64,000 nt of DNA from Methanoculleus sp. MH98A. Lineage in GTDB: Archaea; Halobacteriota; Methanomicrobia; Methanomicrobiales; Methanoculleaceae. Numbering within the stretch: the stretch's first letter is position 1; the number at the start of each line of letters is the position of its first letter. A program made the translations under genes and the position numbers. The DNA is taken from the NCBI RefSeq assembly GCF_000691865.1, contig NZ_JMIO01000006.1, positions 62,001 to 126,000 on the forward strand, read 5' to 3'. Positions 1 through 64,000 of this stretch are shown piece after piece. The notes beneath the pieces were generated by a model. That model was not told where the DNA came from. It searched no databases and saw nothing but the letters and a program-made list of their open reading frames with translations.

Positions 1-113
1 CGCACGGCCTGCGGGTCTGCAGGGACGGCCCCGTCTTCTCCGGCGACGTCCTGCTCGACAGCGAGTTCGGGCACTATGCGCGCGACGCAAGCGGGAGCAG
101 ACGCCACGTTTAG
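1..113 (+). CDS. pyrK: Dihydroorotate dehydrogenase electron-transfer subunit PyrK, C-terminal end (partial)
   Basis: Only the last 36 codons are in the window, read from base 3 to a TAG at 111-113. The peptide contains VCRDGPVF, which matches the end of PyrK, where the last cysteine of the [2Fe-2S] ligand set is followed by KDGPVF. PyrK passes electrons from dihydroorotate oxidation (pyrimidine synthesis) through FAD and the iron-sulfur cluster. The rest of the gene and any pyrD partner lie upstream, outside the window. The call rests on a short motif, so it is good but not certain. Confidence 0.7.
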   Translation, partial: HGLRVCRDGPVFSGDVLLDSEFGHYARDASGSRRHV

Positions 114-140
114 CGCCCTCTCTGGCTGAAATACAGAGGG

Positions 141-1361
141 TCAGGCCAGGAAGTCTTCCTGGGGTTCAAAGAGAAGGGAGAGGATGTTCTCCACCCACCC
201 GAACACCCTTGAGGTTATCGGGACTTCCCGGGCCCCGGCGCTTACTTCCGCCGCCGTATCCGTGCCGGTGTTCTCGGGGGCCGGAGGAACGGTCACGCCG
301 ACCGTCACGTTGTCCGACGGTTCGGTCTCGTTGATCGCTGTCTCCGGCTGATTCCAGGCCTCGATCAGGTCCGGATCGTTTGTGAAGAGACGGATTGACC
401 GATCGCCTTCGCCGCCCCCGACGACGAGGAACGAACCGTCGGGGGTCACCGCGACGGACTCCGCACGGCCCTTGAGGGCGATCTTCTGGACCTCGGCTCC
501 CGTGTAGTCGAGGACATGGATTGTCCTGCCGGCTGCAGCAAAAATCCTCCTTGCCTCGTTCGTCAGGGCCGTCGAGATGACGGCATCCCCCACGGGGTAT
601 TTCCAGAGGTGTTCCCCCTCCCCCGTGGAGAGGTAGAGGCACCGGTCGACCGACCCGGCCGTCACGAACCGTCCGTCGGGGGTGAGGTCAATCCCCCTCA
701 CCATTTTGCCGGTCCCGTAACTCCAGGACTCTCCCTCCCTGCTGTTGAGGAGGTAGACCCCCTGGTTATCGCAGCCGATAGCGATCCTGCGGCCGTTCTC
801 CGATATCGCGAGATCGTAGCTGTCGGTTCCCATGTCGTAGTCCCAGAGCTGTTTCTTGTTCCGGTCGAAGATGTAGACCGCACCGTTGTCGCATCCGGCG
901 GCAACGTACATGCCGTTCGACGAGAGATCCACACTCCGGTAGACGAACGTCGTCTTCTCGGTCCAGAGCAGGTCTCCGTCCCCGTCGTAGAGATAGAGCT
1001 TGTCTGCAGCAACCCCTATCCCCGACCCTTCGGGCGATATCCCGACGCTGTTCACCCTTCCGCCGACATTGGCCTTCCAGAGGACGTCTCCCTGCCGGTC
1101 GAGAACGTACACCGCGGAGCCTGCAGAGGCGACGATCGTGGAACCGTCGTGCGTGACCGCCACGGAACTAACAGGGCCGTTGGCCCCCTGTCCCCAGACG
1201 GGAACGTACTCCCCCTCGTCCGCGGAGGCAACCCCACACAGGGCAGCGGTAAGGCAGCATAACAGAAGGAGCACCCTCTTGATACGCCCGGAATCCACAA
1301 GCCCGGAACAAGCCCGGACCCTGACGGTAGAACTGGATGAAGTCACTTCCCCCGATGACAT
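141..1361 (-). CDS. Exported PQQ/WD40-like beta-propeller repeat protein
   Basis: The protein is built from repeated blades of the form 'VAVTxDGxxIVAAGxDxxVYLLDRxGxxLW' from about residue 55 to 340, typical of PQQ-like or WD40-like propellers. A hydrophobic segment (LLLLCCLTAALCGVASA) near residues 30-48 looks like a signal peptide, so the protein is probably outside the cell or membrane-tethered. The tail is Thr/Pro/Ala-rich and ends in a short amphipathic stretch. The frame opens at a GTG at 1376, but a strong TATA box at 1385-1392 would start transcription near 1362. I therefore choose the ATG at 1361 (406 residues), which would be leaderless. The function is unknown; propellers of this type often bind other surface proteins. 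Confidence 0.75.
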   Translation of the reverse strand: MSSGEVTSSSSTVRVRACSGLVDSGRIKRVLLLLCCLTAALCGVASADEGEYVPVWGQGANGPVSSVAVTHDGSTIVASAGSAVYVLDRQGDVLWKANVGGRVNSVGISPEGSGIGVAADKLYLYDGDGDLLWTEKTTFVYRSVDLSSNGMYVAAGCDNGAVYIFDRNKKQLWDYDMGTDSYDLAISENGRRIAIGCDNQGVYLLNSREGESWSYGTGKMVRGIDLTPDGRFVTAGSVDRCLYLSTGEGEHLWKYPVGDAVISTALTNEARRIFAAAGRTIHVLDYTGAEVQKIALKGRAESVAVTPDGSFLVVGGGEGDRSIRLFTNDPDLIEAWNQPETAINETEPSDNVTVGVTVPPAPENTGTDTAAEVSAGAREVPITSRVFGWVENILSLLFEPQEDFLA

Positions 1362-1384
1362 CAGGCCCTGATCCACGGAGATAA

Positions 1385-1392
1385 CATATATA
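1385..1392 (-). promoter_or_regulatory. TATA box with BRE for the beta-propeller gene
   Basis: On the minus strand the sequence reads CGAAAGG followed by TATATATG. This is a purine-rich BRE next to a near-perfect archaeal TATA box. The predicted transcription start, about 25 bases downstream, falls almost on the ATG at 1361. Confidence 0.6.
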
Positions 1393-1640
1393 CCTTTCGG
1401 GCAACGTTCCGCATCAGGGTTCCGGGACGGTTCTCCGGCTCCTGCCCGGCCTCAATCAGGGACGGCCGGAGGCCGCCGCGGTTTCGGGAATACCGGTAGA
1501 ACTTTTTGAGGATTCGAGAGGGGCGGCCTCGGGAACTCACCGGCCGGGTCGCGAGAAAAGGGCGGTTCACGACCGGAATGCTCGCAAGGACGGTGCGGAG
1601 GGCGGTCTCCCGCCCGCTTACGGGCCAGGGCTCCAAACGT

Positions 1641-2264
1641 TCAGCAGGGGTCACGCGGGTCGTCGGTATCGTGCCCTGCCACAGGATCGATCGACTCCAG
1701 GTCTTCGAGATTGTTGATATTCGTAAACGTCAACAGACCCGGATCGATCTCGCGAATCTTTTCTACAGGCACGTACCGGGTATTGAGACTCCAGATCATC
1801 GGCCGGAGCGAGAGCGACTCGTGCTTCTCCAGGTAGCCGAGCAGTGCGCTCCTCCGGTAGACCGCGTGGAGCGGTTCGAGCATATCGGCATTCCAGCAGG
1901 GAATAGCGGCATCGTAGCCGACGGCGGCATCAAAGAGCATTCTCACCACACCCGGGTGAATACAGGGCATGTCGCAGGCTGCAACGAAGACGTACTCACC
2001 GTGCACCGCGAATGTCCCCGCGTGCAGCCCGCCGATGGGGCCAAGACCTCTCCGGACGTCCGATATGCACCTGACATCCCCAATATGGCCGAACCGCTCG
2101 CACTGTTCGGGGTCACGCGCGACCACCACGATCTCGTCCGCCACCTCCTTCAGGGTGTCGATGAGACGGTCGATGAAGGTCTTGCCCCGGAACGTAAAGA
2201 AGTACTTCTCCCGCCCGCCGGCACGCCGTGCCGCCCCGCCAACGAGGACTATTGCAGATCGCAT
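1641..2264 (-). CDS. mobA: MobA-like nucleotidyltransferase (molybdenum cofactor guanylyltransferase family)
   Basis: A 207-residue protein with the N-terminal nucleotide-binding signature LVGGAARRAGGREKYFF, a variant of LxGGxSxRMGxxK. It also has the metal-binding aspartate motif AACDMPCI near residue 97 and GLGPIGGLHAG near residue 75. MobA proteins attach GMP to molybdopterin. Related enzymes transfer other nucleotides, so the substrate is inferred. The start at 2264 is preceded by GGGAGAAGAGC, a good ribosome-binding site, although the frame stays open upstream. It lies 17 bases after panE and is last in a probable helicase-ogt-panE-mobA run. Confidence 0.75.
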   Translation of the reverse strand: MRSAIVLVGGAARRAGGREKYFFTFRGKTFIDRLIDTLKEVADEIVVVARDPEQCERFGHIGDVRCISDVRRGLGPIGGLHAGTFAVHGEYVFVAACDMPCIHPGVVRMLFDAAVGYDAAIPCWNADMLEPLHAVYRRSALLGYLEKHESLSLRPMIWSLNTRYVPVEKIREIDPGLLTFTNINNLEDLESIDPVAGHDTDDPRDPC

Positions 2265-2281
2265 GCTCTTCTCTCCCGGCG

Positions 2282-3193
2282 TCAGATCCGCTCCCGGAAG
2301 CGGATCAGTTCGGCGATACAGGTGTTGTAAGCCGCATCGATGCCGTGCTGTTCGGCGAGTGCCGCCACCGCACCGTTCATGAAGTCGATCTCGGTCTTCC
2401 TCCCGCCGGCGATATCCTGGAGCATCGACGAGTGGTGGGCGGCCGTCGCGGGGAGCTGGGTCGCCCGGAGATACTCCAGGTACGCCTCCGCCGTCTCCCA
2501 GGGGAGGGGGACGGCCTCGGCCTCCGCCACCCGGTAAGCCTCCTCTACGATTGCGGCGACGACCCCCCATGCGTGCGGATCGGTGAGCGCGCCGTAAGGA
2601 ACGTTCATGAGGGCGCCGAGCGGGTTTAATGCGCAGTTGTAGAGGGTCTTGCCCCAGATGTCCGTCCTGATGCCAGCGGTCGCCTCCGCCCGGATACCAG
2701 CCTCCCGGATGAGGGCGGCGAGACGCTCGACCGCGTCGTCCGTACCGGACGGGAACCGCCCGAGTTTCATGGGCGCCGCCTCCACGGAGACGTGGACCGA
2801 CGCATCGCCCCGCCACTCGAACCCGGTGATGATCATGGCGCCGATGACCCGATCGGTGAACCGCGTGATGATCTCCTCGTTTCCGATACCGTTCTGGAGA
2901 CTCACCACCTCGCGCCCCCTGATGGCGTCGGCGAACTGGCGGCAGATCGCCTCCGTGCCGGTGGACTTTGCGGCGACGATGTAGTAGTCGGCATCCCGCC
3001 ACGCGCCGGGGAGATCCTCGGAGCAGCTGAACCGGTATGCGCCCTCTCCCCATATGCCGGTCATCAGAAAACCCTGTTTCCGTACCGCATCCGCGTGCCG
3101 CGTCCTCGCTACGGCGTGAACGTCCGCAACGCGGGACAATTTTGCGGCAACGGTCAGCCCGACCGCCCCGGCGCCCAGGACCACGATCTTCAT
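2282..3193 (-). CDS. panE: 2-dehydropantoate 2-reductase (ketopantoate reductase)
   Basis: A 303-residue protein starting with the Rossmann motif VVLGAGAVGLTVAAKL. It also has SLQNGIGNEE and WGKTLYNCALNPL, which are hallmarks of the PanE/ApbA family; the lysine in the second motif matches the catalytic Lys region. It reduces ketopantoate to pantoate with NAD(P)H in coenzyme A synthesis. Length is normal for the family. It sits 21 bases after ogt and 17 bases before mobA on the same strand, which suggests cotranscription but not a shared pathway. Confidence 0.88.
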   Translation of the reverse strand: MKIVVLGAGAVGLTVAAKLSRVADVHAVARTRHADAVRKQGFLMTGIWGEGAYRFSCSEDLPGAWRDADYYIVAAKSTGTEAICRQFADAIRGREVVSLQNGIGNEEIITRFTDRVIGAMIITGFEWRGDASVHVSVEAAPMKLGRFPSGTDDAVERLAALIREAGIRAEATAGIRTDIWGKTLYNCALNPLGALMNVPYGALTDPHAWGVVAAIVEEAYRVAEAEAVPLPWETAEAYLEYLRATQLPATAAHHSSMLQDIAGGRKTEIDFMNGAVAALAEQHGIDAAYNTCIAELIRFRERI

Positions 3194-3214
3194 TTCGATA
3201 TAACTATGGCGAAG

Positions 3215-3682
3215 TTACCTGTTAACTTCTCGCTTTTTCGGCGTGCAGACATCTCCCCGGCGCTCCATACCAAGCAGGATCTCTTTGATCGCGAGATCAG
3301 GGGAGAACCCGCCCATGCCGGTCTTCGCGACGACCCGGTGGCAGGGTACCACGATCGGGGTCGGGTTCCGGGCCATCGCCGCCCCGACCGCCCGGGGCGC
3401 GGTTCCGACCATCCGGGCAACCTCGCCGTAGGTGACGGTCTCCCCGCAGGGGATTGCCCGGACAGCACGGTAGATCTTCGCAAAGGTCGTATCGCCCTCG
3501 GTCGCGACGCTCCGGAGGGAGGTGAGGTCCGCCGGCCGCCCGGCACAATAGCGCAGGATCTCTTCCGGGACCCGGCCGGGGATGCCGTCACGAGCGAACC
3601 GCACCCGGTAGACGAGGTCGTCCTGCCACGCGACGTGGACGTGCCAGAGGCCGAACCGGCACGAACCGGTCAGGATCGCCAT
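3215..3682 (-). CDS. ogt: Methylated-DNA--protein-cysteine methyltransferase
   Basis: A 155-residue suicide repair protein that takes alkyl groups from O6-alkylguanine. The active-site motif VVPCHRVV is intact, with the acceptor cysteine at about residue 114. The helix-turn-helix part (TYGEVARMVGTAPRAVG) and the asparagine hinge (ARNPTPI) precede it. The frame is open from 3742, but ATG at 3682 follows GGAGG with good spacing, so I use that start; it then overlaps the end of the helicase gene by 13 bases. The overlap suggests translational coupling with the helicase, both being DNA-repair type proteins. Confidence 0.9.
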   Translation of the reverse strand: MAILTGSCRFGLWHVHVAWQDDLVYRVRFARDGIPGRVPEEILRYCAGRPADLTSLRSVATEGDTTFAKIYRAVRAIPCGETVTYGEVARMVGTAPRAVGAAMARNPTPIVVPCHRVVAKTGMGGFSPDLAIKEILLGMERRGDVCTPKKREVNR

Positions 3683-5703
3683 CTCTCGGCCTCCTTTTTG
3701 AAAGCATCTACGGTGCATGCCGTCATCTCCTCCTGCATCCACGGCGGCAGCCCCGCGTGAACCCGGCGCTCCAGGAACCTCTTCTCCCCGAGGATGAGCA
3801 TACCCCGATCATCGGGCGTACGGAGCACCCGGCCGAGCGCCTGCAGAGCGCGGTTGACCGCCGGGAGGGTGTAACTGATGAACTCCCCCTCCTCGCCGAA
3901 CTTCATCCGGAAGTAGTCGATCACCATCTTGCGGACGCGGTTGAACGGCGCGAGCGGGAGACCGATGACGAGCGCTCCTGCAAGCATCTCGCCGCGGTAG
4001 TCCAGGCCCTCGCTCCACTTGCCGCCGCAGACCGCAAAGAGGATGCCCGAGCGGCCGGTTCCCGGGAGGGCCATGAACTCCCGGAGCATCGTGGCCGAGG
4101 CCGCGGTATCCTTGGACTCGATGTAGATCTGCTTCTTTCTGATGCGGGGTGCGCAACGCTCCGCGAAGGTGTTCAGGAGGTCGTAGGAGGGAAAATAGAC
4201 CGCAAGGTTCCCGGGGAGGCGGGCAAACGTGGTGATGTAGTCCTCGGTCCGTGCGAGGTTCTCTCTGTCCCGGCGCATCGAGTAGGCGGTGGTGATGTCG
4301 TTTGCGCAGAAGATGCGGCGGTTCTCCGGGGGGAAGGAGTTCGGGAGCGACATCGCCGTGACGGGAAGGTCGCCGAAGTAGTAGCGCCGGTAACTCTCGA
4401 TGGGGGAGAGCGTCCCCGAGATCAAAACGCAGCAGGCGTGCGCCCGGGCGATGTCCTGGAGTTTGGTGCTCGGGTCGATGTTTCGGACCTCGAGCGCCAC
4501 CGCCCCGTCGTCCTCTTTGCGGTAGACCGTGAGGTATGCCGGGTCGGCGGCGGAGCGGAAGATCCGGTAGAAGAACTCGGTCAGCCGCTCGATTGCGCTC
4601 TCCCGGAACTCGCCCGCCTGCATGTTCTTCTCGCGAATCCCCTCGCTGATCTTGAGGAGGTCGTCCACGATCTCCTCCACGCTCCGGTAGAGCGTGCCGG
4701 AGAGGATCATCCGCTGGAAGATGGCGGGGTCGAACCAGTCCTCGGCCTCGTGCGAACCCTTGAGCGCCTCCATGAACCGGTTGATCTGCGGCAGGATCTG
4801 GACGATGGCGTCCGCCTGCGGCGATCGCCGCCGTCCGGAGAGTTCGTGACCGGCCTGCACGATATCCCGCTCCTCGATCGTCACGCTCTCGATGCTCTGG
4901 ACGACGTCCCCGCAGTTATGAGCCTCGTCGATGAGCAGCATGGCGTCGTGCCCCTCGATCCCGAGCGACTGGTAGAGCTGTTCCCGGATGGCGTCGTCGA
5001 AGAGGTGGTAGAAGTTCACGAGCACAACGTCGGCGTCCCGGGCGGCATGCATCATCGTGTCGTAGGGGCAGATGTCGCCGCAGAACCCGGCGAGCTGGTC
5101 AGGCCAGATCAGCTCGGTGCTCACCCGCTCGGCCCGGACACGCAGGGCCGCCGACGGGATCATCTTCAATCCCCCATCCTCGGGCTCCACGAACGATTTA
5201 CCGTGGATGAAGTAGGGGCAGATGAGCGGGTGCTCCGGGTCCATCTTGCGGATCTGCTGCTTGATCTGCCGGTCGTTCGCCGGGACGAGCGAGCCCTTCT
5301 GCGCCCGCTCCCGCATCAGCGCCGTCGAGAAAGACTTGACGCCCTCGCACCGCCGGTAGATATCGCCCTCGCCGCCGAGCGGGCACATGCTGGACTTGCC
5401 GATGAGGTAGGCGAACTTGAGGTTGCCGCGCTTCTTCCGGATGAGCTCGAGCTCGCGCATGAACGTGGCGAGCTGGCTGATGGTCCGGACGGCGACGAGC
5501 ACTTTCCGGCCCCGGCTCTCCGCGAGGAGCGCGGAGACCACGCTCGACTTGCCGCTCCCGGTCGGCGCATCGATCATGGCGATGCCGCCGTCGCGTGCGA
5601 TGGAAGCGGCCGCTTCAAGCATCTCCCGCTGATGGGGCCGGTACTCCCGGTACGGGAACCAGTCGTCGAGGCTATCCATTGCATACAGTTCGACGGCTGA
5701 CAT
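3670..5703 (-). CDS. XPD/Rad3-type ATP-dependent DNA helicase with Fe-S cluster
   Basis: A superfamily 2 helicase of 677 residues. The Walker A motif DAPTGSGKSS lies near residues 45-54, the DEAH box LLIDEAHNCGD in the middle, and motif VI QALGRVLRT near the end. Four cysteines between Walker A and the DEAH box (in SSMCPLGG, YRRCEGV, LICPYF and GDICPYD) match the [4Fe-4S] ligands of XPD and DinG relatives. Such enzymes unwind DNA 5' to 3' in nucleotide excision repair or related processes. The frame runs upstream to 5934, but homology-like sequence begins at the ATG at 5703; ATG 5679 is an alternative. It heads the run leading into ogt. Confidence 0.85.
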   Translation of the reverse strand: MSAVELYAMDSLDDWFPYREYRPHQREMLEAAASIARDGGIAMIDAPTGSGKSSVVSALLAESRGRKVLVAVRTISQLATFMRELELIRKKRGNLKFAYLIGKSSMCPLGGEGDIYRRCEGVKSFSTALMRERAQKGSLVPANDRQIKQQIRKMDPEHPLICPYFIHGKSFVEPEDGGLKMIPSAALRVRAERVSTELIWPDQLAGFCGDICPYDTMMHAARDADVVLVNFYHLFDDAIREQLYQSLGIEGHDAMLLIDEAHNCGDVVQSIESVTIEERDIVQAGHELSGRRRSPQADAIVQILPQINRFMEALKGSHEAEDWFDPAIFQRMILSGTLYRSVEEIVDDLLKISEGIREKNMQAGEFRESAIERLTEFFYRIFRSAADPAYLTVYRKEDDGAVALEVRNIDPSTKLQDIARAHACCVLISGTLSPIESYRRYYFGDLPVTAMSLPNSFPPENRRIFCANDITTAYSMRRDRENLARTEDYITTFARLPGNLAVYFPSYDLLNTFAERCAPRIRKKQIYIESKDTAASATMLREFMALPGTGRSGILFAVCGGKWSEGLDYRGEMLAGALVIGLPLAPFNRVRKMVIDYFRMKFGEEGEFISYTLPAVNRALQALGRVLRTPDDRGMLILGEKRFLERRVHAGLPPWMQEEMTACTVDAFKKEAERWRS

Positions 5704-5802
5704 CAATGTAGTTTGGGTGCCCGGGGCGAAAGTGAACGGTGGCGGTACTGCCCGAACGGCGGAAGGGAGGGAGGGCGCAGACCGGGACGCCCTTGCGGAA
5801 GT

Positions 5803-5812
5803 ATTATATATT
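5803..5812. promoter_or_regulatory. AT-rich TATA element between divergent genes
   Basis: ATTATATATT stands out in a GC-rich divergent intergenic region. It is correctly placed for a start near 5835 on the plus strand, just ahead of the DUF5654 gene at 5843. Being near-symmetric, it could also drive the helicase operon on the minus strand. Confidence 0.5.
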
Positions 5813-5842
5813 AGCCCGCTTACCGCTCGCCGGTGAGACTGT

Positions 5843-6097
5843 ATGTCACTCAAGGCTGAGGTCATTGAAAAGGTATCGGCTCTTCTCGCGGCTGCATTCG
5901 GCCTGATCGCCGCTCTCGCATGGAACGGAGCCATTCAGGAGCTTTTCGCGGAGATTTTTGGAGATCAGAGCTCGCTTGTCGCCATGTTCGTGTATGCCAT
6001 CGTCGTGACGATCATCGCGGTGATCGCGGTCATCCTGATCGGCCGCGCTGCAGCGAAGGCGAAGAGAGAGGATGAGATAGCGGCAACAAGAAGGTGA
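5843..6097 (+). CDS. Small membrane protein, DUF5654-like
   Basis: An 84-residue protein with two membrane segments. One is at about residues 12-35 (ALLAAAFGLIAALAWNGAI) and one at about 45-68 (MFVYAIVVTIIAVIAVILIG), with a charged C-terminal tail. This layout (short N-terminal amphipathic helix, then AFGLIAALAWNxAIQxLF) matches archaeal DUF5654 proteins, whose function is unknown. It is followed by two CorA-type genes and an MscS channel on the same strand, so a role in membrane ion or osmotic physiology is conceivable but unproven. Confidence 0.7.
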   Translation: MSLKAEVIEKVSALLAAAFGLIAALAWNGAIQELFAEIFGDQSSLVAMFVYAIVVTIIAVIAVILIGRAAAKAKREDEIAATRR

Positions 6098-6151
6098 AGC
6101 CCAAAAATCCCTTCATTTTCGATAAACCCACCTGAACCACCCGGATATCCT

Positions 6152-7174
6152 ATGAGCCTGCACGACGACCGGGTGACGGGTGGAGCGGCCCCCCGCTCAC
6201 GACCGGTCACCGTCACGGTCATCGATTACGATGAGTCCCGCCTCGGCGAGCGAACGTATACGCTGCCAGAGCTCCGGCTCCCGGCTCGCCGTCCGGCGGT
6301 CATCTGGATCGACGTCGACGGCGTCCACGATACCGGGGTGATCCAGGCGGTCGGGGATGCCGTCGGGATTCACCCCCTGACCCTGGAGGACATCGCGAAC
6401 ACCCGCCAGCGGCCGAAGATCGAGGATTACGGCGATTACCTCTACGTTGCAGTCCGGATGCTCGCTCCCGGAGACGGCGAGTTCCACAGCGAGCAGGTCA
6501 GCCTGGTGCTCGGGAGAGGTTACGTCGTATCCTTCCAGGAACACCCGGGCGACGTCTTCGAGCGCATCCGGGAGCGGCTGCGTGCAGGAGCCGGGCGGCT
6601 CCGAAGCGAGGGGGCCGATTACCTCTTCTATGCCCTGCTCGACGCGATTGTCGACGGCTACTTCTCTGTGATCGAGGTCTTCGGGGAGCGTATCGAGGTG
6701 GTCGAGGAGGAGGTGGTGGCAGACCCCGACCGGGAGACCCTGCAGGCGATCTACGCCTTAAAACGGTCCCTTGTTGCCCTCCGGCGGTCGGTCTGGCCGC
6801 TCCGCGACGTGGTGGCGGAACTCGAACGGGGCGAGTCGCCCCTTATCCAGGAACCGACGCTCGTCTACCTCCGGGATGTCTACGACCACACCATAGAGGT
6901 CGCCGAGACCGTGGAGACCTACCGGGATACAATGTCCGGAACCCTCGACGTCTACCTCTCGAGCCAGAGCAGCAAGATGAACGAGATCATGAAGGTCCTC
7001 ACCGTCATCGCCACCATCTTCATCCCGCTCACCTTCATCGCCGGGGTCTACGGCATGAACTTCGCCTACATGCCGGAGATCAGCCATCCCTGGGGATACC
7101 CGGCGGCCCTCGCCTCGATGACGGTCGTCGCGGCCGCGATGCTCCTCTACTTCAGGAAGAAAGGCTGGATCTGA
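6152..7174 (+). CDS. corA: CorA-family magnesium/cobalt transporter (copy 1)
   Basis: A 340-residue protein with a large acidic cytoplasmic N-terminal domain, a long helical region (about 150-270), and two C-terminal membrane helices. The signature YGMN is at residues 300-303, directly after the first membrane helix, and the C-terminus is positively charged (RKKGW). CorA forms pentameric channels for Mg2+ and sometimes Co2+ or Ni2+. A second paralogue lies 1.2 kb downstream, on the other side of an MscS gene. Methanogens need much Co and Ni, so the metal carried by each copy is open. Confidence 0.9.
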   Translation: MSLHDDRVTGGAAPRSRPVTVTVIDYDESRLGERTYTLPELRLPARRPAVIWIDVDGVHDTGVIQAVGDAVGIHPLTLEDIANTRQRPKIEDYGDYLYVAVRMLAPGDGEFHSEQVSLVLGRGYVVSFQEHPGDVFERIRERLRAGAGRLRSEGADYLFYALLDAIVDGYFSVIEVFGERIEVVEEEVVADPDRETLQAIYALKRSLVALRRSVWPLRDVVAELERGESPLIQEPTLVYLRDVYDHTIEVAETVETYRDTMSGTLDVYLSSQSSKMNEIMKVLTVIATIFIPLTFIAGVYGMNFAYMPEISHPWGYPAALASMTVVAAAMLLYFRKKGWI

Positions 7175-7212
7175 ACCGCGGCCGCCACCCCTTCCCGCCC
7201 GTAACCAGGATA

Positions 7213-7220
7213 TCATTATA
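7213..7220 (+). promoter_or_regulatory. TATA-like box upstream of mscS
   Basis: ATTATATC lies about 60 bases before the mscS ATG, inside the small inverted repeat GGATAT-CATT-ATATCC (7207-7222). It could be the mscS promoter, and the symmetry could also mark a regulator site. Confidence 0.35.
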
Positions 7221-7276
7221 TCCCGCAACGTCAAAACCCGCGCCATCTTGCTGCGAGGAGAAGCAGGGCGAGGAGT

Positions 7277-8260
7277 ATGCAGGCGGACCGACGGCAACCG
7301 GAGAGGCAGGAAGAGAGACGGGCGACGCTGAGAACCGTCGCCGTCATCGTGATCTCCGGCACCGCCACGGCCCTGTTCCTGCTTGCAGCACTCCTCTACC
7401 CGGACATCTTCCTCGAACGCGTCTTCTACACGTCCCTCACGATCAGCCTCGTCTACTTCTTCTTCCTCGTCGTCGAGTCGCTCACCCTCCGGCGCATCAA
7501 GGACGAGCGGGAGCGCTACTCGTTTCGGAGAACGGTGTCCATCTTAAAGTTCGTCGTCGTCGCCGTCATCCTCCTCCGGGTCTGGATCGACACCAACTAC
7601 ATCTTCGTCGCCTACGGGATCATCGGTGCCGGGATCGCCGTCGCGCTCCAGGATCTCTTCAAGAACTTCGTCGGCGGGATCCTGATCATCGTCTCGCGCA
7701 CCTACCAGATCGGCGACCGTATCGAGATCAGCGAGACGATGGGCGACGTGATCGATATCGGGATCCTCGCGACGAAGATCCTGGAGATCCACGCCCGCGA
7801 CGTGAAGGGGGATCAGGCAACGGGCAGGATCGCCGTCGTCCCGAACGGTGCCGTCCTGTCATCAAGGGTCTTCAACTACACGATGGATCACACCTTCGTC
7901 TGGGACGAGATCTCCATCCCCATCACCTACGGGTCGGACTGGCGGCGGGCGGTCTCCCTCTTTCTCGATATCGTTCGCCGGGAGACAGCGGCGACGTCCG
8001 GACGGGCCGAGCAGGAGATCGAGAGGATCGGCATGCGTTACTACCTGCCGAGGAGAGAGGTGGAGCCGTCCGTCTACCTGACCCTCACCGACAACTGGAT
8101 CGACTTTTCTATCCGGTACGTGACCGATGTCCGGAGGAAGCGGGCCACGAAAGACGACCTCTCCCGCAAACTCCTCGAGGCGGTCGAAGCGGCCGACGAT
8201 ATCACCATCGCGACCGAGAACATCATCGTCTACGACGGCGGGCCGGTCGAGGAGGCATAA
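7277..8260 (+). CDS. mscS: Small-conductance mechanosensitive channel (MscS family)
   Basis: A 327-residue protein with three membrane segments (about residues 20-38, 50-68 and 78-100). The pore-lining helix and start of the beta domain follow: GAGIAVALQDLFKNFVGG, then TYQIGDRIEI. It opens under membrane tension and releases solutes during osmotic downshock. The start ATG follows a GAGGAG ribosome-binding site. Its place between two corA genes suggests an envelope ion-homeostasis block. Confidence 0.9.
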   Translation: MQADRRQPERQEERRATLRTVAVIVISGTATALFLLAALLYPDIFLERVFYTSLTISLVYFFFLVVESLTLRRIKDERERYSFRRTVSILKFVVVAVILLRVWIDTNYIFVAYGIIGAGIAVALQDLFKNFVGGILIIVSRTYQIGDRIEISETMGDVIDIGILATKILEIHARDVKGDQATGRIAVVPNGAVLSSRVFNYTMDHTFVWDEISIPITYGSDWRRAVSLFLDIVRRETAATSGRAEQEIERIGMRYYLPRREVEPSVYLTLTDNWIDFSIRYVTDVRRKRATKDDLSRKLLEAVEAADDITIATENIIVYDGGPVEEA

Positions 8261-8413
8261 TCGACCCGACAGTGATGTTTTATACCATGGGATGGATGCC
8301 CCCTCCCGGGGATGGTATCCGTGGCCCCTGCCGGGCGGCTCGCCGGGTGATTTGCCGGGACCGGCAAGGCGTATCCGCCTCTCCCCCGGGGAGCAGGGAG
8401 TCGGGAGGTGGTG

Positions 8414-9412
8414 ATGCGGCCGGAAAAAACCTGTGGGATACTCTCGATCCGGGTGATCGACTACACGGAGGATCGCATCGAGGAGCACGAGTGCATCGAA
8501 CTCACCGAGGCATGGTCGTGGATCGGCCGGGAGACGGTCACCTGGATCGACGTCGTCGGGGTGCCGGAGCGCGACGAACTCGTGATCCTCGGCAGGCAGG
8601 CGGGGATCCACCCGCTCACGATGGGGGATATCACGGCCCCGGACCAGCGGCCGAAGGTGGAGGAGTTCGGGAGCTACGTCGCCGTCATCGCGAGGATGCT
8701 CTCGGAGAGAGACGGCAGAGTCACAAGCGAGCAGGTCAGCCTGATCTTCGGGGAGAACTACGTCATAACGTTCCGGGAGCAGCCCTTCCAGGTCTTCGAG
8801 CAGGTCAGGGAGCGGCTCAGGAACGAGCTGAGCGTCACCCGGGGATCGGGGCCGGATTTTCTCGCCTATACGCTCCTCGACGCCATGGTGAGTGTCTACC
8901 TCGCCATCCTCGACGCGGTCGACGACCGGGTGGAAGACCTCCAGGGCAGGGTTCTGGCTGCCGCGGACCCGCTTGCCTTAAAACAGATCTACGAACTCAA
9001 GGAAGATCTCCTGACCATCCGGAGAGCGGCCGTCCCGGCACGCGAGGTTCTCGGGGCGCTTGCAAGCCGGGAGTTGAGCCTTGTCCGGAAGGAGACGATC
9101 CCGTACTTCCGGGATATTTACGATCGGTGCATCCAGGCGGCAGAGGTTGCGGAGTATACCAGGGATACCCTCTCCGGCGTGATGGATCTCCATACCTCGA
9201 ACCAGAACAACAAGCTCGCCGAGATCACGACGATCCTCACCATCGTCGCGAGCATCTTCATCCCTTTGAGCTTTATCACCGGGTTTTACGGGATGAATCT
9301 CAGGGACATACCGCTCGAAGACTCGCCCTGGGGCTACCTGCTCGTTCTCCTCCTCATGCTGGGTGTCGCGCTCGCGATGCTTCTCTACTTTAAAAAGAAA
9401 GAGTGGATATGA
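8414..9412 (+). CDS. corA: CorA-family magnesium/cobalt transporter (copy 2)
   Basis: A 332-residue paralogue of the gene at 6152 with the same plan: acidic cytoplasmic domain, long helix, the GMN motif (YGMNLRDIP) at about residues 292-295, and two terminal membrane helices. The two copies share long stretches such as SEQVSLxxGxxYVxxFxE and FIPLxFIxGxYGMN, so they arose by duplication. ATG 8414 follows GGAGGTG, a strong ribosome-binding site; two in-frame GTGs just upstream overlap it. The divergence in the first 30 residues may reflect different gating or metal preference. Confidence 0.9.
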   Translation: MRPEKTCGILSIRVIDYTEDRIEEHECIELTEAWSWIGRETVTWIDVVGVPERDELVILGRQAGIHPLTMGDITAPDQRPKVEEFGSYVAVIARMLSERDGRVTSEQVSLIFGENYVITFREQPFQVFEQVRERLRNELSVTRGSGPDFLAYTLLDAMVSVYLAILDAVDDRVEDLQGRVLAAADPLALKQIYELKEDLLTIRRAAVPAREVLGALASRELSLVRKETIPYFRDIYDRCIQAAEVAEYTRDTLSGVMDLHTSNQNNKLAEITTILTIVASIFIPLSFITGFYGMNLRDIPLEDSPWGYLLVLLLMLGVALAMLLYFKKKEWI

Positions 9413-9485
9413 CGGCGAGCCCTGCGGCGCGGGGAGAGGGGCGGCAACCCCCTTTTTGTAGCGAGAATGCCAACACTTCTCTATT

Positions 9486-10825
9486 ATGGCAATCCATCCC
9501 ATCGACTACCGGTACGGCACCCCGGAAATGCGTGCCGTCTGGAGTGAGGAGAACCGCTTCCGGGCTATCGTCACGGCCGAAGTGGCGCTGGCACGAGCGG
9601 AGGCGGCGCACGGGATGATCCCCCGCGAGGATGCGGAGACGATCGCGACACGCGCGCCGGAAGCGCGCCTCGAGCGGGCGAAGGAGATCGAGGCCGAGAT
9701 CAACCACGACATGATGGCGATCGTCAAGGCCGTCACCGAGGTCTGCGGCGATGCGGGCAGGTGGATTCACTACGGCGCGACCTCGAACGACATCCTGGAT
9801 ACGGCGACCGCCCTGCAGGTCCGCGAGAGCCTCATGCTCATCGAGGAGAAACTCGGTAAACTCCTCTGCGTGCTTCTTGCCCGGAGCGCCGAGACGAAGA
9901 CCCTGGTCTGCGCCGGCCGCACCCACGGGCAGATCGGTGTGCCCACCACCTACGGGCTGCGGTTCGCGATCTGGGCGAGCGAAGTCTCCCGCCACATCGA
10001 GCGGCTCCGCCAGATGCGACCCCGGGTCGTCGTCGGGCAGCTCACCGGAGCGGTGGGCACCCAGGCAGCCCTCGGGGATGCCGGTATCGAGATCCAGGAG
10101 ACGATGATGGAGTTCCTCGGAATCCGGGCCGTGGACGTCTCCAACCAGCTCATCGCAAGGGACCGCTACGCGGAGTACTTCATGTTCCTTGCGAACGTCG
10201 CGACGACGCTCGACAAGATCGGCCTTGAACTCCGGCTGATGCAGCGCTCCGAGATCGGGGAGCTTGCGGAGGCGTTCGGGAAGAAGCAGGTGGGCTCGAG
10301 CACGATGCCTCACAAGAGAAACCCAATAAAGAGCGAGCAGGTTTGCGGCCTTGCCCGGATCGTGCGCTCCGCGGTCGAGCCGGCACTGCAGAACAACGTC
10401 CTCTGGGACGAGCGCGACCTGACGAACTCCTCCCCCGAGCGGGCCCTCTTCCCCGAGCGTCGGTGCTCGCCGACCACATCCTCAACGTGATGATCAACGT
10501 GATGGATGGCCTTGAGTTCAATAAACCGAACATCCGGAAGAACCTGATGCTGCTCAGGGGCGTGAACCTCGCCGAGTCGGTGATGATCGACCTCACCAGG
10601 CGGGGCATGAGCCGGCAGGAGGCCCACGAGGCGATGCGGACGGCGAGCATGCAGGCCCTCGCCGAAGACCGCGACCTCGCCGAGGTGCTCGGCGAGCGGC
10701 CCGAGGTCACGGCGTTCGTCACCCGCGAGGAACTCGACGCTCTCCTCGACCCCGACGCCTACATCGGGACGGCCGTCCGGCAGGTGGAGCGGCTGATCGA
10801 GAAACTCACGCCGCTCTGCCGGTGA
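9486..10825 (+). CDS. purB: Adenylosuccinate lyase, broken by a one-base deletion
   Basis: The fumarase/aspartase-type lyase of purine synthesis, cleaving SAICAR and adenylosuccinate. The first frame (9486 to about 10457) carries GATSNDILDTATAL and the catalytic signature GSSTMPHKRNP. At 10457/10458 the frame shifts: restoring one G (GAG-GCG instead of GAGCG) continues as ASVLADHILNVMINVMDGLEF to the TGA at 10825. The repaired protein has 446 residues, normal for PurB. No other damage is seen, so this is probably a sequence error rather than a dead gene. Confidence 0.9.
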
Positions 10826-10843
10826 AAGGGTTTCGGACGCCCT

Positions 10844-11119
10844 TCATAGTTTGAACCGGGGAGGGGCATCGAAGAGTTTTCGATAGAGCGAGCTGAAGAG
10901 CGCGGTGTACTCCCCGGCCTTCTCGGTGGCGAGGTAACGGGTCCTGTCCTCCTCGGTCACTTCAGCAAGATACCCTTTTTCCACGAGGAACCGGAGATAC
11001 TCCTGCCCGGTCTTTGAGTTCAGGTCGCACCGGTTGATGATGGCGGTAAACGACTGCGGCGTTCTGCAGAAGACCAGGATTTCCCAGTAGATCTCAAACG
11101 CCGTCCTGCGCCCGCTCAT
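10844..11119 (-). CDS. Small winged-helix (HTH_45-like) regulator
   Basis: A 91-residue protein with the helical order of a winged helix: EIYWEILVFCRTPQSFTAII, then LNSKTGQEYLRFLVEKGYL (recognition helix), then a beta-hairpin ending in YLATEKAGEYTALFSSLY. This resembles archaeal HTH_45 proteins, which act as single-domain transcription factors. Its start overlaps the stop of the upstream membrane protein gene by four bases (ATGA), so the two are cotranscribed and may form a sensor-regulator pair. The target is unknown. Confidence 0.75.
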   Translation of the reverse strand: MSGRRTAFEIYWEILVFCRTPQSFTAIINRCDLNSKTGQEYLRFLVEKGYLAEVTEEDRTRYLATEKAGEYTALFSSLYRKLFDAPPRFKL

Positions 11120-11766
11120 CGCCGATCCGTCTCCAGCGTTTCTTTCAGGAGAGCCTCGGACTCCTCGATCTCGTCGAGCCGCTCGTCCCAGACGTTTGCG
11201 AACCGGGAGAAGTAGTACGAGGAGGCAAGGCTGACGAGGGCAACCCCGAGCGTGAGGAGCATGAACGGGATGACCAGGTAGTTGTTGATGGTGAAGGAGA
11301 TACCGTCCGGTGAGACGGAGAGGTGCTCCAGGCTGACAGCGAGCCCGAGAAGAAACGAGCAGATGCCGCCGAGCGTGCAGACCAGGATCATGGTGCGGAT
11401 GGTCGCGCGGTTGTCGCGGTAGTGGGAGAGCATGCTTACGATGAGGCGGGTGAGAGCCTCGTCCGGGACCTCGCCTCCCATCCCATCGAGGTCGCCCTTG
11501 ATCATCTCGATCCCTTCGAAAACCCGGACGCTGGTGAGAAGCCAGCGGAAGCCCGTAAGGGCGGCAACAAGTGCGATGAACAGGACGACCGGGGAATAGA
11601 TCACATACTGCGCGGTAGAGAAGGTCTCGTACATGGAAACCGCCTCTCCGACGATCACGCTGATGCCGAACGCCATCACGAGGGCGGCAAAGACGATGTT
11701 CGCGATGGTGATTACATAGAAGTGCCGGATCTCGCTTCTGAACCGGGCGAGTGCTGATTCGTGCAT
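11116..11766 (-). CDS. Four-helix membrane protein of unknown function
   Basis: About 216 residues with four clear membrane segments: near residues 18-44 (VITIANIVFAALVMAFGISVI), 54-78, 124-146 (MILVCTLGGICSFLLGLAV) and 163-186. There is a charged loop of about 45 residues between the second and third and a coiled, acidic tail. ATG 11766 follows GGTGA at good spacing; a GTG at 11778 is an alternative start. It does not match a family I recognise. The ATGA overlap with the winged-helix gene suggests that the membrane protein may sense something and the regulator respond. Confidence 0.7.
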   Translation of the reverse strand: MHESALARFRSEIRHFYVITIANIVFAALVMAFGISVIVGEAVSMYETFSTAQYVIYSPVVLFIALVAALTGFRWLLTSVRVFEGIEMIKGDLDGMGGEVPDEALTRLIVSMLSHYRDNRATIRTMILVCTLGGICSFLLGLAVSLEHLSVSPDGISFTINNYLVIPFMLLTLGVALVSLASSYYFSRFANVWDERLDEIEESEALLKETLETDRR

Positions 11767-12061
11767 GGAGGTTTTCACCGGTCTATCTATCTATTTGCGT
11801 TCTGCAAGTAAAGAGAATGAAACTAAGATACGTATCGGTGTTTCGCAGGGATATCCGACGCGAACAGCCGATACCGGCCGACCCCTTGCCCAAAATAGAA
11901 TAACGAGACGGGAGTCGGATCAGAACAGAGCGCGGCACCCCGCCGGAGAAAGAGGCTGGCAGCGATTCAGGCGGGATGCACCATCGCATCCCGTTCGGTC
12001 GCCGCGATCTCCCGCAGGAGCCCGAAAGGTCGGCGATCGGGTAGTGCCCCCGCCGGCATGT

Positions 12062-12328
12062 TCAGAACTCTTCCGCGATGCCGTAGCCGTACGACCGCAA
12101 TACCTCGCTCCCCCGCTGCTCCGGGTATGCGGCAAGCACGAGCCCCCGCGACTCCAGGAACTCCTCGGCGGATACGATGGAGATAGGTTGGATCTGTTCG
12201 TCTTCGCCGGGCTCCATCGACCAGATGTGGATGTAATAGATATCCGGCAGCCCCTCCTCTTCGTGCAGGTAGAGATCCCTTCCGCGCCCGAATGCCCCGC
12301 CTGCGTCACCACCCCGCGGCGCGACGGT
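12062..12328 (-). pseudogene. 5'-truncated gene remnant (unknown family)
   Basis: An open stretch of about 88 codons ends in TGA at 12062-12064. It has normal codon use and protein-like content (DLYLHEEEGLPDIYYIHIW, then a C-terminal part ending VLRSYGYGIAEEF). Upstream it runs into a stop at 12329-12331 and the hairpin repeat, with no convincing start codon or ribosome-binding site. The first ATG is at 12217 and would leave only 51 residues. I read it as the surviving 3' end of a gene; a short real gene from 12217 is possible. Confidence 0.45.
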
Positions 12329-12337
12329 TCACCGGAC

Positions 12338-12380
12338 GCGCACCTGACGATGCTCAAAGGACGCTCCCTGAGGAGCATCC
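12338..12380 (-). repeat. Two-hairpin composite repeat, degenerate copy
   Basis: On the minus strand it reads GCTCC-TCAG-GGAGC (hairpin 1), a linker ending TTTGAG, then GCATC-GTCA-GGTGC (hairpin 2, one wobble pair). The layout matches the better copies at 14243, 25819 and 38811. It sits directly upstream of the truncated gene remnant. Confidence 0.5.
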
Positions 12381-12399
12381 TGATCCTGAGGATTCACGC

Positions 12400-12525
12400 C
12401 TCCCGAGGGCGACCCCTGAAGATACACCCGGCGGGATATGGTCGAGCGTGGTGGCGCTGATCCTCTAGCCCGTCGTCTTCTTTGCCGTCGCATACACGCA
12501 GTTCGTGCGGACGGATATCCGATGA
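12400..12525 (+). pseudogene. Possible remnant of a membrane-anchored protein C-terminus
   Basis: One frame reads TPEDTPGGIWSSVVALIL, then a TAG stop, then PVVFFAVAYTQFVRTDI and TGA at 12523-12525. Across the internal stop this is a single continuous hydrophobic segment with flanking charged residues, like the end of a membrane protein. No start or upstream gene is visible. It is short, so chance is not excluded. Confidence 0.25.
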
Positions 12526-13001
12526 TAGACGGGCGCGCACTTTCGCTCCCGGGGAGGGGCTACATCGTAGGCAAACCGATTATTCCGTCGGGTTTCGATA
12601 TTCGGGGAAGGTATGCAGGATTCTTACCGCGGTATGCACTCATACCCGCGATCCGGGGATCGAGGTATATTTCCACTGGATATCGGCAGTACTGCCGGGA
12701 GATGGAACAACGAGCGCGTATCAGGAGAATGCGACGGCCCGGGTACAGCCACGACAGTTCGATGTTTGTCACAGAAAAGGTATATGGGGGAACGTTGACG
12801 CCTTGAACGGTGACACCGTGTACGGTATCCCGCGGGGGCCGGGAACCCCGATTGCCGTCGTATCCCGGCCCCCAAATACGTGCCCGGAGGGCAATAGGGC
12901 TGCTGGCTGCCAGGGGATAGCCGTTGCGGTTCCGTGTCCCTCCAGGCACTGTTACGGAATTTCGAGTGACATAGTATCGCAATGGGAAGGAAATGTGCCG
13001 A

Positions 13002-13010
13002 AATATATCC
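13002..13010 (+). promoter_or_regulatory. Possible TATA box before the TolB-like gene
   Basis: AAATATATC lies 25-33 bases before the ATG at 13035. Transcription from it would start almost at the ATG, which conflicts with the good ribosome-binding site GGAGAGG at 13023-13029. Another AT-rich box (AAGGTATATGG, about 12778-12788) could serve instead and give a long leader. Confidence 0.35.
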
Positions 13011-13034
13011 ATGAGACGCACAGGAGAGGCCTGT

Positions 13035-14180
13035 ATGAACCGAAAAACGATATGTATCGTCCTGCTGCTGATCGCGTCCGCTCTCCCGGCAGCGGCCGCA
13101 CCCGTCGTCCAGCTGACAAACGATTCGGCATTCGATTCGTACCCCTTCTGGTCACCGGACGGCGCCAGGATCGCCTTCGTCTCATCCGACGGAGTTCATG
13201 CCGGCATCCGGGTGATAGAGCGCGACGGCCAAAACCCGGTACCGGTGACGGACGACCGTTCGTGGAATCTTTTCACCGAGTTCGATCCCTGGTCACCGGA
13301 CGGGAAGAAACTCCTCTTCCTCTCCGACGGTGGAAGAGGGCTCGACCTCTGGACAATGAACCCGGACGGGACCGGGAGGGTGCGCCTGACCGAAGGCGGC
13401 CGCATCGTCCCCATTCCGGGGCTCTCCGGCTACGGGGCGGACTGGAGCGCCGATGGAAAGCGGATCGTCTATACCTCCTGCCTCTTCGATGATGCAGCCA
13501 TCCAGGAAGTGAACCTCTCGGCCATCCGCACGGAAGCGGACATCTGGATCATGGACGCGGACGGCGGCAACAAGAAACAACTGACGAGCGGCGGAGATGC
13601 GCGCCTGCCCCTGTGGCAGCCGCAGGGGGACAGGATCGCATACCTCGCAGACAGATCCGGGAACCGGGAGATCTGGGCCATGCAGAGCGACGGAGCGGGC
13701 GAGACACAGGTGACGTTCAGCGAGGGGAGCGTATCCGGGTATTCCTGGTCCCCGGACGGCACCAGGATCGCCTACGTAGTCGCGTCACCGCCGGGGACAT
13801 TGCCGGAGTTCTCTCTCCGAATTATCAATAGCGACGGATCGGGTTCGGAGCAATTGACAACCGGAAACCGGGACAGATCACCGATCTGGTCGCCGGACGG
13901 TACCAGGATCGCCTTCCGGTCGGAATCGCGGGACCGGGCGCTCTGGGTGATGAAGAGCGACGGCTCCGGCCTCGCACCCCTCGGTCCTGATAATCCGGCA
14001 TACATGATGCACCAGTGGTCTCCCGACGGCAGAACGATCGTCGTGAGCGATGGAAACAACCTTTATGCGATCCCGCTCGAAGATCCGGCGGCACCCGCAT
14101 CGCCGGGATTTGAGGTAGTTTCTGCAGCGGGTGCACTGTTTCTCACGGCATGTCTGTTCAGACTGCGAAAACAGAAATGA
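13035..14180 (+). CDS. TolB-like beta-propeller surface protein with PGF-CTERM sorting signal
   Basis: A 381-residue protein. A signal peptide (ICIVLLLIASALPAAAA) covers about residues 5-21. About eight PD40/TolB-type repeats follow, with the core 'WSPDGxRIAFxSxxxG'. The last 27 residues are PGFEVV, a hydrophobic stretch, then FRLRKQK, which is the PGF-CTERM architecture. In archaea that tripartite tail is recognised by archaeosortase A and exchanged for a lipid anchor. The mature protein is therefore probably tethered outside the cell. ATG 13035 is chosen because GGAGAGG precedes it; the frame is open from 12993. Confidence 0.85.
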   Translation: MNRKTICIVLLLIASALPAAAAPVVQLTNDSAFDSYPFWSPDGARIAFVSSDGVHAGIRVIERDGQNPVPVTDDRSWNLFTEFDPWSPDGKKLLFLSDGGRGLDLWTMNPDGTGRVRLTEGGRIVPIPGLSGYGADWSADGKRIVYTSCLFDDAAIQEVNLSAIRTEADIWIMDADGGNKKQLTSGGDARLPLWQPQGDRIAYLADRSGNREIWAMQSDGAGETQVTFSEGSVSGYSWSPDGTRIAYVVASPPGTLPEFSLRIINSDGSGSEQLTTGNRDRSPIWSPDGTRIAFRSESRDRALWVMKSDGSGLAPLGPDNPAYMMHQWSPDGRTIVVSDGNNLYAIPLEDPAAPASPGFEVVSAAGALFLTACLFRLRKQK

Positions 14181-14242
14181 GGGGGAGCGGGAACGTGCCG
14201 CACGAAGACGATTACCAGTGGAGCGCGACGCGTTAACGAGTA

Positions 14243-14286
14243 GCGCACCTGACGGTGCTCGAGCTCCGTTTCTGCCGAAACGTCGC
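14243..14286 (-). repeat. Two-hairpin composite repeat
   Basis: Reading the minus strand: GCGAC, hairpin 1 GTTTC-GGCA-GAAAC, linker GGAGCTCGAG, hairpin 2 CACC-GTCA-GGTG, GCGC. Both stems are perfectly paired although their bases differ from other copies. It ends about 30 bases from the cobN remnant. Confidence 0.7.
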
Positions 14287-14313
14287 TTATCGCCATCGCC
14301 GTCTTCACGCCGC

Positions 14314-14575
14314 TCACTCCTTCTCCCGTGCTCCCCGCAGTGCTTTTACATCCCCCACGGTCACCACGCGAACCGCACCGCCCTGGACGTCGCCTCCGGC
14401 ATCGCCCATCCTGTCCTCGATCCAGCCCTCCATCTCCAGGTACGCCGCCCGCAACCCTTCGAGAACATCCGGATCGGCATCCCAGAGGCCGCGTTCGTGC
14501 GCTTCAAGCAGCCGTCTCCCGATCTCCTCCAGCCCCCAGGGATTCTCGTGGGAGCAGACGTTCGCGAGCGGAAAC
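14314..14575 (-). pseudogene. cobN: cobN C-terminal remnant (cobaltochelatase large subunit)
   Basis: About 87 codons encode SHENPWGLEEIGRRLLEAHE, then a run including LWDADPDVLEGL and AAYLEMEGWIEDRMGD, down to a stop at 14314. This is the characteristic C-terminal end of CobN/BchH-type chelatase subunits (the NPWALEEIxRRLLEA region), whose full length is over 1100 residues. Everything upstream is missing and the flanking sequence belongs to other frames, so it is a truncated remnant. The functional cobaltochelatase must be elsewhere in the genome. Confidence 0.7.
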
Positions 14576-14616
14576 GGCGTGGGGGGACGCTTTCGCTCGA
14601 TACGTCGGTGGAGACG

Positions 14617-14868
14617 ATGAAGATCAACCTGACTTCCCAATCACCGCCCACGATCGAAATCGTGGTCAATACAGGCCTCCCGGTTCCGCTGAACACGCCA
14701 CTCTGGGAGGCGTGCAACGAGACGCTGCACGAGACAAGGATATATGCCGATGTCGTTAACTGCACGTCCTCCTCCGGAGACGGCCGGGTGACGCTCACCT
14801 TTGCCGAGGGCCACGCGCCCGAGGTGACGCTGCGTCCGGTCAGGATCGCCATATCCGCCCGGGGGTGA
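14617..14868 (+). CDS. Small hypothetical protein (83 aa)
   Basis: ATG 14617 is preceded by GGTGGAG at good spacing and opens 83 codons: MKINLTSQSPPTIEIVVNTG, a Cys-containing middle (LWEACNETLH, VVNCTSSSGDG), and a beta-rich end (VTLTFAEGHAPEVTLRP). Codon use is like that of genuine genes nearby. I do not recognise a family. No signal peptide or membrane segment is seen. It abuts the cobN remnant, so it could have arrived with the rearrangement that cut that gene. Confidence 0.5.
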   Translation: MKINLTSQSPPTIEIVVNTGLPVPLNTPLWEACNETLHETRIYADVVNCTSSSGDGRVTLTFAEGHAPEVTLRPVRIAISARG

Positions 14869-14927
14869 TATATTCAGGCCGAAACCGCCCGAACAGCCCG
14901 CATCTCGCGCCGACCGGTGTACGCACA

Positions 14928-14935
14928 TTTATAAT
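14928..14935 (+). promoter_or_regulatory. TATA box for the Asn-synthetase-like/gatCAB run
   Basis: TTTATAAT in a GC-rich context predicts a start near 14960, about 70 bases before the first gene. The run behind it (Asn-synthetase-like, gatC, gatA, gatB, topA) has no other clear promoter. Confidence 0.45.
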
Positions 14936-15033
14936 TTAACAGTGCAAACACTGACACAGATCCGTTTTTTGAGGCGTCCGCGTACCGCGTGAGCCTCATG
15001 GCGATACCTGCCGGATTACGGAATATGCCGACC

Positions 15034-16032
15034 ATGAACCTGAAGGGCTGGATAGAACGTGACGGAGTGCGCCTCACCCCCGCCGATGTGGAGCAGCTGC
15101 TCGAAGTGGGACCGGAGGCACTCAATGGGTGCGGCGGCGAGTTCCTGCTTACCTACGGTGACTGCACCGCCCGCGACGCACTCGGGATCATGCCCGGCCC
15201 GGTCCCGCCCGGGACCATCTGTTGCGGGGGGCGCGAGGTTGCCCGGATAAACCCCGATCCGCCCTCCTGCACCCTTGAGGAGGCGATCGTCACCGCGGTC
15301 AACCTCAGGAGCGGCAAGGGCGCGGTGGCGTTCTCCGGCGGCGTAGACTCTGCTCTCGTCGCCCACCTCGCCCGCCTCCCCTGCGTGGCCGTGGGGCTCG
15401 AAGGGTCGCACGACGTCAGGCGGGCCGCCGTAGCCGCCCGGATGATGGGGCTCGACCTCGAGATCGTCACGCCGACCGAGGAAGAGGTCGCGGAGGCGCT
15501 CGCCCGGGTCGTCCGGGTCATCCCCGACCCGACGAATCCCCTCGAGGCCTCGATTGCAACGACCCTCTCCTTCGTCGCCGCGTGGGCAAAAGAGCACGGC
15601 CATACCCGGATCCTCGCCGGGCAGGGAGCGGACGAACTCTTCGGCGGCTACGCCCGCTACCTCACCTCCCCCGACCTCACGGCGGAGCTCGAACGGGACT
15701 TCGCCGACCTCGGACGCCAGAGAACGCGGGATCAGGCGGTGGCGGGGCTTCACGGGGCATACTTCTCGATGCCCTACCTCGACGTCCGGGTGGTGCGCGC
15801 CGCCCGGGCAATCCCGGCCGCCGAGCGGGTGCGCGGCGGGGTGAGAAAACACCCCCTGCGCGAGATCGCAGAACGCCACATTCCCGTCGAAATCGCCCGG
15901 GCCGAGAAGAAAGCGATGCAATACGGGAGCGGGATCTGGAGAGCGATGCAACGGCTCGCACGTAACAATGGTTATAAAAAGTCGGTACAAGGGTACTTAA
16001 CGGATATCAGTAGGGCGGAACATGATTACTGA
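15034..16032 (+). CDS. Asparagine-synthetase-like protein lacking the glutaminase domain
   Basis: A 332-residue protein with the ATP pyrophosphatase motif AFSGGVDSALVAHL near residue 100 and ILAGQGADELFGGYARYL near residue 195, both typical of the C-terminal synthetase domain of AsnB. The N-terminal Ntn-type glutamine amidohydrolase domain, with its catalytic Cys2, is absent. The enzyme would therefore need ammonia or a partner, or act on another substrate. The start is uncertain (GTG 14989, ATG 15025 or 15034). It overlaps gatC by 11 bases, which links it to tRNA-dependent amidation. Confidence 0.8.
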   Translation: MNLKGWIERDGVRLTPADVEQLLEVGPEALNGCGGEFLLTYGDCTARDALGIMPGPVPPGTICCGGREVARINPDPPSCTLEEAIVTAVNLRSGKGAVAFSGGVDSALVAHLARLPCVAVGLEGSHDVRRAAVAARMMGLDLEIVTPTEEEVAEALARVVRVIPDPTNPLEASIATTLSFVAAWAKEHGHTRILAGQGADELFGGYARYLTSPDLTAELERDFADLGRQRTRDQAVAGLHGAYFSMPYLDVRVVRAARAIPAAERVRGGVRKHPLREIAERHIPVEIARAEKKAMQYGSGIWRAMQRLARNNGYKKSVQGYLTDISRAEHDY

Positions 16033-16291
16033 GAGCGATATTGAGCATATAGCAGAACTTGCGGATATCGGCATTTCAAAAGACGAGGTGCCGGAGTTCA
16101 CCACCCAGTTCAATGCAATCCTGGACTACTTCGAGGTTCTCGACACCGTCGAGGGAGAAAGCGCCCCGGACGCCGGGATCGTGAACGTCTTTAGGGACGA
16201 CGAGCCCCGCCCCTGCCTCACGCAGGAAGAAGCACTCGCGAACGCAGGGTCGACCGAGAACGGGTTTGTTAAGGCGCCGAGGGTGATGTGA
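16022..16291 (+). CDS. gatC: Asp/Glu-tRNA amidotransferase subunit C
   Basis: An 89-residue protein with the GatC pattern: an N-terminal helix (IEHIAELADIGISKDE), EFTTQFNAILDYFEVLDTV, and a C-terminal FRDDEPRPCLTQEEAL region. GatC stabilises the GatA-GatB interaction. It overlaps the upstream gene by 11 bases and abuts gatA with no gap. In archaea, which use GatDE for Gln-tRNA(Gln), GatCAB mainly makes Asn-tRNA(Asn). Confidence 0.93.
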   Translation: MITESDIEHIAELADIGISKDEVPEFTTQFNAILDYFEVLDTVEGESAPDAGIVNVFRDDEPRPCLTQEEALANAGSTENGFVKAPRVM

Positions 16292-17593
16292 GTGGCGGGA
16301 ACCCTCGAATTCTCGCCGGACGACCGGTACAACGCCTTCATCACTACCTGCAGCACAGCGCCGTTCACCGACGGGGCGCTCGCCGGTACCGCCGTCGCGA
16401 TCAAGGACAACATCTCGACGGCAGGGATACAGACCACCTGCGGATCGAAGATCCTCGAAGGCTACGTCCCGCCGTATGACGCCTACGTCGTCGAACTCCT
16501 CAGAAAGGCGGGCGCCGCTATCGTCGGCAAGACCAACATGGACGAGTTCGGGATGGGCACCACCACCGAGACGAGCGCGTTCGGCCCCACCCAAAACCCG
16601 GCGGACCTGTCAAGGGTGCCCGGCGGATCGTCCGGAGGGAGCGCCGCCGCCGTCGCCGCGGGCCTCGTCCCGATGGCGCTCGGCACCGATACCGGCGGCT
16701 CGATCCGGTGCCCCGCGGCGTTCTGCGGGATCGCAGGCCTCAAACCCACCTACGGCCGGGTCTCCCGCTACGGCCTCATCGCCTACGCAAACTCCCTCGA
16801 ACAGATCGGGCCGATGGCACGAACCGTGGAGGACGTTTCAAGGCTGATGTCGGTGATCGCGCGGTACGACCCCCGCGACTCGACGATGCTCGACCGTCCG
16901 TACGACCACCAGCCCTCGGCCGAGATCAAAGGGCTCCGGGTCGGGATACCGGAGGAATACTTCGGCGAAGGCGTCGACCCCCGTGTGGGAGAGACCGTCC
17001 GGGACGCAATCGGGGTTCTCGAAGGGCTCGGGGCAGAGACCGTCCCGGTGAGCATCCCCGGGATGCGGCACGCGCTCGCGGCCTACTACGTCATCTGCAC
17101 GAGCGAAGCCTCCTCAAACCTCGCGAGGTTCGACGGCGTCCGCTACGGCCCGGCGGTCGATACCAGGAAGTCCTGGCACGAGGCCTACCAGGACCTGCGG
17201 CTGGAGTTGTTCGGCGCCGAGGTCAGGCGCCGGATCATGCTCGGGACCTTCGCCCTCTCGGCGGGCTACGCCGGCCGGTACTACGCGAAGGCGCAGGTGG
17301 CCCGCCGCAACATACACCAGGACTTCGAGCGGGCCTTCCGCGAAGCGGACGTCATCGCCGGTCCGACGATGCCGACGACGGCCTTCCGCCTCGGCGAGAA
17401 GTCCGACCCGCTCTCGATGTACCTCTCCGACATCCTCACGGTGCCGGCGAACCTCGCCGGCATCCCGGCGATATCCGTCCCGTGCGGCAGAGTTGACGGC
17501 CTCCCCGTGGGGCTCCAGATCATGGGAAGGCAGTTCGAGGACGAACGCGTCGTCGATACCGCTTATGCCTACGAGCAGGAGGTGAGGGCATGA
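16292..17593 (+). CDS. gatA: Asp/Glu-tRNA amidotransferase subunit A (amidase)
   Basis: A 433-residue amidase-signature protein that hydrolyses glutamine to supply ammonia. The Ser-cisSer-Lys triad is present: Lys38 in AVAIKDNIS, the cis-Ser in [12 protein letters not shown] (about 113) and the nucleophile Ser137 in [12 protein letters not shown]. It starts with GTG directly after the gatC stop, and its stop overlaps the gatB start (ATGA). Confidence 0.95.
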
Positions 17594-19005
17594 AGACAAT
17601 CGTCGGGCTCGAGATCCACGTCCAGCTCTCGACCGCAACGAAGCTCTTCTGCGGGTGCTCGACGGACTACCGCGACGACGAGCCGAACACCCACTGCTGT
17701 CCGGTCTGTCTCGGCCTCCCCGGGGCGCTCCCGCGCCTGAATAGAAGAGCGGTCGATTACGGCCTGAAGGTGGCAAAAGCCCTCGACATGAAAGTCCTGG
17801 AAGAGTCGGAGTTCGCCCGGAAGAACTACTTCTACCCCGACCTCCCGAAGGCCTACCAGATCACACAGTACGATAAACCCCTCGCGGTCGAAGGGACGGT
17901 CGAGATCGAGGACGACGAGGGGCACGAGAAGATCGTCCGGATCACCCGTGTGCACCTCGAAGAGGACCCGGGGAGGCTCGTCCACGTCGCGGGCGGTTCG
18001 AAGTACTCGCTCGTCGACTACAACCGGTCGGGTATCCCGCTTCTTGAGATCGTCACCGAACCGGACATGCGCTCCCCGCAGGAGGCCCGCCGGTTCCTCA
18101 ACAAACTCCGGACGGTCCTCGAGTACCTCGGCGTCTTCGACGGCGAGCGGGAGGGCGGCCTCCGGGTGGACGCAAACATCTCCCTTGAAGGCTCCGAGCG
18201 GGTCGAGGTCAAGAACATCTCCTCCTACAAGGGCGTCGAGAAGGCCCTCACCTTCGAGGTGACCCGGCAGAAGAACCTGCTCCGGCGCGGCCAGAAGGTG
18301 ACGAGAGAGACCCGCCACTTCATGGAAGGGCGCGGGATCACCACCTCTTCGCGCAGCAAGGAGGAGGAGCACGACTACCGCTACTTCCCCGAGCCCGACC
18401 TCCGACCGCTCCGGGTCGCGGACCGGGTCGCGGCAATCGACCTTCCCGAACTTCCCACCGCCCGTAAGAACCGGTTCATGGCGCAGTACGGCATCTCGCT
18501 CAATCACGCCCGGACGCTGACCGGCGACCCGAAACTCGCCGACTTCTACGAACGCGTTGCGTCCGCCGATCCCGTCCTCGCCGCCACCTGGGTTGCCGAC
18601 ACGCTCCTCGGGGAACTCAACTACCGCGACATGGGCATCGCCGCCGTCCCGGCCGAACGCATCGTGGAACTCCTCGCGCTTCTGCGGACGGAGACCATCA
18701 CCGATACGGTCGGCGTCCAGGTTCTGCGGGAGATGCTCGATGCCTGCGCCGCCGGCAAGCCCTGCGAGCCTCCCGCCGTGATCGTGGAGCGCGAAGGGCT
18801 CGCCAGGGCCACGGGAGACGAGTTCGCGCAGGTCGTCGAGAAGGTGGTCGCCGCAAACCCACAGGCGGTGGAGGACTATCGGGCCGGAAAGAAAGGCGCC
18901 CTGAACTTCCTCGTGGGGCAGGTGATGAAAGAAACCCGCGGGCGGGCGGACCCGAGGGAACTCGGGAAGATCGTATCCGGGTATATTGATACAGGCGGGG
19001 TGTAA
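17590..19005 (+). CDS. gatB: Asp/Glu-tRNA amidotransferase subunit B
   Basis: A 471-residue protein starting [20 protein letters not shown]. The cysteines in FCGC and CCPVCLG match the zinc site, and [18 protein letters not shown] is the typical kinase-domain signature. A helical YqeY-like tRNA-binding tail occupies the last 150 residues. GatB phosphorylates the misacylated tRNA and transfers ammonia to it. It forms a tight gatC-gatA-gatB unit. Confidence 0.95.
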
Positions 19006-19011
19006 TCCGCA

Positions 19012-21806
19012 GTGCATCTGATCATCGCAGAAAAGAACATCTCGCAAACAGGATCGCGCAGATCCTCGCCGGTACCGAGAAAGTGAGAGCAAAGAAGGAC
19101 GGAAGCGTATCCACGTATTCCTTCGACACGAAGACGGTGGTCGGCCTCAAAGGGCACGTGGTGGAGGTAGACTTCGAGCCCGGCTACACGAACTGGCGAA
19201 GCGAGACCCACACGCCGCGAACCCTCATCGATGCAGGCATCGTCAAGAAGCCGACCGAGAAGAAGATCGTCAACCTCATCCAGAAACTCTCGAGGAAAGC
19301 GGATCTCGTCACCATCGCGACCGATTATGATACCGAGGGAGAACTGATCGGAAAGGAGGCCTACGAACTCGTCCGTGCGGTGAACCCCAACGTCAGGATC
19401 AACCGTGCCCGGTTCTCCGCGATAACCCCGGCGGAGATCCGCACCGCGTTTGAGAACCTGACCGACCTCGACTTCGACCTCGCGGCTGCCGGCGAGGCCC
19501 GCCAGACGGTCGACCTGATGTGGGGAGCGGCGCTGACCCGGTTCATCAGCCTCGCGGCACGCCGGGGCGGCACGAACATCCTCTCCGTCGGGCGGGTGCA
19601 GAGCCCGACGCTCGCCATGATCGTCGAGCGGGAGCGTGAGATCGAGAGTTTCGTTCCCCAGACCTACTGGATGCTCTCGCTTGAAACCGAGAAGGACGGC
19701 GTACCGATCGAGGCGCGGCATACCGCCGGGCGGTTCACCGACCACGAAGCGGCCCTCGCCGCGGAAGCGGGGACAAAGGAGCCGCTCGTCGTCACGGACG
19801 TGAAAGAGGGGCAGAAGAACGACCGGGCGCCGACGCCGTTCGACACCACGACCTTCATCGTCGCGGCGAGCCGCCTGGGCCTCTCGGCGGCGAACGCGAT
19901 GCGGCTTGCCGAAGACCTCTACATGAACGGGTACATCTCCTACCCGAGGACCGACAACACGGTCTACCCGAAATCGCTGAACCTGAACGCGATCCTCAAT
20001 ACCCTCAAAGGAGGCGTCTTCGATAAGGACGTCGCCTGGGTGCAGCAGAACCGGCGGCCCGTCCCGACCCGGGGCAAGAAGGAGAGCACCGACCACCCGC
20101 CGATTCACCCGACGGGCTCCGCGACCCGCGAGGCCCTCGGGCAGGACCGGTGGAAGGTCTACGAACTCGTCGTGCGGCGGTTCCTCGCGACCCTCTCCCC
20201 CGATGCGAAGTGGGCGACCACAAGGTGCACCTTCGATGCGTCCGGAGAGTCTTACAAGGCCACGGGCGGCAGGCTCCTCTACGCCGGGTGGCGCCGGATC
20301 TACCCCTACTCGGAGGCCAAGGAGAACATCCTCCCGGTGCTCGCCCAGGGTGAACGGCTGCCGATCAGGAACGTGAACCTCGAGGAGAAGGAGACGCAGC
20401 CGCCGGCGCGCTACTCCCAGAGCCGGCTCATCCAGGTGATGGAGGAACACGGTCTCGGCACGAAGAGCACCCGGCACGAGGTGATCGGCAAACTCGTCTC
20501 CCGCCGCTACGTGGAAGGCAACCCCCTCCGCCCGACACTCGTCGGGAGAGCCGTCATCGACGCCCTCGACAACCACGCCGAGACGATCACGGAGCCGGAG
20601 ATGACCCGGACGCTTGAGGAGCACATGGAGTTCATCAAGCAGAGCCGGCGCTCCCGCGAAGACGTCGTCACCGAGTCCCGCGAGATGCTGCACCGGGTCT
20701 TCGACAAACTCGAGGCGCACAGGTCGGAGATCGGCACCGAGATCATGGAGCAGACCGCCGAGGAGCATACCGTCGGCCCCTGCCCTGCCTGCGGCCACGA
20801 TCTCCGGATCCGGCACATCGGCGTCTCCCAGTTCATCGGCTGCACCGGCTACCCCGAGTGCCGGTTCAACATCAGCCTGCCCGGCAGCACCTGGGGCAAG
20901 GCAATCCGGGTCGAAGCGACATGCCCGGAGCACAACCTCTCCCACGTCCGCCTGATCCGGAAGGGCGCACGGCCGTGGGACATCGGCTGCCCGCTCTGCA
21001 GCCATATCGCCTCGAACGTCGAGGCGCTCCGGATGATGCCCTCGATGACCGACGACCTCATGCAGCGCCTGCACGCGCACCACATCTACACGGTCTCCGA
21101 GATCGCGGGCATGCAGCCTGAAGATCTCGCAAACACCGTCGACGTCGGCACAAAAGAGGCCGTAGAGCTCGCGAGAGAGGCAGAGGATGCACTTGAGGTT
21201 CTCCGCCGCCGTTCGGAACTCAGGAAGTTCGTCCGCAAGATTGTCCCCCCGAGAAGGGGTCGCAGTCACGCGAAGATCATCAAAAACCTCCTCGAACAGG
21301 GGATCGGCGATATCCACGCGCTCTCGGTGGCCGAACCCGCCGCGCTCAAGAAGGCCGGGATCCCGGAGGCTGCCGGAACCGAACTCCTTGAGGCGGCCCG
21401 CGGGCTCTGCAACGAACGCGCCCTCCGGGAGGCCGGGGTTCCCGCGGTCAGCCTGAAGAAGTACCAGGCAGGCGGCGTCGCGACTCCCGACGATTTCTGT
21501 TACCTCCCCATCCCCTACCTTGCAAGCAAAACCGGCATTAACCCGGAAACCGTACATAAACATGTGGATCTGGTCTGCAGGCACCGCGGGCACCCTGCCC
21601 CGCAAAAGATCACCAAGGCAGCCTTTGAGCGCGGGCGAAAAGAACTCCTGGAGGTCCCCGGACTCGGTGAGGCGACCGTGGACAGGCTCTACCTTGCAGG
21701 CATCTACGACGCCGCAACGCTCCGTGTTGCCGACCCGGAGGAGGTCTCCTCCGTCACCGGCATCCCGAAGGCCAGACTCCGCGACTACATCGGCCACCTG
21801 AAGTGA
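19012..21806 (+). CDS. topA: DNA topoisomerase I (type IA), broken near the start by a one-base deletion
   Basis: From GTG 19012 the first codons give HLIIAEKNIS, the start of a Toprim domain. The frame then breaks at 19044/19045. Adding one G (TCG-GCA) joins it to ANRIAQILAG and the long frame ending at 21806, giving 931 residues. The Toprim acidic motif TDYDTEGELIG and the active-site tyrosine motif NGYISYPRTDN are intact. A four-Cys zinc ribbon (CPACGHD to TGYPEC) and helix-hairpin-helix repeats form the tail. The enzyme relaxes negative supercoils. It follows gatB closely; the break looks like a sequence error. Confidence 0.9.
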
Positions 21807-21810
21807 CACC

Positions 21811-22503
21811 ATGCACGCGAACTGGAAGACCTGGGCACATGTAACGAAACTTGACCCCGATAAACGCCTCCCGAGAGGAGCCGTCGAGGAGATCGCAACG
21901 AGCGGGACCGATGCCCTGATGCTCTCGGGCACCCTGAACGTGACGCGGGAGAACCTCCAGGAACTCCTGGATCTGGTCTCCGCCTATGGGCTGCCGCTGG
22001 TGGTGGAACCGGCGAGCCCCGACTGCGCCATCTTCGACGGGGGTATCGATCACCTCTTCGTGCCGAGCGTGTTGAACACGAACGACGTCCGCTGGATCGT
22101 CGGGAAGCACTACGCCTGGCTGCGCCAGGCGAGCGGCATCGACTGGGAGATGGTGGTGCCCGAGGCCTACATCGTCCTCAACCCGAACTCCGCCGTCGGC
22201 CGGGTGACGGGGGCGGACTGCAGCCTCTCGACCGGGGACGTTGCCGCGTTCGCACAGGTCGCGGACCGCTACTTCCGGTTCCCGATCGTCTACATCGAGT
22301 ACAGCGGAACCTACGGGGATCCCGCAATCGTGCAGGCGGCGTCCGAGGCTGTCGAGAACGCCACCCTCTACTACGGCGGCGGGATCCGTTCGGCCGAGCA
22401 GGCGGCGGAGATGGGCCGCTATGCCGATACTATTGTCGTGGGGAACGCGGTCTACGAGGAAGGGATCGACGTGCTCCGGGCGACGGTCCGGGCGGTACAG
22501 TGA
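21811..22503 (+). CDS. Geranylgeranylglyceryl phosphate synthase
   Basis: A 230-residue TIM-barrel prenyltransferase of the PcrB/GGGPS family. Motifs include WAHVTKLDPDK at the start, VVPEAYIVLNPNSAVGRVTG in the middle, and YIEYSGTYGDP and YYGGGIRSAEQA (phosphate binding) near the end. It makes the first ether bond of archaeal membrane lipids, joining sn-glycerol-1-phosphate to geranylgeranyl diphosphate. It follows topA by four bases and precedes a methyltransferase by three. Confidence 0.93.
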   Translation: MHANWKTWAHVTKLDPDKRLPRGAVEEIATSGTDALMLSGTLNVTRENLQELLDLVSAYGLPLVVEPASPDCAIFDGGIDHLFVPSVLNTNDVRWIVGKHYAWLRQASGIDWEMVVPEAYIVLNPNSAVGRVTGADCSLSTGDVAAFAQVADRYFRFPIVYIEYSGTYGDPAIVQAASEAVENATLYYGGGIRSAEQAAEMGRYADTIVVGNAVYEEGIDVLRATVRAVQ

Positions 22504-22506
22504 GGC

Positions 22507-23166
22507 ATGCCTGAGATCTCAATCGTCCTGATCGAGCCCCTCTACGAGGGGAACGTCGGGTTTACCGCACGGGTGATGAAGAACTTCGGGTTCACCCGGC
22601 TGGTTCTCGTCAACCCCTGCACGCTCGGCGACGACGCGATCATGCGCGCCTCCCACGCCCGCGACGTCCTCGATAATGCCCGGCGGATGACGATCAAGGA
22701 GGTCTATAACGAGTTCGACTTCGTGGTCGCGACGACCGGCGAGGTGAGCAAGTCGGTCTGCACCCCGATGCGGATGCCCTACTACGCGCCGGCGGAGGTC
22801 AGGGAGATCGTCGCCGACATCGACGGGACGGTCGCGATCCTCTTCGGGCGGGAGAACTGGGGGCTCGCGAACACCGAACTCGCGCGCGCAAACCTCATCT
22901 GCACCATCCCGACCTCGGAGATCTACCCGATCCTCAACCTCTCCCACGCGGTGGGCATCCTCTGCTACGAGCTCGCGAACCTGCCGCGCGGGACCTATCC
23001 CCTCGCGAGCCCCGTCGAGATGGATTCGCTCTACCGGCACATCGACGCGTTCCTCAACCGGATCGACCACCCGGACTTCAAGCGGGAGAACACGATGACC
23101 CTGATCTGTCGGGTGCTCGGCCGGACGAAACTGACCATCCGCGAGGCGAGCACGCTTCACGGCTGA
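22507..23166 (+). CDS. SPOUT RNA methyltransferase, TrmJ/TrmH type
   Basis: A 219-residue protein with the trefoil-knot SAM-binding motifs of the SpoU/TrmH group: PLYEGNVGFTARVMKNFGF near the start, AILFGRENWGLANTEL (motif 2), and CTIPTSEIYPILNLSHAVGI (motif 3). The N-terminus and C-terminal helical extension resemble TrmJ, which 2'-O-methylates position 32 of tRNA. The exact tRNA target is inferred. Confidence 0.88.
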   Translation: MPEISIVLIEPLYEGNVGFTARVMKNFGFTRLVLVNPCTLGDDAIMRASHARDVLDNARRMTIKEVYNEFDFVVATTGEVSKSVCTPMRMPYYAPAEVREIVADIDGTVAILFGRENWGLANTELARANLICTIPTSEIYPILNLSHAVGILCYELANLPRGTYPLASPVEMDSLYRHIDAFLNRIDHPDFKRENTMTLICRVLGRTKLTIREASTLHG

Positions 23167-23226
23167 TGCGCCGGACGGAGTGGCATCTCGAAAACAAAGA
23201 ATAGTTTGCGGGAGAAATAGAGTGGA

Positions 23227-23790
23227 ATGATTCTTGTCGACTGGCAGATAGAAGACCGCATCAGGCGCGGGCATATCAGGGTTGATCCCTTTGAACCCGG
23301 CCTGATTCAGCCAAATTCCCTGGATATCAGGCTCGGTTCGCACTTTGTCTGGTACGTCCCGGGAAAGACCGTGATCGACCCCTACGACAGCGAGACCGTC
23401 TGCAGAGACACCGAAGAGACGGTGGCCGACTCGATCGTCCTCGCACCGGGCCGGTTCCTCCTCGCCGAGACGCTCGAGGCGATCGAACTCCCCGACGACG
23501 TCGTTGCGAGCATCGAGGGGAAGAGCAGCATCGCGCGCCTCGGTGTCGAACTCCACCAGACGGGAGGCTGGATCGACGCCGGGTTTCGGGGGACGATCAC
23601 GCTCGAGATGTGCAACGTGAACTCCCGGCCGGTCAAGGTCTACGCGGGGATGCCGATCGGGCAACTGGTCTTCTACAGAACAGATCGCGCCGCGCGCCCC
23701 TACAACATGAAGCAGGACGCGAAGTACATGGACCAGCGGCAGGCGACCCTCTCACGCTACCACGAGAACGCGCGCCGCGCGCAGGACTGA
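23227..23790 (+). CDS. dcd: dCTP deaminase
   Basis: A 187-residue protein of the dUTPase-like trimeric fold. It starts [20 protein letters not shown] and contains [13 protein letters not shown], the substrate loop [20 protein letters not shown] and [12 protein letters not shown]. It converts dCTP to dUTP, feeding dTTP synthesis; some archaeal forms also hydrolyse dUTP to dUMP. The start ATG follows GAGTGGA. Confidence 0.92.
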
Positions 23791-23854
23791 TGCCGGGAAT
23801 CCGGCGAGAGCGGCGGCCCGGGGCACATGCTCCCCGCCCGCCGAGCGTCATGCA

Positions 23855-23862
23855 CTATATAG
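23855..23862 (+). promoter_or_regulatory. TATA box for thrS
   Basis: CTATATAG predicts transcription near 23886, giving a leader of about 15 bases with GGGGAT before the thrS ATG at 23902. Confidence 0.55.
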
Positions 23863-23901
23863 CAGGAAAACAGATATTGAACGATTCAACTGGGGATACC
23901 A

Positions 23902-25738
23902 ATGCGACTTCTTCTAATCCACTCTGATCACATCGAATACGAGGCCCGGAAGAAGACGAAGGTCGCCGAAGAGGACGCCGTCCCAAAGGACGCCCTCGAC
24001 GAGGCGCTTGCCGTCTTCTGCGCGGTTGAGTCTGTCGACGAAGAGAACATTGAGGACGCCGTCAGGCAGGCGGCGGACGAGATCGTCGCCACCGCCCGGC
24101 AGCTCGGCACCACCAATATCATGATCTACCCCTATGCCCACCTCTCCTCCGACCTTGCATCGCCGGGGGCGGCGGTGAGTGTTCTTAAGGGCATCGAGGG
24201 GGCCCTCGTCGGTACGGACGGCTTCGTCGTGAAACGCGCGCCGTTCGGCTGGTACAAGGCATTCTCGCTCTCCTGCAAGGGCCATCCGCTCTCCGAGCTC
24301 TCGCGGACGATCGTCCCGGGCGAAGGGGCTGCCGCGCCCAAGAAGGAGATCGAGCACGAGTTCTTCGTCATCACCCCCGAGGGGGACCGCAAAGACGCGG
24401 CCGATTACGCGAAGGAGGAAACGCCCTTCGCCGCCCTGATCCGGAAGGAACTCGGGTATCCGGGGCCGGAAGGGGCCGAGCCGGTGCACGTCGACCTGAT
24501 GCGTGCGAAGGAACTCGTGGAGTACGAACCACGTGCGGATGTTGGAAACCACCGCTGGATGCCCCGGGGCAAGCTGATCCGGGACCTTCTCTCCGATTAC
24601 GTCCTTACACAGGTGCTTGACTACGGCGGGATGCCGGTCGAGACCCCGGTGATGTACGACCTCGGTGATGCGGCGATCGCGGAGCACGCGGCCAAGTTCG
24701 GGGAGCGGCAGTACCGGTTCAAGAGCGGCAACCGCGACATGATGCTCCGGTTCGCGGCGTGTTTCGGGATGTTCTCGATCATGCACGACATGCACATCTC
24801 CCCGAACACCCTCCCGATGAAACTCTACGAGCTCTCGACCTACTCGTTCCGCCACGAGCAGAAGGGCGAGGTGATCGGGCTGAAGCGTCTGCGCGCCTTC
24901 ACGATGCCCGATATGCACACCCTCTGCCGGGACATGGACGGCGCGCTCACGGCGTTCGAGGAGCAGCTCGCGATAGGCTGGAAGACCGGCGAGGATCTCG
25001 AGACCCCGCTTGTCGGGGTCTTCCGGTGCACCCGCGACTTCTTCGAGCAGTACGAACTCTGGGTGAAGGGGATCGTCGCGAAGTCGGGCGTCCCGATGCT
25101 GATCGAGGTCCTCTCGGAGCGGACCCACTACTGGATCGCTAAAGTCGATCTTGCGGCGATCGATGCACAGGGGAGGCCCATCGAGAACCCGACCGTCCAG
25201 ATCGACGTGGAGAGCGCCGACCGGTTCGATATCAAGTACTACGCCCCGGACGGGACGGGAGGTCCACCCCCCGATCCTCCACTGTTCGCCGACGGGCTCG
25301 ATCGAGCGGGTGATCTGCGCGATGCTCGAGGGCACCGCGGCACAGGAGGTCCCCTCGTTCCCGACCTGGCTCGCCCCGACCCAGGTCAGGCTGGTGCCGG
25401 TGGCGGAGCGGCACGTCTGTTTCGCGGAAGAGATCGGCACCCGGCTGAACGCGGCCGGCATCAGAGCGGACGTCGACGACCGGGACGAGAGCGTGAACAA
25501 GAAAGTCCGCGAGGCCGGGATGGACTGGGTGCCCTACGTCGCGGTGATCGGCGACCAGGAGGCCGAGACCGGCCGGCTCATGGTCACCATCCGGAAGCTC
25601 TCGGAGAAGAAGAAGCCTTTCAAGGAGTCGATGACCGAGAACGAACTCGTCCAGGCGGTGAAGTTGGAGACCGCCGGAAAGCCCTTCCGGCCGCTCTACA
25701 CGCCGAAGCTTCTCTCGCGGAAGCCCCGGTTTATTTAA
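23902..25738 (+). CDS. thrS: Threonyl-tRNA synthetase (archaeal type), frameshifted by a one-base insertion
   Basis: A class II synthetase of 611 residues after repair. The N-terminus ([20 protein letters not shown]) is the archaeal D-Thr-tRNA editing domain. Motif 2 ([22 protein letters not shown]) and motif 1 precede the break. Near 25257-25259 an extra G (ACG-GGA-GGT instead of ACG-GAG-GTC) shifts the frame. Removing it restores [19 protein letters not shown] (motif 3) and the anticodon-binding domain to the TAA at 25736-25738. Everything else is normal, so a sequence error is the likely cause. Confidence 0.92.
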
Positions 25739-25744
25739 TCACTC

Positions 25745-25752
25745 TTTTTTTT
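25745..25752 (+). terminator. T-run terminator after thrS
   Basis: Eight consecutive Ts start six bases after the thrS stop codon. Archaeal RNA polymerase terminates at such runs without a hairpin. Confidence 0.55.
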
Positions 25753-25818
25753 GTGCGAATTTTCGGGGCGCGACGACCCGATGGGTGCGATGGTCCGAAG
25801 CGCGACCGGCCGAAGGGT

Positions 25819-25859
25819 GCGATGTTCCGTAGGAACGGAGCAGGAGCACCGAAGGTGCG
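25819..25859 (+). repeat. Two-hairpin composite repeat
   Basis: GCGAT, hairpin 1 GTTCC-GTA-GGAAC (25824-25836), linker GGAGCAGGA, hairpin 2 GCACC-GAA-GGTGC (25846-25858), G. Both stems are perfect, with loops of the G-N-A type. Confidence 0.8.
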
Positions 25860-25871
25860 GGGCGGGAGCGT

Positions 25872-25923
25872 GAGCACCGGAGGTGTGAAGGACCGGAGCT
25901 TGAGAAAACGCGAAGCGTTTTCG
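25872..25923 (+). repeat. Composite repeat, variant copies
   Basis: Hairpin GCACC-GGA-GGTGT is followed by GACCGGAGCTTGAG and a longer hairpin AAAACGC-GAA-GCGTTTT (25905-25921). The linker CGGAGCTTGAG is the same as in other copies while the stem is different and longer. The core GCGAAGC is a sequence known for forming an unusually stable DNA mini-hairpin. Confidence 0.75.
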
Positions 25924-25935
25924 GGGTCGGAGTGG

Positions 25936-25997
25936 GAGCACCGCAGGTGCGACTTGTGATGGTTCGTAGGAACCGGAGCGCGAGCACCGCAGGTGTG
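25936..25997 (+). repeat. Two-hairpin composite repeat with an extra half copy
   Basis: A lone hairpin 2 (GCACC-GCA-GGTGC) is followed from 25956 by a full module: GTGATG, hairpin 1 GGTTC-GTAG-GAACC, linker GGAGCGCGA, hairpin 2 GCACC-GCA-GGTGT. Confidence 0.75.
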
Positions 25998-26187
25998 ACT
26001 TGCGATGGATGTGCCCGCCATCGCGTCCTTCGGACAGCCACGCGGAAGTGGCAGCAGACGAAGCGGTCGAACGACACCTAGCACGGATTTCATGAGGATA
26101 TCGCCCCTGGGGGTGGGGCTGACGGGGAGGGGGGAGCATCCCCCCTCCCCTGTCTCCACATACGAGGGAATTCCTGTAACCCCCACT

Positions 26188-26232
26188 CGAAGACCTTCGG
26201 TCTTCTCAAGCTCCGGACGTCCCGTCCGTCGC
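26188..26232 (-). repeat. Two-hairpin composite repeat, inverted orientation
   Basis: Read on the minus strand: GCGAC, hairpin 1 GGACG-GGA-CGTCC, linker GGAGCTTGA, hairpin 2 GAAGACC-GAA-GGTCTTC (forward 26189-26205). Hairpin 1 equals that of the copy at 38861, but hairpin 2 differs in all but its loop. Confidence 0.8.
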
Positions 26233-26260
26233 ACCCCGCCCGGTCTCCGGCCTCCTCCTC

Positions 26261-26301
26261 CGCACCTGCGGTGCTCATGCTCCGGCCCCATGGCCCGTCG
26301 C
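26261..26301 (-). repeat. Two-hairpin composite repeat, inverted orientation
   Basis: Minus strand: GCGACG, hairpin 1 GGCC-ATGG-GGCC, linker GGAGCATGA, hairpin 2 GCACC-GCA-GGTGC. Confidence 0.75.
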
Positions 26302-26339
26302 ACCCCGCCCCAGGGGGCGGGGGCAGTCCATGGCGATAG

Positions 26340-26380
26340 GCGATGGTTCGGAGAACCGGAGCTAGAGCACCGAAGGTGCG
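26340..26380 (+). repeat. Two-hairpin composite repeat
   Basis: GCGAT, hairpin 1 GGTTC-GGA-GAACC, linker GGAGCTAGA, hairpin 2 GCACC-GAA-GGTGC, GAAG. Confidence 0.8.
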
Positions 26381-26550
26381 AAGCCGGTGGAAAGCCGTGT
26401 ACGGTTTGTGACGCTTCTGACAACAGTAGGACGGGAACCCAATGTTTGACATCGTCAGTTTGGCCACTCATCCTCCCATCCCCAAACCACCCCCCCGCCA
26501 CACCACAGACATGCCTGCCAACACCCTACCAAACCCCGCCCCTGACAAGG

Positions 26551-26558
26551 TTTAAAAG
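26551..26558 (+). promoter_or_regulatory. TATA box for the rubrerythrin-like gene
   Basis: TTTAAAAG predicts a start near 26580, just before GGTG and the ATG at 26594. Confidence 0.5.
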
Positions 26559-26593
26559 CCCCGGACGCTACTGTCCCACCGGTGCATAAAGTC

Positions 26594-27049
26594 ATGGACA
26601 CCGAAGAATACCGTTCCATCATATCGAATGCCATCGACCGCGAGATCGAGGCATACACCTTCTACCGCACGGTCAGGGAGAAGGTCACGGACGAGAACTT
26701 AAAGAACCTCTTCAACGAACTTGCCGGGGAGGAGAGCCAACATCGGAAGACCCTTGAGGGCTTTCTCACGAAGGAACCTGCGAAACTCGGGTTTGACACG
26801 AAGCGGGACTACAAAGTTGCCCAAACCCTGGAGACACCCCCGCTCTCGGCCGACTTAAAGCCGCTCGACGGCCTCGTCATCGCAATCAGAAAAGAGCTCG
26901 ACGCGATGCAGATGTACACCCAGCTCGCGAGCCTCAGCGTGGACCCGGAGCAGATCGAGTTGTTCGAGAGCCTTGCCGCGATGGAGCGGGGCCACAAGGC
27001 GCGCCTCGAGGATATCTACACCAACATGGCGTTCCCGGAGGTCTGGTGA
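26594..27049 (+). CDS. Rubrerythrin/ferritin-like diiron protein
   Basis: A 151-residue four-helix protein. The diiron ligand pattern is complete: Glu18 (IDREIEAYTFY), Glu47-x-x-His50 (GEESQHRK), Glu101 (RKELDAMQMY), Glu131-x-x-His134 (MERGHKARLE). The rubredoxin-like C-terminal domain of true rubrerythrins is missing, so it belongs to the short 'ferritin family' group. It is probably a peroxide or oxygen detoxifier in this strict anaerobe. The start is set at ATG 26594, although a GTG at 26582 is in frame. Confidence 0.85.
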   Translation: MDTEEYRSIISNAIDREIEAYTFYRTVREKVTDENLKNLFNELAGEESQHRKTLEGFLTKEPAKLGFDTKRDYKVAQTLETPPLSADLKPLDGLVIAIRKELDAMQMYTQLASLSVDPEQIELFESLAAMERGHKARLEDIYTNMAFPEVW

Positions 27050-27075
27050 AGGCGAGGCCTCGCGGTTCCGCTATT

Positions 27076-27082
27076 CTTTTTT
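27076..27082 (+). terminator. T-run terminator after the rubrerythrin-like gene
   Basis: A run of Ts (CTTTTTTC) about 27 bases past the stop codon, in a GC-rich context. Confidence 0.45.
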
Positions 27083-27137
27083 CGCACGGGGAGGGGAGAG
27101 GAGATTTTGAGAAAAGGGTGCAGGCTCTCCCCCTGCA

Positions 27138-28324
27138 TCAGTCGACAGGGCAGTATGCACCTTTGTAGAACCAGTTCCGGTAGACAATCGGAGTGATGAG
27201 CGTGGTCAGCAGGCTCATCAGGACGATCACCACGAAGATACTCTGGCCGATCAGCCCGATTCCAGCCCGATCAGGGCGACGATCATCGCCACCTCGCCTC
27301 GCGGCGCCATCCCGAACCCGATGATGAGGGAGTCCTCACGGCACATCCCCATCGCCCGGGCAGGGAGAGCGCACCCGACGACCTTGGTAACGATGGCGAT
27401 CAGGGTCAGCGCCACCAGGAAGAGGACCATGTCGGATGTGAGCGCGCGGACATCTGCGAGGATCCCGAGCGATACGAAGAAGATCGAGGCGAAGACGATC
27501 TGGAAGTACTCGGCACCCTCGTGGACGCCCTTACTCTGCCGGAGCTCGACACCGGCAAAAGCGACCCCGGCAAGGAACGCGCCGATGATGCCCGATAAGC
27601 CCACCAGGTCGGCAAGCATCGCATACAGGAACGCCACCATCATGGCGAAGATGAAGACAAACTCAGGATACTTCCGCGCCAGGGGAGTTGCGTCCATTCG
27701 CTCGATGACCTTTCTGATGCCGAAGTACCCGACGGCACCGGCGACGACGATGAATCCAACGGCTTTGCCGAGCATCACGCCGACCGATACCACCGAGATA
27801 TCCCCGCTCACCACCAGATCGGTGGAGACGGCAAGCACCAGGAGGGAGAGGACGTCGTCGATGACCGCAGCGCCGATGATTGCCTTCGCTGCCGGGGTCT
27901 GGAGCACGCCGATCTCCTTGAGAACGTTTGCGGTTATGGCGATACTCGTCGCTGTCAGCGCCGTGCCGACGAAGACCGCGCTCGCGAAGTCGAACCCGAA
28001 GAAGACGGCGGTGGCATAGCCGCCTATCCATGGGAGGATCACGCCGAGAAGGCCGATGACGCCGTAGCGCGGATCGAGGATATCCCTGATGTTAAATTCG
28101 AAACCGATGACGAAGAGGAGGATGATTGCTCCGAGATGCGCCAGGGTCGCGACGAAGTCCGTGTAAGTGATCAGGCCGAGAACGCTCGGTCCGACCAGAA
28201 CCCCCACAAGAATCGCCCCGATCGTCGCCGACTGATTGATGCGGGATGCCACAAGGTAGCCGGCGAGCGCGAGGAAGAGGAGGAGGCTCATTTGAATCTC
28301 AATTGCTAGGGCAGCGCTTTCCAT
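27138..28324 (-). CDS. CPA2-type cation/proton antiporter, frameshifted near the C-terminus
   Basis: A membrane protein of about 12 helices (395 residues after repair) of the KefB/NapA kind. The ion-binding aspartate pair is in AAVIDDVLSLLVLA, and TATSIAITANVL is the unwound-helix region. At about 27250 a G is missing (TCGGGCTG for TCGGGGCTG), which ends the frame early at SG-stop. The restored frame gives LIGQSIFVVIVLMSLLTTL and ends at 27138. It exchanges Na+ or K+ for protons. ATG 28324 follows GGGTGA; a TATA box (about 28357-28365) lies upstream. Confidence 0.88.
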
Positions 28325-28356
28325 GGTCACCCATGATCTGGGAGAGAGGCCTTAAG

Positions 28357-28365
28357 AAATATGTG
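28357..28365 (-). promoter_or_regulatory. TATA box for the antiporter gene
   Basis: The minus strand reads ACATATTTC, placing a start near 28335, about 10 bases before the ATG at 28324. Confidence 0.45.
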
Positions 28366-28457
28366 GAACACCGGAGAGTTGCAGCGCGATCCGGAACCGC
28401 CTCTCCCCCGCGCCGGAGATTCCGCTGGCGATACGGGGCTACGGCATCACCCCGGCA

Positions 28458-29978
<1,521 letters not shown>

Positions 29979-30374
29979 TCACCATGTCCGGCCGCAGTGC
30001 AGGCAGCGATCCCTGTGCATGCTGAGGATATTCCCGCACTGCGGGCACCTCCAGCGGACCTTCTCCTGTTCGACGAACTCCGTGACTCCCCGCTCCCGTA
30101 TCTCGCGCAGGTTGTCGAGGACGCTCGTCCGGTATTTTGCATAGCGCCTGTCCAGGCGTTTCAGCCGCGTGCAGGGATATCCGGCGCATTCGTAGCAGTA
30201 CTCCCCCGTACGGTCTTCGCACTGCCGGAGCCTGCACCGGGCGCAATACGCGTTCAGGCTGGCTGCATCCTCCGTCCGGCAGCCCGGGCATCTGTTCTTC
30301 TCCCGCAGGTAGGCGATGCAGAGCCCGCAGTTTATGCCGCAGGGGGCGATCAGGACAGGAGAGAGATGGCTCAT
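29979..30374 (-). CDS. Cysteine-rich DUF3795-type protein
   Basis: A 131-residue protein with LIAPCGINCGLCIAYLREKN and CPGC at the front, CARC, CEDRTGEYCYEC, and a terminal zinc ribbon RCPQCGNILS...CLHCGRTW. The CGxNCxxC start is the hallmark of DUF3795 proteins, and the spaced Cys pairs suggest two or three metal sites. The function is unknown. The start at 30374 (MSHLSPVL) is chosen because similarity-like sequence begins there; the frame is open from 30428. Confidence 0.78.
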   Translation of the reverse strand: MSHLSPVLIAPCGINCGLCIAYLREKNRCPGCRTEDAASLNAYCARCRLRQCEDRTGEYCYECAGYPCTRLKRLDRRYAKYRTSVLDNLREIRERGVTEFVEQEKVRWRCPQCGNILSMHRDRCLHCGRTW

Positions 30375-30535
30375 TCTCGTATGCTCGCCGTACGCCAAAA
30401 AATCCCTTCCGGTTTCGCCGCCGAACAAGATGAGAGTGGCTGCGAAATACTCACGTGTATCATCTTATGTGAATGGACAATACTCCCGGGCGGAACATAA
30501 AAAAGTGGCGTGGGTATCGAACTTCACGCCCTGAT

Positions 30536-30607
30536 ACCCCCGGGCGGATTCGAACCGCCGTCGCCGGATCCAAAGTCCTGCATGATTGACCACTACACTA
30601 CGGGGGT
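30536..30607 (-). tRNA. tRNA-Gln (anticodon UUG)
   Basis: Minus strand: a 7-bp acceptor stem ACCCCCG/CGGGGGT, D-arm GTGTAGTGGTCAATCAT, anticodon loop CTTTGGA with anticodon TTG, and T-arm GGCGGTTCGAATCCGCC. The anticodon stem has one A-G mismatch. CCA is not encoded. It is 72 nt without an intron. Confidence 0.93.
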
Positions 30608-30647
30608 ACGAGAAATCTAAACCGCCGATACCCGCGGCATCGGCTCC

Positions 30648-30656
30648 TATATTCTA
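30648..30656 (-). promoter_or_regulatory. Possible TATA box for tRNA-Gln
   Basis: Minus strand GAATATAGG lies about 45 bases before the mature tRNA 5' end. A second AT-rich box, GATATAATC, is 20 bases further up. Confidence 0.35.
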
Positions 30657-30724
30657 TGTACCGCGGGATTATATCGGTTTGGTCGCGGGCAGGCGGGGGG
30701 AGGGAGGGGGTCCCGCCCGGCGGC

Positions 30725-32074
30725 TCACGTCCGCTCGAAGTCGTCCTCGAACCTGATGATATCGTCCTCGCCGGTGTACTCCCCGATCTGGACCTCGATC
30801 AGTTCGAGCGGCAGGAGGCCGGGGTTCGCGAGCCGGTGGAGCGTTCCCGCCGGGACGAAGGTGGACTCGCCGTTCCGCAGAAGAGAGACCTCGTCCCCGA
30901 TCGTCACCTCGGCGCACCCGGTGACGACCACCCAGTGCTCGGAGCGGTGATGGTGCATCTGCAGCGACAGCCGCCGTTTCGGGGGGACGGTGACCCGCTT
31001 GATCTTGTAGGATTGCCCCTCCTCCAGGTTCGTGTAGGAGCCCCAGGGCCGGTGGACCTGCGTGTGGAAGAGCGCACGGGAGTCCCCCTTCTCGCGGAGG
31101 GCCTTTGCGATCTCACCCACCCGCTGGGCCTCGTCCCGGGCGGCGACCAGGATCGCGTCTTTCGTCTCGACGATGGCGAGGTCGCGGACCCCGACGGTGG
31201 CGACCAGACGGTCGGCAATGATCAGGTTCTCGGAGGAGTCGATCCCGATATGCTCGCCCCGGACCGCGTTTGCGTCTCCATTCTTCTGAAGGGCAGCGTA
31301 AAGTGCGTCGAAATTCCCCACGTCGCTCCAGTCGCATTCAAGCGGCACGACCGCCGCCCGCCGGGTCTTCTCCATGATCCCGTAGTCGATGGAGAGGGCG
31401 GGAGTTGTGTTGTACGCCTCCTCGAGGGGCTGTTCGAACGCTTGGGCCACCTCCGGTGCGCAATCCTCGCACTCGGCAAGGAAGAGACCGGCATCGAAGC
31501 AGAACATGCCGGAGTTCCAGAGGTAGCCGTCGGCGACGTACCGGCCGGCGGTCTCGAGATCGGGCTTCTCGACGAAGGCGTCCACGGTTGAGCCGTCTCC
31601 GAGAGGATCGCCGGGGCGGATATAGCCGTATCCGGTGTGTGGCGAGGTCGGCCGCACCCCGAAGGCCACCAGGTAGTCCTTGCTAAGCCGCTCCGCCCGG
31701 CGGAACGCGTCCTGGAACGGACCGGGCGTGGTGATCAGGTGATCCGAGGGGAGAACCGCGACCGTGTCCGGCCCGTCCCGGGTGATCTCGCGGGCACCGT
31801 AGTAGATCGCCGGCAGGGTGTTCTTGCCCACCGGCTCCACGAGGACGCGGCAGTCGCACCCAATGGCGGCGAGCTGGTCCCGGACCAGGAACCGGTGATC
31901 GGTGTTCGTGACGATGGCGATCTCCTGCGGCGAGGAGAAGAGGAGCGCCCTCTTCACGGTCTTCTGGAAGAGAGACTCGTCGTCGATCAGCGGGATGAAC
32001 TGTTTCGGGTAGTGTTCCCTTGAGAGGGGGAAGAGGCGGGTGCCGCTCCCGCCTGCAAGTATGAGCGTCTTCAT
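30725..32074 (-). CDS. manC: Mannose-1-phosphate guanylyltransferase / mannose-6-phosphate isomerase
   Basis: A 449-residue bifunctional enzyme. The N-terminal nucleotidyltransferase has LAGGSGTRLFPLSREHYPKQ and AVLPSDHLI. The C-terminal cupin domain has PWGSYTNLEEGQSYKIKR, LSLQMHHHRSEHWVVVTG and the metal-binding His residues. It makes GDP-mannose for glycans. ATG 32074 follows GGAGTCGATCCC; the open frame further upstream is not coding. A TATA box is at 32128-32135. TPR and GalE-like genes follow upstream on the same strand. Confidence 0.93.
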   Translation of the reverse strand: MKTLILAGGSGTRLFPLSREHYPKQFIPLIDDESLFQKTVKRALLFSSPQEIAIVTNTDHRFLVRDQLAAIGCDCRVLVEPVGKNTLPAIYYGAREITRDGPDTVAVLPSDHLITTPGPFQDAFRRAERLSKDYLVAFGVRPTSPHTGYGYIRPGDPLGDGSTVDAFVEKPDLETAGRYVADGYLWNSGMFCFDAGLFLAECEDCAPEVAQAFEQPLEEAYNTTPALSIDYGIMEKTRRAAVVPLECDWSDVGNFDALYAALQKNGDANAVRGEHIGIDSSENLIIADRLVATVGVRDLAIVETKDAILVAARDEAQRVGEIAKALREKGDSRALFHTQVHRPWGSYTNLEEGQSYKIKRVTVPPKRRLSLQMHHHRSEHWVVVTGCAEVTIGDEVSLLRNGESTFVPAGTLHRLANPGLLPLELIEVQIGEYTGEDDIIRFEDDFERT

Positions 32075-32127
32075 GGGATCGACTCCGTGCCGGAGGCACT
32101 CGATTGTGTACTCTATGCGGCAGGGAG

Positions 32128-32135
32128 GATAAAAA
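32128..32135 (-). promoter_or_regulatory. TATA box for manC
   Basis: Minus strand TTTTTATC, predicted start near 32105, giving a leader of about 30 bases with a GGAG ribosome-binding site. Confidence 0.5.
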
Positions 32136-32290
32136 CGTAAGGTTCTCCGTGAGTTCGGACGAACGCGGCGGTCTCGCGATGTGACGGGCCGGACCATGGG
32201 TGCATGCGGGGTTGCACCATACGGCAAACCGTATCGCACCCGACAGTGTATCGGCCCCGGGGGCCCGGAAAAATGAGTGAACCTGCCCGG

Positions 32291-32734
32291 TCAGGCCCGG
32301 GTCATCGTCGAGTTCCCCGGGTAGAGCGCCCGGGCCTGCGGGTCGAGGTCTTCGGCCACCGCAAGAACATGCTCGGCCTCAGGGTAGTTCCCGAGCCTGC
32401 CGAGCACCATGCCGTACGTCACCAGGGCAAAGATGCACGACCGGTCGATCGCGAGCGCCTGCCTGCACGCAAGCGCCGCTTCCTGGGGGCGGTCGAGCCG
32501 GGTGAGGATCACCGCCCGGTTGTTCCAGGCGTAGACATCGTCGTTGTCGCAGAGTATCGCCGCACTGAATGCAGCGAGCGCTTCCTCGTAGCGGCCCTGC
32601 CTCTCAAGCGCCACCCCCCTGTTGTTCAGGGCTCCCGGGTCGTACAGACCCTCCGTGGCGACGTCGCTGTACGCCCGTGACGAATCTCTGTCATTACCCT
32701 TGCGGGGCATCTCCGGTGTAACCAATTGGGGCAT
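32291..32734 (-). CDS. Tetratricopeptide-repeat protein
   Basis: A 147-residue protein with three clear TPR units: LYDPGALNNRGVALERQGRY / EEALAAFSAAIL, DNDDVYAWNNRAVILTRLDR / PQEAALACRQAL, and CIFALVTYGMVLGRLGNY / PEAEHVLAVA. Such proteins are scaffolds for protein-protein contacts. No signal peptide or membrane segment is seen. It lies between manC and the GalE-like gene on the same strand. Confidence 0.85.
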   Translation of the reverse strand: MPQLVTPEMPRKGNDRDSSRAYSDVATEGLYDPGALNNRGVALERQGRYEEALAAFSAAILCDNDDVYAWNNRAVILTRLDRPQEAALACRQALAIDRSCIFALVTYGMVLGRLGNYPEAEHVLAVAEDLDPQARALYPGNSTMTRA

Positions 32735-32845
32735 ACGTCTGCACCTCGCCCCCCTTTACTGTGGAGTAACGATATATAGGTTCCTGCACCTGCCGTGCCC
32801 GGGAGCGTGGCAACCCCGGATCAACTAACCGGGCTCCGGGAACCG

Positions 32846-33781
32846 TTATCGGCCGCCGTCGCGGAACCACGCTACTGTTTCGCGGAGCCCCGCCTCAAGC
32901 GTGCAGCGGGGAGAGAACCCGAAGGCGTCGCGTGCCCGGGCGATCTCGGCGAGCGAGTCGCGTATGTCCCCCGGCCGCGGCGGCTCATAAACCGGCCGGC
33001 GGTGTATGCCGGCGATCTCCGCGAGAACGGACGCAAGCCGGTTCAAACTGATCCTGCTGCCCCCGGCGATGTTGAAGACGCCGGAGGCATTGCCTTCCAT
33101 CGCCCGGATGTTCGCCCGCACCACGTCGCCGACAAAGATGAAGTCGCGGGTCTGCTCCCCGTCGCCGTAGATGATCGGCGGCTTATCCTCAAGCATCCGG
33201 GTGATGAACTTCGGGATCACCGCCGCGTACTCGGAGTTCGGGTCCTGCCGGGGACCGAAGACGTTGAAGTAACGCAGGAATACCGTCCGGATACCATAGA
33301 GGTCGGCAAACACGTTTCCGTAGTGTTCGCCCGCAAGTTTCGAGACCGCATAGGGGGAGAGCGGTCCCGGCGCCATCGTCTCGCATTTCGGGAAGACCGG
33401 ATCGTCGCCGTAGATCGCCGAGGTGGAAGCCGCCACGACCGCCGGGACGCCGCACTCCTTTGCGGCCCAGAGAACGTTCAGGGTTCCGGCCACGTTCACC
33501 TCGTTCGTCTCCAGGGGGTTTGCTACGGATCGGGGAACCGAAGCAATGGCCGCCTGGTGGAAGATGCCGTCCGCTCCGGCACAGGCATCGACGAGCAGGG
33601 CGAGATCGGTGACGCTCCCCTCGACGAACGTCACCCGGGGATGAACCAGGAGATGCTCGATGTTCTCCCGCCGCCCGGCGGAGAGGTCGTCGACGATCAC
33701 GACTTCGTGGCCGTCACGTGCCAGTTGTTCTGCAAGATTGGACCCGATAAATCCCGCCCCGCCCGTGACGATGTAACGCAT
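32846..33781 (-). CDS. galE: NAD-dependent sugar epimerase (UDP-glucose 4-epimerase-like)
   Basis: A 311-residue extended short-chain dehydrogenase. It has the NAD motif MRYIVTGGAGFIGSNLAEQL, the catalytic Ser/Tyr-x3-Lys set (AASTSAIYG and SPYAVSKLAGEHY), and RYFNVFGPRQDPNSEYAAV. The fold and motifs fit GalE-type epimerases making UDP-galactose or related sugars. The exact substrate cannot be read. The start at 33781 sits at the true N-terminus. Together with ManC it supplies sugars for surface glycans. Confidence 0.85.
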   Translation of the reverse strand: MRYIVTGGAGFIGSNLAEQLARDGHEVVIVDDLSAGRRENIEHLLVHPRVTFVEGSVTDLALLVDACAGADGIFHQAAIASVPRSVANPLETNEVNVAGTLNVLWAAKECGVPAVVAASTSAIYGDDPVFPKCETMAPGPLSPYAVSKLAGEHYGNVFADLYGIRTVFLRYFNVFGPRQDPNSEYAAVIPKFITRMLEDKPPIIYGDGEQTRDFIFVGDVVRANIRAMEGNASGVFNIAGGSRISLNRLASVLAEIAGIHRRPVYEPPRPGDIRDSLAEIARARDAFGFSPRCTLEAGLRETVAWFRDGGR

Positions 33782-34056
33782 ATGGATTGATAGGCGCTCC
33801 AGTGATTTGAGCGTTGCCGGGAGAGAGAAAAGGGCAAAGGCACGGGAACGCTTCCCGGGGGGAGGAGACAAGACGGGTTTTTTCCGCGAAGACGCGGACG
33901 CGGCCCCGGTATCTACGCCGCCGACGCAAGAACAGGGGCAATATACCAGTTCAGACAGCGTGTTCCCGGCCCCGATACGGCTGCACCCCGAGATCCCATG
34001 CCAAGCCGAACCTATATAGCATCATGCAGTTCATCCGGATCGCCCGACGTGCCCGA

Positions 34057-34971
34057 TCACTCCTCCTTTTTTCCGTTCGAGAGCGGGAAATACTGCTGAT
34101 AGACGCGTTTCCGCTCGTCGATGTCGGTGTGCAGGTAGATCTCGGTCGTCTTGATGGAGGAGTGCCCCAGGTTCTCCTGCACGACACGGAGGTTCTTTGA
34201 ACGGCGATAGAGTTCACTCGCATAGGAATGCCGGATTTTATGCGGCGTAATCCCGGAAGGGGCGTATTGCTTGAAGAGATGCTGGACGGTTCGCGGGGAG
34301 ATGTGATTGCCCTGCTGGCCTGAAAAGAGCGGCCCCTCGATCGTGTTGCCGATAAACCGGTTAATCTCTTCGAGAGTCTCTTCGTCGATGAAAACAGTTC
34401 TTATTTTGTCACCTTTACCCTTCACCCGTATCGTCTGCTCCTCGAAATCGATGTCCTCAACGCATATCGCACAGAGCTCCGAAACACGGACGCCGGTGGC
34501 ATAGATAAGGCGGACAATCAGCCGGTCGCGCTCGCTCTCGATGGTGTTGATCAGGCGGAGAACCTGGCTGTGTTTGAGGTATTTCAGTTCCTGATTCTTG
34601 ATCCGGGGCCGCTCCACCCCGAGCATCGGGTCGGCGACCACGGCGCCCTGCACGTAGAGATACTTGTAAAACGAAGAGAGCGTCGAGATCATCCGGTGGA
34701 GAGTCTTGGGCTTGTAGTCCTGCTGTTCCGCAAGATAAGAGAAGAAATCGGTGACGAGAGCCGAAGAAACGTTGACGTCGGCATCCAGCGGAGCGTTCTC
34801 GAACGCAGCCCCATCAAACGAGACCCCGTCCGAGTTCTGCCGCAGCCAGGCGTATCGGGCGAAACGCCGAATAGTCTGCAGGTATTTTTCGATGGTCCGG
34901 GGCGAATAGTTCCGCATCCGGAGGTAACTGCTGAAGCGATCCAGCCATTCCGAGAAACAGGCGTTTTCCAT
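34057..34971 (-). CDS. xerA: Tyrosine recombinase (XerA/integrase family)
   Basis: A 304-residue recombinase. A SAM-like N-terminal domain (FSSYLRMRNYSPRTIEKYLQ) precedes a catalytic domain with Arg in ATGVRVSELCAI, Lys in VKGKGDKIRTV, His-x-x-Arg in TPHKIRHSYASELYRR, His in ENLGHSSIKTTEIY and the nucleophile Tyr in the same motif. Size and motifs fit archaeal XerA, which resolves chromosome dimers at a dif site. A mobile-element integrase is possible, but no element boundaries or other phage genes are near. A 1.16 kb gene-free region lies directly upstream. Confidence 0.85.
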   Translation of the reverse strand: MENACFSEWLDRFSSYLRMRNYSPRTIEKYLQTIRRFARYAWLRQNSDGVSFDGAAFENAPLDADVNVSSALVTDFFSYLAEQQDYKPKTLHRMISTLSSFYKYLYVQGAVVADPMLGVERPRIKNQELKYLKHSQVLRLINTIESERDRLIVRLIYATGVRVSELCAICVEDIDFEEQTIRVKGKGDKIRTVFIDEETLEEINRFIGNTIEGPLFSGQQGNHISPRTVQHLFKQYAPSGITPHKIRHSYASELYRRSKNLRVVQENLGHSSIKTTEIYLHTDIDERKRVYQQYFPLSNGKKEE

Positions 34972-35488
34972 TGTACAATAAATTAAATAACCGAGCATAT
35001 CAAGATTGCGGTAAATGCCTATTCCCCGCAACGCATTATGCCGCCAGAGAACGCGGGCCCGGCGCAGAGAAGACCCGCCAGCCCAACCACACGGTACCCG
35101 CACCGGGAGAGCCGTTACGGAGAGAGACACGTCCCGGCCGCAGGAACCCGCCGATCTCCCGGGAGACGGGCGAACACCCGGGAAACGAGAGCACCCGCCC
35201 CCGGAACCATGCCGCCGCGGAAGACGAACCACAGTTCCCGGAACACACCTAAAACGCGCCAGAAAGTTGCAGAAAGGCCGGGCAGACCCGGATCCTTAAA
35301 AAATGGATGGAAGGTGATGCAGATTGGTTCGGAGTTCGGAGGTATGAGGGGCTGCACCCCAGGTGGGGGCGGGGCAGCAAACCCTACTGAATACGTCCCC
35401 GTTCAGGTATATGAACCCCTTACCGCGCGGGGAGAAAGTGAACGGACCGGGAGCAGCACAGGCGCCACGCGACCCCTGCCTGGCGCCC

Positions 35489-35498
35489 ATATATAAAT
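35489..35498. promoter_or_regulatory. Orphan TATA-like box in the gap
   Basis: ATATATAAAT is as good as the TATA boxes of known genes in this window, but neither strand has a gene within 450 bases downstream of it. It is a candidate promoter for a non-coding RNA. Confidence 0.35.
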
Positions 35499-35791
35499 GA
35501 CCTCCATATGCGAGCACAGACGCCCGACCGCCCCCTCCGACAACCCCTTGCATCAGAAGGATCACGATCCCGGCTCAGAATCGCGATATGAGGGCGCCGG
35601 ATCCGGACGACCACCCGAAAATCGGGGCAACGGCGCGCTCCGGGAGATCGGGCAGGACAAAACCAATTTGATGAAGATCCGTACTGCCGGACATTTACCC
35701 GGGTGCCGCACCCTCAAAGCCCATATGCCCCCGGACCGTTCGGGCACCGGCGAGGGCTGCGAACACAGGGTTTGTGAGTTCAAAGCAGTCC

Positions 35792-35809
35792 GAAACCCAA
35801 ATGGGTTTC
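35792..35809. repeat. 18-bp palindrome
   Basis: GAAACCCA-AA-TGGGTTTC has perfect 8-base arms around a two-base spacer, typical of a dimeric protein-binding site. No gene is adjacent. Confidence 0.45.
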
Positions 35810-36087
35810 CGTATGCCCCCCACCACGATCAGAACCATCTCCGAAGCCCGATACGATCTCACCCGCCAGCCGTTATCGAGCACTCGAACCGATTATTGTG
35901 CCGCAAACAGGAGAATAGCCCACTCCGATGACCGGATCACCGCCCCGAACCCGGGAGCAAAGAGACAGACATAAACCCTATGATGCTATATCTTGACAGA
36001 GAGTGATCGTGACACCGGCAGCACCCGCACGACAGACCGATCCCGGCGGCGCATCCGGTTTCTTTTGAACCGTCACCGTTCAACCAG

Positions 36088-36097
36088 CCTTATTATT
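36088..36097 (+). promoter_or_regulatory. TATA box for the DUF5806/MobB-MoaE/GlmM run
   Basis: CTTATTATTG predicts transcription near 36117, very close to the GAGGTAGG ribosome-binding site and the ATG at 36129. Confidence 0.4.
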
Positions 36098-36128
36098 GAA
36101 ATAGCAAAACCAACAAGAGGTAGGTAAA

Positions 36129-36710
36129 ATGGAAGAACCTGACAGCATCAAAGACCCGAACAAGTACCAGAAATTCAAGAAGGTGGATGGCGCCACCTAC
36201 CAGCGGGTCAACCAGTTCCTGCGCAAACACACCCACATCACCGCCCGCGAGTGGGCGATCGCACGCCTCTGCGCAGACTTCAAGACCACCAGCGGCTCGG
36301 AGATGACGTTCATCGGGGAGAACCTCCCCGAACTCTGCCCGTTCATGGTCGACTCCTACTCCCCGCAGGCGGTCAACCAGGCAAGGAGCTCGTTCAAGAA
36401 GAAGGTGAAGAAAGCAGGTGCCACGTTCTTTTACGGGGCCATGTGCGGCTTTTTCACCGCAGAGGAACTCGACGAGATCCTCTTTGAGGCGAGCGAAGTC
36501 GCCCGGTTCCTGCTGGAGGTGGAAGGAACGAGCCTGAACCTCGACGACGAGATCGACGTCGAGGACCGGATCACCGAGGTGATGCGTGGCGTGGCCGAGG
36601 CGGCTTCGGTCATCCTGAAGACCCGGCCAGGCCAGGAAGGCGAGAGCCAGGAAGTACAGGAGCCGGGAGAGCCGGAAGTACAGAGTCAAGAAGAAAAGGA
36701 GGAGATATGA
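36129..36710 (+). CDS. DUF5806-type archaeal protein
   Basis: A 193-residue soluble protein starting MEEPDSIKDPNKYQKFKKVD. It has a well-conserved looking core (ATYQRVNQFLRKHTHITARE, WAIARLCADFKT, MTFIGENLPELCPFMVD) and a highly acidic Glu/Gln tail. It resembles the archaeal DUF5806 family, whose role is unknown; the core reads like a small helical nucleic-acid-binding or regulatory domain. The ribosome-binding site GAGGTAGG is strong. Its stop overlaps the next gene start (ATGA), so it is coupled to MobB-MoaE. Confidence 0.72.
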   Translation: MEEPDSIKDPNKYQKFKKVDGATYQRVNQFLRKHTHITAREWAIARLCADFKTTSGSEMTFIGENLPELCPFMVDSYSPQAVNQARSSFKKKVKKAGATFFYGAMCGFFTAEELDEILFEASEVARFLLEVEGTSLNLDDEIDVEDRITEVMRGVAEAASVILKTRPGQEGESQEVQEPGEPEVQSQEEKEEI

Positions 36711-37462
36711 AGATCATACAGATCGTCGGCCGCTCGAACACCGGGAAGACCACGTTCATAAAGAGCCTGATCGGGGCGCTTTCCAAACAAGGGACCGTCG
36801 GAGCAGTCAAACACCTGGGACACCACGGCTTTTCGCTCGAGCCCGGAAAGGACACGACCCTGTATTATGAATCGTATGCTGCTATATCCGGCGGTGTCGA
36901 CGAGGAGAAGTCGGTCATCGTCAGGCGGGAGAACGATCTTAACTCCACACTGGAGATCCTCTGCAACGCCGGGGTTGAGTATGCTATACTCGAGGGGTTC
37001 AAGTCGAGATCGTTTCCGCGGATAGTGATCGGCGATCTCGAAAGCGAGAACGTCGTGCTCCGCAACCCCACTATCGAGGAGGCGATCGCCGCACTCGACC
37101 GGTTCGAGGACTACCATACCGTCGAGGGGCTGGTCAGGGAACTGAAGCGCGAGTGCGACGTCCCGCACGCCGGGGCCATCCTCACCTTCAACGGGATCGT
37201 CAGGGAATGGTCGGGGGACGACCGGACCGAATACATGGACTTCGACGAGACCGTCGACGCCGTGACGGAGAGCATCCGAAAAGAGATGGAAACCGTCCCG
37301 GGAATCATCGGTGCCCGGTTCTACCACCGGAAAGGGCGCCTCTATGCTGGAGAGGATATAACATATCTTGCTATACTTGCGGAACACCGGCAGGAGGCGT
37401 TCGCCGCCGCCGCCAACGCAATTGACAGGCTAAAACGAGAACTACACGACGTGGAGAAGTGA
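36707..37462 (+). CDS. MobB-MoaE fusion (molybdopterin biosynthesis)
   Basis: A 251-residue two-domain protein. Residues 1 to about 145 are MobB-like, with the P-loop IVGRSNTGKTTF and AVKHLGHHGF (GTP binding for cofactor maturation). From about residue 150 it is MoaE, the large subunit of molybdopterin synthase, with HAGAILTFNGIVREWS, GARFYHRKGRLYAGE (active-site lysine) and a final RLKRELHDVEK. MoaE with MoaD puts the dithiolene sulfurs on the pterin. The fusion joins the synthase and nucleotide-attachment steps. Methanogens need this cofactor for formylmethanofuran dehydrogenase. Confidence 0.9.
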   Translation: MKIIQIVGRSNTGKTTFIKSLIGALSKQGTVGAVKHLGHHGFSLEPGKDTTLYYESYAAISGGVDEEKSVIVRRENDLNSTLEILCNAGVEYAILEGFKSRSFPRIVIGDLESENVVLRNPTIEEAIAALDRFEDYHTVEGLVRELKRECDVPHAGAILTFNGIVREWSGDDRTEYMDFDETVDAVTESIRKEMETVPGIIGARFYHRKGRLYAGEDITYLAILAEHRQEAFAAAANAIDRLKRELHDVEK

Positions 37463-37466
37463 TGGG

Positions 37467-38837
37467 ATGCGAAATGGAAAACAGATGTTTGGAACGAACG
37501 GCGTGCGGGGTGTGATCGGAGAGACGATGTCGCCGGCCCTCGTCCTCAAGATCGGCGCAGCGCTCGGATCGATGAGGAGAGGCACCATCGCAGTCGGCAG
37601 AGACACGCGAACATCCGGCGAAGCCCTGACCCATGCCCTCAAGGCCGGACTCCTGATGACGGGGTGCGACGTGGTGGACATGGGCGTCCTCCCCACCCCG
37701 GCCCTGCAGTACATCATCAAGACCAACCGGTTTGGCGGCGGCGCGATGATCACCGCATCCCACAACCCGCCCGAGTATAACGGCGTGAAGATCGTCGAGG
37801 CCGACGGTACCGAGATGTCCGATGAGGAGATCATCCGGCTCGAAGGCCGGTTCTTTGCAGAGGAGTTCGATGTGGTCGAGTGGGACGGTGTCGGCAAGGA
37901 GAGCGCCGCACCCGTCCGGCTGGAGGAGTACATCGAGGCCGTCGTGAACCACTTCCCGGAAGGCATCGGCAAGGGCATGACCGTCGTCGTCGACCCCGGC
38001 TCCGGGCCCGCAGCGCTCACGACCCCGATCATCCTCTCGAGGATGGGGTGCCGGGTCCATACCATCAACGGCAGGCTCGACGGCACCTTCCCGGGCCGGA
38101 TGCCCGAACCGACCCCCGAAGGATTGCAGCCCCTCTCGGAGATGGTACTCGCTACGGGCGCCGACTTCGGGGTGGCGCACGACGGCGACGCAGACCGGGC
38201 GGTCTTCGTCGATACCAAAGGACGCTATATAGAAGAGAACTACGAGTTCGGTCTGGTCGAGGACTATGTCTGCGGTAGAAACGGCGGCGGACTCGTCGTC
38301 ACCCCGGTCGCCACCTCCCGGCTGATCCGGGATATCGCGGAGAAACACAACTGCACCGTCGACTACACACCCGTCGGGAGCATCTACGTCGCGAGGAGGA
38401 TGATCGAGCTGATCGGCGAGGGCAGGAAAGTCTCGTTCGGGGGCGAAGGAAACGGCGGGCTGATATACCCCGACCACCAGTTCTGCCGGGACGGGGGCAT
38501 GACCGCCGCCATGATGGTGGCGGTGCTCGCGAGCCATCAGGACAGGAAACTCTCGGATATCGTCGACGAACTCCCGGCGTATCACCTGGTCAAGGAGAAA
38601 TACCATACCGCCGACCCGGCGGCGCTGGTCCGCACCGTCGAAGAGGCATTCACGGGAGAGACCGTCGAGAAGATCGACGGCATCAAGATCATCAGGGACA
38701 ACGTCTGGGCGCTGGTGCGGGCATCGGGCACGGAACCGATGATCAGGATCATGATCGAGGCAAAGGACCCGGCCGTCGCGGACGCCATGTACCGGGAGAT
38801 AATGATGGCCGCGACGGGCCGAAGGGCCAGAGCGTGA
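37467..38837 (+). CDS. glmM: Phosphoglucosamine mutase / phosphohexomutase
   Basis: A 456-residue alpha-D-phosphohexomutase. The phosphoserine loop is MITASHNPPEYNG (Ser about 98), the metal loop DGDADRAVF, the sugar-binding GEGNGGLIYPD, and the phosphate-binding loop VRASGTEPMIRI. Archaeal members interconvert glucosamine-6-P and -1-P (and other hexoses) for UDP-GlcNAc. The last residues (ATGRRARA) are encoded by a copy of the two-hairpin repeat, so the native C-terminus may have been altered slightly. The start is ATG 37467, with ATG 37485 (MFGTNGVRG) an alternative. Confidence 0.9.
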   Translation: MRNGKQMFGTNGVRGVIGETMSPALVLKIGAALGSMRRGTIAVGRDTRTSGEALTHALKAGLLMTGCDVVDMGVLPTPALQYIIKTNRFGGGAMITASHNPPEYNGVKIVEADGTEMSDEEIIRLEGRFFAEEFDVVEWDGVGKESAAPVRLEEYIEAVVNHFPEGIGKGMTVVVDPGSGPAALTTPIILSRMGCRVHTINGRLDGTFPGRMPEPTPEGLQPLSEMVLATGADFGVAHDGDADRAVFVDTKGRYIEENYEFGLVEDYVCGRNGGGLVVTPVATSRLIRDIAEKHNCTVDYTPVGSIYVARRMIELIGEGRKVSFGGEGNGGLIYPDHQFCRDGGMTAAMMVAVLASHQDRKLSDIVDELPAYHLVKEKYHTADPAALVRTVEEAFTGETVEKIDGIKIIRDNVWALVRASGTEPMIRIMIEAKDPAVADAMYREIMMAATGRRARA

Positions 38838-38858
38838 GAAAACCCGAAGGGTTTCGAA
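38811..38858 (+). repeat. Two-hairpin composite repeat overlapping the glmM 3' end
   Basis: GCGACG, hairpin 1 GGCC-GAAG-GGCC, linker AGAGCGTGAG, hairpin 2 AAACCC-GAA-GGGTTT, CGAAG. The TGA within the linker is the stop codon of glmM. Confidence 0.75.
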
Positions 38859-38860
38859 GC

Positions 38861-38912
38861 GCGACGGACGGGACGTCCGGAGCATGAGAAAACGCGAAGC
38901 GTTTTCGAAGCG
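38861..38912 (+). repeat. Two-hairpin composite repeat
   Basis: GCGAC, hairpin 1 GGACG-GGA-CGTCC, linker GGAGCATGAG, hairpin 2 AAAACGC-GAA-GCGTTTT, CGAAGCG. It follows the previous copy by two bases, and hairpin 2 is identical to that at 25905. Confidence 0.8.
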
Positions 38913-38950
38913 CGACGGGTCGCAGAGCCAGAGCGCGAGCACCAGGTGCA
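38912..38950 (+). repeat. Two-hairpin composite repeat, degenerate
   Basis: GCGACGGGTCGCAGAGCC, linker AGAGCGCGAG, then CACC-A-GGTG. Order and linker are kept, but the stems are shortened. It is the third copy in a tandem row. Confidence 0.55.
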
Positions 38951-39128
38951 CGCAGTCTGTCTGGCACGATCGCCTCACCGCGCCGACCCCTCACCCGCGG
39001 GATCGGGAGCCCCATGAATCAGTTCCGCCCGGGGTGCCCGGGATGACTGCTATACTCCACCTTATCCCTGATATTTTTGAGGAACTCTCCGAATCCATTG
39101 AAAAACATTCTTGTGAGAGGGGGGCAAT

Positions 39129-39137
39129 CTATATATC
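39129..39137 (+). promoter_or_regulatory. TATA box for the 1187-aa protein
   Basis: CTATATATC predicts a start near 39160. A GGGAGAG ribosome-binding site (39168-39174) follows before the ATG at 39187. Confidence 0.55.
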
Positions 39138-39186
39138 TGATAATGGACATGCATGATGCAGAACCCACGGGAGAGCGCTGATCAAA

Positions 39187-42100
39187 ATGGATGGAAAACT
39201 ACAGATAAAACAGAAGATCAACTCCGCTATCTCTTCTGGCGATCTGCGTGAGCTTGAAAAGGTGGTTTCGGACATATCGGAGACCCAGACGAGGAAGGAG
39301 AAGAGATCGCTCTACGAGCAGATGAATACCGCCCTGGTCGAAGCGGCGTTCAACGAAGGCCAGCCGGAACTCTTGAGCCAGCTCGTCGAACCGACCAGAG
39401 AAGAGATATTCGAACTCGCCAGGCGTGCCGCCGTCACCTATAGCGAGAAAAAGGACGAAGCGTGGTTCTCGGCAATATTCACCCTGGTCGATAAACTCGA
39501 TCGTAAAAGCCATCAATCCGATATCCTCGCCAGGATCTCCCGTGACCTTGTCGAGGCCGGGGTTGATTCCGGCGACATCCACTACATCGAGAAAGGCGGA
39601 GAGGCCTTCGATAAGATCAGCATCCGCAAATACCGTTCTGCAATCCTCTCCGAGATCATCCCGCTCTTCATCCAGTACGGGCAGAAGCACCAGAACGTCG
39701 ACATCATGCAGTATGCTCTCCAGATGCTTCCCGAGATCGGCGACATATCGCGGCAGTCCCAGCTCCACGCCGACGTGGCCCGGGCGATTGCGGGGGCAGG
39801 CATCGAGGCCGGCGACATCAACCTCGTGATCGGCGGGCTTTCAAGCGCCACCGAGATCAACCAGAAGATCCGGCGCACCAACTCGATCGCCGACATCGTG
39901 GACGCGACCTGGAAATCCTCGCTAAAGAAGGAGATCTCCGATGTCGAACAGATCATCGATTCCCTCCCGGACATCCCCGAAGAGCGGCTCACGGAGGTTC
40001 TCGCGATCCTGACCGAGCAGCTCCTCGACCGCCAGCGGGACAAGAAACAGGTATACACCAAACTGCTCAGGATCGACGACGAAAAACCGTGGGCAGGGCA
40101 GACCCTCGTCCTCGAACTCCTGAAGAAAGCCGAGCGGAGCGGGGAGCGCTGGTTCCTCGAGAAGGCGTTCGAGTTCAACGCCCGGGGCGCAGAGACCCAG
40201 CTCCCCATCGAAGAGATCGTCCTCTCCGGGATCGCGGTCGTCGAGAAGAGCGGCAACCCGACCATCCTCCTCGACATCACGCCGCTGATCGACGAGTCCT
40301 GCGACGCTACGAAAGCCGCCCAGCTCTACCGGCAGATCACCGACGCACTCTCCCGCATGGGCGACTTCTATCACGCAATCGAGGTCATGAAAAAGGCCAG
40401 CAGCAGTGCACAGAGGATCAACGCCCAATTTTTCGACACCAGTGTCCGCCTGATCAAGGAGGGTGTCCGGCGCGACGAGATCGGGCTCGTCCGCGAGAAC
40501 ATCCTCGCCACACTGGATATCGAGATCGCCGATTCGCTGGTTCACCAGGCGGTGACCGACTTCTGCAAGGAGTACGACTTTGACGAGGTCGTCAGGCATA
40601 TACCAGCCATAAAGGAACTCACCAGCTCGCACCGCGGACAGGACACCCTGCTTCTCGAGTGCAACACCATCCTGATCGAGCGAGGATTCGTTCGCCAGAA
40701 AGAGCCTTCGGCCCTCGTGGATCTGGTTAGCCAGATTGGAGAACAGGATCTCCGCGAGCAGGCAATCTCGACCATCGCGGTCGAGATGGCAAGGATCGGC
40801 GTCGTCCGGAAAGACCGGGATCTCCTCCGGAACGCGACCGGACTCACCTGCGAGATCGTGGATCAGCGGGCACGGGCCGAGGCGATGGGGGGCATCGTGG
40901 ACCAGGCTGCCGTGCTCGCCGTTGAGGACGCCGACCTCGACCTGCTCCACGGGATGCGGGTTCTCTCCACGTCCCTCTTGGAGCGGGACTACTGCCTCTT
41001 TGCGATGGGCAAGGTCGTCCACGGCCTGATCATGTACGGGATCGAGCAGCTCTCGCTCCAGGCGCTGGACGAGGCGGGCCAGATCCTCTCCCAGATCGCC
41101 GACCCGTCCCTGCAGCGGCAACTGGCCGATCCCCTCATCGAGGGCTACGTCCGGGTCGGGAGCCTGCAGGTGGCAGACCAGCTCACCCGGAGGAAGGCGC
41201 AGATCTTCGACGGCATGATGGAGCCGTTCGAAATAGCGCTCGATCTCCTCAAGACCAGCACCCCGCACGAGGAGGTATCGATCAAGATAGCAAGTTACGT
41301 CGATATCATGCTCGAGTACACACAGATCTACGCGAGCCCGATCTTTGCGGCACCCATGTCGCTCTTCTCCCTGGAGATCGACGGCGACTACGAGCGAACC
41401 GCCATGATCCAGCGGATCCTCACGTTCTTTACCGATTACACGAAAGAATTCGACTCGGCCGATCCCTATGAGGTGACGGCTTACCTGCTCGAAGGGATCG
41501 AAGGAGGGGCGGCAGCGCAGCCGGTGCTCGAACTGATGTACCGGCTCTTCGAGCACACCGGCGACGTCTACGCACGCTACACCGGGATGTACCGGATCGT
41601 GAGCGCCTACTCGGCTCTCGAAAACGTTGAGCAGGCCGAGACGATCATCCGGAGGCTCCACGAGACCATCGGCGACCTCTCCGATCCGTCCGTCCGCGCG
41701 ATCATGCTCTCCGACCTCGCCGGACTCATGGCCGGGATCGATCACGATGCAGCCAGGGAGTATCTTGCCGAGGCGCAGAAGACGCTCGATGCCATAGGGA
41801 GCGAGCGGGAGGCGTTCGTCAGGAAGAACCTGATCTACGCCGCAAGAAACCTCAGTGCCGTCAACCGGCAGGAAAAAGACGTCGAGTGGGCGATGGGGCA
41901 GGTCGGCAGGATCGAGGATCCGGTCGAATACGTCGACGCTCTCGCGGCAGTCTTCGACATGGTCAGCGAACCCGCACAGAGAAAGGAGATCCTCTCTTCG
42001 ATGTGCCACACCGTCGTGAACATCCCCTCCCCCTACGTCCGGCTCTCGATGCTCTTTGACGTGGCGCAGTTCGCCGAGACGTACGGCGACCAGGAGGAGA

Positions 42101-42750
42101 TCGAGGAACTGTTAAACGGCATGGAGCAGACCGCCGGCTACATTCAGATCCCGTTCATCACCGCCATGACGAAGCAGCGGATGGCCCAGATGCTCTTCTC
42201 GTTCTACCGGGCGAGCGGGAAACCTGCCGCCCGAGAGCGTGCCGCCGAAATTGTCTCCGCCATCGATGACGACAGGATCCGGTACAACCTGACGGTCCAG
42301 CTCGAGCAGACCATGCCCCAGTCATGGAAGAACACCGTCTATGCCAGGATCCTCGACTGCCGGGACAAAATCCGGAACGGCGAGTACACCACAAAGGACA
42401 TGGTCACGCTCGATCGGGCGATACGTGCGGCGCCCGACAGGGCAAAGCGGGCGGCCTACTACACGGAACTCTACCTCATTGCCCGGGGCGCAGGGCAGCA
42501 TGAGGTTGCGGACAGGATGCTGCTCTGCGCTCTCGAAGAGGCCCGAATCATCAGGCCGCTCTCACGGCGGGCATTCGTGCTCGGCGATATGGCGTGCCGG
42601 ATCTACGCGGAGCGTTACGAAGACCGCTCGAGAGAGATCCTCGATCTGGCCGTGAGCGAGGCGCTCAACATCCGCGACTCGATGATCCGGGACGAGGTAT
42701 ACGACGAGCTGGATATGTCCATGCGGATCATCCAGGAGCACTGGCTGTGA
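39187..42750 (+). CDS. Very large alpha-solenoid (TPR/HEAT-like) protein of unknown function
   Basis: A 1187-residue, apparently cytoplasmic protein with no signal peptide, membrane segment or catalytic motif. It is almost entirely helical and made of degenerate units of about 35-45 residues. Many end in short phrases such as 'IARxLVEAGVDSGDIxYIEKG', 'ARAIAGAGIEAGDINLVIGG' and 'VVEKSGNPTILLDI', like divergent TPR or HEAT repeats. It has its own TATA box and ribosome-binding site and overlaps acylphosphatase by GTGA. Known alpha-solenoids are scaffolds. I cannot assign a family; the long arrangement without a second domain is unusual. Confidence 0.8.
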   Translation: MDGKLQIKQKINSAISSGDLRELEKVVSDISETQTRKEKRSLYEQMNTALVEAAFNEGQPELLSQLVEPTREEIFELARRAAVTYSEKKDEAWFSAIFTLVDKLDRKSHQSDILARISRDLVEAGVDSGDIHYIEKGGEAFDKISIRKYRSAILSEIIPLFIQYGQKHQNVDIMQYALQMLPEIGDISRQSQLHADVARAIAGAGIEAGDINLVIGGLSSATEINQKIRRTNSIADIVDATWKSSLKKEISDVEQIIDSLPDIPEERLTEVLAILTEQLLDRQRDKKQVYTKLLRIDDEKPWAGQTLVLELLKKAERSGERWFLEKAFEFNARGAETQLPIEEIVLSGIAVVEKSGNPTILLDITPLIDESCDATKAAQLYRQITDALSRMGDFYHAIEVMKKASSSAQRINAQFFDTSVRLIKEGVRRDEIGLVRENILATLDIEIADSLVHQAVTDFCKEYDFDEVVRHIPAIKELTSSHRGQDTLLLECNTILIERGFVRQKEPSALVDLVSQIGEQDLREQAISTIAVEMARIGVVRKDRDLLRNATGLTCEIVDQRARAEAMGGIVDQAAVLAVEDADLDLLHGMRVLSTSLLERDYCLFAMGKVVHGLIMYGIEQLSLQALDEAGQILSQIADPSLQRQLADPLIEGYVRVGSLQVADQLTRRKAQIFDGMMEPFEIALDLLKTSTPHEEVSIKIASYVDIMLEYTQIYASPIFAAPMSLFSLEIDGDYERTAMIQRILTFFTDYTKEFDSADPYEVTAYLLEGIEGGAAAQPVLELMYRLFEHTGDVYARYTGMYRIVSAYSALENVEQAETIIRRLHETIGDLSDPSVRAIMLSDLAGLMAGIDHDAAREYLAEAQKTLDAIGSEREAFVRKNLIYAARNLSAVNRQEKDVEWAMGQVGRIEDPVEYVDALAAVFDMVSEPAQRKEILSSMCHTVVNIPSPYVRLSMLFDVAQFAETYGDQEEIEELLNGMEQTAGYIQIPFITAMTKQRMAQMLFSFYRASGKPAARERAAEIVSAIDDDRIRYNLTVQLEQTMPQSWKNTVYARILDCRDKIRNGEYTTKDMVTLDRAIRAAPDRAKRAAYYTELYLIARGAGQHEVADRMLLCALEEARIIRPLSRRAFVLGDMACRIYAERYEDRSREILDLAVSEALNIRDSMIRDEVYDELDMSMRIIQEHWL

Positions 42751-43034
42751 AGACAGTCGAGATCAAAGTCTCGGGAAGAGTGCAGGGCGTCGGGTTCCGC
42801 GCGTGCATCAAGAGGATCGCCACCAATCTCGGTGTCGGCGGCGAGGCGATGAATCTGCCCGACGGGCGGGTGCTCATCACCGCAACCGCCGACCCGGTCG
42901 TCCTCGACAAGTTTGTCTCCATGCTGTACGGGTGTCCCCGGGTCGTCATCAGGGATATCATCCAGCAGGAGGTTCCCCACGCCCCTTACCCCGAGTTCAC
43001 CATCCAGCGGGGCAGTTACCAGTACAGCACGTGA
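42747..43034 (+). CDS. acyP: Acylphosphatase
   Basis: A 95-residue alpha/beta protein with the signature VSGRVQGVGFRACIKRIA; catalytic Arg is at residue 18 and Asn at 36 (AMNLPDGRV). It hydrolyses acyl phosphates such as carbamoyl or acetyl phosphate. The GTG start overlaps the stop of the alpha-solenoid gene (GTGA), which indicates translational coupling. Its 3' end overlaps the end of cas1 on the other strand by 19 bases. Confidence 0.9.
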   Translation: MKTVEIKVSGRVQGVGFRACIKRIATNLGVGGEAMNLPDGRVLITATADPVVLDKFVSMLYGCPRVVIRDIIQQEVPHAPYPEFTIQRGSYQYST

Positions 43035-43951
43035 AACTCGGCGTTCGCAAGGAGCGCATCCCGCACGATGCGCACCTGCGCGTCGATACGGTCCTGATCG
43101 ATGGAGTCGCGGAGCGCCGTGGCCAGCCGGGACGAGAGATCACCGCCAAGATAACACCGCTTTTCTCCGCATTCGTAATCCCCGCTTGAGATCTCTTCGC
43201 GGGCAAACCGGATAACGGCGCGATCCACCATCGAGGCCTTCTGCGGTTCGATGAGGTCGTGGACGAAACTCCCCGCCCCTTCGTGAAGCATGCCGAGATC
43301 GGGATCGAGGTGAGCCCCGATCACCGAGACGCAACAGTTGCCGTAAAGCATCGCGTACCCGAGCGAGAACATTGCGTTGACGGGGTCGAGGTAAGGACGG
43401 CTCGTCCTGCGGCGGAACCCGAGTTCCGGCGGGAGCGTGCGGGAGAGAATCTCGTAGTACATATCGGTGGTCAGGCGGGAGAGCCGCCGCAGATTCTCCA
43501 TCGTGACCGAGGCCGAGAGTTCTTCCCGGGCCTGGTGGAGGAAGTCGAGTTCTCCGGCGTAGAAGATGTCGTGCCCGGTGTGGTCGTAGAGTTCCTCGAG
43601 GAGGAGAAGCCTCGACTGGAGAGCGGCCCGCGCGAGCGGCTGAGCGAACCGGTGGGGGCCGGCCCGCTCCTGGGCGAGGCGCACCGACTCGTCCGGCCGG
43701 TAGCCGTAAGGGTAGAGATACCCGACGGGCGTGCCGTCGATATCGAAGATAGTGATGGCAGCGCCGGCTTTGAGGAGATTCGTCACCGCCGAGGTGTGCA
43801 GGGTATGCCCGCCGACGACCAGAAGGTGCTTCACCGCCTGTATGGGATAACGCCGGGTATCGCTCCCGCGCGCGATGATGAGCTCCCGTGTCGTCGCCTT
43901 GATGTGCCCCCCGTAGCCGAAGACGGGGAGCCAGGGTTCCGTCGCTGCCAT
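43016..43951 (-). CDS. cas1: Cas1-family DNA integrase, solo (no CRISPR or other cas genes nearby)
   Basis: A 311-residue Cas1 homologue. The metal-binding residues appear intact: Glu152 (SVTMENLRRLSR), His223 (DLGMLHEGAG) and Asp232/Glu235 (FVHDLIEPQKAS). TSRPYLDPVNAMFSLGYAML is the usual family signature. Cas1 inserts spacers into CRISPR arrays, but solo Cas1 groups also exist, one of them the integrase of casposons. No cas2, array, family B polymerase or terminal inverted repeats are seen here, so I regard it as a solo Cas1 of unknown role. ATG 43951 follows GTGATC. Confidence 0.88.
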   Translation of the reverse strand: MAATEPWLPVFGYGGHIKATTRELIIARGSDTRRYPIQAVKHLLVVGGHTLHTSAVTNLLKAGAAITIFDIDGTPVGYLYPYGYRPDESVRLAQERAGPHRFAQPLARAALQSRLLLLEELYDHTGHDIFYAGELDFLHQAREELSASVTMENLRRLSRLTTDMYYEILSRTLPPELGFRRRTSRPYLDPVNAMFSLGYAMLYGNCCVSVIGAHLDPDLGMLHEGAGSFVHDLIEPQKASMVDRAVIRFAREEISSGDYECGEKRCYLGGDLSSRLATALRDSIDQDRIDAQVRIVRDALLANAEFHVLYW

Positions 43952-44215
43952 CTGATCACTCTGGAAATGACTATTGGGCTGTTTTCGATGATTAATGCAT
44001 CGAATCTCCCGGATACAGAGAGAACGCAATCTCAGTGTAAGAAGAGTGGATCGACCGGCCGGCCGCCTGTGCCGCCGCCGTCCGGTGCGGGTGCCCGCGG
44101 GGGCTGCTCCGGAGACGGTTCGGGGAGAAACACCCTGACGGCACGGGACAGTGGAGCCGGAGCAGTGGAGTGTCACGGCGTACCATGCCACGCATTGACA
44201 AACCTTTTCCGCACC
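43952..44215. other. Intergenic region between cas1 and paaK
   Basis: GC-rich, without a believable gene on either strand. It contains no CRISPR-like direct repeats and no obvious terminal inverted repeats, which matters for the solo cas1 next to it. Confidence 0.55.
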
Positions 44216-44222
44216 GCCGGCT

Positions 44223-44229
44223 CATATAA
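44223..44229 (+). promoter_or_regulatory. TATA-like box upstream of the phenylacetate-CoA ligase pair
   Basis: CATATAA lies in the cas1-paaK intergenic region and would give a leader of about 95 bases. A second candidate CAATATA (44296-44302) would give about 23 bases. Confidence 0.35.
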
Positions 44230-44350
44230 CGGTAAAGTATGCCCGACGGCCTGCCGGAGCGGGACCGTCAGGAGTATCGCAACCAGATACCGGGCAATAT
44301 AGCCGGATGGAGCACGATCTCTCCAACCGGCGAACAACCGATGGGATACT

Positions 44351-45640
44351 ATGTTCTGGAATAGAGAGATGGAGACGATCCGATCTAGCGAACTCGCGGA
44401 TCTGCAACTGAAGCGGCTGAAATGGTCGCTAGCCCAGGCACAGAAAGTAGGGCTGTACCAGAGAAAACTGAAAGATGCCGGCATCTCGCCCGACGACATC
44501 AGGACGCTCGACGACGTGGAGAAACTCCCTTTTACCTACAAAAAGGAGCTCCAGGCCGGATACCCGTTCGGCCTCTTCGCGGTTCCCTTAAAAGAGATCG
44601 TCCGAATTCACACCACCTCCGGCACGACGGGCAAGCCGACCGTTGTCGGCTACACCCGGCAGGACCTGGATAACTGGTCGGAACTGATCGCACGGAACAT
44701 GACGATGATCGGTCTTTCCGAGGACGACGTCTTTCAGAACGCCGTCAACTACGGCCTCTTCACCGGGGGGCTCGGGTTCCACTACGGCGCCGAGAAGATC
44801 GGGATGACCGTGATCCCGAGCGCGACCGGAAACACCCGCCGCCAGATCGAGATGATCGAGGACTTCGGGGTGACCGCCATCCACTGCACGCCGAGTTATG
44901 CCCTTCACCTCGCCGAGGTGGCCGAGTCGATGGGAAAGACGCTGGATACCCTGAAAACGGGGATATTCGGGGCCGAACCCTGGTCGGAGAGCATGCGGGC
45001 AGAGCTCGAACGGCGTCTCGGGGTGAAGGCCTACGACAGTTACGGGCTCTCGGAGATGTACGGTCCCGGCGTAGCGTTCGAGTGCCCGGAGAGGGACGGG
45101 CTTCACATATGGCACGACTGCTACCTTGTCGAGATCATCGATCCGGAGAGTGGCGAGCGGCTCGCTCCCGGGGAGCGCGGCGAACTCGTCATCACACCGC
45201 TCGTCAAGAACGCTCTGCCGCTCGTCCGCTACCGCACCGGCGACGTGACCCGGCTGATGGATGACGGGTGCGCCTGCGGGCGCGGGCAGAAGATCGAACG
45301 GATCACGGGCCGGAGCGACGATATGCTGGTCATCCGGGGGATCAACGTCTTCCCGTCCCAGATCGAGCACGTGCTGCGCGCCCTCCCGGAGGTCGGGGAG
45401 CAGTTCATCGTATATATTGATCGCGTCAAACATCTTGACGAGATGACTATCGAGGTAGAGATGAGCAGGGCGGGGTTCTCCGGCGAACTGCAGGATCTTG
45501 CCCGCATGCAGAAGAAGATCTCCGGCGAACTCCACAATACGCTCGGCCTTCGGACCGCGGTGAAACTGGTGGAGCCGGAAACGCTCCCCCGGTTCGAGGG
45601 GAAGGCAAAACGGGTCGTCGACCGCCGGGGGGCGATCTGA
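44351..45640 (+). CDS. paaK: Phenylacetate-CoA ligase (copy 1)
   Basis: A 429-residue acyl-adenylate-forming enzyme. Motifs include the ATP loop HTTSGTTGKPTVVGYT, YGLFTGGLGFHYGAEKIG, FGAEPWSESMRAELE, AYDSYGLSEMYGPG and the C-terminal hinge GRSDDMLVIRGINVFPSQIE. It activates an aryl acid with ATP and CoA. Methanogens use such enzymes with indolepyruvate oxidoreductase to salvage aryl acids from amino acids. The end overlaps the second copy by one base (TGATG). Confidence 0.9.
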   Translation: MFWNREMETIRSSELADLQLKRLKWSLAQAQKVGLYQRKLKDAGISPDDIRTLDDVEKLPFTYKKELQAGYPFGLFAVPLKEIVRIHTTSGTTGKPTVVGYTRQDLDNWSELIARNMTMIGLSEDDVFQNAVNYGLFTGGLGFHYGAEKIGMTVIPSATGNTRRQIEMIEDFGVTAIHCTPSYALHLAEVAESMGKTLDTLKTGIFGAEPWSESMRAELERRLGVKAYDSYGLSEMYGPGVAFECPERDGLHIWHDCYLVEIIDPESGERLAPGERGELVITPLVKNALPLVRYRTGDVTRLMDDGCACGRGQKIERITGRSDDMLVIRGINVFPSQIEHVLRALPEVGEQFIVYIDRVKHLDEMTIEVEMSRAGFSGELQDLARMQKKISGELHNTLGLRTAVKLVEPETLPRFEGKAKRVVDRRGAI

Positions 45641-46941
45641 TGGCACCCTGGAACCCGCGGACGGAAGAGATGCCGCTCGACGAACTGCGACGGCTCCAGT
45701 TCAAGCTCTTAAAATCCCTGGTGTACCGGCTCTACAGCTTCAACGACTTCTACCGGCGCCGGATGAAGGAGCAGCAGGTTCACCCCGACGACATCAGGGC
45801 GCTCGAAGATGTCGCGAAACTCCCGTTCATGTACAAGAGCGACCTGCGGGACGGCTACCCGGACAGGATCTTTTCCGCCGAACAGAACGAACTGGTCAGG
45901 TACCACGTCTCCTCCGGGACGACGGGGAAACCGACGGTCGTCGGCTACACGGAGCGCGATATCGAGAACTGGAGCGAGTCGCTCGCACGGGCGTTCTCCT
46001 CCTGCGGCCTCGGGCGGGGCGACGTTATGCAGGTGAGTTACGGCTACGGCCTCTTCACCGGCGGCCTCGGGGCCCACTACGGCGCCGAACGGGTCGGCGC
46101 GACCGTCCTTCCGACGAGCGTCGGGAACACCGAGCGGCAGATCGAACTCATGCAGGATCTCCGCGTCACCGCCATCGCCTGCACCCCCTCCTATCTCCTC
46201 CACATCGGAGAGGTGGCGGAGAAGATGGGCGTCTCGATCAAGAACGACACCGACCTTCGCATGGGCTTCCTCGGCGCCGAACCCTGGTCGGAGCAGATGC
46301 GGGGCAGGATCGAGGACTGGCTCGGGATCCGCGCCTACGACATATACGGGACGAGCGAACTCTCCGGCCCGATGTTCACCGAGTGCGCCGAGCAGCAGGG
46401 GATCCACATCTGGGGCGACCTCGCTCTCATCGAGATTATCGATCCCGCGACCGGCGAGGTGCTCCAGCCCGGAGAGCAGGGCGAGCTGACCATCACCATG
46501 CTGCAGAAAGAGGCGCTTCCCATGGTCAGGTACCGGATCGGCGACCTCACGGCAATCGAGGAAGGAACCTGCGCCTGCGGGCGGACCCATCCGCGCATCG
46601 GCCGAATCCGCGGGAGGGTGGACGATATGCTGATCGTCCGGGGCATCAACGTCTTCCCCTCACAGGTGGAGCACGCGCTGCTCGAGATCCCCGAGGTCGG
46701 CAGGCATTTCCAGATCGTCGTCGACCGGAAAGGTGCGCTCGACTCCATGCTCGTGCGGGTGGAGGTGAGCGAGGAGGCGTTCTCCGACAAGATCACCGAA
46801 CTGATGGTGATCAAGAAGGCCGTGGAACACCGCCTGCGGAGCTCGCTGAACGTGGGCGTGGACGTCGAACTGGTCGAACCGGGAACTCTTCCGCGGTTCG
46901 AAGGCAAGTCGAAGAAGGTTGTTGACAGGAGGTCATTGTAA
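45640..46941 (+). CDS. paaK: Phenylacetate-CoA ligase (copy 2)
   Basis: A 433-residue paralogue of the previous gene with the same motifs: HVSSGTTGKPTVVGYT, YGLFTGGLGAHYGAERVG, YDIYGTSELSGPMFTE and GRVDDMLIVRGINVFPSQVE. The pair arose by duplication and is cotranscribed; different acyl substrates are plausible. Its end overlaps the ACT protein start by one base (TAATG). Confidence 0.9.
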   Translation: MAPWNPRTEEMPLDELRRLQFKLLKSLVYRLYSFNDFYRRRMKEQQVHPDDIRALEDVAKLPFMYKSDLRDGYPDRIFSAEQNELVRYHVSSGTTGKPTVVGYTERDIENWSESLARAFSSCGLGRGDVMQVSYGYGLFTGGLGAHYGAERVGATVLPTSVGNTERQIELMQDLRVTAIACTPSYLLHIGEVAEKMGVSIKNDTDLRMGFLGAEPWSEQMRGRIEDWLGIRAYDIYGTSELSGPMFTECAEQQGIHIWGDLALIEIIDPATGEVLQPGEQGELTITMLQKEALPMVRYRIGDLTAIEEGTCACGRTHPRIGRIRGRVDDMLIVRGINVFPSQVEHALLEIPEVGRHFQIVVDRKGALDSMLVRVEVSEEAFSDKITELMVIKKAVEHRLRSSLNVGVDVELVEPGTLPRFEGKSKKVVDRRSL

Positions 46942-47372
46942 TGGAGAAGTCGTATATCGTCAAACAGATCTCAATCTTTTCGGAGAATCGCCCGGGGCGC
47001 CTCGCGGCTATCGCCGGCGCGCTGCGTGATGCGGGGATCAACATCCTTGCGTTCAGCATCGCCGAGGCGGACGGGTTCGGGGTCGTCCGCGCGCTCGTCG
47101 ACCGGCCGGAGGACGCATACCGGACGCTGACCGATCTCGGGTTCCGCGTCTCGTTCACCGACGTCATCGGCGTAAAGATGCGCGACGAGCCCGGCGGCCT
47201 CTCGGATATCGCGTCGATCCTCGGGGACGCCGGGATCAACATCGAGTACGCCTACGCCTACTCAGGAAAAGATGCGGCCGTCCTGATCCTGCGCGTGGAC
47301 CAGGTCGAGGACGCCGTCCGGCAGATCCTCGCCCGCGGCGGGGAACTCCTCAAGGCATCCCTCTCGAGGTAA
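46941..47372 (+). CDS. Tandem ACT-domain protein
   Basis: A 143-residue protein with two ACT domains: VKQISIFSENRPGRLAAIAG (residues about 4-70) and IGVKMRDEPGGLSDIASILG (about 73-140). ACT pairs bind amino acids and give feedback control. Because it directly follows two aryl-CoA ligases, it probably senses an aromatic amino acid or aryl acid for that operon. The ligand is inferred. Confidence 0.88.
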   Translation: MEKSYIVKQISIFSENRPGRLAAIAGALRDAGINILAFSIAEADGFGVVRALVDRPEDAYRTLTDLGFRVSFTDVIGVKMRDEPGGLSDIASILGDAGINIEYAYAYSGKDAAVLILRVDQVEDAVRQILARGGELLKASLSR

Positions 47373-47379
47373 CCCCGGA

Positions 47380-47748
47380 TCACATGGGAGTCCGGGGCGC
47401 TCCCGGCCCCTCGGCCTCGTCCTTGCGGAACATATGAACCCTTCCCGCGATGCGCCTGATCGGGAGGACGAACGCAAGGCCCATCCCGGGCTGGTCCAGT
47501 TCTGCGGCGGCGACGATTGCATCGAGCACCGCATCCGTCCGGTCGGCGGCGACGGCCGTTAAGATGATCTCCTTCTCGGGCTCGATGGCGATCCCGAGAA
47601 GCGTCTTTACCTCATGAATACCGGTTCCGCGGCCGAGGAGGATGGTTCCTCCCTCGGCCCCGGCGCCGCGGGCCGCCGCGAGCACCGGCTCGGACCAGCC
47701 CCGTTTTACGATCGTGACGATCAGTTCGTTACCGTAATCGTTGCTCAC
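47380..47748 (-). CDS. PII-like (GlnB-fold) signal protein
   Basis: A 122-residue protein with the PII fold outline: MSNDYGNELIVTIVKRGWSE, AAARGAGAEGGTILLGRGTG where canonical PII has its T-loop, then EKEIILTAVAADRTDAVLDA and LPIRRIAGRVHMF. The T-loop region is short and lacks the uridylylation Tyr, so it is a PII-like relative rather than GlnK. It overlaps the upstream DUF1538 gene by four bases, which suggests that it controls that putative transporter pair. Confidence 0.8.
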   Translation of the reverse strand: MSNDYGNELIVTIVKRGWSEPVLAAARGAGAEGGTILLGRGTGIHEVKTLLGIAIEPEKEIILTAVAADRTDAVLDAIVAAAELDQPGMGLAFVLPIRRIAGRVHMFRKDEAEGPGAPRTPM

Positions 47749-48476
47749 GTATCTTCACCTCGTGTTCTCCGGTAGAGGATGCCGAGCATCAGCACCGAGA
47801 GGATGGGTGCAAGCGCGATCAGCGCAATCAGCCCGAACCCGTCCACGACGGGGTTGCGGCCCTCGATCCCCGCCGCAACCCCGACGGCAAGGGAGAGGAG
47901 GAAGGTGACCGCCATCGGGCCGGTGGCGACACTCCCCGAGTCGAATGCAATCCCGACAAACTCCTTTTCAGTGAAGAGAAGAAGGATGATGACGAGGAGG
48001 TAGCCGGGAATAAGGAGCCACAGCAGCGGGATGCCGTAGACGAGGCGGGCCATCCCGAGCGCTACGGAGACGGCGACCGCGAAGGAGAGGGTGTAGAGGA
48101 TCAGGGACTCCCCGATGTAACCGCTCGACGACTCCTCAACCTGATAGCCGAGAACTCTGACTGCAGGCTCCGCATAGGTAGCGAGAAAACCGAGGAAGAA
48201 CCCGAACGGGATGAGCAGCCACCGCTGGTCGAACGCGGCTACGGCCTCGCCGATCTCCCTGCCCGCCGGGAGGAACGCGACATTGACGCCCTGAAGAAAA
48301 AGAACCATGCCAATGGAAGCGAGCAGGACGCCTTTGGCGAGGTTCACGACGTAGACTCGCGGAAGTTTCAGGTAGAGCGCCTGAAAAATCCCGAAGAAGA
48401 TGAGCAGGGGGAGGAGCGCCTGGACAACCTCGAGGGCAACCCGGTCGATGCCGGCGAGAACCGCCGCTGTGATCAT
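47745..48476 (-). CDS. DUF1538 membrane protein (second of pair)
   Basis: A 243-residue integral membrane protein with about seven hydrophobic segments. It contains VVQALLPLLIFFGIFQALYL at the start and VGIAFDSGSVATGPMAVTFL, GNPVVDGFGLIALIALAPIL-type phrases near the end, typical of DUF1538. Members are putative transporters. It overlaps its paralogue and the PII-like gene (ATGA), giving a three-gene coupled unit. Confidence 0.82.
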   Translation of the reverse strand: MITAAVLAGIDRVALEVVQALLPLLIFFGIFQALYLKLPRVYVVNLAKGVLLASIGMVLFLQGVNVAFLPAGREIGEAVAAFDQRWLLIPFGFFLGFLATYAEPAVRVLGYQVEESSSGYIGESLILYTLSFAVAVSVALGMARLVYGIPLLWLLIPGYLLVIILLLFTEKEFVGIAFDSGSVATGPMAVTFLLSLAVGVAAGIEGRNPVVDGFGLIALIALAPILSVLMLGILYRRTRGEDT

Positions 48477-49168
48477 GGGTAGACCAACCCCATCGCCATT
48501 ACACCGAGGATGGGAGCGATCGAGGCGAGCCCGATCAACCCAAAGCCGTCCGTGAGAGCCGAACGTCCGGCAAGAACCGCACTGACACCGGCGCCGAGCG
48601 CCAGGATGATCGGGATCGTCAGGAGTCCGGTGGTTATCCCTCCCGCATCGACCGCCACGGCGAGAAACTCGGGCGACGAGAACGGCGCAAGGAGGAGAAT
48701 TGCACCGTATCCCGCAACGAAGAGGTACGCGAGAGGAAACCCGAAGATGATCCGGAGGACGCCGGCGGTGATGACGAAACCCACACTGACCGCGATCGCG
48801 AGGAGCAGGGGAACCGCGGGGATGCCGGTTCCCGGAACGGCATCAAGCATATCTACGAGGACACGGAGGTTCGGCTCCGCGATGATCGTCAGGAAGCCAA
48901 AGAGAAACGAGCCTGCGACGACCAGCATAAGCGAACCCCGGGCGGGCAGTTCAGACCCAATCGCCTCGCCGACGGGGAGGAGGCCCGCCTTGACACCGGT
49001 GAGAAAGAGCGCGATCCCGAGAACGACCATGCCGCTACCGAGCAGGAACTGGAGGAGATCCGACGGCGGCACCCGGAGCAGAGCGGCCTTGAAGATGATG
49101 ATGACAAGAATGATGGGTAGGACTGCCCGGAGAACCTCAAAGACCGACTCCCTGATATCTCGCATCAC
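48473..49168 (-). CDS. DUF1538 membrane protein (first of pair)
   Basis: A 231-residue paralogue of the next gene, with VFEVLRAVLPIILVIIIFKA, then FLAVAVDAGGITTGLLTIPI and ALTDGFGLIGLASIAPILGV. The mirrored motifs (VAxDxGxxxTGxxxxP, DGFGLIxLxxxAPIL) in both proteins suggest a heterodimeric carrier. It is first in the unit; a TATA-like box (minus strand GCTTTTATCTC, about 49218-49228) lies upstream. Confidence 0.82.
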   Translation of the reverse strand: MMRDIRESVFEVLRAVLPIILVIIIFKAALLRVPPSDLLQFLLGSGMVVLGIALFLTGVKAGLLPVGEAIGSELPARGSLMLVVAGSFLFGFLTIIAEPNLRVLVDMLDAVPGTGIPAVPLLLAIAVSVGFVITAGVLRIIFGFPLAYLFVAGYGAILLLAPFSSPEFLAVAVDAGGITTGLLTIPIILALGAGVSAVLAGRSALTDGFGLIGLASIAPILGVMAMGLVYP

Positions 49169-49242
49169 GCTGCCGTTCCTCCCCGATGCCGGTGATCAGG
49201 TATTCTATCGCAAAAAGAGATAAAAGCGGTGCCCGCCGCCGG

Positions 49243-50532
49243 TCAGTGCCGTTTCTCCCATTTCAGGAGTTCGGAGACCTCCGAGAGCGTCCGGCCGCGC
49301 CGGATCTCCTCGCGGATCCGCTCCTCGTTCTTCCTGACCTCCATTGCTCTCCGTGCGACCTCGTACGCGCGTTCCCGGGGAACCACCACGACCCCGCTCT
49401 CGTCGGCGACGATCCAGTCGCCCGACCGCACCTCCTGTCCGCAGCAGGCGATCTCGGTGTTGATCTCCCCGAGACCTTTGGGTTCCCCGGCGTTCGGGAC
49501 GGTCGCCGTGGCGAAGACGGGGAACTTCATCTCCCGGATATCGTCCACGTCCCGCACCGCTCCGTCGATCACGACGCCGGCAACCCCCCGGTTCTTCGCG
49601 GAGTGAGTGGCAAGTTCACCCCAGGGGGCGACGTCCGTCCTCCCTTCGTTCCTGACGACGAGAACATCTCCCGGCCCGGCGACGTCGATCGCCTCGACGG
49701 GTTTTGCCCAGTCGCCGGCGAGGGTCCGGACCGTCACCGCCCGGCCGACCGCCTTGACCCTGCCGCAGATCGAGACGATGCCTGCCATCGCGCCCTTCCG
49801 GTGCATGGCATCGGTGACGTTCGGTGCGGAGACCGCTTCGAAGAGGCGGCGGATAACAGCGTCCGGGCTCTCCTCCTCCCGCGGCCGGATCTCGGGCCGG
49901 TCGATGGCCTCCCGCACCCGCCGCGCCGCCCCGGTCACGTCGGCGGCCTTGACGATGTTTCCACCGACAATGACGATCGAAGCCCCGGCGGCGACCGCCT
50001 CGGATGCGGTCTCTGCATCGAGCCCGCCCGCAACGGCGACGGGCGTGCCCACTTCCCCGGCAAGGCGGCGGAGGAGGTCGAGCGACGACCTGCCGATCAT
50101 CTGCTGGTCGATGCCGACGTGGGCGTTGATGTAGTCGACGCCGAGCGCGGCAAGTTCCCGTGACCGGGAGACGGGATCGGCGACGTTGATGAGGTCGGCC
50201 ATGAGCCGGACGCCGTACTTGCGGGCGGAGCGGACCGCCTCGACGATCACGGCATCGTCGGCGTCCGCGAGGATGCAGACGACACCGGCGCCGGACTTCG
50301 CCGCCATCTCAACCTCAATCGCCCCGGTATCGGCGATCTTCATGTCCGCGACGATCTCGTGACCGGGGAAGCGTTCCCGGAGCGTCCGCACGGCCTGCAT
50401 CCCCTCGCTCTTGATCAGGGGCGTCCCGACCTCAATCCAGTCCGCACCGCCACGGACCGCCTCATCTGCGATCTCAACCGCACGATCGAGCTCAAGGAGA
50501 TCGAGCGCCACCTGGAGAGTAGGCGTTGCCAT
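49243..50532 (-). CDS. Bifunctional 3-hexulose-6-phosphate synthase / RraA-like protein
   Basis: A 429-residue fusion. Residues 1 to about 210 form an orotidine-decarboxylase-like TIM barrel of the Hps type, with [43 protein letters not shown] and [20 protein letters not shown]. Residues about 225-429 are RraA-like ([47 protein letters not shown]). Hps makes or cleaves hexulose-6-phosphate, giving ribulose-5-phosphate in archaea without the pentose pathway. The RraA-like part may be an aldolase or regulator; its role here is not clear. Confidence 0.88.
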
Positions 50533-50583
50533 GCAGTACAGTATGGCGAGGGTTCTATTTATCTGGTGCCGGGCCGGGGAAAC

Positions 50584-50589
50584 CTATAT
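50584..50589 (+). promoter_or_regulatory. TATA-like box for the F420 oxidoreductase
   Basis: CTATAT lies 46 bases before the ATG at 50635, giving a start near 50613. Confidence 0.35.
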
Positions 50590-50634
50590 GCCGTGAGATG
50601 CTTGAGGGGGGCGCCGGCACGGATGTGATGACGG

Positions 50635-51597
50635 ATGGTCGAGATTGGTTATAAACTGGCGTGCGAGGAGCACGGTCCGCTTGATCTGGTCTGCAACGCC
50701 CGCCAGGCGGAAGACGCCGGCTTTGCGTTTGCCATGATATCGGATCACTACCACCCCTGGACGAGCAGGCAGGGACAGAGCCCGTTTGTCTGGGGCGTCA
50801 TCGGCGGCATCTCGCAGGTGACGGCGGCTCTTCCGCTGGTGACGGGCGTCACCTGCCCGACGATACGGATTCACCCCGGCATCATCGCCCAGGCCGCCGC
50901 AACCACCGCCATGATGATGCCGGGGCGGTTTGCCCTTGGTCTCGGGTCGGGAGAGAACCTCAACGAGCACGTCTTCGGCGACCGCTGGCCCCCGGCGCCG
51001 GTCAGGATCGAGATGCTCGAGGAGGCGGTGGAGGTGATACGGCTGCTCTGGAAGGGCGGGATGAAGAACTATTACGGCGCTTTCTACACGCTCGAGAACG
51101 CGCAGGTCTTCTCGCTCCCGGATGAACTCCCCCCGATCTACATTGCGTCGGAAGGCCCGATCAGCGCGTCCATGGCCGCGCGGGTCGGCGACGGGTTCAT
51201 CAACCCGGGCAGCAACGCCGAGGAGAACCTCGTCATCTTCCGCGACTCCGGGGGCGGGGATAAACCGGCATACATCGAGAACTCCGTCTGCTGGGCCCGG
51301 ACCGAGGAGGTCGGGCGCAGAACCGCATACGAGCATTGGCCGATCCCCGCAAACACGGGAGAACTCAATCGGCTCCTCCCCACGCCGGTTCACTACGAGC
51401 AGGCGGCGAAGATGGTGACGCCGGAAGACGTGGCGGAGCACGTCGTCTGCGGCCCAGACCCGGAGGCGCATATCAAGAAGATTGAGGAGAGCATCGGGAA
51501 GGGGTTCGACCACGTCTGCATCCACCAGATCGGGCAGCAGCAACAGGAGTTCATGGAGTTTTACGCGAAGGAGGTTCTGCCGCATTTTGGAAAGTAG
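50635..51597 (+). CDS. F420-dependent LLM-class oxidoreductase (TIGR03557-like)
   Basis: A 320-residue luciferase-like TIM-barrel protein. It reads EIGYKLACEEHGPLDLVCNA, ISDHYHPWTSRQGQSPFVWG, GRFALGLGSGENLNEHVFG and a C-terminal HQIGQQQQEFMEFYAKEVLP. These match the group of coenzyme F420-dependent enzymes related to F420-glucose-6-phosphate dehydrogenase and methylene-H4MPT reductase. The substrate is unknown. F420 is the main hydride carrier in methanogens. Confidence 0.85.
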   Translation: MVEIGYKLACEEHGPLDLVCNARQAEDAGFAFAMISDHYHPWTSRQGQSPFVWGVIGGISQVTAALPLVTGVTCPTIRIHPGIIAQAAATTAMMMPGRFALGLGSGENLNEHVFGDRWPPAPVRIEMLEEAVEVIRLLWKGGMKNYYGAFYTLENAQVFSLPDELPPIYIASEGPISASMAARVGDGFINPGSNAEENLVIFRDSGGGDKPAYIENSVCWARTEEVGRRTAYEHWPIPANTGELNRLLPTPVHYEQAAKMVTPEDVAEHVVCGPDPEAHIKKIEESIGKGFDHVCIHQIGQQQQEFMEFYAKEVLPHFGK

Positions 51598-51599
51598 GG

Positions 51600-52200
51600 G
51601 AGGGGAGTAGAGACACCGGTTCATATTCACTCCATGCCCTGCCGTCACCCTCCATGCACCGGAGCACTGTAGCGAAGGTGAGGGCCGGGGAGGCGAGTAC
51701 GGAGACAGTGGAGTCGTGACAACTAGCAACTTCAACCAAAGAAGAATTCGATACAGTGGACTATGGGAGCATCGCCACGCACTGCCCGCCCCCCTGCGGG
51801 GGGGCGGGAGGAGCGCGAAGCGCGGGTGGTGGGGGGTTGATGAGAAATTTGCGGGCGCCCACATAGGGGGAGCGCTCCTATCATGAAAGGGCCGACGGAT
51901 AGTGTTCGAGGCTTGAGATGGCCGAAGATCTTCGAAGCACGTATTTGAACACTGTCTGATGCGAAGAGACAGGGGAGGGGGGCGTGCCCCCCTCCCCACC
52001 TGACGGTGGTCGAGCTCCGGGCGTTCCGCCCATCGCACTCCCCGTCAGCCCCTCCCCAAAGGGCGATACCCACCGAAAAGCCGTGCAAGAGTTGTGCGAT
52101 CACAAGTGGTAGGAATAGAGTGTCGCAGGCGCGAGTAGCAGCAAACTGAATGTTCAGAGTCCAAACATCCTGTCCAACTAACCGCTCTCAGAGCAAAACC
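51600..52200. other. Intergenic region with repeats, no gene
   Basis: No frame has gene-like codon use. It holds a long GC hairpin, CCCGCCCCCC-TGCG-GGGGGGCGGG (51785-51808), followed by a mini-hairpin GCGC-GAA-GCGC (51813-51823), a palindrome GGAGCGCTCC (51870-51879), GAAGATCTTC (51924-51933) and an inverted copy of the two-hairpin repeat at 51996-52036. A direct relation with the nest at 25.8 kb is clear. Confidence 0.65.
51996..52036 (-). repeat. Two-hairpin composite repeat, inverted orientation
   Basis: Minus strand: GCGAT, hairpin 1 GGGCG-GAA-CGCCC, linker GGAGCTCGA, hairpin 2 CCACC-GTCA-GGTGG. Both stems are perfect and differ from those of every other copy. Confidence 0.75.
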
Positions 52201-52228
52201 CCTCCTTCGAGCCAGCCCAAAAAAAAAG

Positions 52229-52567
52229 TTACAATTCCTCCGGATCCTCCTGATCCGTCCGCACCCGGCAGATGCTCTCGACCGGCAGGACGAAGATCCT
52301 GCCGTCGCCCGGCCTGCCGGTACGGCCGTTCGCCCGGACGATCCCGACGATCCGCTCGACATCGCCGTCCCTGACGACCATATCGATCTTCACCTTCGGG
52401 ATGAGTTCGACCGGCACCGTCTTTCCCCTGAACCGGAGGGCGATACCCTTCTGCGCCCCCCGCCCCATCACCTCGCTCACGGTCATCCCGTAGATGCCGT
52501 CGGCCTCGAGCGCCGCCCTCACGGCATCGAACATCTCGGGCCTGATGACTGCGGTAACCATCTTCAT
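52229..52567 (-). CDS. glnK: Nitrogen regulatory protein PII (GlnK)
   Basis: A 112-residue PII protein: MVTAVIRPEMFDAVRAALEA, MTVSEVMGRGAQKG (start of the T-loop), ELIPKVKIDMVV, then GRPGDGRIFVLPVESICRVR (PII C-terminal signature). The T-loop lacks the Tyr51 that is uridylylated in bacteria. It follows the Amt gene by 10 bases and has a strong ribosome-binding site (GAGGTGGTG). GlnK binds and blocks the ammonium channel when nitrogen is plentiful. Confidence 0.92.
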   Translation of the reverse strand: MKMVTAVIRPEMFDAVRAALEADGIYGMTVSEVMGRGAQKGIALRFRGKTVPVELIPKVKIDMVVRDGDVERIVGIVRANGRTGRPGDGRIFVLPVESICRVRTDQEDPEEL

Positions 52568-52577
52568 CCGCACCACC

Positions 52578-53770
52578 TCAAACCCGCACGGACTCGCCGT
52601 GCTGGGCGATGTCCAGGCCGACATACTCTTCCTCCTCGGTGACCCGCAGGCCCATCGCCAGATCGACGACCTTTGCGATGACGTAGGTCACGCCGAACGA
52701 GTAGGCCACGACGACGGCCACATCCAGCATCTGGATGAGGAACTGGCCCGGATTTCCATACAGCAGACCGTCCACGCCGCCGATAGCCGCGACCGCAAAG
52801 ATCCCGGTTGCGAGAGCGCCGAAGATCCCGCCCATACCGTGGATCGCCCACGCATCGAGGCTCTCGTCGAGTCCCTCGCGAACCCGGAAGAGCAGCGCGC
52901 CGTAGCAGACAAGCCCGGCAACGGCTCCGATGGGAATCGCGGCCATGGGCGTGACGAACCCCGCCGCCGGCGTGATGGCAACGAGCCCGGCAATCGCTCC
53001 GCTGATGATCCCGACCGATCCGGGTCTGCCGCGAACCCAGGCGGCACAGAGCCAGGCGAGTGCCCCGGCAGCGGCGGCGATGTTCGTCGCGACGAACGCG
53101 TTCGCCGCAAGGCCGTCCGCGGCAAGAGCGCTCCCGGCATTGAACCCGAACCACCCGAACCAGAGGAGCGCCCCGCCGAGGAGAACCATCGGGATGTTGT
53201 TCGGCTCCATGCCGTGGCCGCCGAACCCGAGACGCTTCCCGATGACGAGCGCAAGCGCCAGCGCAGAGAAACCGGAGCTGATGTGGACGACCGTACCGCC
53301 GGCGAAGTCGAGCGCACCGAACTGAGCCGCCCATCCGCCGCCCCAGGCCCAGTGGGCAAGCGGGTCGTAGACCAGCGTCGTCCAGAGCAGACCGAAGACG
53401 ACGAACGAGCTGATCTTTATCCGTTCCGCAACCCCGGACGTCACGATTGCAAGCGTGAGGCCCGCAAAGACCATCTGGAAGGCCATAAAGAGCAGATCCG
53501 GGATACCGCCGCCGTCCATCCCGACACCCTGCAGGAAGGCGTACTCCAGGCCCCCGATCAGCCCGTTGATGTCGGCGCCGAAGGAGAGGCTGTAGCCGCA
53601 GACGACCCACTGGATGCTGACGAGCGCGAACGCGATGAACGAGAGTGCGATCATCGAGATGAAGTTCTTCCGGCGCACGAGCCTCCGTAGAAGAGTCCCA
53701 CTCCCGGGGTCATCAGCATGACCAGTGCCGTACAGACCAGGATAAACGCCGTGGCGCCGGAGTCTATCAT
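52578..53770 (-). CDS. amtB: Ammonium transporter Amt, frameshifted near the N-terminus
   Basis: An Amt/MEP/Rh channel of 397 residues after repair. From ATG 53770 (ribosome-binding site GGGAGG) it reads [20 protein letters not shown] and PGVGLFYGG. At 53681 one C is missing (GGAGGCTCG for GGAGGCCTCG), and the frame continues [18 protein letters not shown] to 52578. The twin-His pore residues are present ([14 protein letters not shown] and [13 protein letters not shown]). It carries ammonium or ammonia in. An NrpR-type operator lies upstream. The single-base break looks like a sequence error. Confidence 0.92.
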
Positions 53771-53815
53771 GCCCCGGCCTCCCGGCTCACCCACAACGTG
53801 TTCTCACCATTCATC

Positions 53816-53829
53816 GGAAGGAAGTTTCC
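53816..53829. promoter_or_regulatory. Candidate NrpR operator (GGAA-N6-TTCC)
   Basis: GGAAGGAAGTTTCC fits the nitrogen repressor NrpR consensus GGAA-N6-TTCC exactly. It sits between the minus-strand TATA box (53836-53845) and the predicted amt transcription start (near 53815), the right place for repression. A wider palindrome GAAGGAA-GT-TTCCTTC (53817-53832) is centred on the same axis. Confidence 0.65.
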
Positions 53830-53835
53830 TTCTTA

Positions 53836-53848
53836 CAAATATAAATTT
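53836..53848. promoter_or_regulatory. TATA region for amt-glnK, possibly also for DUF2115
   Basis: CAAATATAAATTT reads as a TATA box on the minus strand for amt and, with lower quality, on the plus strand for the gene at 53915. Confidence 0.5.
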
Positions 53849-53914
53849 TTCTGTTTGTGTGCGCAACGGAAGGACTGATGCATCTGGAGGTACAAATCAT
53901 ATCTGCGTGATGCG

Positions 53915-54463
53915 ATGAGCACGAAGGGCGATGTCCGGCGGGTCTGCGCCCGCCTGCGGTCGGCGAAGACCCAAAGGGAACTCGCGGAGATCCTCTACCG
54001 TGAGGTGTCCGGCTACTCGCTCTTCGACCTCCAGGAGATGCGGGGGAGGGTGGAGCGCGACCTCCGGTCCGTCCCCGCCGGATACCGGCGACGCCTCTAC
54101 CCGAGCGTGATGGAGCAGATCTTCAAGACGCATCATACCCTCATTGCCGCCGCCCGCCGGGGAGACCCGGAGGTGCAGGACAGGCCGCTCCCGGGCGAAT
54201 TCCGGGACTTCTGCGATATGGTCGAGAAGACGTGCCTCCGCGAGGACGAAGGGGAGCAGCACCTCGAACTCCTCTACTTCCTCCTTGCCGCTTTCAACAT
54301 CTTCGTCCTCGACCGCCCCGCTCACCCGGTGGGCACGCCGTTTCCCGGCGGGCTCGAGGTCGAGGTCAGGAACGGGGAATACCTCTGCCCGGTCAGGGAG
54401 AAAGCCGACGACGTCGAGAACGCCCTCTGCCCCTACTGCCCGGCAAAACAGAGCGACGGATGA
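53915..54463 (+). CDS. DUF2115-type protein
   Basis: A 182-residue soluble protein: LFDLQEMRGRVERDLRSVP, YPSVMEQIFKTHHTLIAAAR, FRDFCDMVEKTCLREDEGEQ and a C-terminal CPVREKADDVENALCPYCPA with a Cys cluster. This agrees with DUF2115, a family of methanogens with unknown role. The two Cys-Pro motifs near the end could bind a metal. It is divergent from amt-glnK and may share its promoter region. Confidence 0.8.
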   Translation: MSTKGDVRRVCARLRSAKTQRELAEILYREVSGYSLFDLQEMRGRVERDLRSVPAGYRRRLYPSVMEQIFKTHHTLIAAARRGDPEVQDRPLPGEFRDFCDMVEKTCLREDEGEQHLELLYFLLAAFNIFVLDRPAHPVGTPFPGGLEVEVRNGEYLCPVREKADDVENALCPYCPAKQSDG

Positions 54464-54502
54464 AGAAGGCGCAGCAAAAAAAGAGATTTGCGATATACGG
54501 TT

Positions 54503-55033
54503 TTATTCTTCTTCCTCGTAACGCTCGAAGAACGTGACCTCATCGAGGACCTTTTTCTCCTTGATCTGGATTTCCTCGGGGTATCCTGCAGGCACGAGCG
54601 AGACAAGCGTGTACTCCTCCGGGACGTTGAGGAGTTTCCGGACATCCTCGGCATAGTCCTTCTTCTCCCCCGCAACCCAGCAGGTTCCGACACCCCACGC
54701 CTGGAGCGCGAGGAGGAGCTGCATCGTCGCCGCACAGCAGTCTTCGAGGTAGTATTTCGCATCCCGCTTCCCGAAGACGGCGAAACAGATGGGCGCATCG
54801 GCGATGAACCGGGCGTTCTCGGCGAGACCGGCAATCGCCTTCAGCGTATCGCGGTTCTGGATCGTCCCGAAGAGCCAGGGCTGCTCGTTTCGCGCGGTCG
54901 GGGAAAGTCGTGCACAGTCGAGGGCGTCTTTTACAATCTTATCCTCGATAGGGCTGTCCTTGTACTTCCGCACGCTGTGCCTGCTCCGTATCACGGTGAC
55001 ACCGAGATTAACCGTTCCACCAATCGGACTCAT
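54503..55033 (-). CDS. Nitroreductase-family FMN protein
   Basis: A 176-residue protein with the FMN-binding pattern of NfsA/NfnB-type reductases: VTVIRSRHSVRKYKDSPIED, CARLSPTARNEQPWLFG, and LLALQAWGVGTCWVAGEKKD with LVPAGYPEE near the end. Such enzymes reduce nitro compounds, quinones or flavins with NAD(P)H or ferredoxin. The substrate is unknown. It converges on the DUF2115 gene. Confidence 0.88.
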   Translation of the reverse strand: MSPIGGTVNLGVTVIRSRHSVRKYKDSPIEDKIVKDALDCARLSPTARNEQPWLFGTIQNRDTLKAIAGLAENARFIADAPICFAVFGKRDAKYYLEDCCAATMQLLLALQAWGVGTCWVAGEKKDYAEDVRKLLNVPEEYTLVSLVPAGYPEEIQIKEKKVLDEVTFFERYEEEE

Positions 55034-55109
55034 GCAACGATGGTGGGCACTCCTGGCCTAAATACCTTGGGGAAATGGAGGAAGGAAGGACTCCGGCAGA
55101 AAGGCCGGC

Positions 55110-56306
55110 CTAGAAGAGGCCCCGTATCATCTCCACCATGTTCGAGAACCCCTCGACGATGACCACGGTCGGATCGATCCCGAGGACCGGGAAGATGAAG
55201 AGGAAGTAGATGATTGTCCCGAGCGTGCTCCCGACGTTCGCGAGAGCTGCAACCAGCACCACGCGGAAGAGCGGGATCCGCCGCATCTCCGCAAGAGTCT
55301 CCGCCTCGATGATCTGCCGGAATTCTCCGGCGGCGGGCTTGCGTATCTTCGCCTCGACGATGGCGGCAAACCATCCCGCCGCAAGCAGGGGGTTGAGCGA
55401 CGTCATCCAGGAGACCGCAAACGCCGTGGCGGCCGAGAGGGGATGCCCGCCGGCAACCAGGGTGAACACAGCACACAAAACCCCGTTGATCAGAACCCAG
55501 TAGAGGAGAGCGGTCAGCAGGACGTCGAGCCCCACGCCCGAGAAGGCTATCGCGGCGATCAGGAGGAGGAAGAGAATGGTGACGCCCACTCCGATGATCT
55601 TCGCCCACGGCAGGGTCTTCACCCCGGCGGTCAGAGTCGGGAGCGGCGGCAGCGTCTCCGGTGCGTCCAGATAGCGCTGCACACCCTGGATATGCCCGGC
55701 GCCGACGACGGCGAGCACCCGTTCGTACCGGCCGGTGAGCATCAGAACCTGGTGGGCCAGGTAGGCGTCCCGTTCATCGATCAGGGCCTGTGCGCCCCGG
55801 GGAGAGAACTTCCTGAACTCCTCCATGGCGGCGCTCACGACGTCCTGGTCCGTGAACTCGTCGACGTCGATCTTCTGCCCCTCGACACTCACGAGCGAAT
55901 AGATCAGGGCTCCGATGAGTTTGATCTTCTCCCAGATACCCATCCGGCCCCAGAACCGGGCAAGTGTGATCCGGATATCCCGGTCGATGAGCGCCACGGG
56001 CTTCTGGTGCGCCTCGGCCTCCTCGACGGCGGCGAGCATCTCGGCACCGGGCTTCACGCCGGTTTCTGCGCCGATCCGCTGCTGGATGTAGGTGAGCACC
56101 CACTGAACGAGGAGCTGGCCGAAGTTCCCGCTTTTCAGGATCTCCCCCACCGAGGGTTCGGCCGCCTCCTCTCTGAGCGATATGAACCTCCCCCGGTCGA
56201 GCTCGACGCCGACGATATCGGGCTGAAACTCCTCGATGGCGGATCGGACTTCTTCAACGCTCTTCCGCGAGACGTGCGCCGTCCCGACAAGGCGGATCTC
56301 AGTCAT
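55110..56306 (-). CDS. TraB-family membrane protein
   Basis: A 398-residue protein. Its soluble N-terminal half has IRLVGTAHVSRKSVEEVRSA, GVELDRGRFISLR, and VVGAGHIQGVQRYLDAP, the GTAHxS and GAGH motifs of the TraB/PrgY/GumN metal-dependent fold. It is followed by about five membrane helices from residue 230 on. In enterococci TraB shuts off a peptide pheromone; in archaea the role is unknown, perhaps a membrane-bound peptidase. The stop of the YkgJ gene overlaps its start by eight bases. Confidence 0.87.
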   Translation of the reverse strand: MTEIRLVGTAHVSRKSVEEVRSAIEEFQPDIVGVELDRGRFISLREEAAEPSVGEILKSGNFGQLLVQWVLTYIQQRIGAETGVKPGAEMLAAVEEAEAHQKPVALIDRDIRITLARFWGRMGIWEKIKLIGALIYSLVSVEGQKIDVDEFTDQDVVSAAMEEFRKFSPRGAQALIDERDAYLAHQVLMLTGRYERVLAVVGAGHIQGVQRYLDAPETLPPLPTLTAGVKTLPWAKIIGVGVTILFLLLIAAIAFSGVGLDVLLTALLYWVLINGVLCAVFTLVAGGHPLSAATAFAVSWMTSLNPLLAAGWFAAIVEAKIRKPAAGEFRQIIEAETLAEMRRIPLFRVVLVAALANVGSTLGTIIYFLFIFPVLGIDPTVVIVEGFSNMVEMIRGLF

Positions 56307-56841
56307 CGAGCACCTTCACACCTTCGCTGTCGATCACGGCGCGCTTCCCCGGCGGCACCGTCGCTTCATGGAAGACGGCGCGGATACCGGCCTCCTCTAC
56401 CGCCTCGGCGGCCTGCCGCCTGCAGAGGTCGGCCGCCGCATCGAGCGCATCGAGAGGAGTGAGCGGCGCACCGAGGCCGGGGCACTCCGATACCGCAAGG
56501 TCGTCGTCCACCAGCATGAAGGGGTAGGTGCGGCAGATCCAGGGGCGGTGAGCGTAGATCGAGCACCGCCCGTCCCGGAGGAAGATGCAGGCATCGGCCG
56601 TTCGCCTGAGACACCATGCAAGGGTGTACTCGGCGCCGTTCCCGGCATCGATAAAGTCGGGATAGGGCTCGGCAACCTCGTCCCAGGCCATACCGGTCGC
56701 CGCCATGATTGCCCGGACCTCGGCAGGGCTCACCAGCACGAGGTTCGAGTCCTCCGCAACCCGCCGGCAGCAGGCGCCGCACCCCCTGCAGCGAAATCCA
56801 ATCGACCCGAGTTGAGCCGCAACGTCATCTACTCCGAGCAT
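56299..56841 (-). CDS. YkgJ-type cysteine-cluster protein
   Basis: A 180-residue protein with the zinc or iron chelating Cys pattern of the YkgJ (PF03692) family: GFRCRGCGACCRRVAEDSNL, then ACIFLRDGRCSIYAHRPWIC with RTYPFM after it. The role is unknown; members often sit near metalloenzyme genes. Its start overlaps the end of the guaA-A gene (56829), and its end overlaps traB by eight bases, so the three genes form a run. Confidence 0.85.
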   Translation of the reverse strand: MLGVDDVAAQLGSIGFRCRGCGACCRRVAEDSNLVLVSPAEVRAIMAATGMAWDEVAEPYPDFIDAGNGAEYTLAWCLRRTADACIFLRDGRCSIYAHRPWICRTYPFMLVDDDLAVSECPGLGAPLTPLDALDAAADLCRRQAAEAVEEAGIRAVFHEATVPPGKRAVIDSEGVKVLDD

Positions 56842-57383
56842 ATCCTGTCAAAATTCTCAAAGAGAAGCCGTCCGTTGACGGTATGGCTGACCTCCGGGTG
56901 CCACTGGATGCCGTAGAGGTGTTCATCGGGAGATGCGATCGCTTCCACGCCGCAGATGGATGATTTTGCAAGCCGGACAAACCCTTCCGGCACAACCGAG
57001 ACCTCATCCGCGTGCGATGCCCATACCTGCATCCGGTCGGAGTAGCCCTGGAGGAGGGGGCTTTGTTCGAGGATCTCAACCTCGACCGCACCGAACCCGC
57101 CGCTCGCACCCCGGCGGATCGCACCCCCGCGGGCCGTCGCCATGATGTGGAGCCCGAGACAGATGCCGAGAACAGGAAGACCGAGGTCAAGGTACGCAGA
57201 GGCGACGCCGGCGCGCTCAAGGGTCGGACCGCCACCGAGGACGATGCCCCGGCAGCCCCGGGCGACCTCGGCCGGCGGGGTCTCATTCGAGACCATCGTG
57301 GCCTCGATATCCATGTCACGGAGCGTCCGGAGGATCAGGTGGTTGAACTGTCCGTGATTGTTGACCACATAGAGTGGAAGCAT
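56829..57383 (-). CDS. guaAA: GMP synthase glutamine amidotransferase subunit A
   Basis: A 184-residue class I glutamine amidotransferase: the nucleophile Cys75 in VLGICLGLHIM, and the His/Glu pair in IQWHPEVSHT (about 162 and 164). It feeds ammonia to the separate ATP-pyrophosphatase subunit GuaAB; the split into two genes is typical of archaea. The first residues MLPLYVVNNHGQFNHL fit archaeal GuaAA. It overlaps the YkgJ gene by 13 bases. Confidence 0.92.
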   Translation of the reverse strand: MLPLYVVNNHGQFNHLILRTLRDMDIEATMVSNETPPAEVARGCRGIVLGGGPTLERAGVASAYLDLGLPVLGICLGLHIMATARGGAIRRGASGGFGAVEVEILEQSPLLQGYSDRMQVWASHADEVSVVPEGFVRLAKSSICGVEAIASPDEHLYGIQWHPEVSHTVNGRLLFENFDRICSE

Positions 57384-57421
57384 TGCTTATAGATGGATGC
57401 AAAAAGGTAATAGTCCTTCCC

Positions 57422-58438
57422 TCAGGCATACTTCCCGACGAAATCGAAGACTTTTCGGGAGATCTCTTCGGGCTCGTGACCCATGAGGTACGCGAGCGTC
57501 AGGGCCCCTCCGGCCCCCATCCCCTCCTTGACTTCGCCGATGCAGTAGCGGGCGAGCCCGACGTGCCCGAGCTCGGCGAAGTTCGGGTCGACGTAGTACG
57601 CGGCGGTGCCGACGTCGGCAACCGACCGGACGAACCCGGCGGACGGATCGTCCCTGACGTAGACCGTCGTCGCAAGACCGGGCACCCGTCTTCCGAGCGC
57701 TTTCAGGACGGCCGCAACGGCAAGCATCTGGGTTCCGCCGGCAAAGAGGATCTTGCCGGAGTAGGCGCTCGCGATCCCTGCAGCGACCGGCATCATGGGA
57801 TCGCCGGCGGCGCGGAGGATCTCGAGAGGCTCTTTCGCACCGGTCGCATCGATCCGGGCGAGCGCTTCCCGGCAGACGGCGTCTTTCAGTCCAAGAGGGT
57901 TCTCTACAAACGCGCTGCTGACCGAGGCGTCGTAGCCGAGCGCCCGCAGAACGCAGAGGGCGGTGGTCGTCCCGCCGGGAACGCACTCCCCGAGCATCAA
58001 GAAATCACTGTACTGCGCAAGAAGCCGACCGACCGCTTCGCCCCGCTCGAAGAGGAGCGCCGCCTGCGGCACCGCGTCCTCCGTCCTCGGATCGCCCCCG
58101 GGGCTCCCGTAGACGTCGATGCAGGGGACGGTTGGCGTATGGGCGAGCCCCGCGTTGATGATGACGGGGGCAAGCCCGGTCAGCTCTACCATGGAGCGGG
58201 TGATGGTCGCGGGCGTCGGGCAGCCGGTGGGGGTGTTCGGCCGGGCCGCGACACTCGTGATCGCGCCGGTCGTGACGAGCTCCGCATCCAGGTTCGGGGT
58301 GAGCAGAGTCTTTTCGGGGGTCGGCCCGGCTCCCGATATGCCGGGGACGGTGGAGAGCATGGTGTTGCCGAGGACAAGCGCCAGCATCGGGCGCTCGGGC
58401 CTTATCTCGGGGTCTTCTGAGAGGAACGGGTTGGACAT
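57422..58438 (-). CDS. cobT: Nicotinate mononucleotide-dependent phosphoribosyltransferase, archaeal CobT type
   Basis: A 338-residue protein of the archaeal CobT group, distinct from the usual bacterial form: LALVLGNTMLSTVPGISGAG, GAITSVAARPNTPTGCPTPA, APVIINAGLAHTPTVPCIDV, and GIASAYSGKILFAGGTQM. It activates the lower-ligand base (5,6-dimethylbenzimidazole or another) of the cobamide as alpha-ribazole phosphate. ATG 58438 is chosen; the frame is open upstream to 58567. The cobZ-cobS pair reads divergently from 58762. Confidence 0.85.
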   Translation of the reverse strand: MSNPFLSEDPEIRPERPMLALVLGNTMLSTVPGISGAGPTPEKTLLTPNLDAELVTTGAITSVAARPNTPTGCPTPATITRSMVELTGLAPVIINAGLAHTPTVPCIDVYGSPGGDPRTEDAVPQAALLFERGEAVGRLLAQYSDFLMLGECVPGGTTTALCVLRALGYDASVSSAFVENPLGLKDAVCREALARIDATGAKEPLEILRAAGDPMMPVAAGIASAYSGKILFAGGTQMLAVAAVLKALGRRVPGLATTVYVRDDPSAGFVRSVADVGTAAYYVDPNFAELGHVGLARYCIGEVKEGMGAGGALTLAYLMGHEPEEISRKVFDFVGKYA

Positions 58439-58563
58439 TATGTACAGGGTAGGCGCCGCGGGATAGAAGAGGTTGCGGTCAGCGGCCCGGCCCGTGCCCT
58501 TTGATCGCTCGAACACCAGAGGCCCCTTGCACAAGCGTGATCTCATGGCAATGTCATACGAGT

Positions 58564-58626
58564 TCACGCGAAACCGCGAAGTCAGAGCATTGATAGGCTC
58601 TTCGCGTTCTTCGCGGCTTCGCGTGA
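58564..58626. repeat. Imperfect inverted repeat with GCGAA units
   Basis: TCACGCGAAACCGCGAAG (58564-58581) pairs with CTTCGCGGCTTCGCGTGA (58609-58626) with one mismatch in 18, around a 27-base spacer. It could form a long hairpin between the divergent cobT and cobZ-cobS genes. GCGAA echoes the loop sequence of the composite repeats, but the layout differs. Confidence 0.5.
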
Positions 58627-58761
58627 GACTGAGCCCCCCTCTCTCACTGTGCCTCGCGCCGAATCAGACTCAAGCTCCACTCGAAACTCTTCGGGGTTCT
58701 CGAACACCGGCAGTCGTTAAATCCAAACGCCGAAATACCTCAGGGCTCCAATACCTGAACA

Positions 58762-59205
58762 ATGTTCGAGATAGAGCGCAGGCTGGAAGAGAAGGGCATC
58801 GTAAGGAGAGATATCGTCGGCGCCGCGATGGAACTCTACGTCCCCCACGGGATAGGGGCGGATGAGGCCGCGCGCAGGCTTGACGCAAAGATCGTGAAGG
58901 CGCTTGAGGATCCAAACATATCATCGCTCCTCCTCGGGGCCCTCCTGCTCGAGGACGAACTCTACGTGAAGCGGAAAGACTCCGAGATCGCCGACGACCC
59001 GGTCTTCCTCCTCTCCGACGAGATCATCGGGACGGCCATCGCCGAGGTGATCGGGGGGACCTACGCACGGTTCGAGTTCACCCGCTACGACCAGAAGAAG
59101 CCGGGGATCCTGAGCAAACTCGGGCCGTTCCTCGACGACGCCGTCGCCGGGCTGATCGCCGGCTGCACGTCGCGCCTCTACAGCGAGTCGATGGGATCGA
59201 TGTGA
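58762..59205 (+). CDS. cobZ: CobZ-like alpha-ribazole-5'-phosphate phosphatase (PgpA family)
   Basis: A 147-residue protein of the phosphatidylglycerophosphatase A type: KIVKALEDPNISSLLLGALL, FLLSDEIIGTAIAEVIGGTY and FLDDAVAGLIAGCTSRLY with the acidic residues of the active site. In Methanosarcina a PgpA-like protein (CobZ) is a non-orthologous replacement for CobC. Direct coupling to cobS (GTGA overlap) and the divergent cobT support that role here. The alternative is a true PgpA in lipid synthesis. Confidence 0.8.
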   Translation: MFEIERRLEEKGIVRRDIVGAAMELYVPHGIGADEAARRLDAKIVKALEDPNISSLLLGALLLEDELYVKRKDSEIADDPVFLLSDEIIGTAIAEVIGGTYARFEFTRYDQKKPGILSKLGPFLDDAVAGLIAGCTSRLYSESMGSM

Positions 59206-59912
59206 AGTCCGTCGTTGCCCTCCTGCAGTTCTGCACCTCGCTCCCACTCGGGAGACCGGTCGACTTCGAGCACTTCGCCCGCCGCTCCTACCTCTACCCG
59301 CTCGCCGGGTACGTCATCGGCGGGGTAGCGGCAGGCATCACCTGCTGGATAGCATCCCCCGTGGTGGGCGCGGCCGTCGCCGTCGCCGTGGTGCTTCTCC
59401 TCTCCGGGTGCAACCACTTCGACGGGCTGCTGGACTTCGGCGACGGGCTCATGGCTCACGGGAGCCGGGAGAAGAGGGTCGCGGCCATGACCGACCGGAC
59501 GACCGGGGCCGGGGCCGTTGCGGCGGGGATCATCGTCACACTTCTCTTGTTCGCCGGACTCCAGACCGCTGCAAACCTCCCGGCGGCCATCCTCATCGCC
59601 GAAGTCTGCGCGAAGGTCGCGATGTCCTTGCTCACCACGCTCGGCACGCCGTTCCGGGAGGGGATCCACTCCTACCTTCATGGGTTTGCAAAACCGTGGT
59701 TCCCGGTACCGGCCATCCTGCTCGCGCTTCCGCTCTTCCTGCTGCCGGTGCCGCAGATAACGATCGCGCTCGCCCTCGCAGCCACGGCCGTCATCGCCGC
59801 ACTGATGCTCGCCCTCGCCCGGCGGCTCTTCGGCGGCGTCAATGGCGACGTCGTCGGCGCCGCAAACGAGATCGTTCGGGCAGGGATCATTCTCCTCCTC
59901 GTTCTCCCGTAA
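59202..59912 (+). CDS. cobS: Adenosylcobinamide-GDP ribazoletransferase
   Basis: A 236-residue integral membrane protein with about six helices. The typical start VVALLQFCTSLPLGRPVDFE (normally LxxLQFLTRxPxG) and the conserved acidic loop CNHFDGLLDFGDGLMAHGSR with EKRVAAMTDRTTGAGA are seen. It joins activated cobinamide to alpha-ribazole (phosphate), the last assembly step of cobalamin. The GTG start overlaps cobZ (GTGA). Confidence 0.92.
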   Translation: MKSVVALLQFCTSLPLGRPVDFEHFARRSYLYPLAGYVIGGVAAGITCWIASPVVGAAVAVAVVLLLSGCNHFDGLLDFGDGLMAHGSREKRVAAMTDRTTGAGAVAAGIIVTLLLFAGLQTAANLPAAILIAEVCAKVAMSLLTTLGTPFREGIHSYLHGFAKPWFPVPAILLALPLFLLPVPQITIALALAATAVIAALMLALARRLFGGVNGDVVGAANEIVRAGIILLLVLP

Positions 59913-59949
59913 TCACCTTTTTTACCCCGGCGACCGCTACTATTGTAGA

Positions 59950-60828
59950 ATGATGCAGGACCGTACTCTCTACTCACGGGGAGGGATTATCACCGAGCGG
60001 AACGCGGACTATGCGACGGTACGGCTGCGGGTCCCGGCGGGGGTCCTCTCCGCGGCGCAGGTCAAGCAACTCGCAAAAATCAGCGAGAAATACGGCGACG
60101 GCTCGCTCCACCTCACCATGCGCCAGACGGTGGAGATCCCGCACGTGAACCCCGATAACCTCGTAATAATCGCAAAGGCCCTCGAGAAGAACGGGACGCC
60201 CATCGGGGCGGAGCAGAACGAGGTCGTCAACATCATGGCCTGTCCGGGCACGGAACGGTGCAAGTACGCCAACTGCGAGACGATCGATCTCGCCCGGAAG
60301 ATCGACGAGCGGGTATTCGGCAAGGAACTCCCGATACGGCTCCGCATCGCCATATCCGGCTGCACCTACATGTGCAACAGCCCGCTCTTAAACGACATCG
60401 GGATCATCGGCAGGATCCGGCCGCTGCGTATCGAGGGACTCTGCACGGGGTGCGGCACCTGCGTGGAGTACTGCAAGCAGTGCGCCATAGCACTCAAGAA
60501 CGGCATATCGGTTCTCGACGAGAGCAAATGCGTCCAGTGCGGCATCTGCATCCACTCCTGTCCCTATAACCTCCTGAAGTCCGAGTACGCCCACTACCAG
60601 ATCACGGTCGGGGGCCGGCGCGGAGCCTCTCCCGCCGCAGGAAGGGAACTCGTCACCGTCGAGACCGAGGAGGAGGTCGTCGAGGTCGTCGACCGTATCG
60701 TCTACTGGGTCTACCGCACCGCATGGAGCGGCCGGCCCCTCGCCGACCAGATGGACGAGATTGGATACGATAAGTTCGCAGAGGAGATCCGAAAAGAGTT
60801 CGGGCCGGAAGTCCCGGCAGCGGAGTAA
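59950..60828 (+). CDS. Siroheme Fe-S sulfite/nitrite reductase-like protein (methanogen small group)
   Basis: A 293-residue protein. The cluster-siroheme ligands are Cys98 and Cys104 (ACPGTERC, C-x5-C) and Cys138 and Cys142 (GCTYMC, C-x3-C). A ferredoxin insert with two [4Fe-4S] sites follows (CTGCGTCVEYC and CVQCGICIHSC). This is the layout of the small Dsr-like proteins of methanogens, related to the C-terminal half of F420-dependent sulfite reductase but lacking the F420 domain. Probable roles are sulfite reduction for assimilation or detoxification; the electron donor is unknown. Confidence 0.86.
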   Translation: MMQDRTLYSRGGIITERNADYATVRLRVPAGVLSAAQVKQLAKISEKYGDGSLHLTMRQTVEIPHVNPDNLVIIAKALEKNGTPIGAEQNEVVNIMACPGTERCKYANCETIDLARKIDERVFGKELPIRLRIAISGCTYMCNSPLLNDIGIIGRIRPLRIEGLCTGCGTCVEYCKQCAIALKNGISVLDESKCVQCGICIHSCPYNLLKSEYAHYQITVGGRRGASPAAGRELVTVETEEEVVEVVDRIVYWVYRTAWSGRPLADQMDEIGYDKFAEEIRKEFGPEVPAAE

Positions 60829-60852
60829 CAAAGGAGAGTCCGGCGCCGGGAT

Positions 60853-61155
60853 CTAGCGGCCGTACATCGAAGAGAACCCTTCACCCGCGTCGTCCTCACA
60901 CTCGATAGCAGTGCCGTCCCGGACAAGGGTGTTGAACATCATGGCTGCGTTTAACAGATTCTCGTCGGGGTTGCCGCCCTGCCGGACACCGGAGAGAGCC
61001 TGGCGCTGCGGCGTCGGGATCGTCCGTTTGCCCACCCGGACACCCGCACAGTGCCTGCAGTAACCACAGTGGGAGTGGACCGACACCTCGCGATCTGCGC
61101 ATGTCACCGTCACCCGGTCACTTGCATCGTCACGGTGAAACTCAAGTATCTTCAT
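60853..61155 (-). CDS. Small cysteine-rich hypothetical protein (100 aa)
   Basis: A 100-residue protein with VTVTCADREVSVHSHCGYCR / HCAGVR, giving Cys19, Cys30, Cys33 and Cys36, a plausible zinc or Fe-S ligand set. A conserved looking basic segment RTIPTPQRQALSGVRQGGNP and an acidic end follow. I do not recognise the family. The start ATG 61155 is chosen at the natural N-terminus; the frame is open to 61584. It is divergent from the aEF-1A gene and shares its upstream region. Confidence 0.65.
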   Translation of the reverse strand: MKILEFHRDDASDRVTVTCADREVSVHSHCGYCRHCAGVRVGKRTIPTPQRQALSGVRQGGNPDENLLNAAMMFNTLVRDGTAIECEDDAGEGFSSMYGR

Positions 61156-61245
61156 GGTACGAGGAACGTAGATTTCCCGAGAATAAGATTCTGTCGATTG
61201 CCGGGGGTTTTTGGAGGATGCGCGGTATCGACGCGCATAGAAATG

Positions 61246-61253
61246 CTTTATAT
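61246..61253 (+). promoter_or_regulatory. Strong TATA box for the aEF-1A/rpsJ unit
   Basis: CTTTATAT with a purine-rich BRE-like AAATG ahead, placing the start near 61276 and giving a leader of about 58 bases. A second AT-rich box (TGTATAAGATA, about 61266-61276) follows. Confidence 0.6.
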
Positions 61254-61333
61254 GGTAGACGTCATATGTATAAGATACTCGCATAAGCAGGCTGTTCGAG
61301 CTGACAGGCCTATTTGAGTGGAGGATACAAACT

Positions 61334-62611
61334 ATGGCAGCTGAGAAGCCCCACATGAATTTAGCAGTTATCGGACACATCGACCACGGGAAGTCTACCA
61401 CCGTCGGTCGGTTACTCTTTGAGACCGGAACCGTACCGCCCCACATCATCGAGTCGTTCAGGAAGGAGGCCGAATCCAAGGGTAAGGGCTCGTTCGAGTT
61501 CGCCTGGGTCATGGACAGCCTCAAGGAAGAGCGTGAGCGCGGTATCACCATCGATATCGCCCACAAGCGGTTCGACACGGACAAGTACTACTTCACCGTC
61601 GTGGACTGCCCCGGGCACCGTGACTTCGTCAAGAACATGATCACGGGCGCATCCCAGGCAGACGCTGCACTGCTGGTCGTCGCCGCACCCGACGGCGTGA
61701 TGGAGCAGACCAAGGAGCACGTCTTCCTTTCCCGTACGCTCGGCATCAACCAGCTGATCATCGGCATCAACAAGATGGATGCCGCCAAGTACGACGAGAA
61801 GCGCTACAACGAGGTCAAGGAACAGCTCTCCCAGCTGCTCAAGATGGTCGGCTACAAGCCCGACGACATCAGTTTCATCCCGATGAGCGCGTTCGTCGGC
61901 GACAACATCGCGAAGAAGAGCGAGAACACTCCCTGGTACAAGGGCCCGACGGTGCTCGACGCACTCAACGCGCTCAGCGAGCCCGAAAAGCCCACGAACC
62001 TGCCCATGCGTCTCCCCATCCAGGACGTCTACTCCATCTCCGGTATCGGAACCGTGCCCGTCGGCCGCGTCGAAACCGGTATCATGAAGAAGGGAATGAA
62101 GGTCAGCTTCATGCCCGCGAACAAGGAAGGTGAGGTCAAGTCCATCGAGATGCACCACGAGGAGATCCCGCAGGCACTCCCCGGCGACAACGTCGGGTTC
62201 AACGTCCGTGGTATCGGCAAGGGTGACATCCGCCGTGGCGACGTCTGCGGTCCCTCCGACGTCCCGCCGACCGTTGCAGAGGAGTTCATCGCGCAGGTCG
62301 TCGTGCTCCACCACCCGAGCGCCCTGACCGTGGGGTACACCCCGGTCTTCCACTGCCACACCGCCCAGATCGCATGCTCCTTCGTCGAGCTCATGAAGAA
62401 ACTCGACCCGCGGACCGGCCAGGTCAAGGAAGAGAACCCCACGTTCCTCAAGACCGGCGACGCTGCAATCGTCAAGATCAGGCCCACCCAGCCCATGGTC
62501 ATCGAGAAGGTCAAAGAGATCCCGCAGCTCGGCAGGTTCGCCGTCCGTGATATGGGATCCACCATTGCGGCAGGCGTATGCATGGACATCACGCCCAAGC
62601 AGATGAGATAA
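61334..62611 (+). CDS. tuf: Translation elongation factor 1A (aEF-1A)
   Basis: A 425-residue GTPase. G1 [20 protein letters not shown]2 [13 protein letters not shown]3 [20 protein letters not shown] and G4 [10 protein letters not shown] are intact, as are the two beta-barrel domains ([20 protein letters not shown]). It delivers aminoacyl-tRNA to the ribosome. The codon use is the most regular in the window, and a strong promoter precedes it, as expected of a highly expressed gene. Confidence 0.97.
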
Positions 62612-62642
62612 GAAGGTACCTATAATTTTTTGGTGGTTAAAC

Positions 62643-62951
62643 ATGCAGAAGGCCAGAATACGTCTTTCCGGAACCGACTTCGAAAAAATCGAGATGGTCT
62701 GCGACCGGATCAAAGAGATAGCAGAGCGTACCGGCGTCAATCTGGCAGGTCCGATCCCGCTGCCCACGAAGAAACTCGTGGTCCCCACCAGGAAGAGCCC
62801 TGACGGCGAAGGTACCGCAACCTGGGATCGCTGGCAGATGCGGGTGCACAAGAGGCTCATCGACATCGATGCCGACGAGCGTGCGCTGCGCCAGCTGATG
62901 CGCATTCAGGTTCCAAAAGACATCGGCATTGAGATTGTGCTGGAGAGTTGA
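62643..62951 (+). CDS. rpsJ: 30S ribosomal protein S10
   Basis: A 102-residue protein, [20 protein letters not shown], with [20 protein letters not shown] and [20 protein letters not shown], which is the archaeal/eukaryotic uS10 form. It follows aEF-1A by about 30 bases, a gene order common in archaea. Confidence 0.97.
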
Positions 62952-62963
62952 GGTGAGTGCGGC

Positions 62964-64000
62964 GTGAAGGCCGCCGTGTTCGCGGCAGGATTCCGTGAAC
63001 GACTGCTCTCATTTGAGGGGCTTTTTCTCCTCATATTTCTGGCCACAATTGCCCTCCGTTTTTACTCGCTCGACGTAAAGTTGTTTCACCACGACGAGGC
63101 CATCCACGCGTGGTTCTCCTATCGGCTCCTAACCGAAGGGACGTATACCTACGATCCCATGTACCACGGGCCGTTCCTCTACTACGTGACGGCCGGGATC
63201 TTCTCGCTTCTTGGAGACTCCGATCTGGTGGGCCGGCTCTTCCCGGCGCTGCTCGGCACCCTGCTCGTCCCGCTGGTCTACCCGATATACAGGCTCGGCT
63301 ATCTCGATAAGAAGCAGACCCTGGTAGCAGCGCTCTTCCTCGCCGTATCGCCGAACATGGTCTACTTCTCACGGTTTCTCCGAAACGACGTCTTCATCGT
63401 CTTCTTTACGATGGTGCTCCTCGTCGCCCTCCTCTACTACTTCGAGCGGCACAAGGTGCAGTACGCGCTCATCGCCGGGGCGGCGATCGGGTTCGGGATG
63501 ACCGCGAAGGAGAACATGCCGATCATCGTCCTGATCTTCGGGGCGTACCTCCTTTACCTGGTCTGGACGAGGAAAGTCCGGCTCCCGAAACGCTGGATCC
63601 GGGATCTCGCGCTCGGCGCCCTCGTCGCGGTCGGGATCATGGCGATCCTCTACTCGTCGTTCGGCGCCCATCCCGAGGTGCTCATGGACGGGTGGCTCCG
63701 GGCTATCGAGCACTGGACCTCGATGCACCAGGCCCAGCGCCTCGGAGGGCCACCGTACTTCTACATCCTGCTCTTTCTCCTCTACGAGGTGCCGATCCTG
63801 ATCCTTGCCGTGGTCGGGGTCCTGCAGTTCGTCGATATCCCCGGCATCGTCTCCCGCTGGAGGGAGAGGAGAATAAATCACGCAGAGAACCCCGGGGGGA
63901 CAGAAGGGGCCGAGACAGAGGAAGAAGCGCCCCCTGAGGCTGCAGCCCAACCCATAGAACATACTCAGGGCTTCAAAGACCGGCTCCGCGAGATCCTCTC
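62964..64000 (+). CDS. Agl23-type membrane glycosyltransferase-like protein, partial
   Basis: The frame runs from GTG 62964, preceded by GAGGTGA at 7-base spacing, to the end of the window (345 codons) without a stop. It begins with a signal-anchor-like membrane segment, then DVKLFHHDEAIHAWFSYRLL and TYDPMYHGPFLYYVTAGIF, the PMT-2-like signature of TIGR03663/Agl23 proteins. About eight further membrane helices and a long acidic loop (GGTEGAETEEEAPPEAAAQP) are visible. It is linked to N-glycosylation or flippase function. The C-terminus lies outside the window. Confidence 0.83.
   Translation, partial: MKAAVFAAGFRERLLSFEGLFLLIFLATIALRFYSLDVKLFHHDEAIHAWFSYRLLTEGTYTYDPMYHGPFLYYVTAGIFSLLGDSDLVGRLFPALLGTLLVPLVYPIYRLGYLDKKQTLVAALFLAVSPNMVYFSRFLRNDVFIVFFTMVLLVALLYYFERHKVQYALIAGAAIGFGMTAKENMPIIVLIFGAYLLYLVWTRKVRLPKRWIRDLALGALVAVGIMAILYSSFGAHPEVLMDGWLRAIEHWTSMHQAQRLGGPPYFYILLFLLYEVPILILAVVGVLQFVDIPGIVSRWRERRINHAENPGGTEGAETEEEAPPEAAAQPIEHTQGFKDRLREIL

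Follow-up and report, generated by a model that had tools for sequence, protein, structure and literature searches.

Methanoculleus genomes harbor a short dispersed unit of ~46 bases (about 44-47 nt) that folds into two hairpins. Its copies have repeatedly been inserted into the loops of other copies, and the unit therefore behaves like a tiny mobile DNA element. From sequence comparison among relatives, we consider it probable that this double-hairpin unit is a non-autonomous mobile DNA repeat which operates as a strand-specific DNA hairpin. Mobility is proposed because a single spacer, located behind thrS, occurs with one, two and four nest levels and because units are present or absent among relatives. 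The window analyzed is the whole stretch of 64,000 nucleotides (G000:C6:62001-126000) from a source assembly of 2.54 Mb in 306 contigs. An earlier sequence-only reading had recognized the two-hairpin layout and its structural selection, but neither the nesting in hairpin loops nor the mobility, and it had not separated the unit from the rPQS repeat described below.

The layout itself is real, the constant-letter pattern GCGAYGN{7,20}GGAGCNNGA having 132 matches in the window's own genome versus 14 for a reversed-pattern control. Among 169 distinct copies picked by constant letters alone, pairing being no criterion, hairpin-1 stems are Watson-Crick paired at 87% of positions, compared with 58% (maximum 60%) when the 3' halves are shuffled among copies, and 15 different fully paired stems occur. 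Similarly, hairpin 2 has a perfect stem of at least 5 bp in 112 of 152 copies, versus 0.35 in shuffled sequence. The GCGAY...RGAGC segments, initially described as constant linkers, do carry constant letters but are mostly base-paired, forming a covarying basal helix of hairpin 1 with tandem G·A pairs. In 318 of 340 distinct units, the base preceding CGA can pair with the one following GAG, as G-C or A-T (211 expected by shuffling), and the next pair outward is complementary in 222 of the 340 (119 expected); a partly overlapping count of basal-pair complementarity gives 220 of 256 versus 129. Between these basal pairs, the constant CGA and GAG form a C-G pair and the tandem G·A. Hairpin 1 is thus built of basal N-G/A-C pairs, the tandem G·A, a Y-R pair, a free stem usually of 5 bp and a GNA or GNNA loop, while hairpin 2, preceded by a short linker, consists of GA, a free stem of 5-8 bp, a GNA or GNNA loop closed by C-G, and GA.

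Covariation over the full structure was assessed on 47 non-redundant units, with shuffles and slid alignments as controls. In this set, 95.4% of cells are paired, both sides change in 8 of the 9 pairs of helix 1, and the covariation score reaches 0.404, versus 0.146 for shuffled and at most 0.078 for slid alignments. The near invariance of hairpin 2 here reflects an alignment restricted to its commonest type; variation in this hairpin is visible instead in the 152-copy constant-letter test. Paired stem changes are also present in the wider genome. Collectively, these data support selection for structure and not for stem sequence, as the retained pairing of variable stems had suggested. Some hairpin-1 stems (GGGCC/GGGCC, TGGCC/GGGCA, CGGCC/GGGCG) retain a G·G mismatch at their center, around which the outer pair covaries. 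Among the mismatches of hairpin-1 stems in general, 84 are purine-purine versus 5 pyrimidine ones.

Within the window, the covariance model recovers ten of the twelve copies listed by the sequence-only reading, namely 25819, 25956, 26187(-), 26258(-), 26340, 38811, 38861, 38912, 51992(-) and 14241(-), as well as a half-unit at 25910 (Table 1). The remaining two are not independent copies: 25872 is the 3' half of a unit interrupted by one nested within it, and 12338 is only a degenerate second-hairpin remnant which the model does not recover. The cluster was also delimited differently. Instead of starting at 25819, the nest begins further left, at 25770, and the interval 25819-26380 does not hold a single family, since about 26097-26338 belongs to a different, larger repeat that carries double-hairpin units as inserts.

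Table 1. Double-hairpin units and associated elements in the window.
Feature	Position	Strand	Basis or remark
Nest level 0 (outermost), 5' half GCGAC GACCC GAT	25770..25782	+	Gap-free parse; un-nested ortholog L254 (G010)
Nest level 1, 5' half, stem GGTCC, loop GAA	25786..25799	+	Parse
Nest level 2, 5' half, stem CGGCC, loop GAA	25800..25814	+	Parse
Nest level 3, innermost complete unit	25818..25859	+	Covariance model and parse
Nest level 2, 3' half GGGCG GGAGC GT GA and hairpin 2 (the earlier 25872 copy)	25860..25889	+	Parse
Nest level 1, 3' half GGACC GGAGC TT GA and hairpin 2 GAAAACGC-GAA-GCGTTTTC	25890..25923	+	Parse
Nest level 0, 3' half GGGTC GGAGT GG GA and hairpin 2 GCACC-GCA-GGTGC	25924..25953	+	Parse
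Single unit, degenerate 5' anchor GTGAT	25956..26000	+	Covariance model
Host element: G-rich hairpin A and C-rich arm B, flanked by terminal arms GATATCGCC/GGCGATA	26097..26338	+	
Hairpin A of host element, the published rPQS core	26119-26156		PMC8044849
Unit GGACG/CGTCC and GAAGACC/GGTCTTC, within arm B of larger element	26187..26232	-	Covariance model
Unit, GGGCC-type and GCACC/GGTGC	26258..26301	-	Covariance model
Unit GGTTC/GAACC and GCACC/GGTGC, 3' end of larger element	26340..26383	+	Covariance model
Unit overlapping 3' end of 456-aa ORF ending 38837	38811..38859	+	Covariance model
Second unit of tandem	38861..38907	+	Covariance model
Third unit of tandem, degenerate	38912..38953	+	Covariance model
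Unit inserted into hairpin A of second copy of larger element	51992..52036	-	Covariance model
Unit in 47-nt insertion without counterpart at G019 and G005 orthologous sites	14241..14286	-	Covariance model and comparison

The segment 25770-25953 parses without gaps into four units, each located at the 3' edge of the preceding unit's hairpin-1 loop, and insertion into these loops leaves the outer pairing intact. In the orthologous spacer behind thrS, only the outermost unit is found in G010 and the outer two in G005, where the level 1 ortholog is un-nested (L244, GGTCC-AAA-GGACC), while all four levels are present in M. sediminis (L207); G019 has no recognizable copy of the nest. The order of insertion can be read from the layers of such nests. 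At about 25,000-25,300 of the window, the ThrS reading frame is itself split between two ORFs, 23902..25959 for the 5' part and 25151..25738 for the C-terminal part, which is probably an assembly frameshift.

Nesting is not limited to this spacer. In all the DNA compared, 69 outer hairpins enclose a unit, versus 1-10 with permuted stems; these nestings involve 12 outer stem types, and one G019 locus provides many of the overlapping counts. Levels 2 and 3 recur together as a block at other loci, and the two-level nest CGGCC[GTTCC] was seen as a block at several unrelated places (L006/L048 near 8564, L204, L216). At one G019 locus, a unit is nested in itself about sixfold, its 5' half occurring eight times and its 3' half six times; this fits repeated self-insertion followed by slippage, the halves being not perfectly balanced. 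A search for nesting in hairpin-2 loops found none.

Comparison of orthologous sites, which for G019 covered about half of its length, further showed that whole units are present or absent between relatives. G019 lacks a 37-nt short-form unit found in L058 and a 42-nt piece found in L051, but it alone has a tandem array of 21 units. At the 38811 site, the window's own genome and G019 are identical, and the corresponding place in G005 is occupied by three tandem units whose stems differ. The unit at 38811 supplies the stop of the ORF ending there, T as second base turning NNGA into TGA. Another inverted repeat family, CACGCGAAGCCGCGAAG...CTTCGCG.CTTCGCGTG, is found at about 58480-58640 of the window and near 222.4 kb in G019, and one of its G019 copies is the target of the 21-unit array. 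The direction of change, gain or loss, is firm only where two relatives are without the unit.

Junctions carry repeats of 2-3 nt (GGG, GAA, GAG, GCG), for which target duplication and microhomology cannot be told apart by sequence. With regard to MITEs, no terminal inverted repeat is recognizable in the unit ends (YGCGAY ... GCGA), and no autonomous partner was encountered in the course of the comparisons. These short identities, together with the tandem arrays, the exchange of hairpin blocks between otherwise similar units and the lack of a candidate enzyme among the families tested, are what one would expect from passive spread, in which replication or repair copies short palindromes through microhomology-mediated template switching, without dedicated machinery, slippage yielding the tandems and nests. 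Such a process is a serious, though less probable, alternative, as it accounts poorly for defined unit ends recurring at many sites, for the preference for hairpin-1 loops across 12 outer stems, and for strong structural selection genus-wide.

According to the covariance model, many Methanoculleus species have more than 100 units, as a lower bound given that scoring covered about 104 candidates in each genome, while other species have 0-14; one genome of a second genus of the same family has 78, and essentially none were found elsewhere in the order. Draft assemblies probably undercount units, since contigs often end in unit arrays (G000 C1, C7, C40 and C57; G005 C9). Outside the order, pattern matches in Rhodobacterales and Fimbriimonadaceae look like chance, and one in Lokiarchaeota, in GC-rich sequence at the end of a contig of 43% GC, is probably foreign or chimeric. 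In viral sequences, the exact pattern had no match and a looser pattern a single one, which lies in repetitive GC-rich sequence, has no proper hairpin 1 and also looks like chance.

Genomic context was counted with a simple gene caller on about 1.3 Mb of G019. Only 14 of 160 units lie inside called coding sequences though 80% of this DNA is coding. Of 45 unit clusters, 20 are located between convergent genes and 6 (13%) between divergent ones; among the 421 spacers longer than 150 bp, these arrangements account for 98 and 120 (28%), respectively. Relative to the gene whose 3' end precedes, 105 units have the same orientation and 85 the opposite one. Units are thus intergenic, shun divergent promoters and have no clear orientation preference. 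Because of this rarity in coding sequences and between divergent genes, and of the 105:85 orientation, their persistence is probably selfish. The number of intergenic copies, up to more than 100 per genome, could also suggest a host-kept site for chromosome architecture or for a DNA-binding protein, but this is very improbable, as some species of the genus have almost none and unit positions turn over between species.

Whether these hairpins act as DNA or as RNA had been left undecided by the sequence-only reading, and the DNA idea fits better. This interpretation is favored by the GNA and GNNA loops, by tetraloops that are mostly not GNRA (87 of 108 GNNA loops) and by the C-G closing pair of hairpin 2 (338 of 340 distinct units); GNA/GNNA loops belong to a class of extraordinarily stable DNA mini-hairpins (PMC4686876). 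Minimum-energy folding of the 26340 copy gives exactly the double-hairpin structure with both DNA and RNA parameters, and the predicted fold is more stable with RNA than with DNA energy parameters. Wobble asymmetry between strands was rejected as proof of either RNA or single-stranded DNA, since it is too weak once the Y-R pair is set aside (G·T 53 versus A·C 35). The covarying helices, the tandem G·A pairs, the RNA folds and the excess of units in convergent spacers would all agree with a structured RNA that, once transcribed, affects stability, processing or termination from within 3' untranslated regions, its spread being secondary. Such a role is nevertheless unlikely, given the near-even orientation toward genes, mixed within clusters, the presence/absence turnover between close relatives and the prevalence of non-GNRA tetraloops. 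A search of Rfam at the gathering score returned only a tRNA in the window and no match to the unit.

As for a mobile DNA repeat, the unit would act in single-stranded form, for instance on the lagging strand, with its stable hairpins serving as a signal for recognition or protection. Its copying to short targets (GNA, GAG, GCG, GGG), presumably often exposed in existing hairpin loops, would be due to a trans-acting host factor or to template switching driven by structure. In the sequences compared, whole units are seen at new sites, in tandem arrays and at the 3' edge of other units' hairpin-1 loops. It is conceivable, though doubtful, that the unit represents a new minimal class of mobile DNA, a strand-specific, single-stranded DNA double hairpin recognized by shape, preferring hairpin loops including those of its own copies, and moved by a yet-to-be-known enzyme.

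Among known systems, REP, BIME and REPIN sequences, mobilized by RAYT enzymes, are similarly short extragenic palindromes, clustered and biased toward convergent spacers. A REP/BIME-like element moved by a RAYT or IS200/IS605 (Y1) transposase would account for short intergenic hairpins in clusters of both orientations and for the GGAG adjoining hairpin 2. In the double-hairpin unit, however, this GGAG sits in the paired basal helix and is not the GTAG/GGAG foot of a sequence-conserved palindrome, the stems vary freely, and there are two hairpins with tandem G·A and GNA loops. The Y1_Tnp family (PF01797; RAYT/IS200-type) is moreover absent from the window's own genome and from nearly all high-copy genomes, being present mostly in low-copy ones. 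This origin is therefore contradicted for Pfam Y1_Tnp and scarcely credible overall, although a highly diverged Y1 enzyme could revive it. Reverse transcriptase (PF00078) is absent from the own genome and from most relatives searched, and none of Y1/RAYT, reverse transcriptase, TnpB and IS110 tracks unit copy number across genomes, in line with the earlier proposal of a new structure-selected element.

The rPQS [CTGAC] repeat core, published for Methanomicrobiaceae, shares with the unit its genus, an intergenic tail-to-tail bias and a common element in the window, but corresponds to the G-rich hairpin A of the separate, larger element (PMC8044849). The double-hairpin unit lacks the four-G-run core GGGG-N-GGGG-CTGAC-GGGG-A-GGGG and occurs without it elsewhere. 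Copy numbers of units and rPQS cores dissociate both ways (at least 113 versus 1 in G012, 78 versus 0 in G035, 11 versus 42 in G023), so that the unit is independent of the rPQS-bearing element and the 25.8-26.4 kb cluster cannot be a single element. This sets the unit apart from the G-quadruplex repeat already published. A survey of satellites in prokaryotes includes 45-nt and 51-nt families in M. marisnigri, whose period matches that of the unit's tandem arrays; the part of the survey considered here lists them as tandem repeats only, without describing hairpins, dispersal or nesting (PMC6749651). Judging from period and species, these satellites are probably tandem unit arrays. A literature search found neither the double hairpin nor its covariation or nesting described.

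A close likeness, compared by description, is to the double-hairpin or repetitive hairpin-forming elements of fungal, algal and sponge mitochondria, which are short, GC-rich hairpin pairs, dispersed, mainly intergenic and mobile-looking, with no known enzyme. The Methanoculleus unit shares their defining feature, two adjacent hairpins in a short dispersed repeat. These elements have been described mainly in mitochondria, and the sponge ones have conserved stems and varying loops (PMC2800124), the reverse of the Methanoculleus unit; recursive loop nesting likewise does not figure in the portions of these accounts considered. With its genus-wide copies and its filled, part-filled and empty orthologous sites, the unit offers a prokaryotic counterpart to mitochondrial double-hairpin elements. 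It explains part of both the fine structure of Methanoculleus intergenic regions and their assembly breaks. It also opens to test whether the shape of single-stranded DNA can by itself be what selection acts on in a mobile element, and whether insertion in vivo targets hairpin loops.
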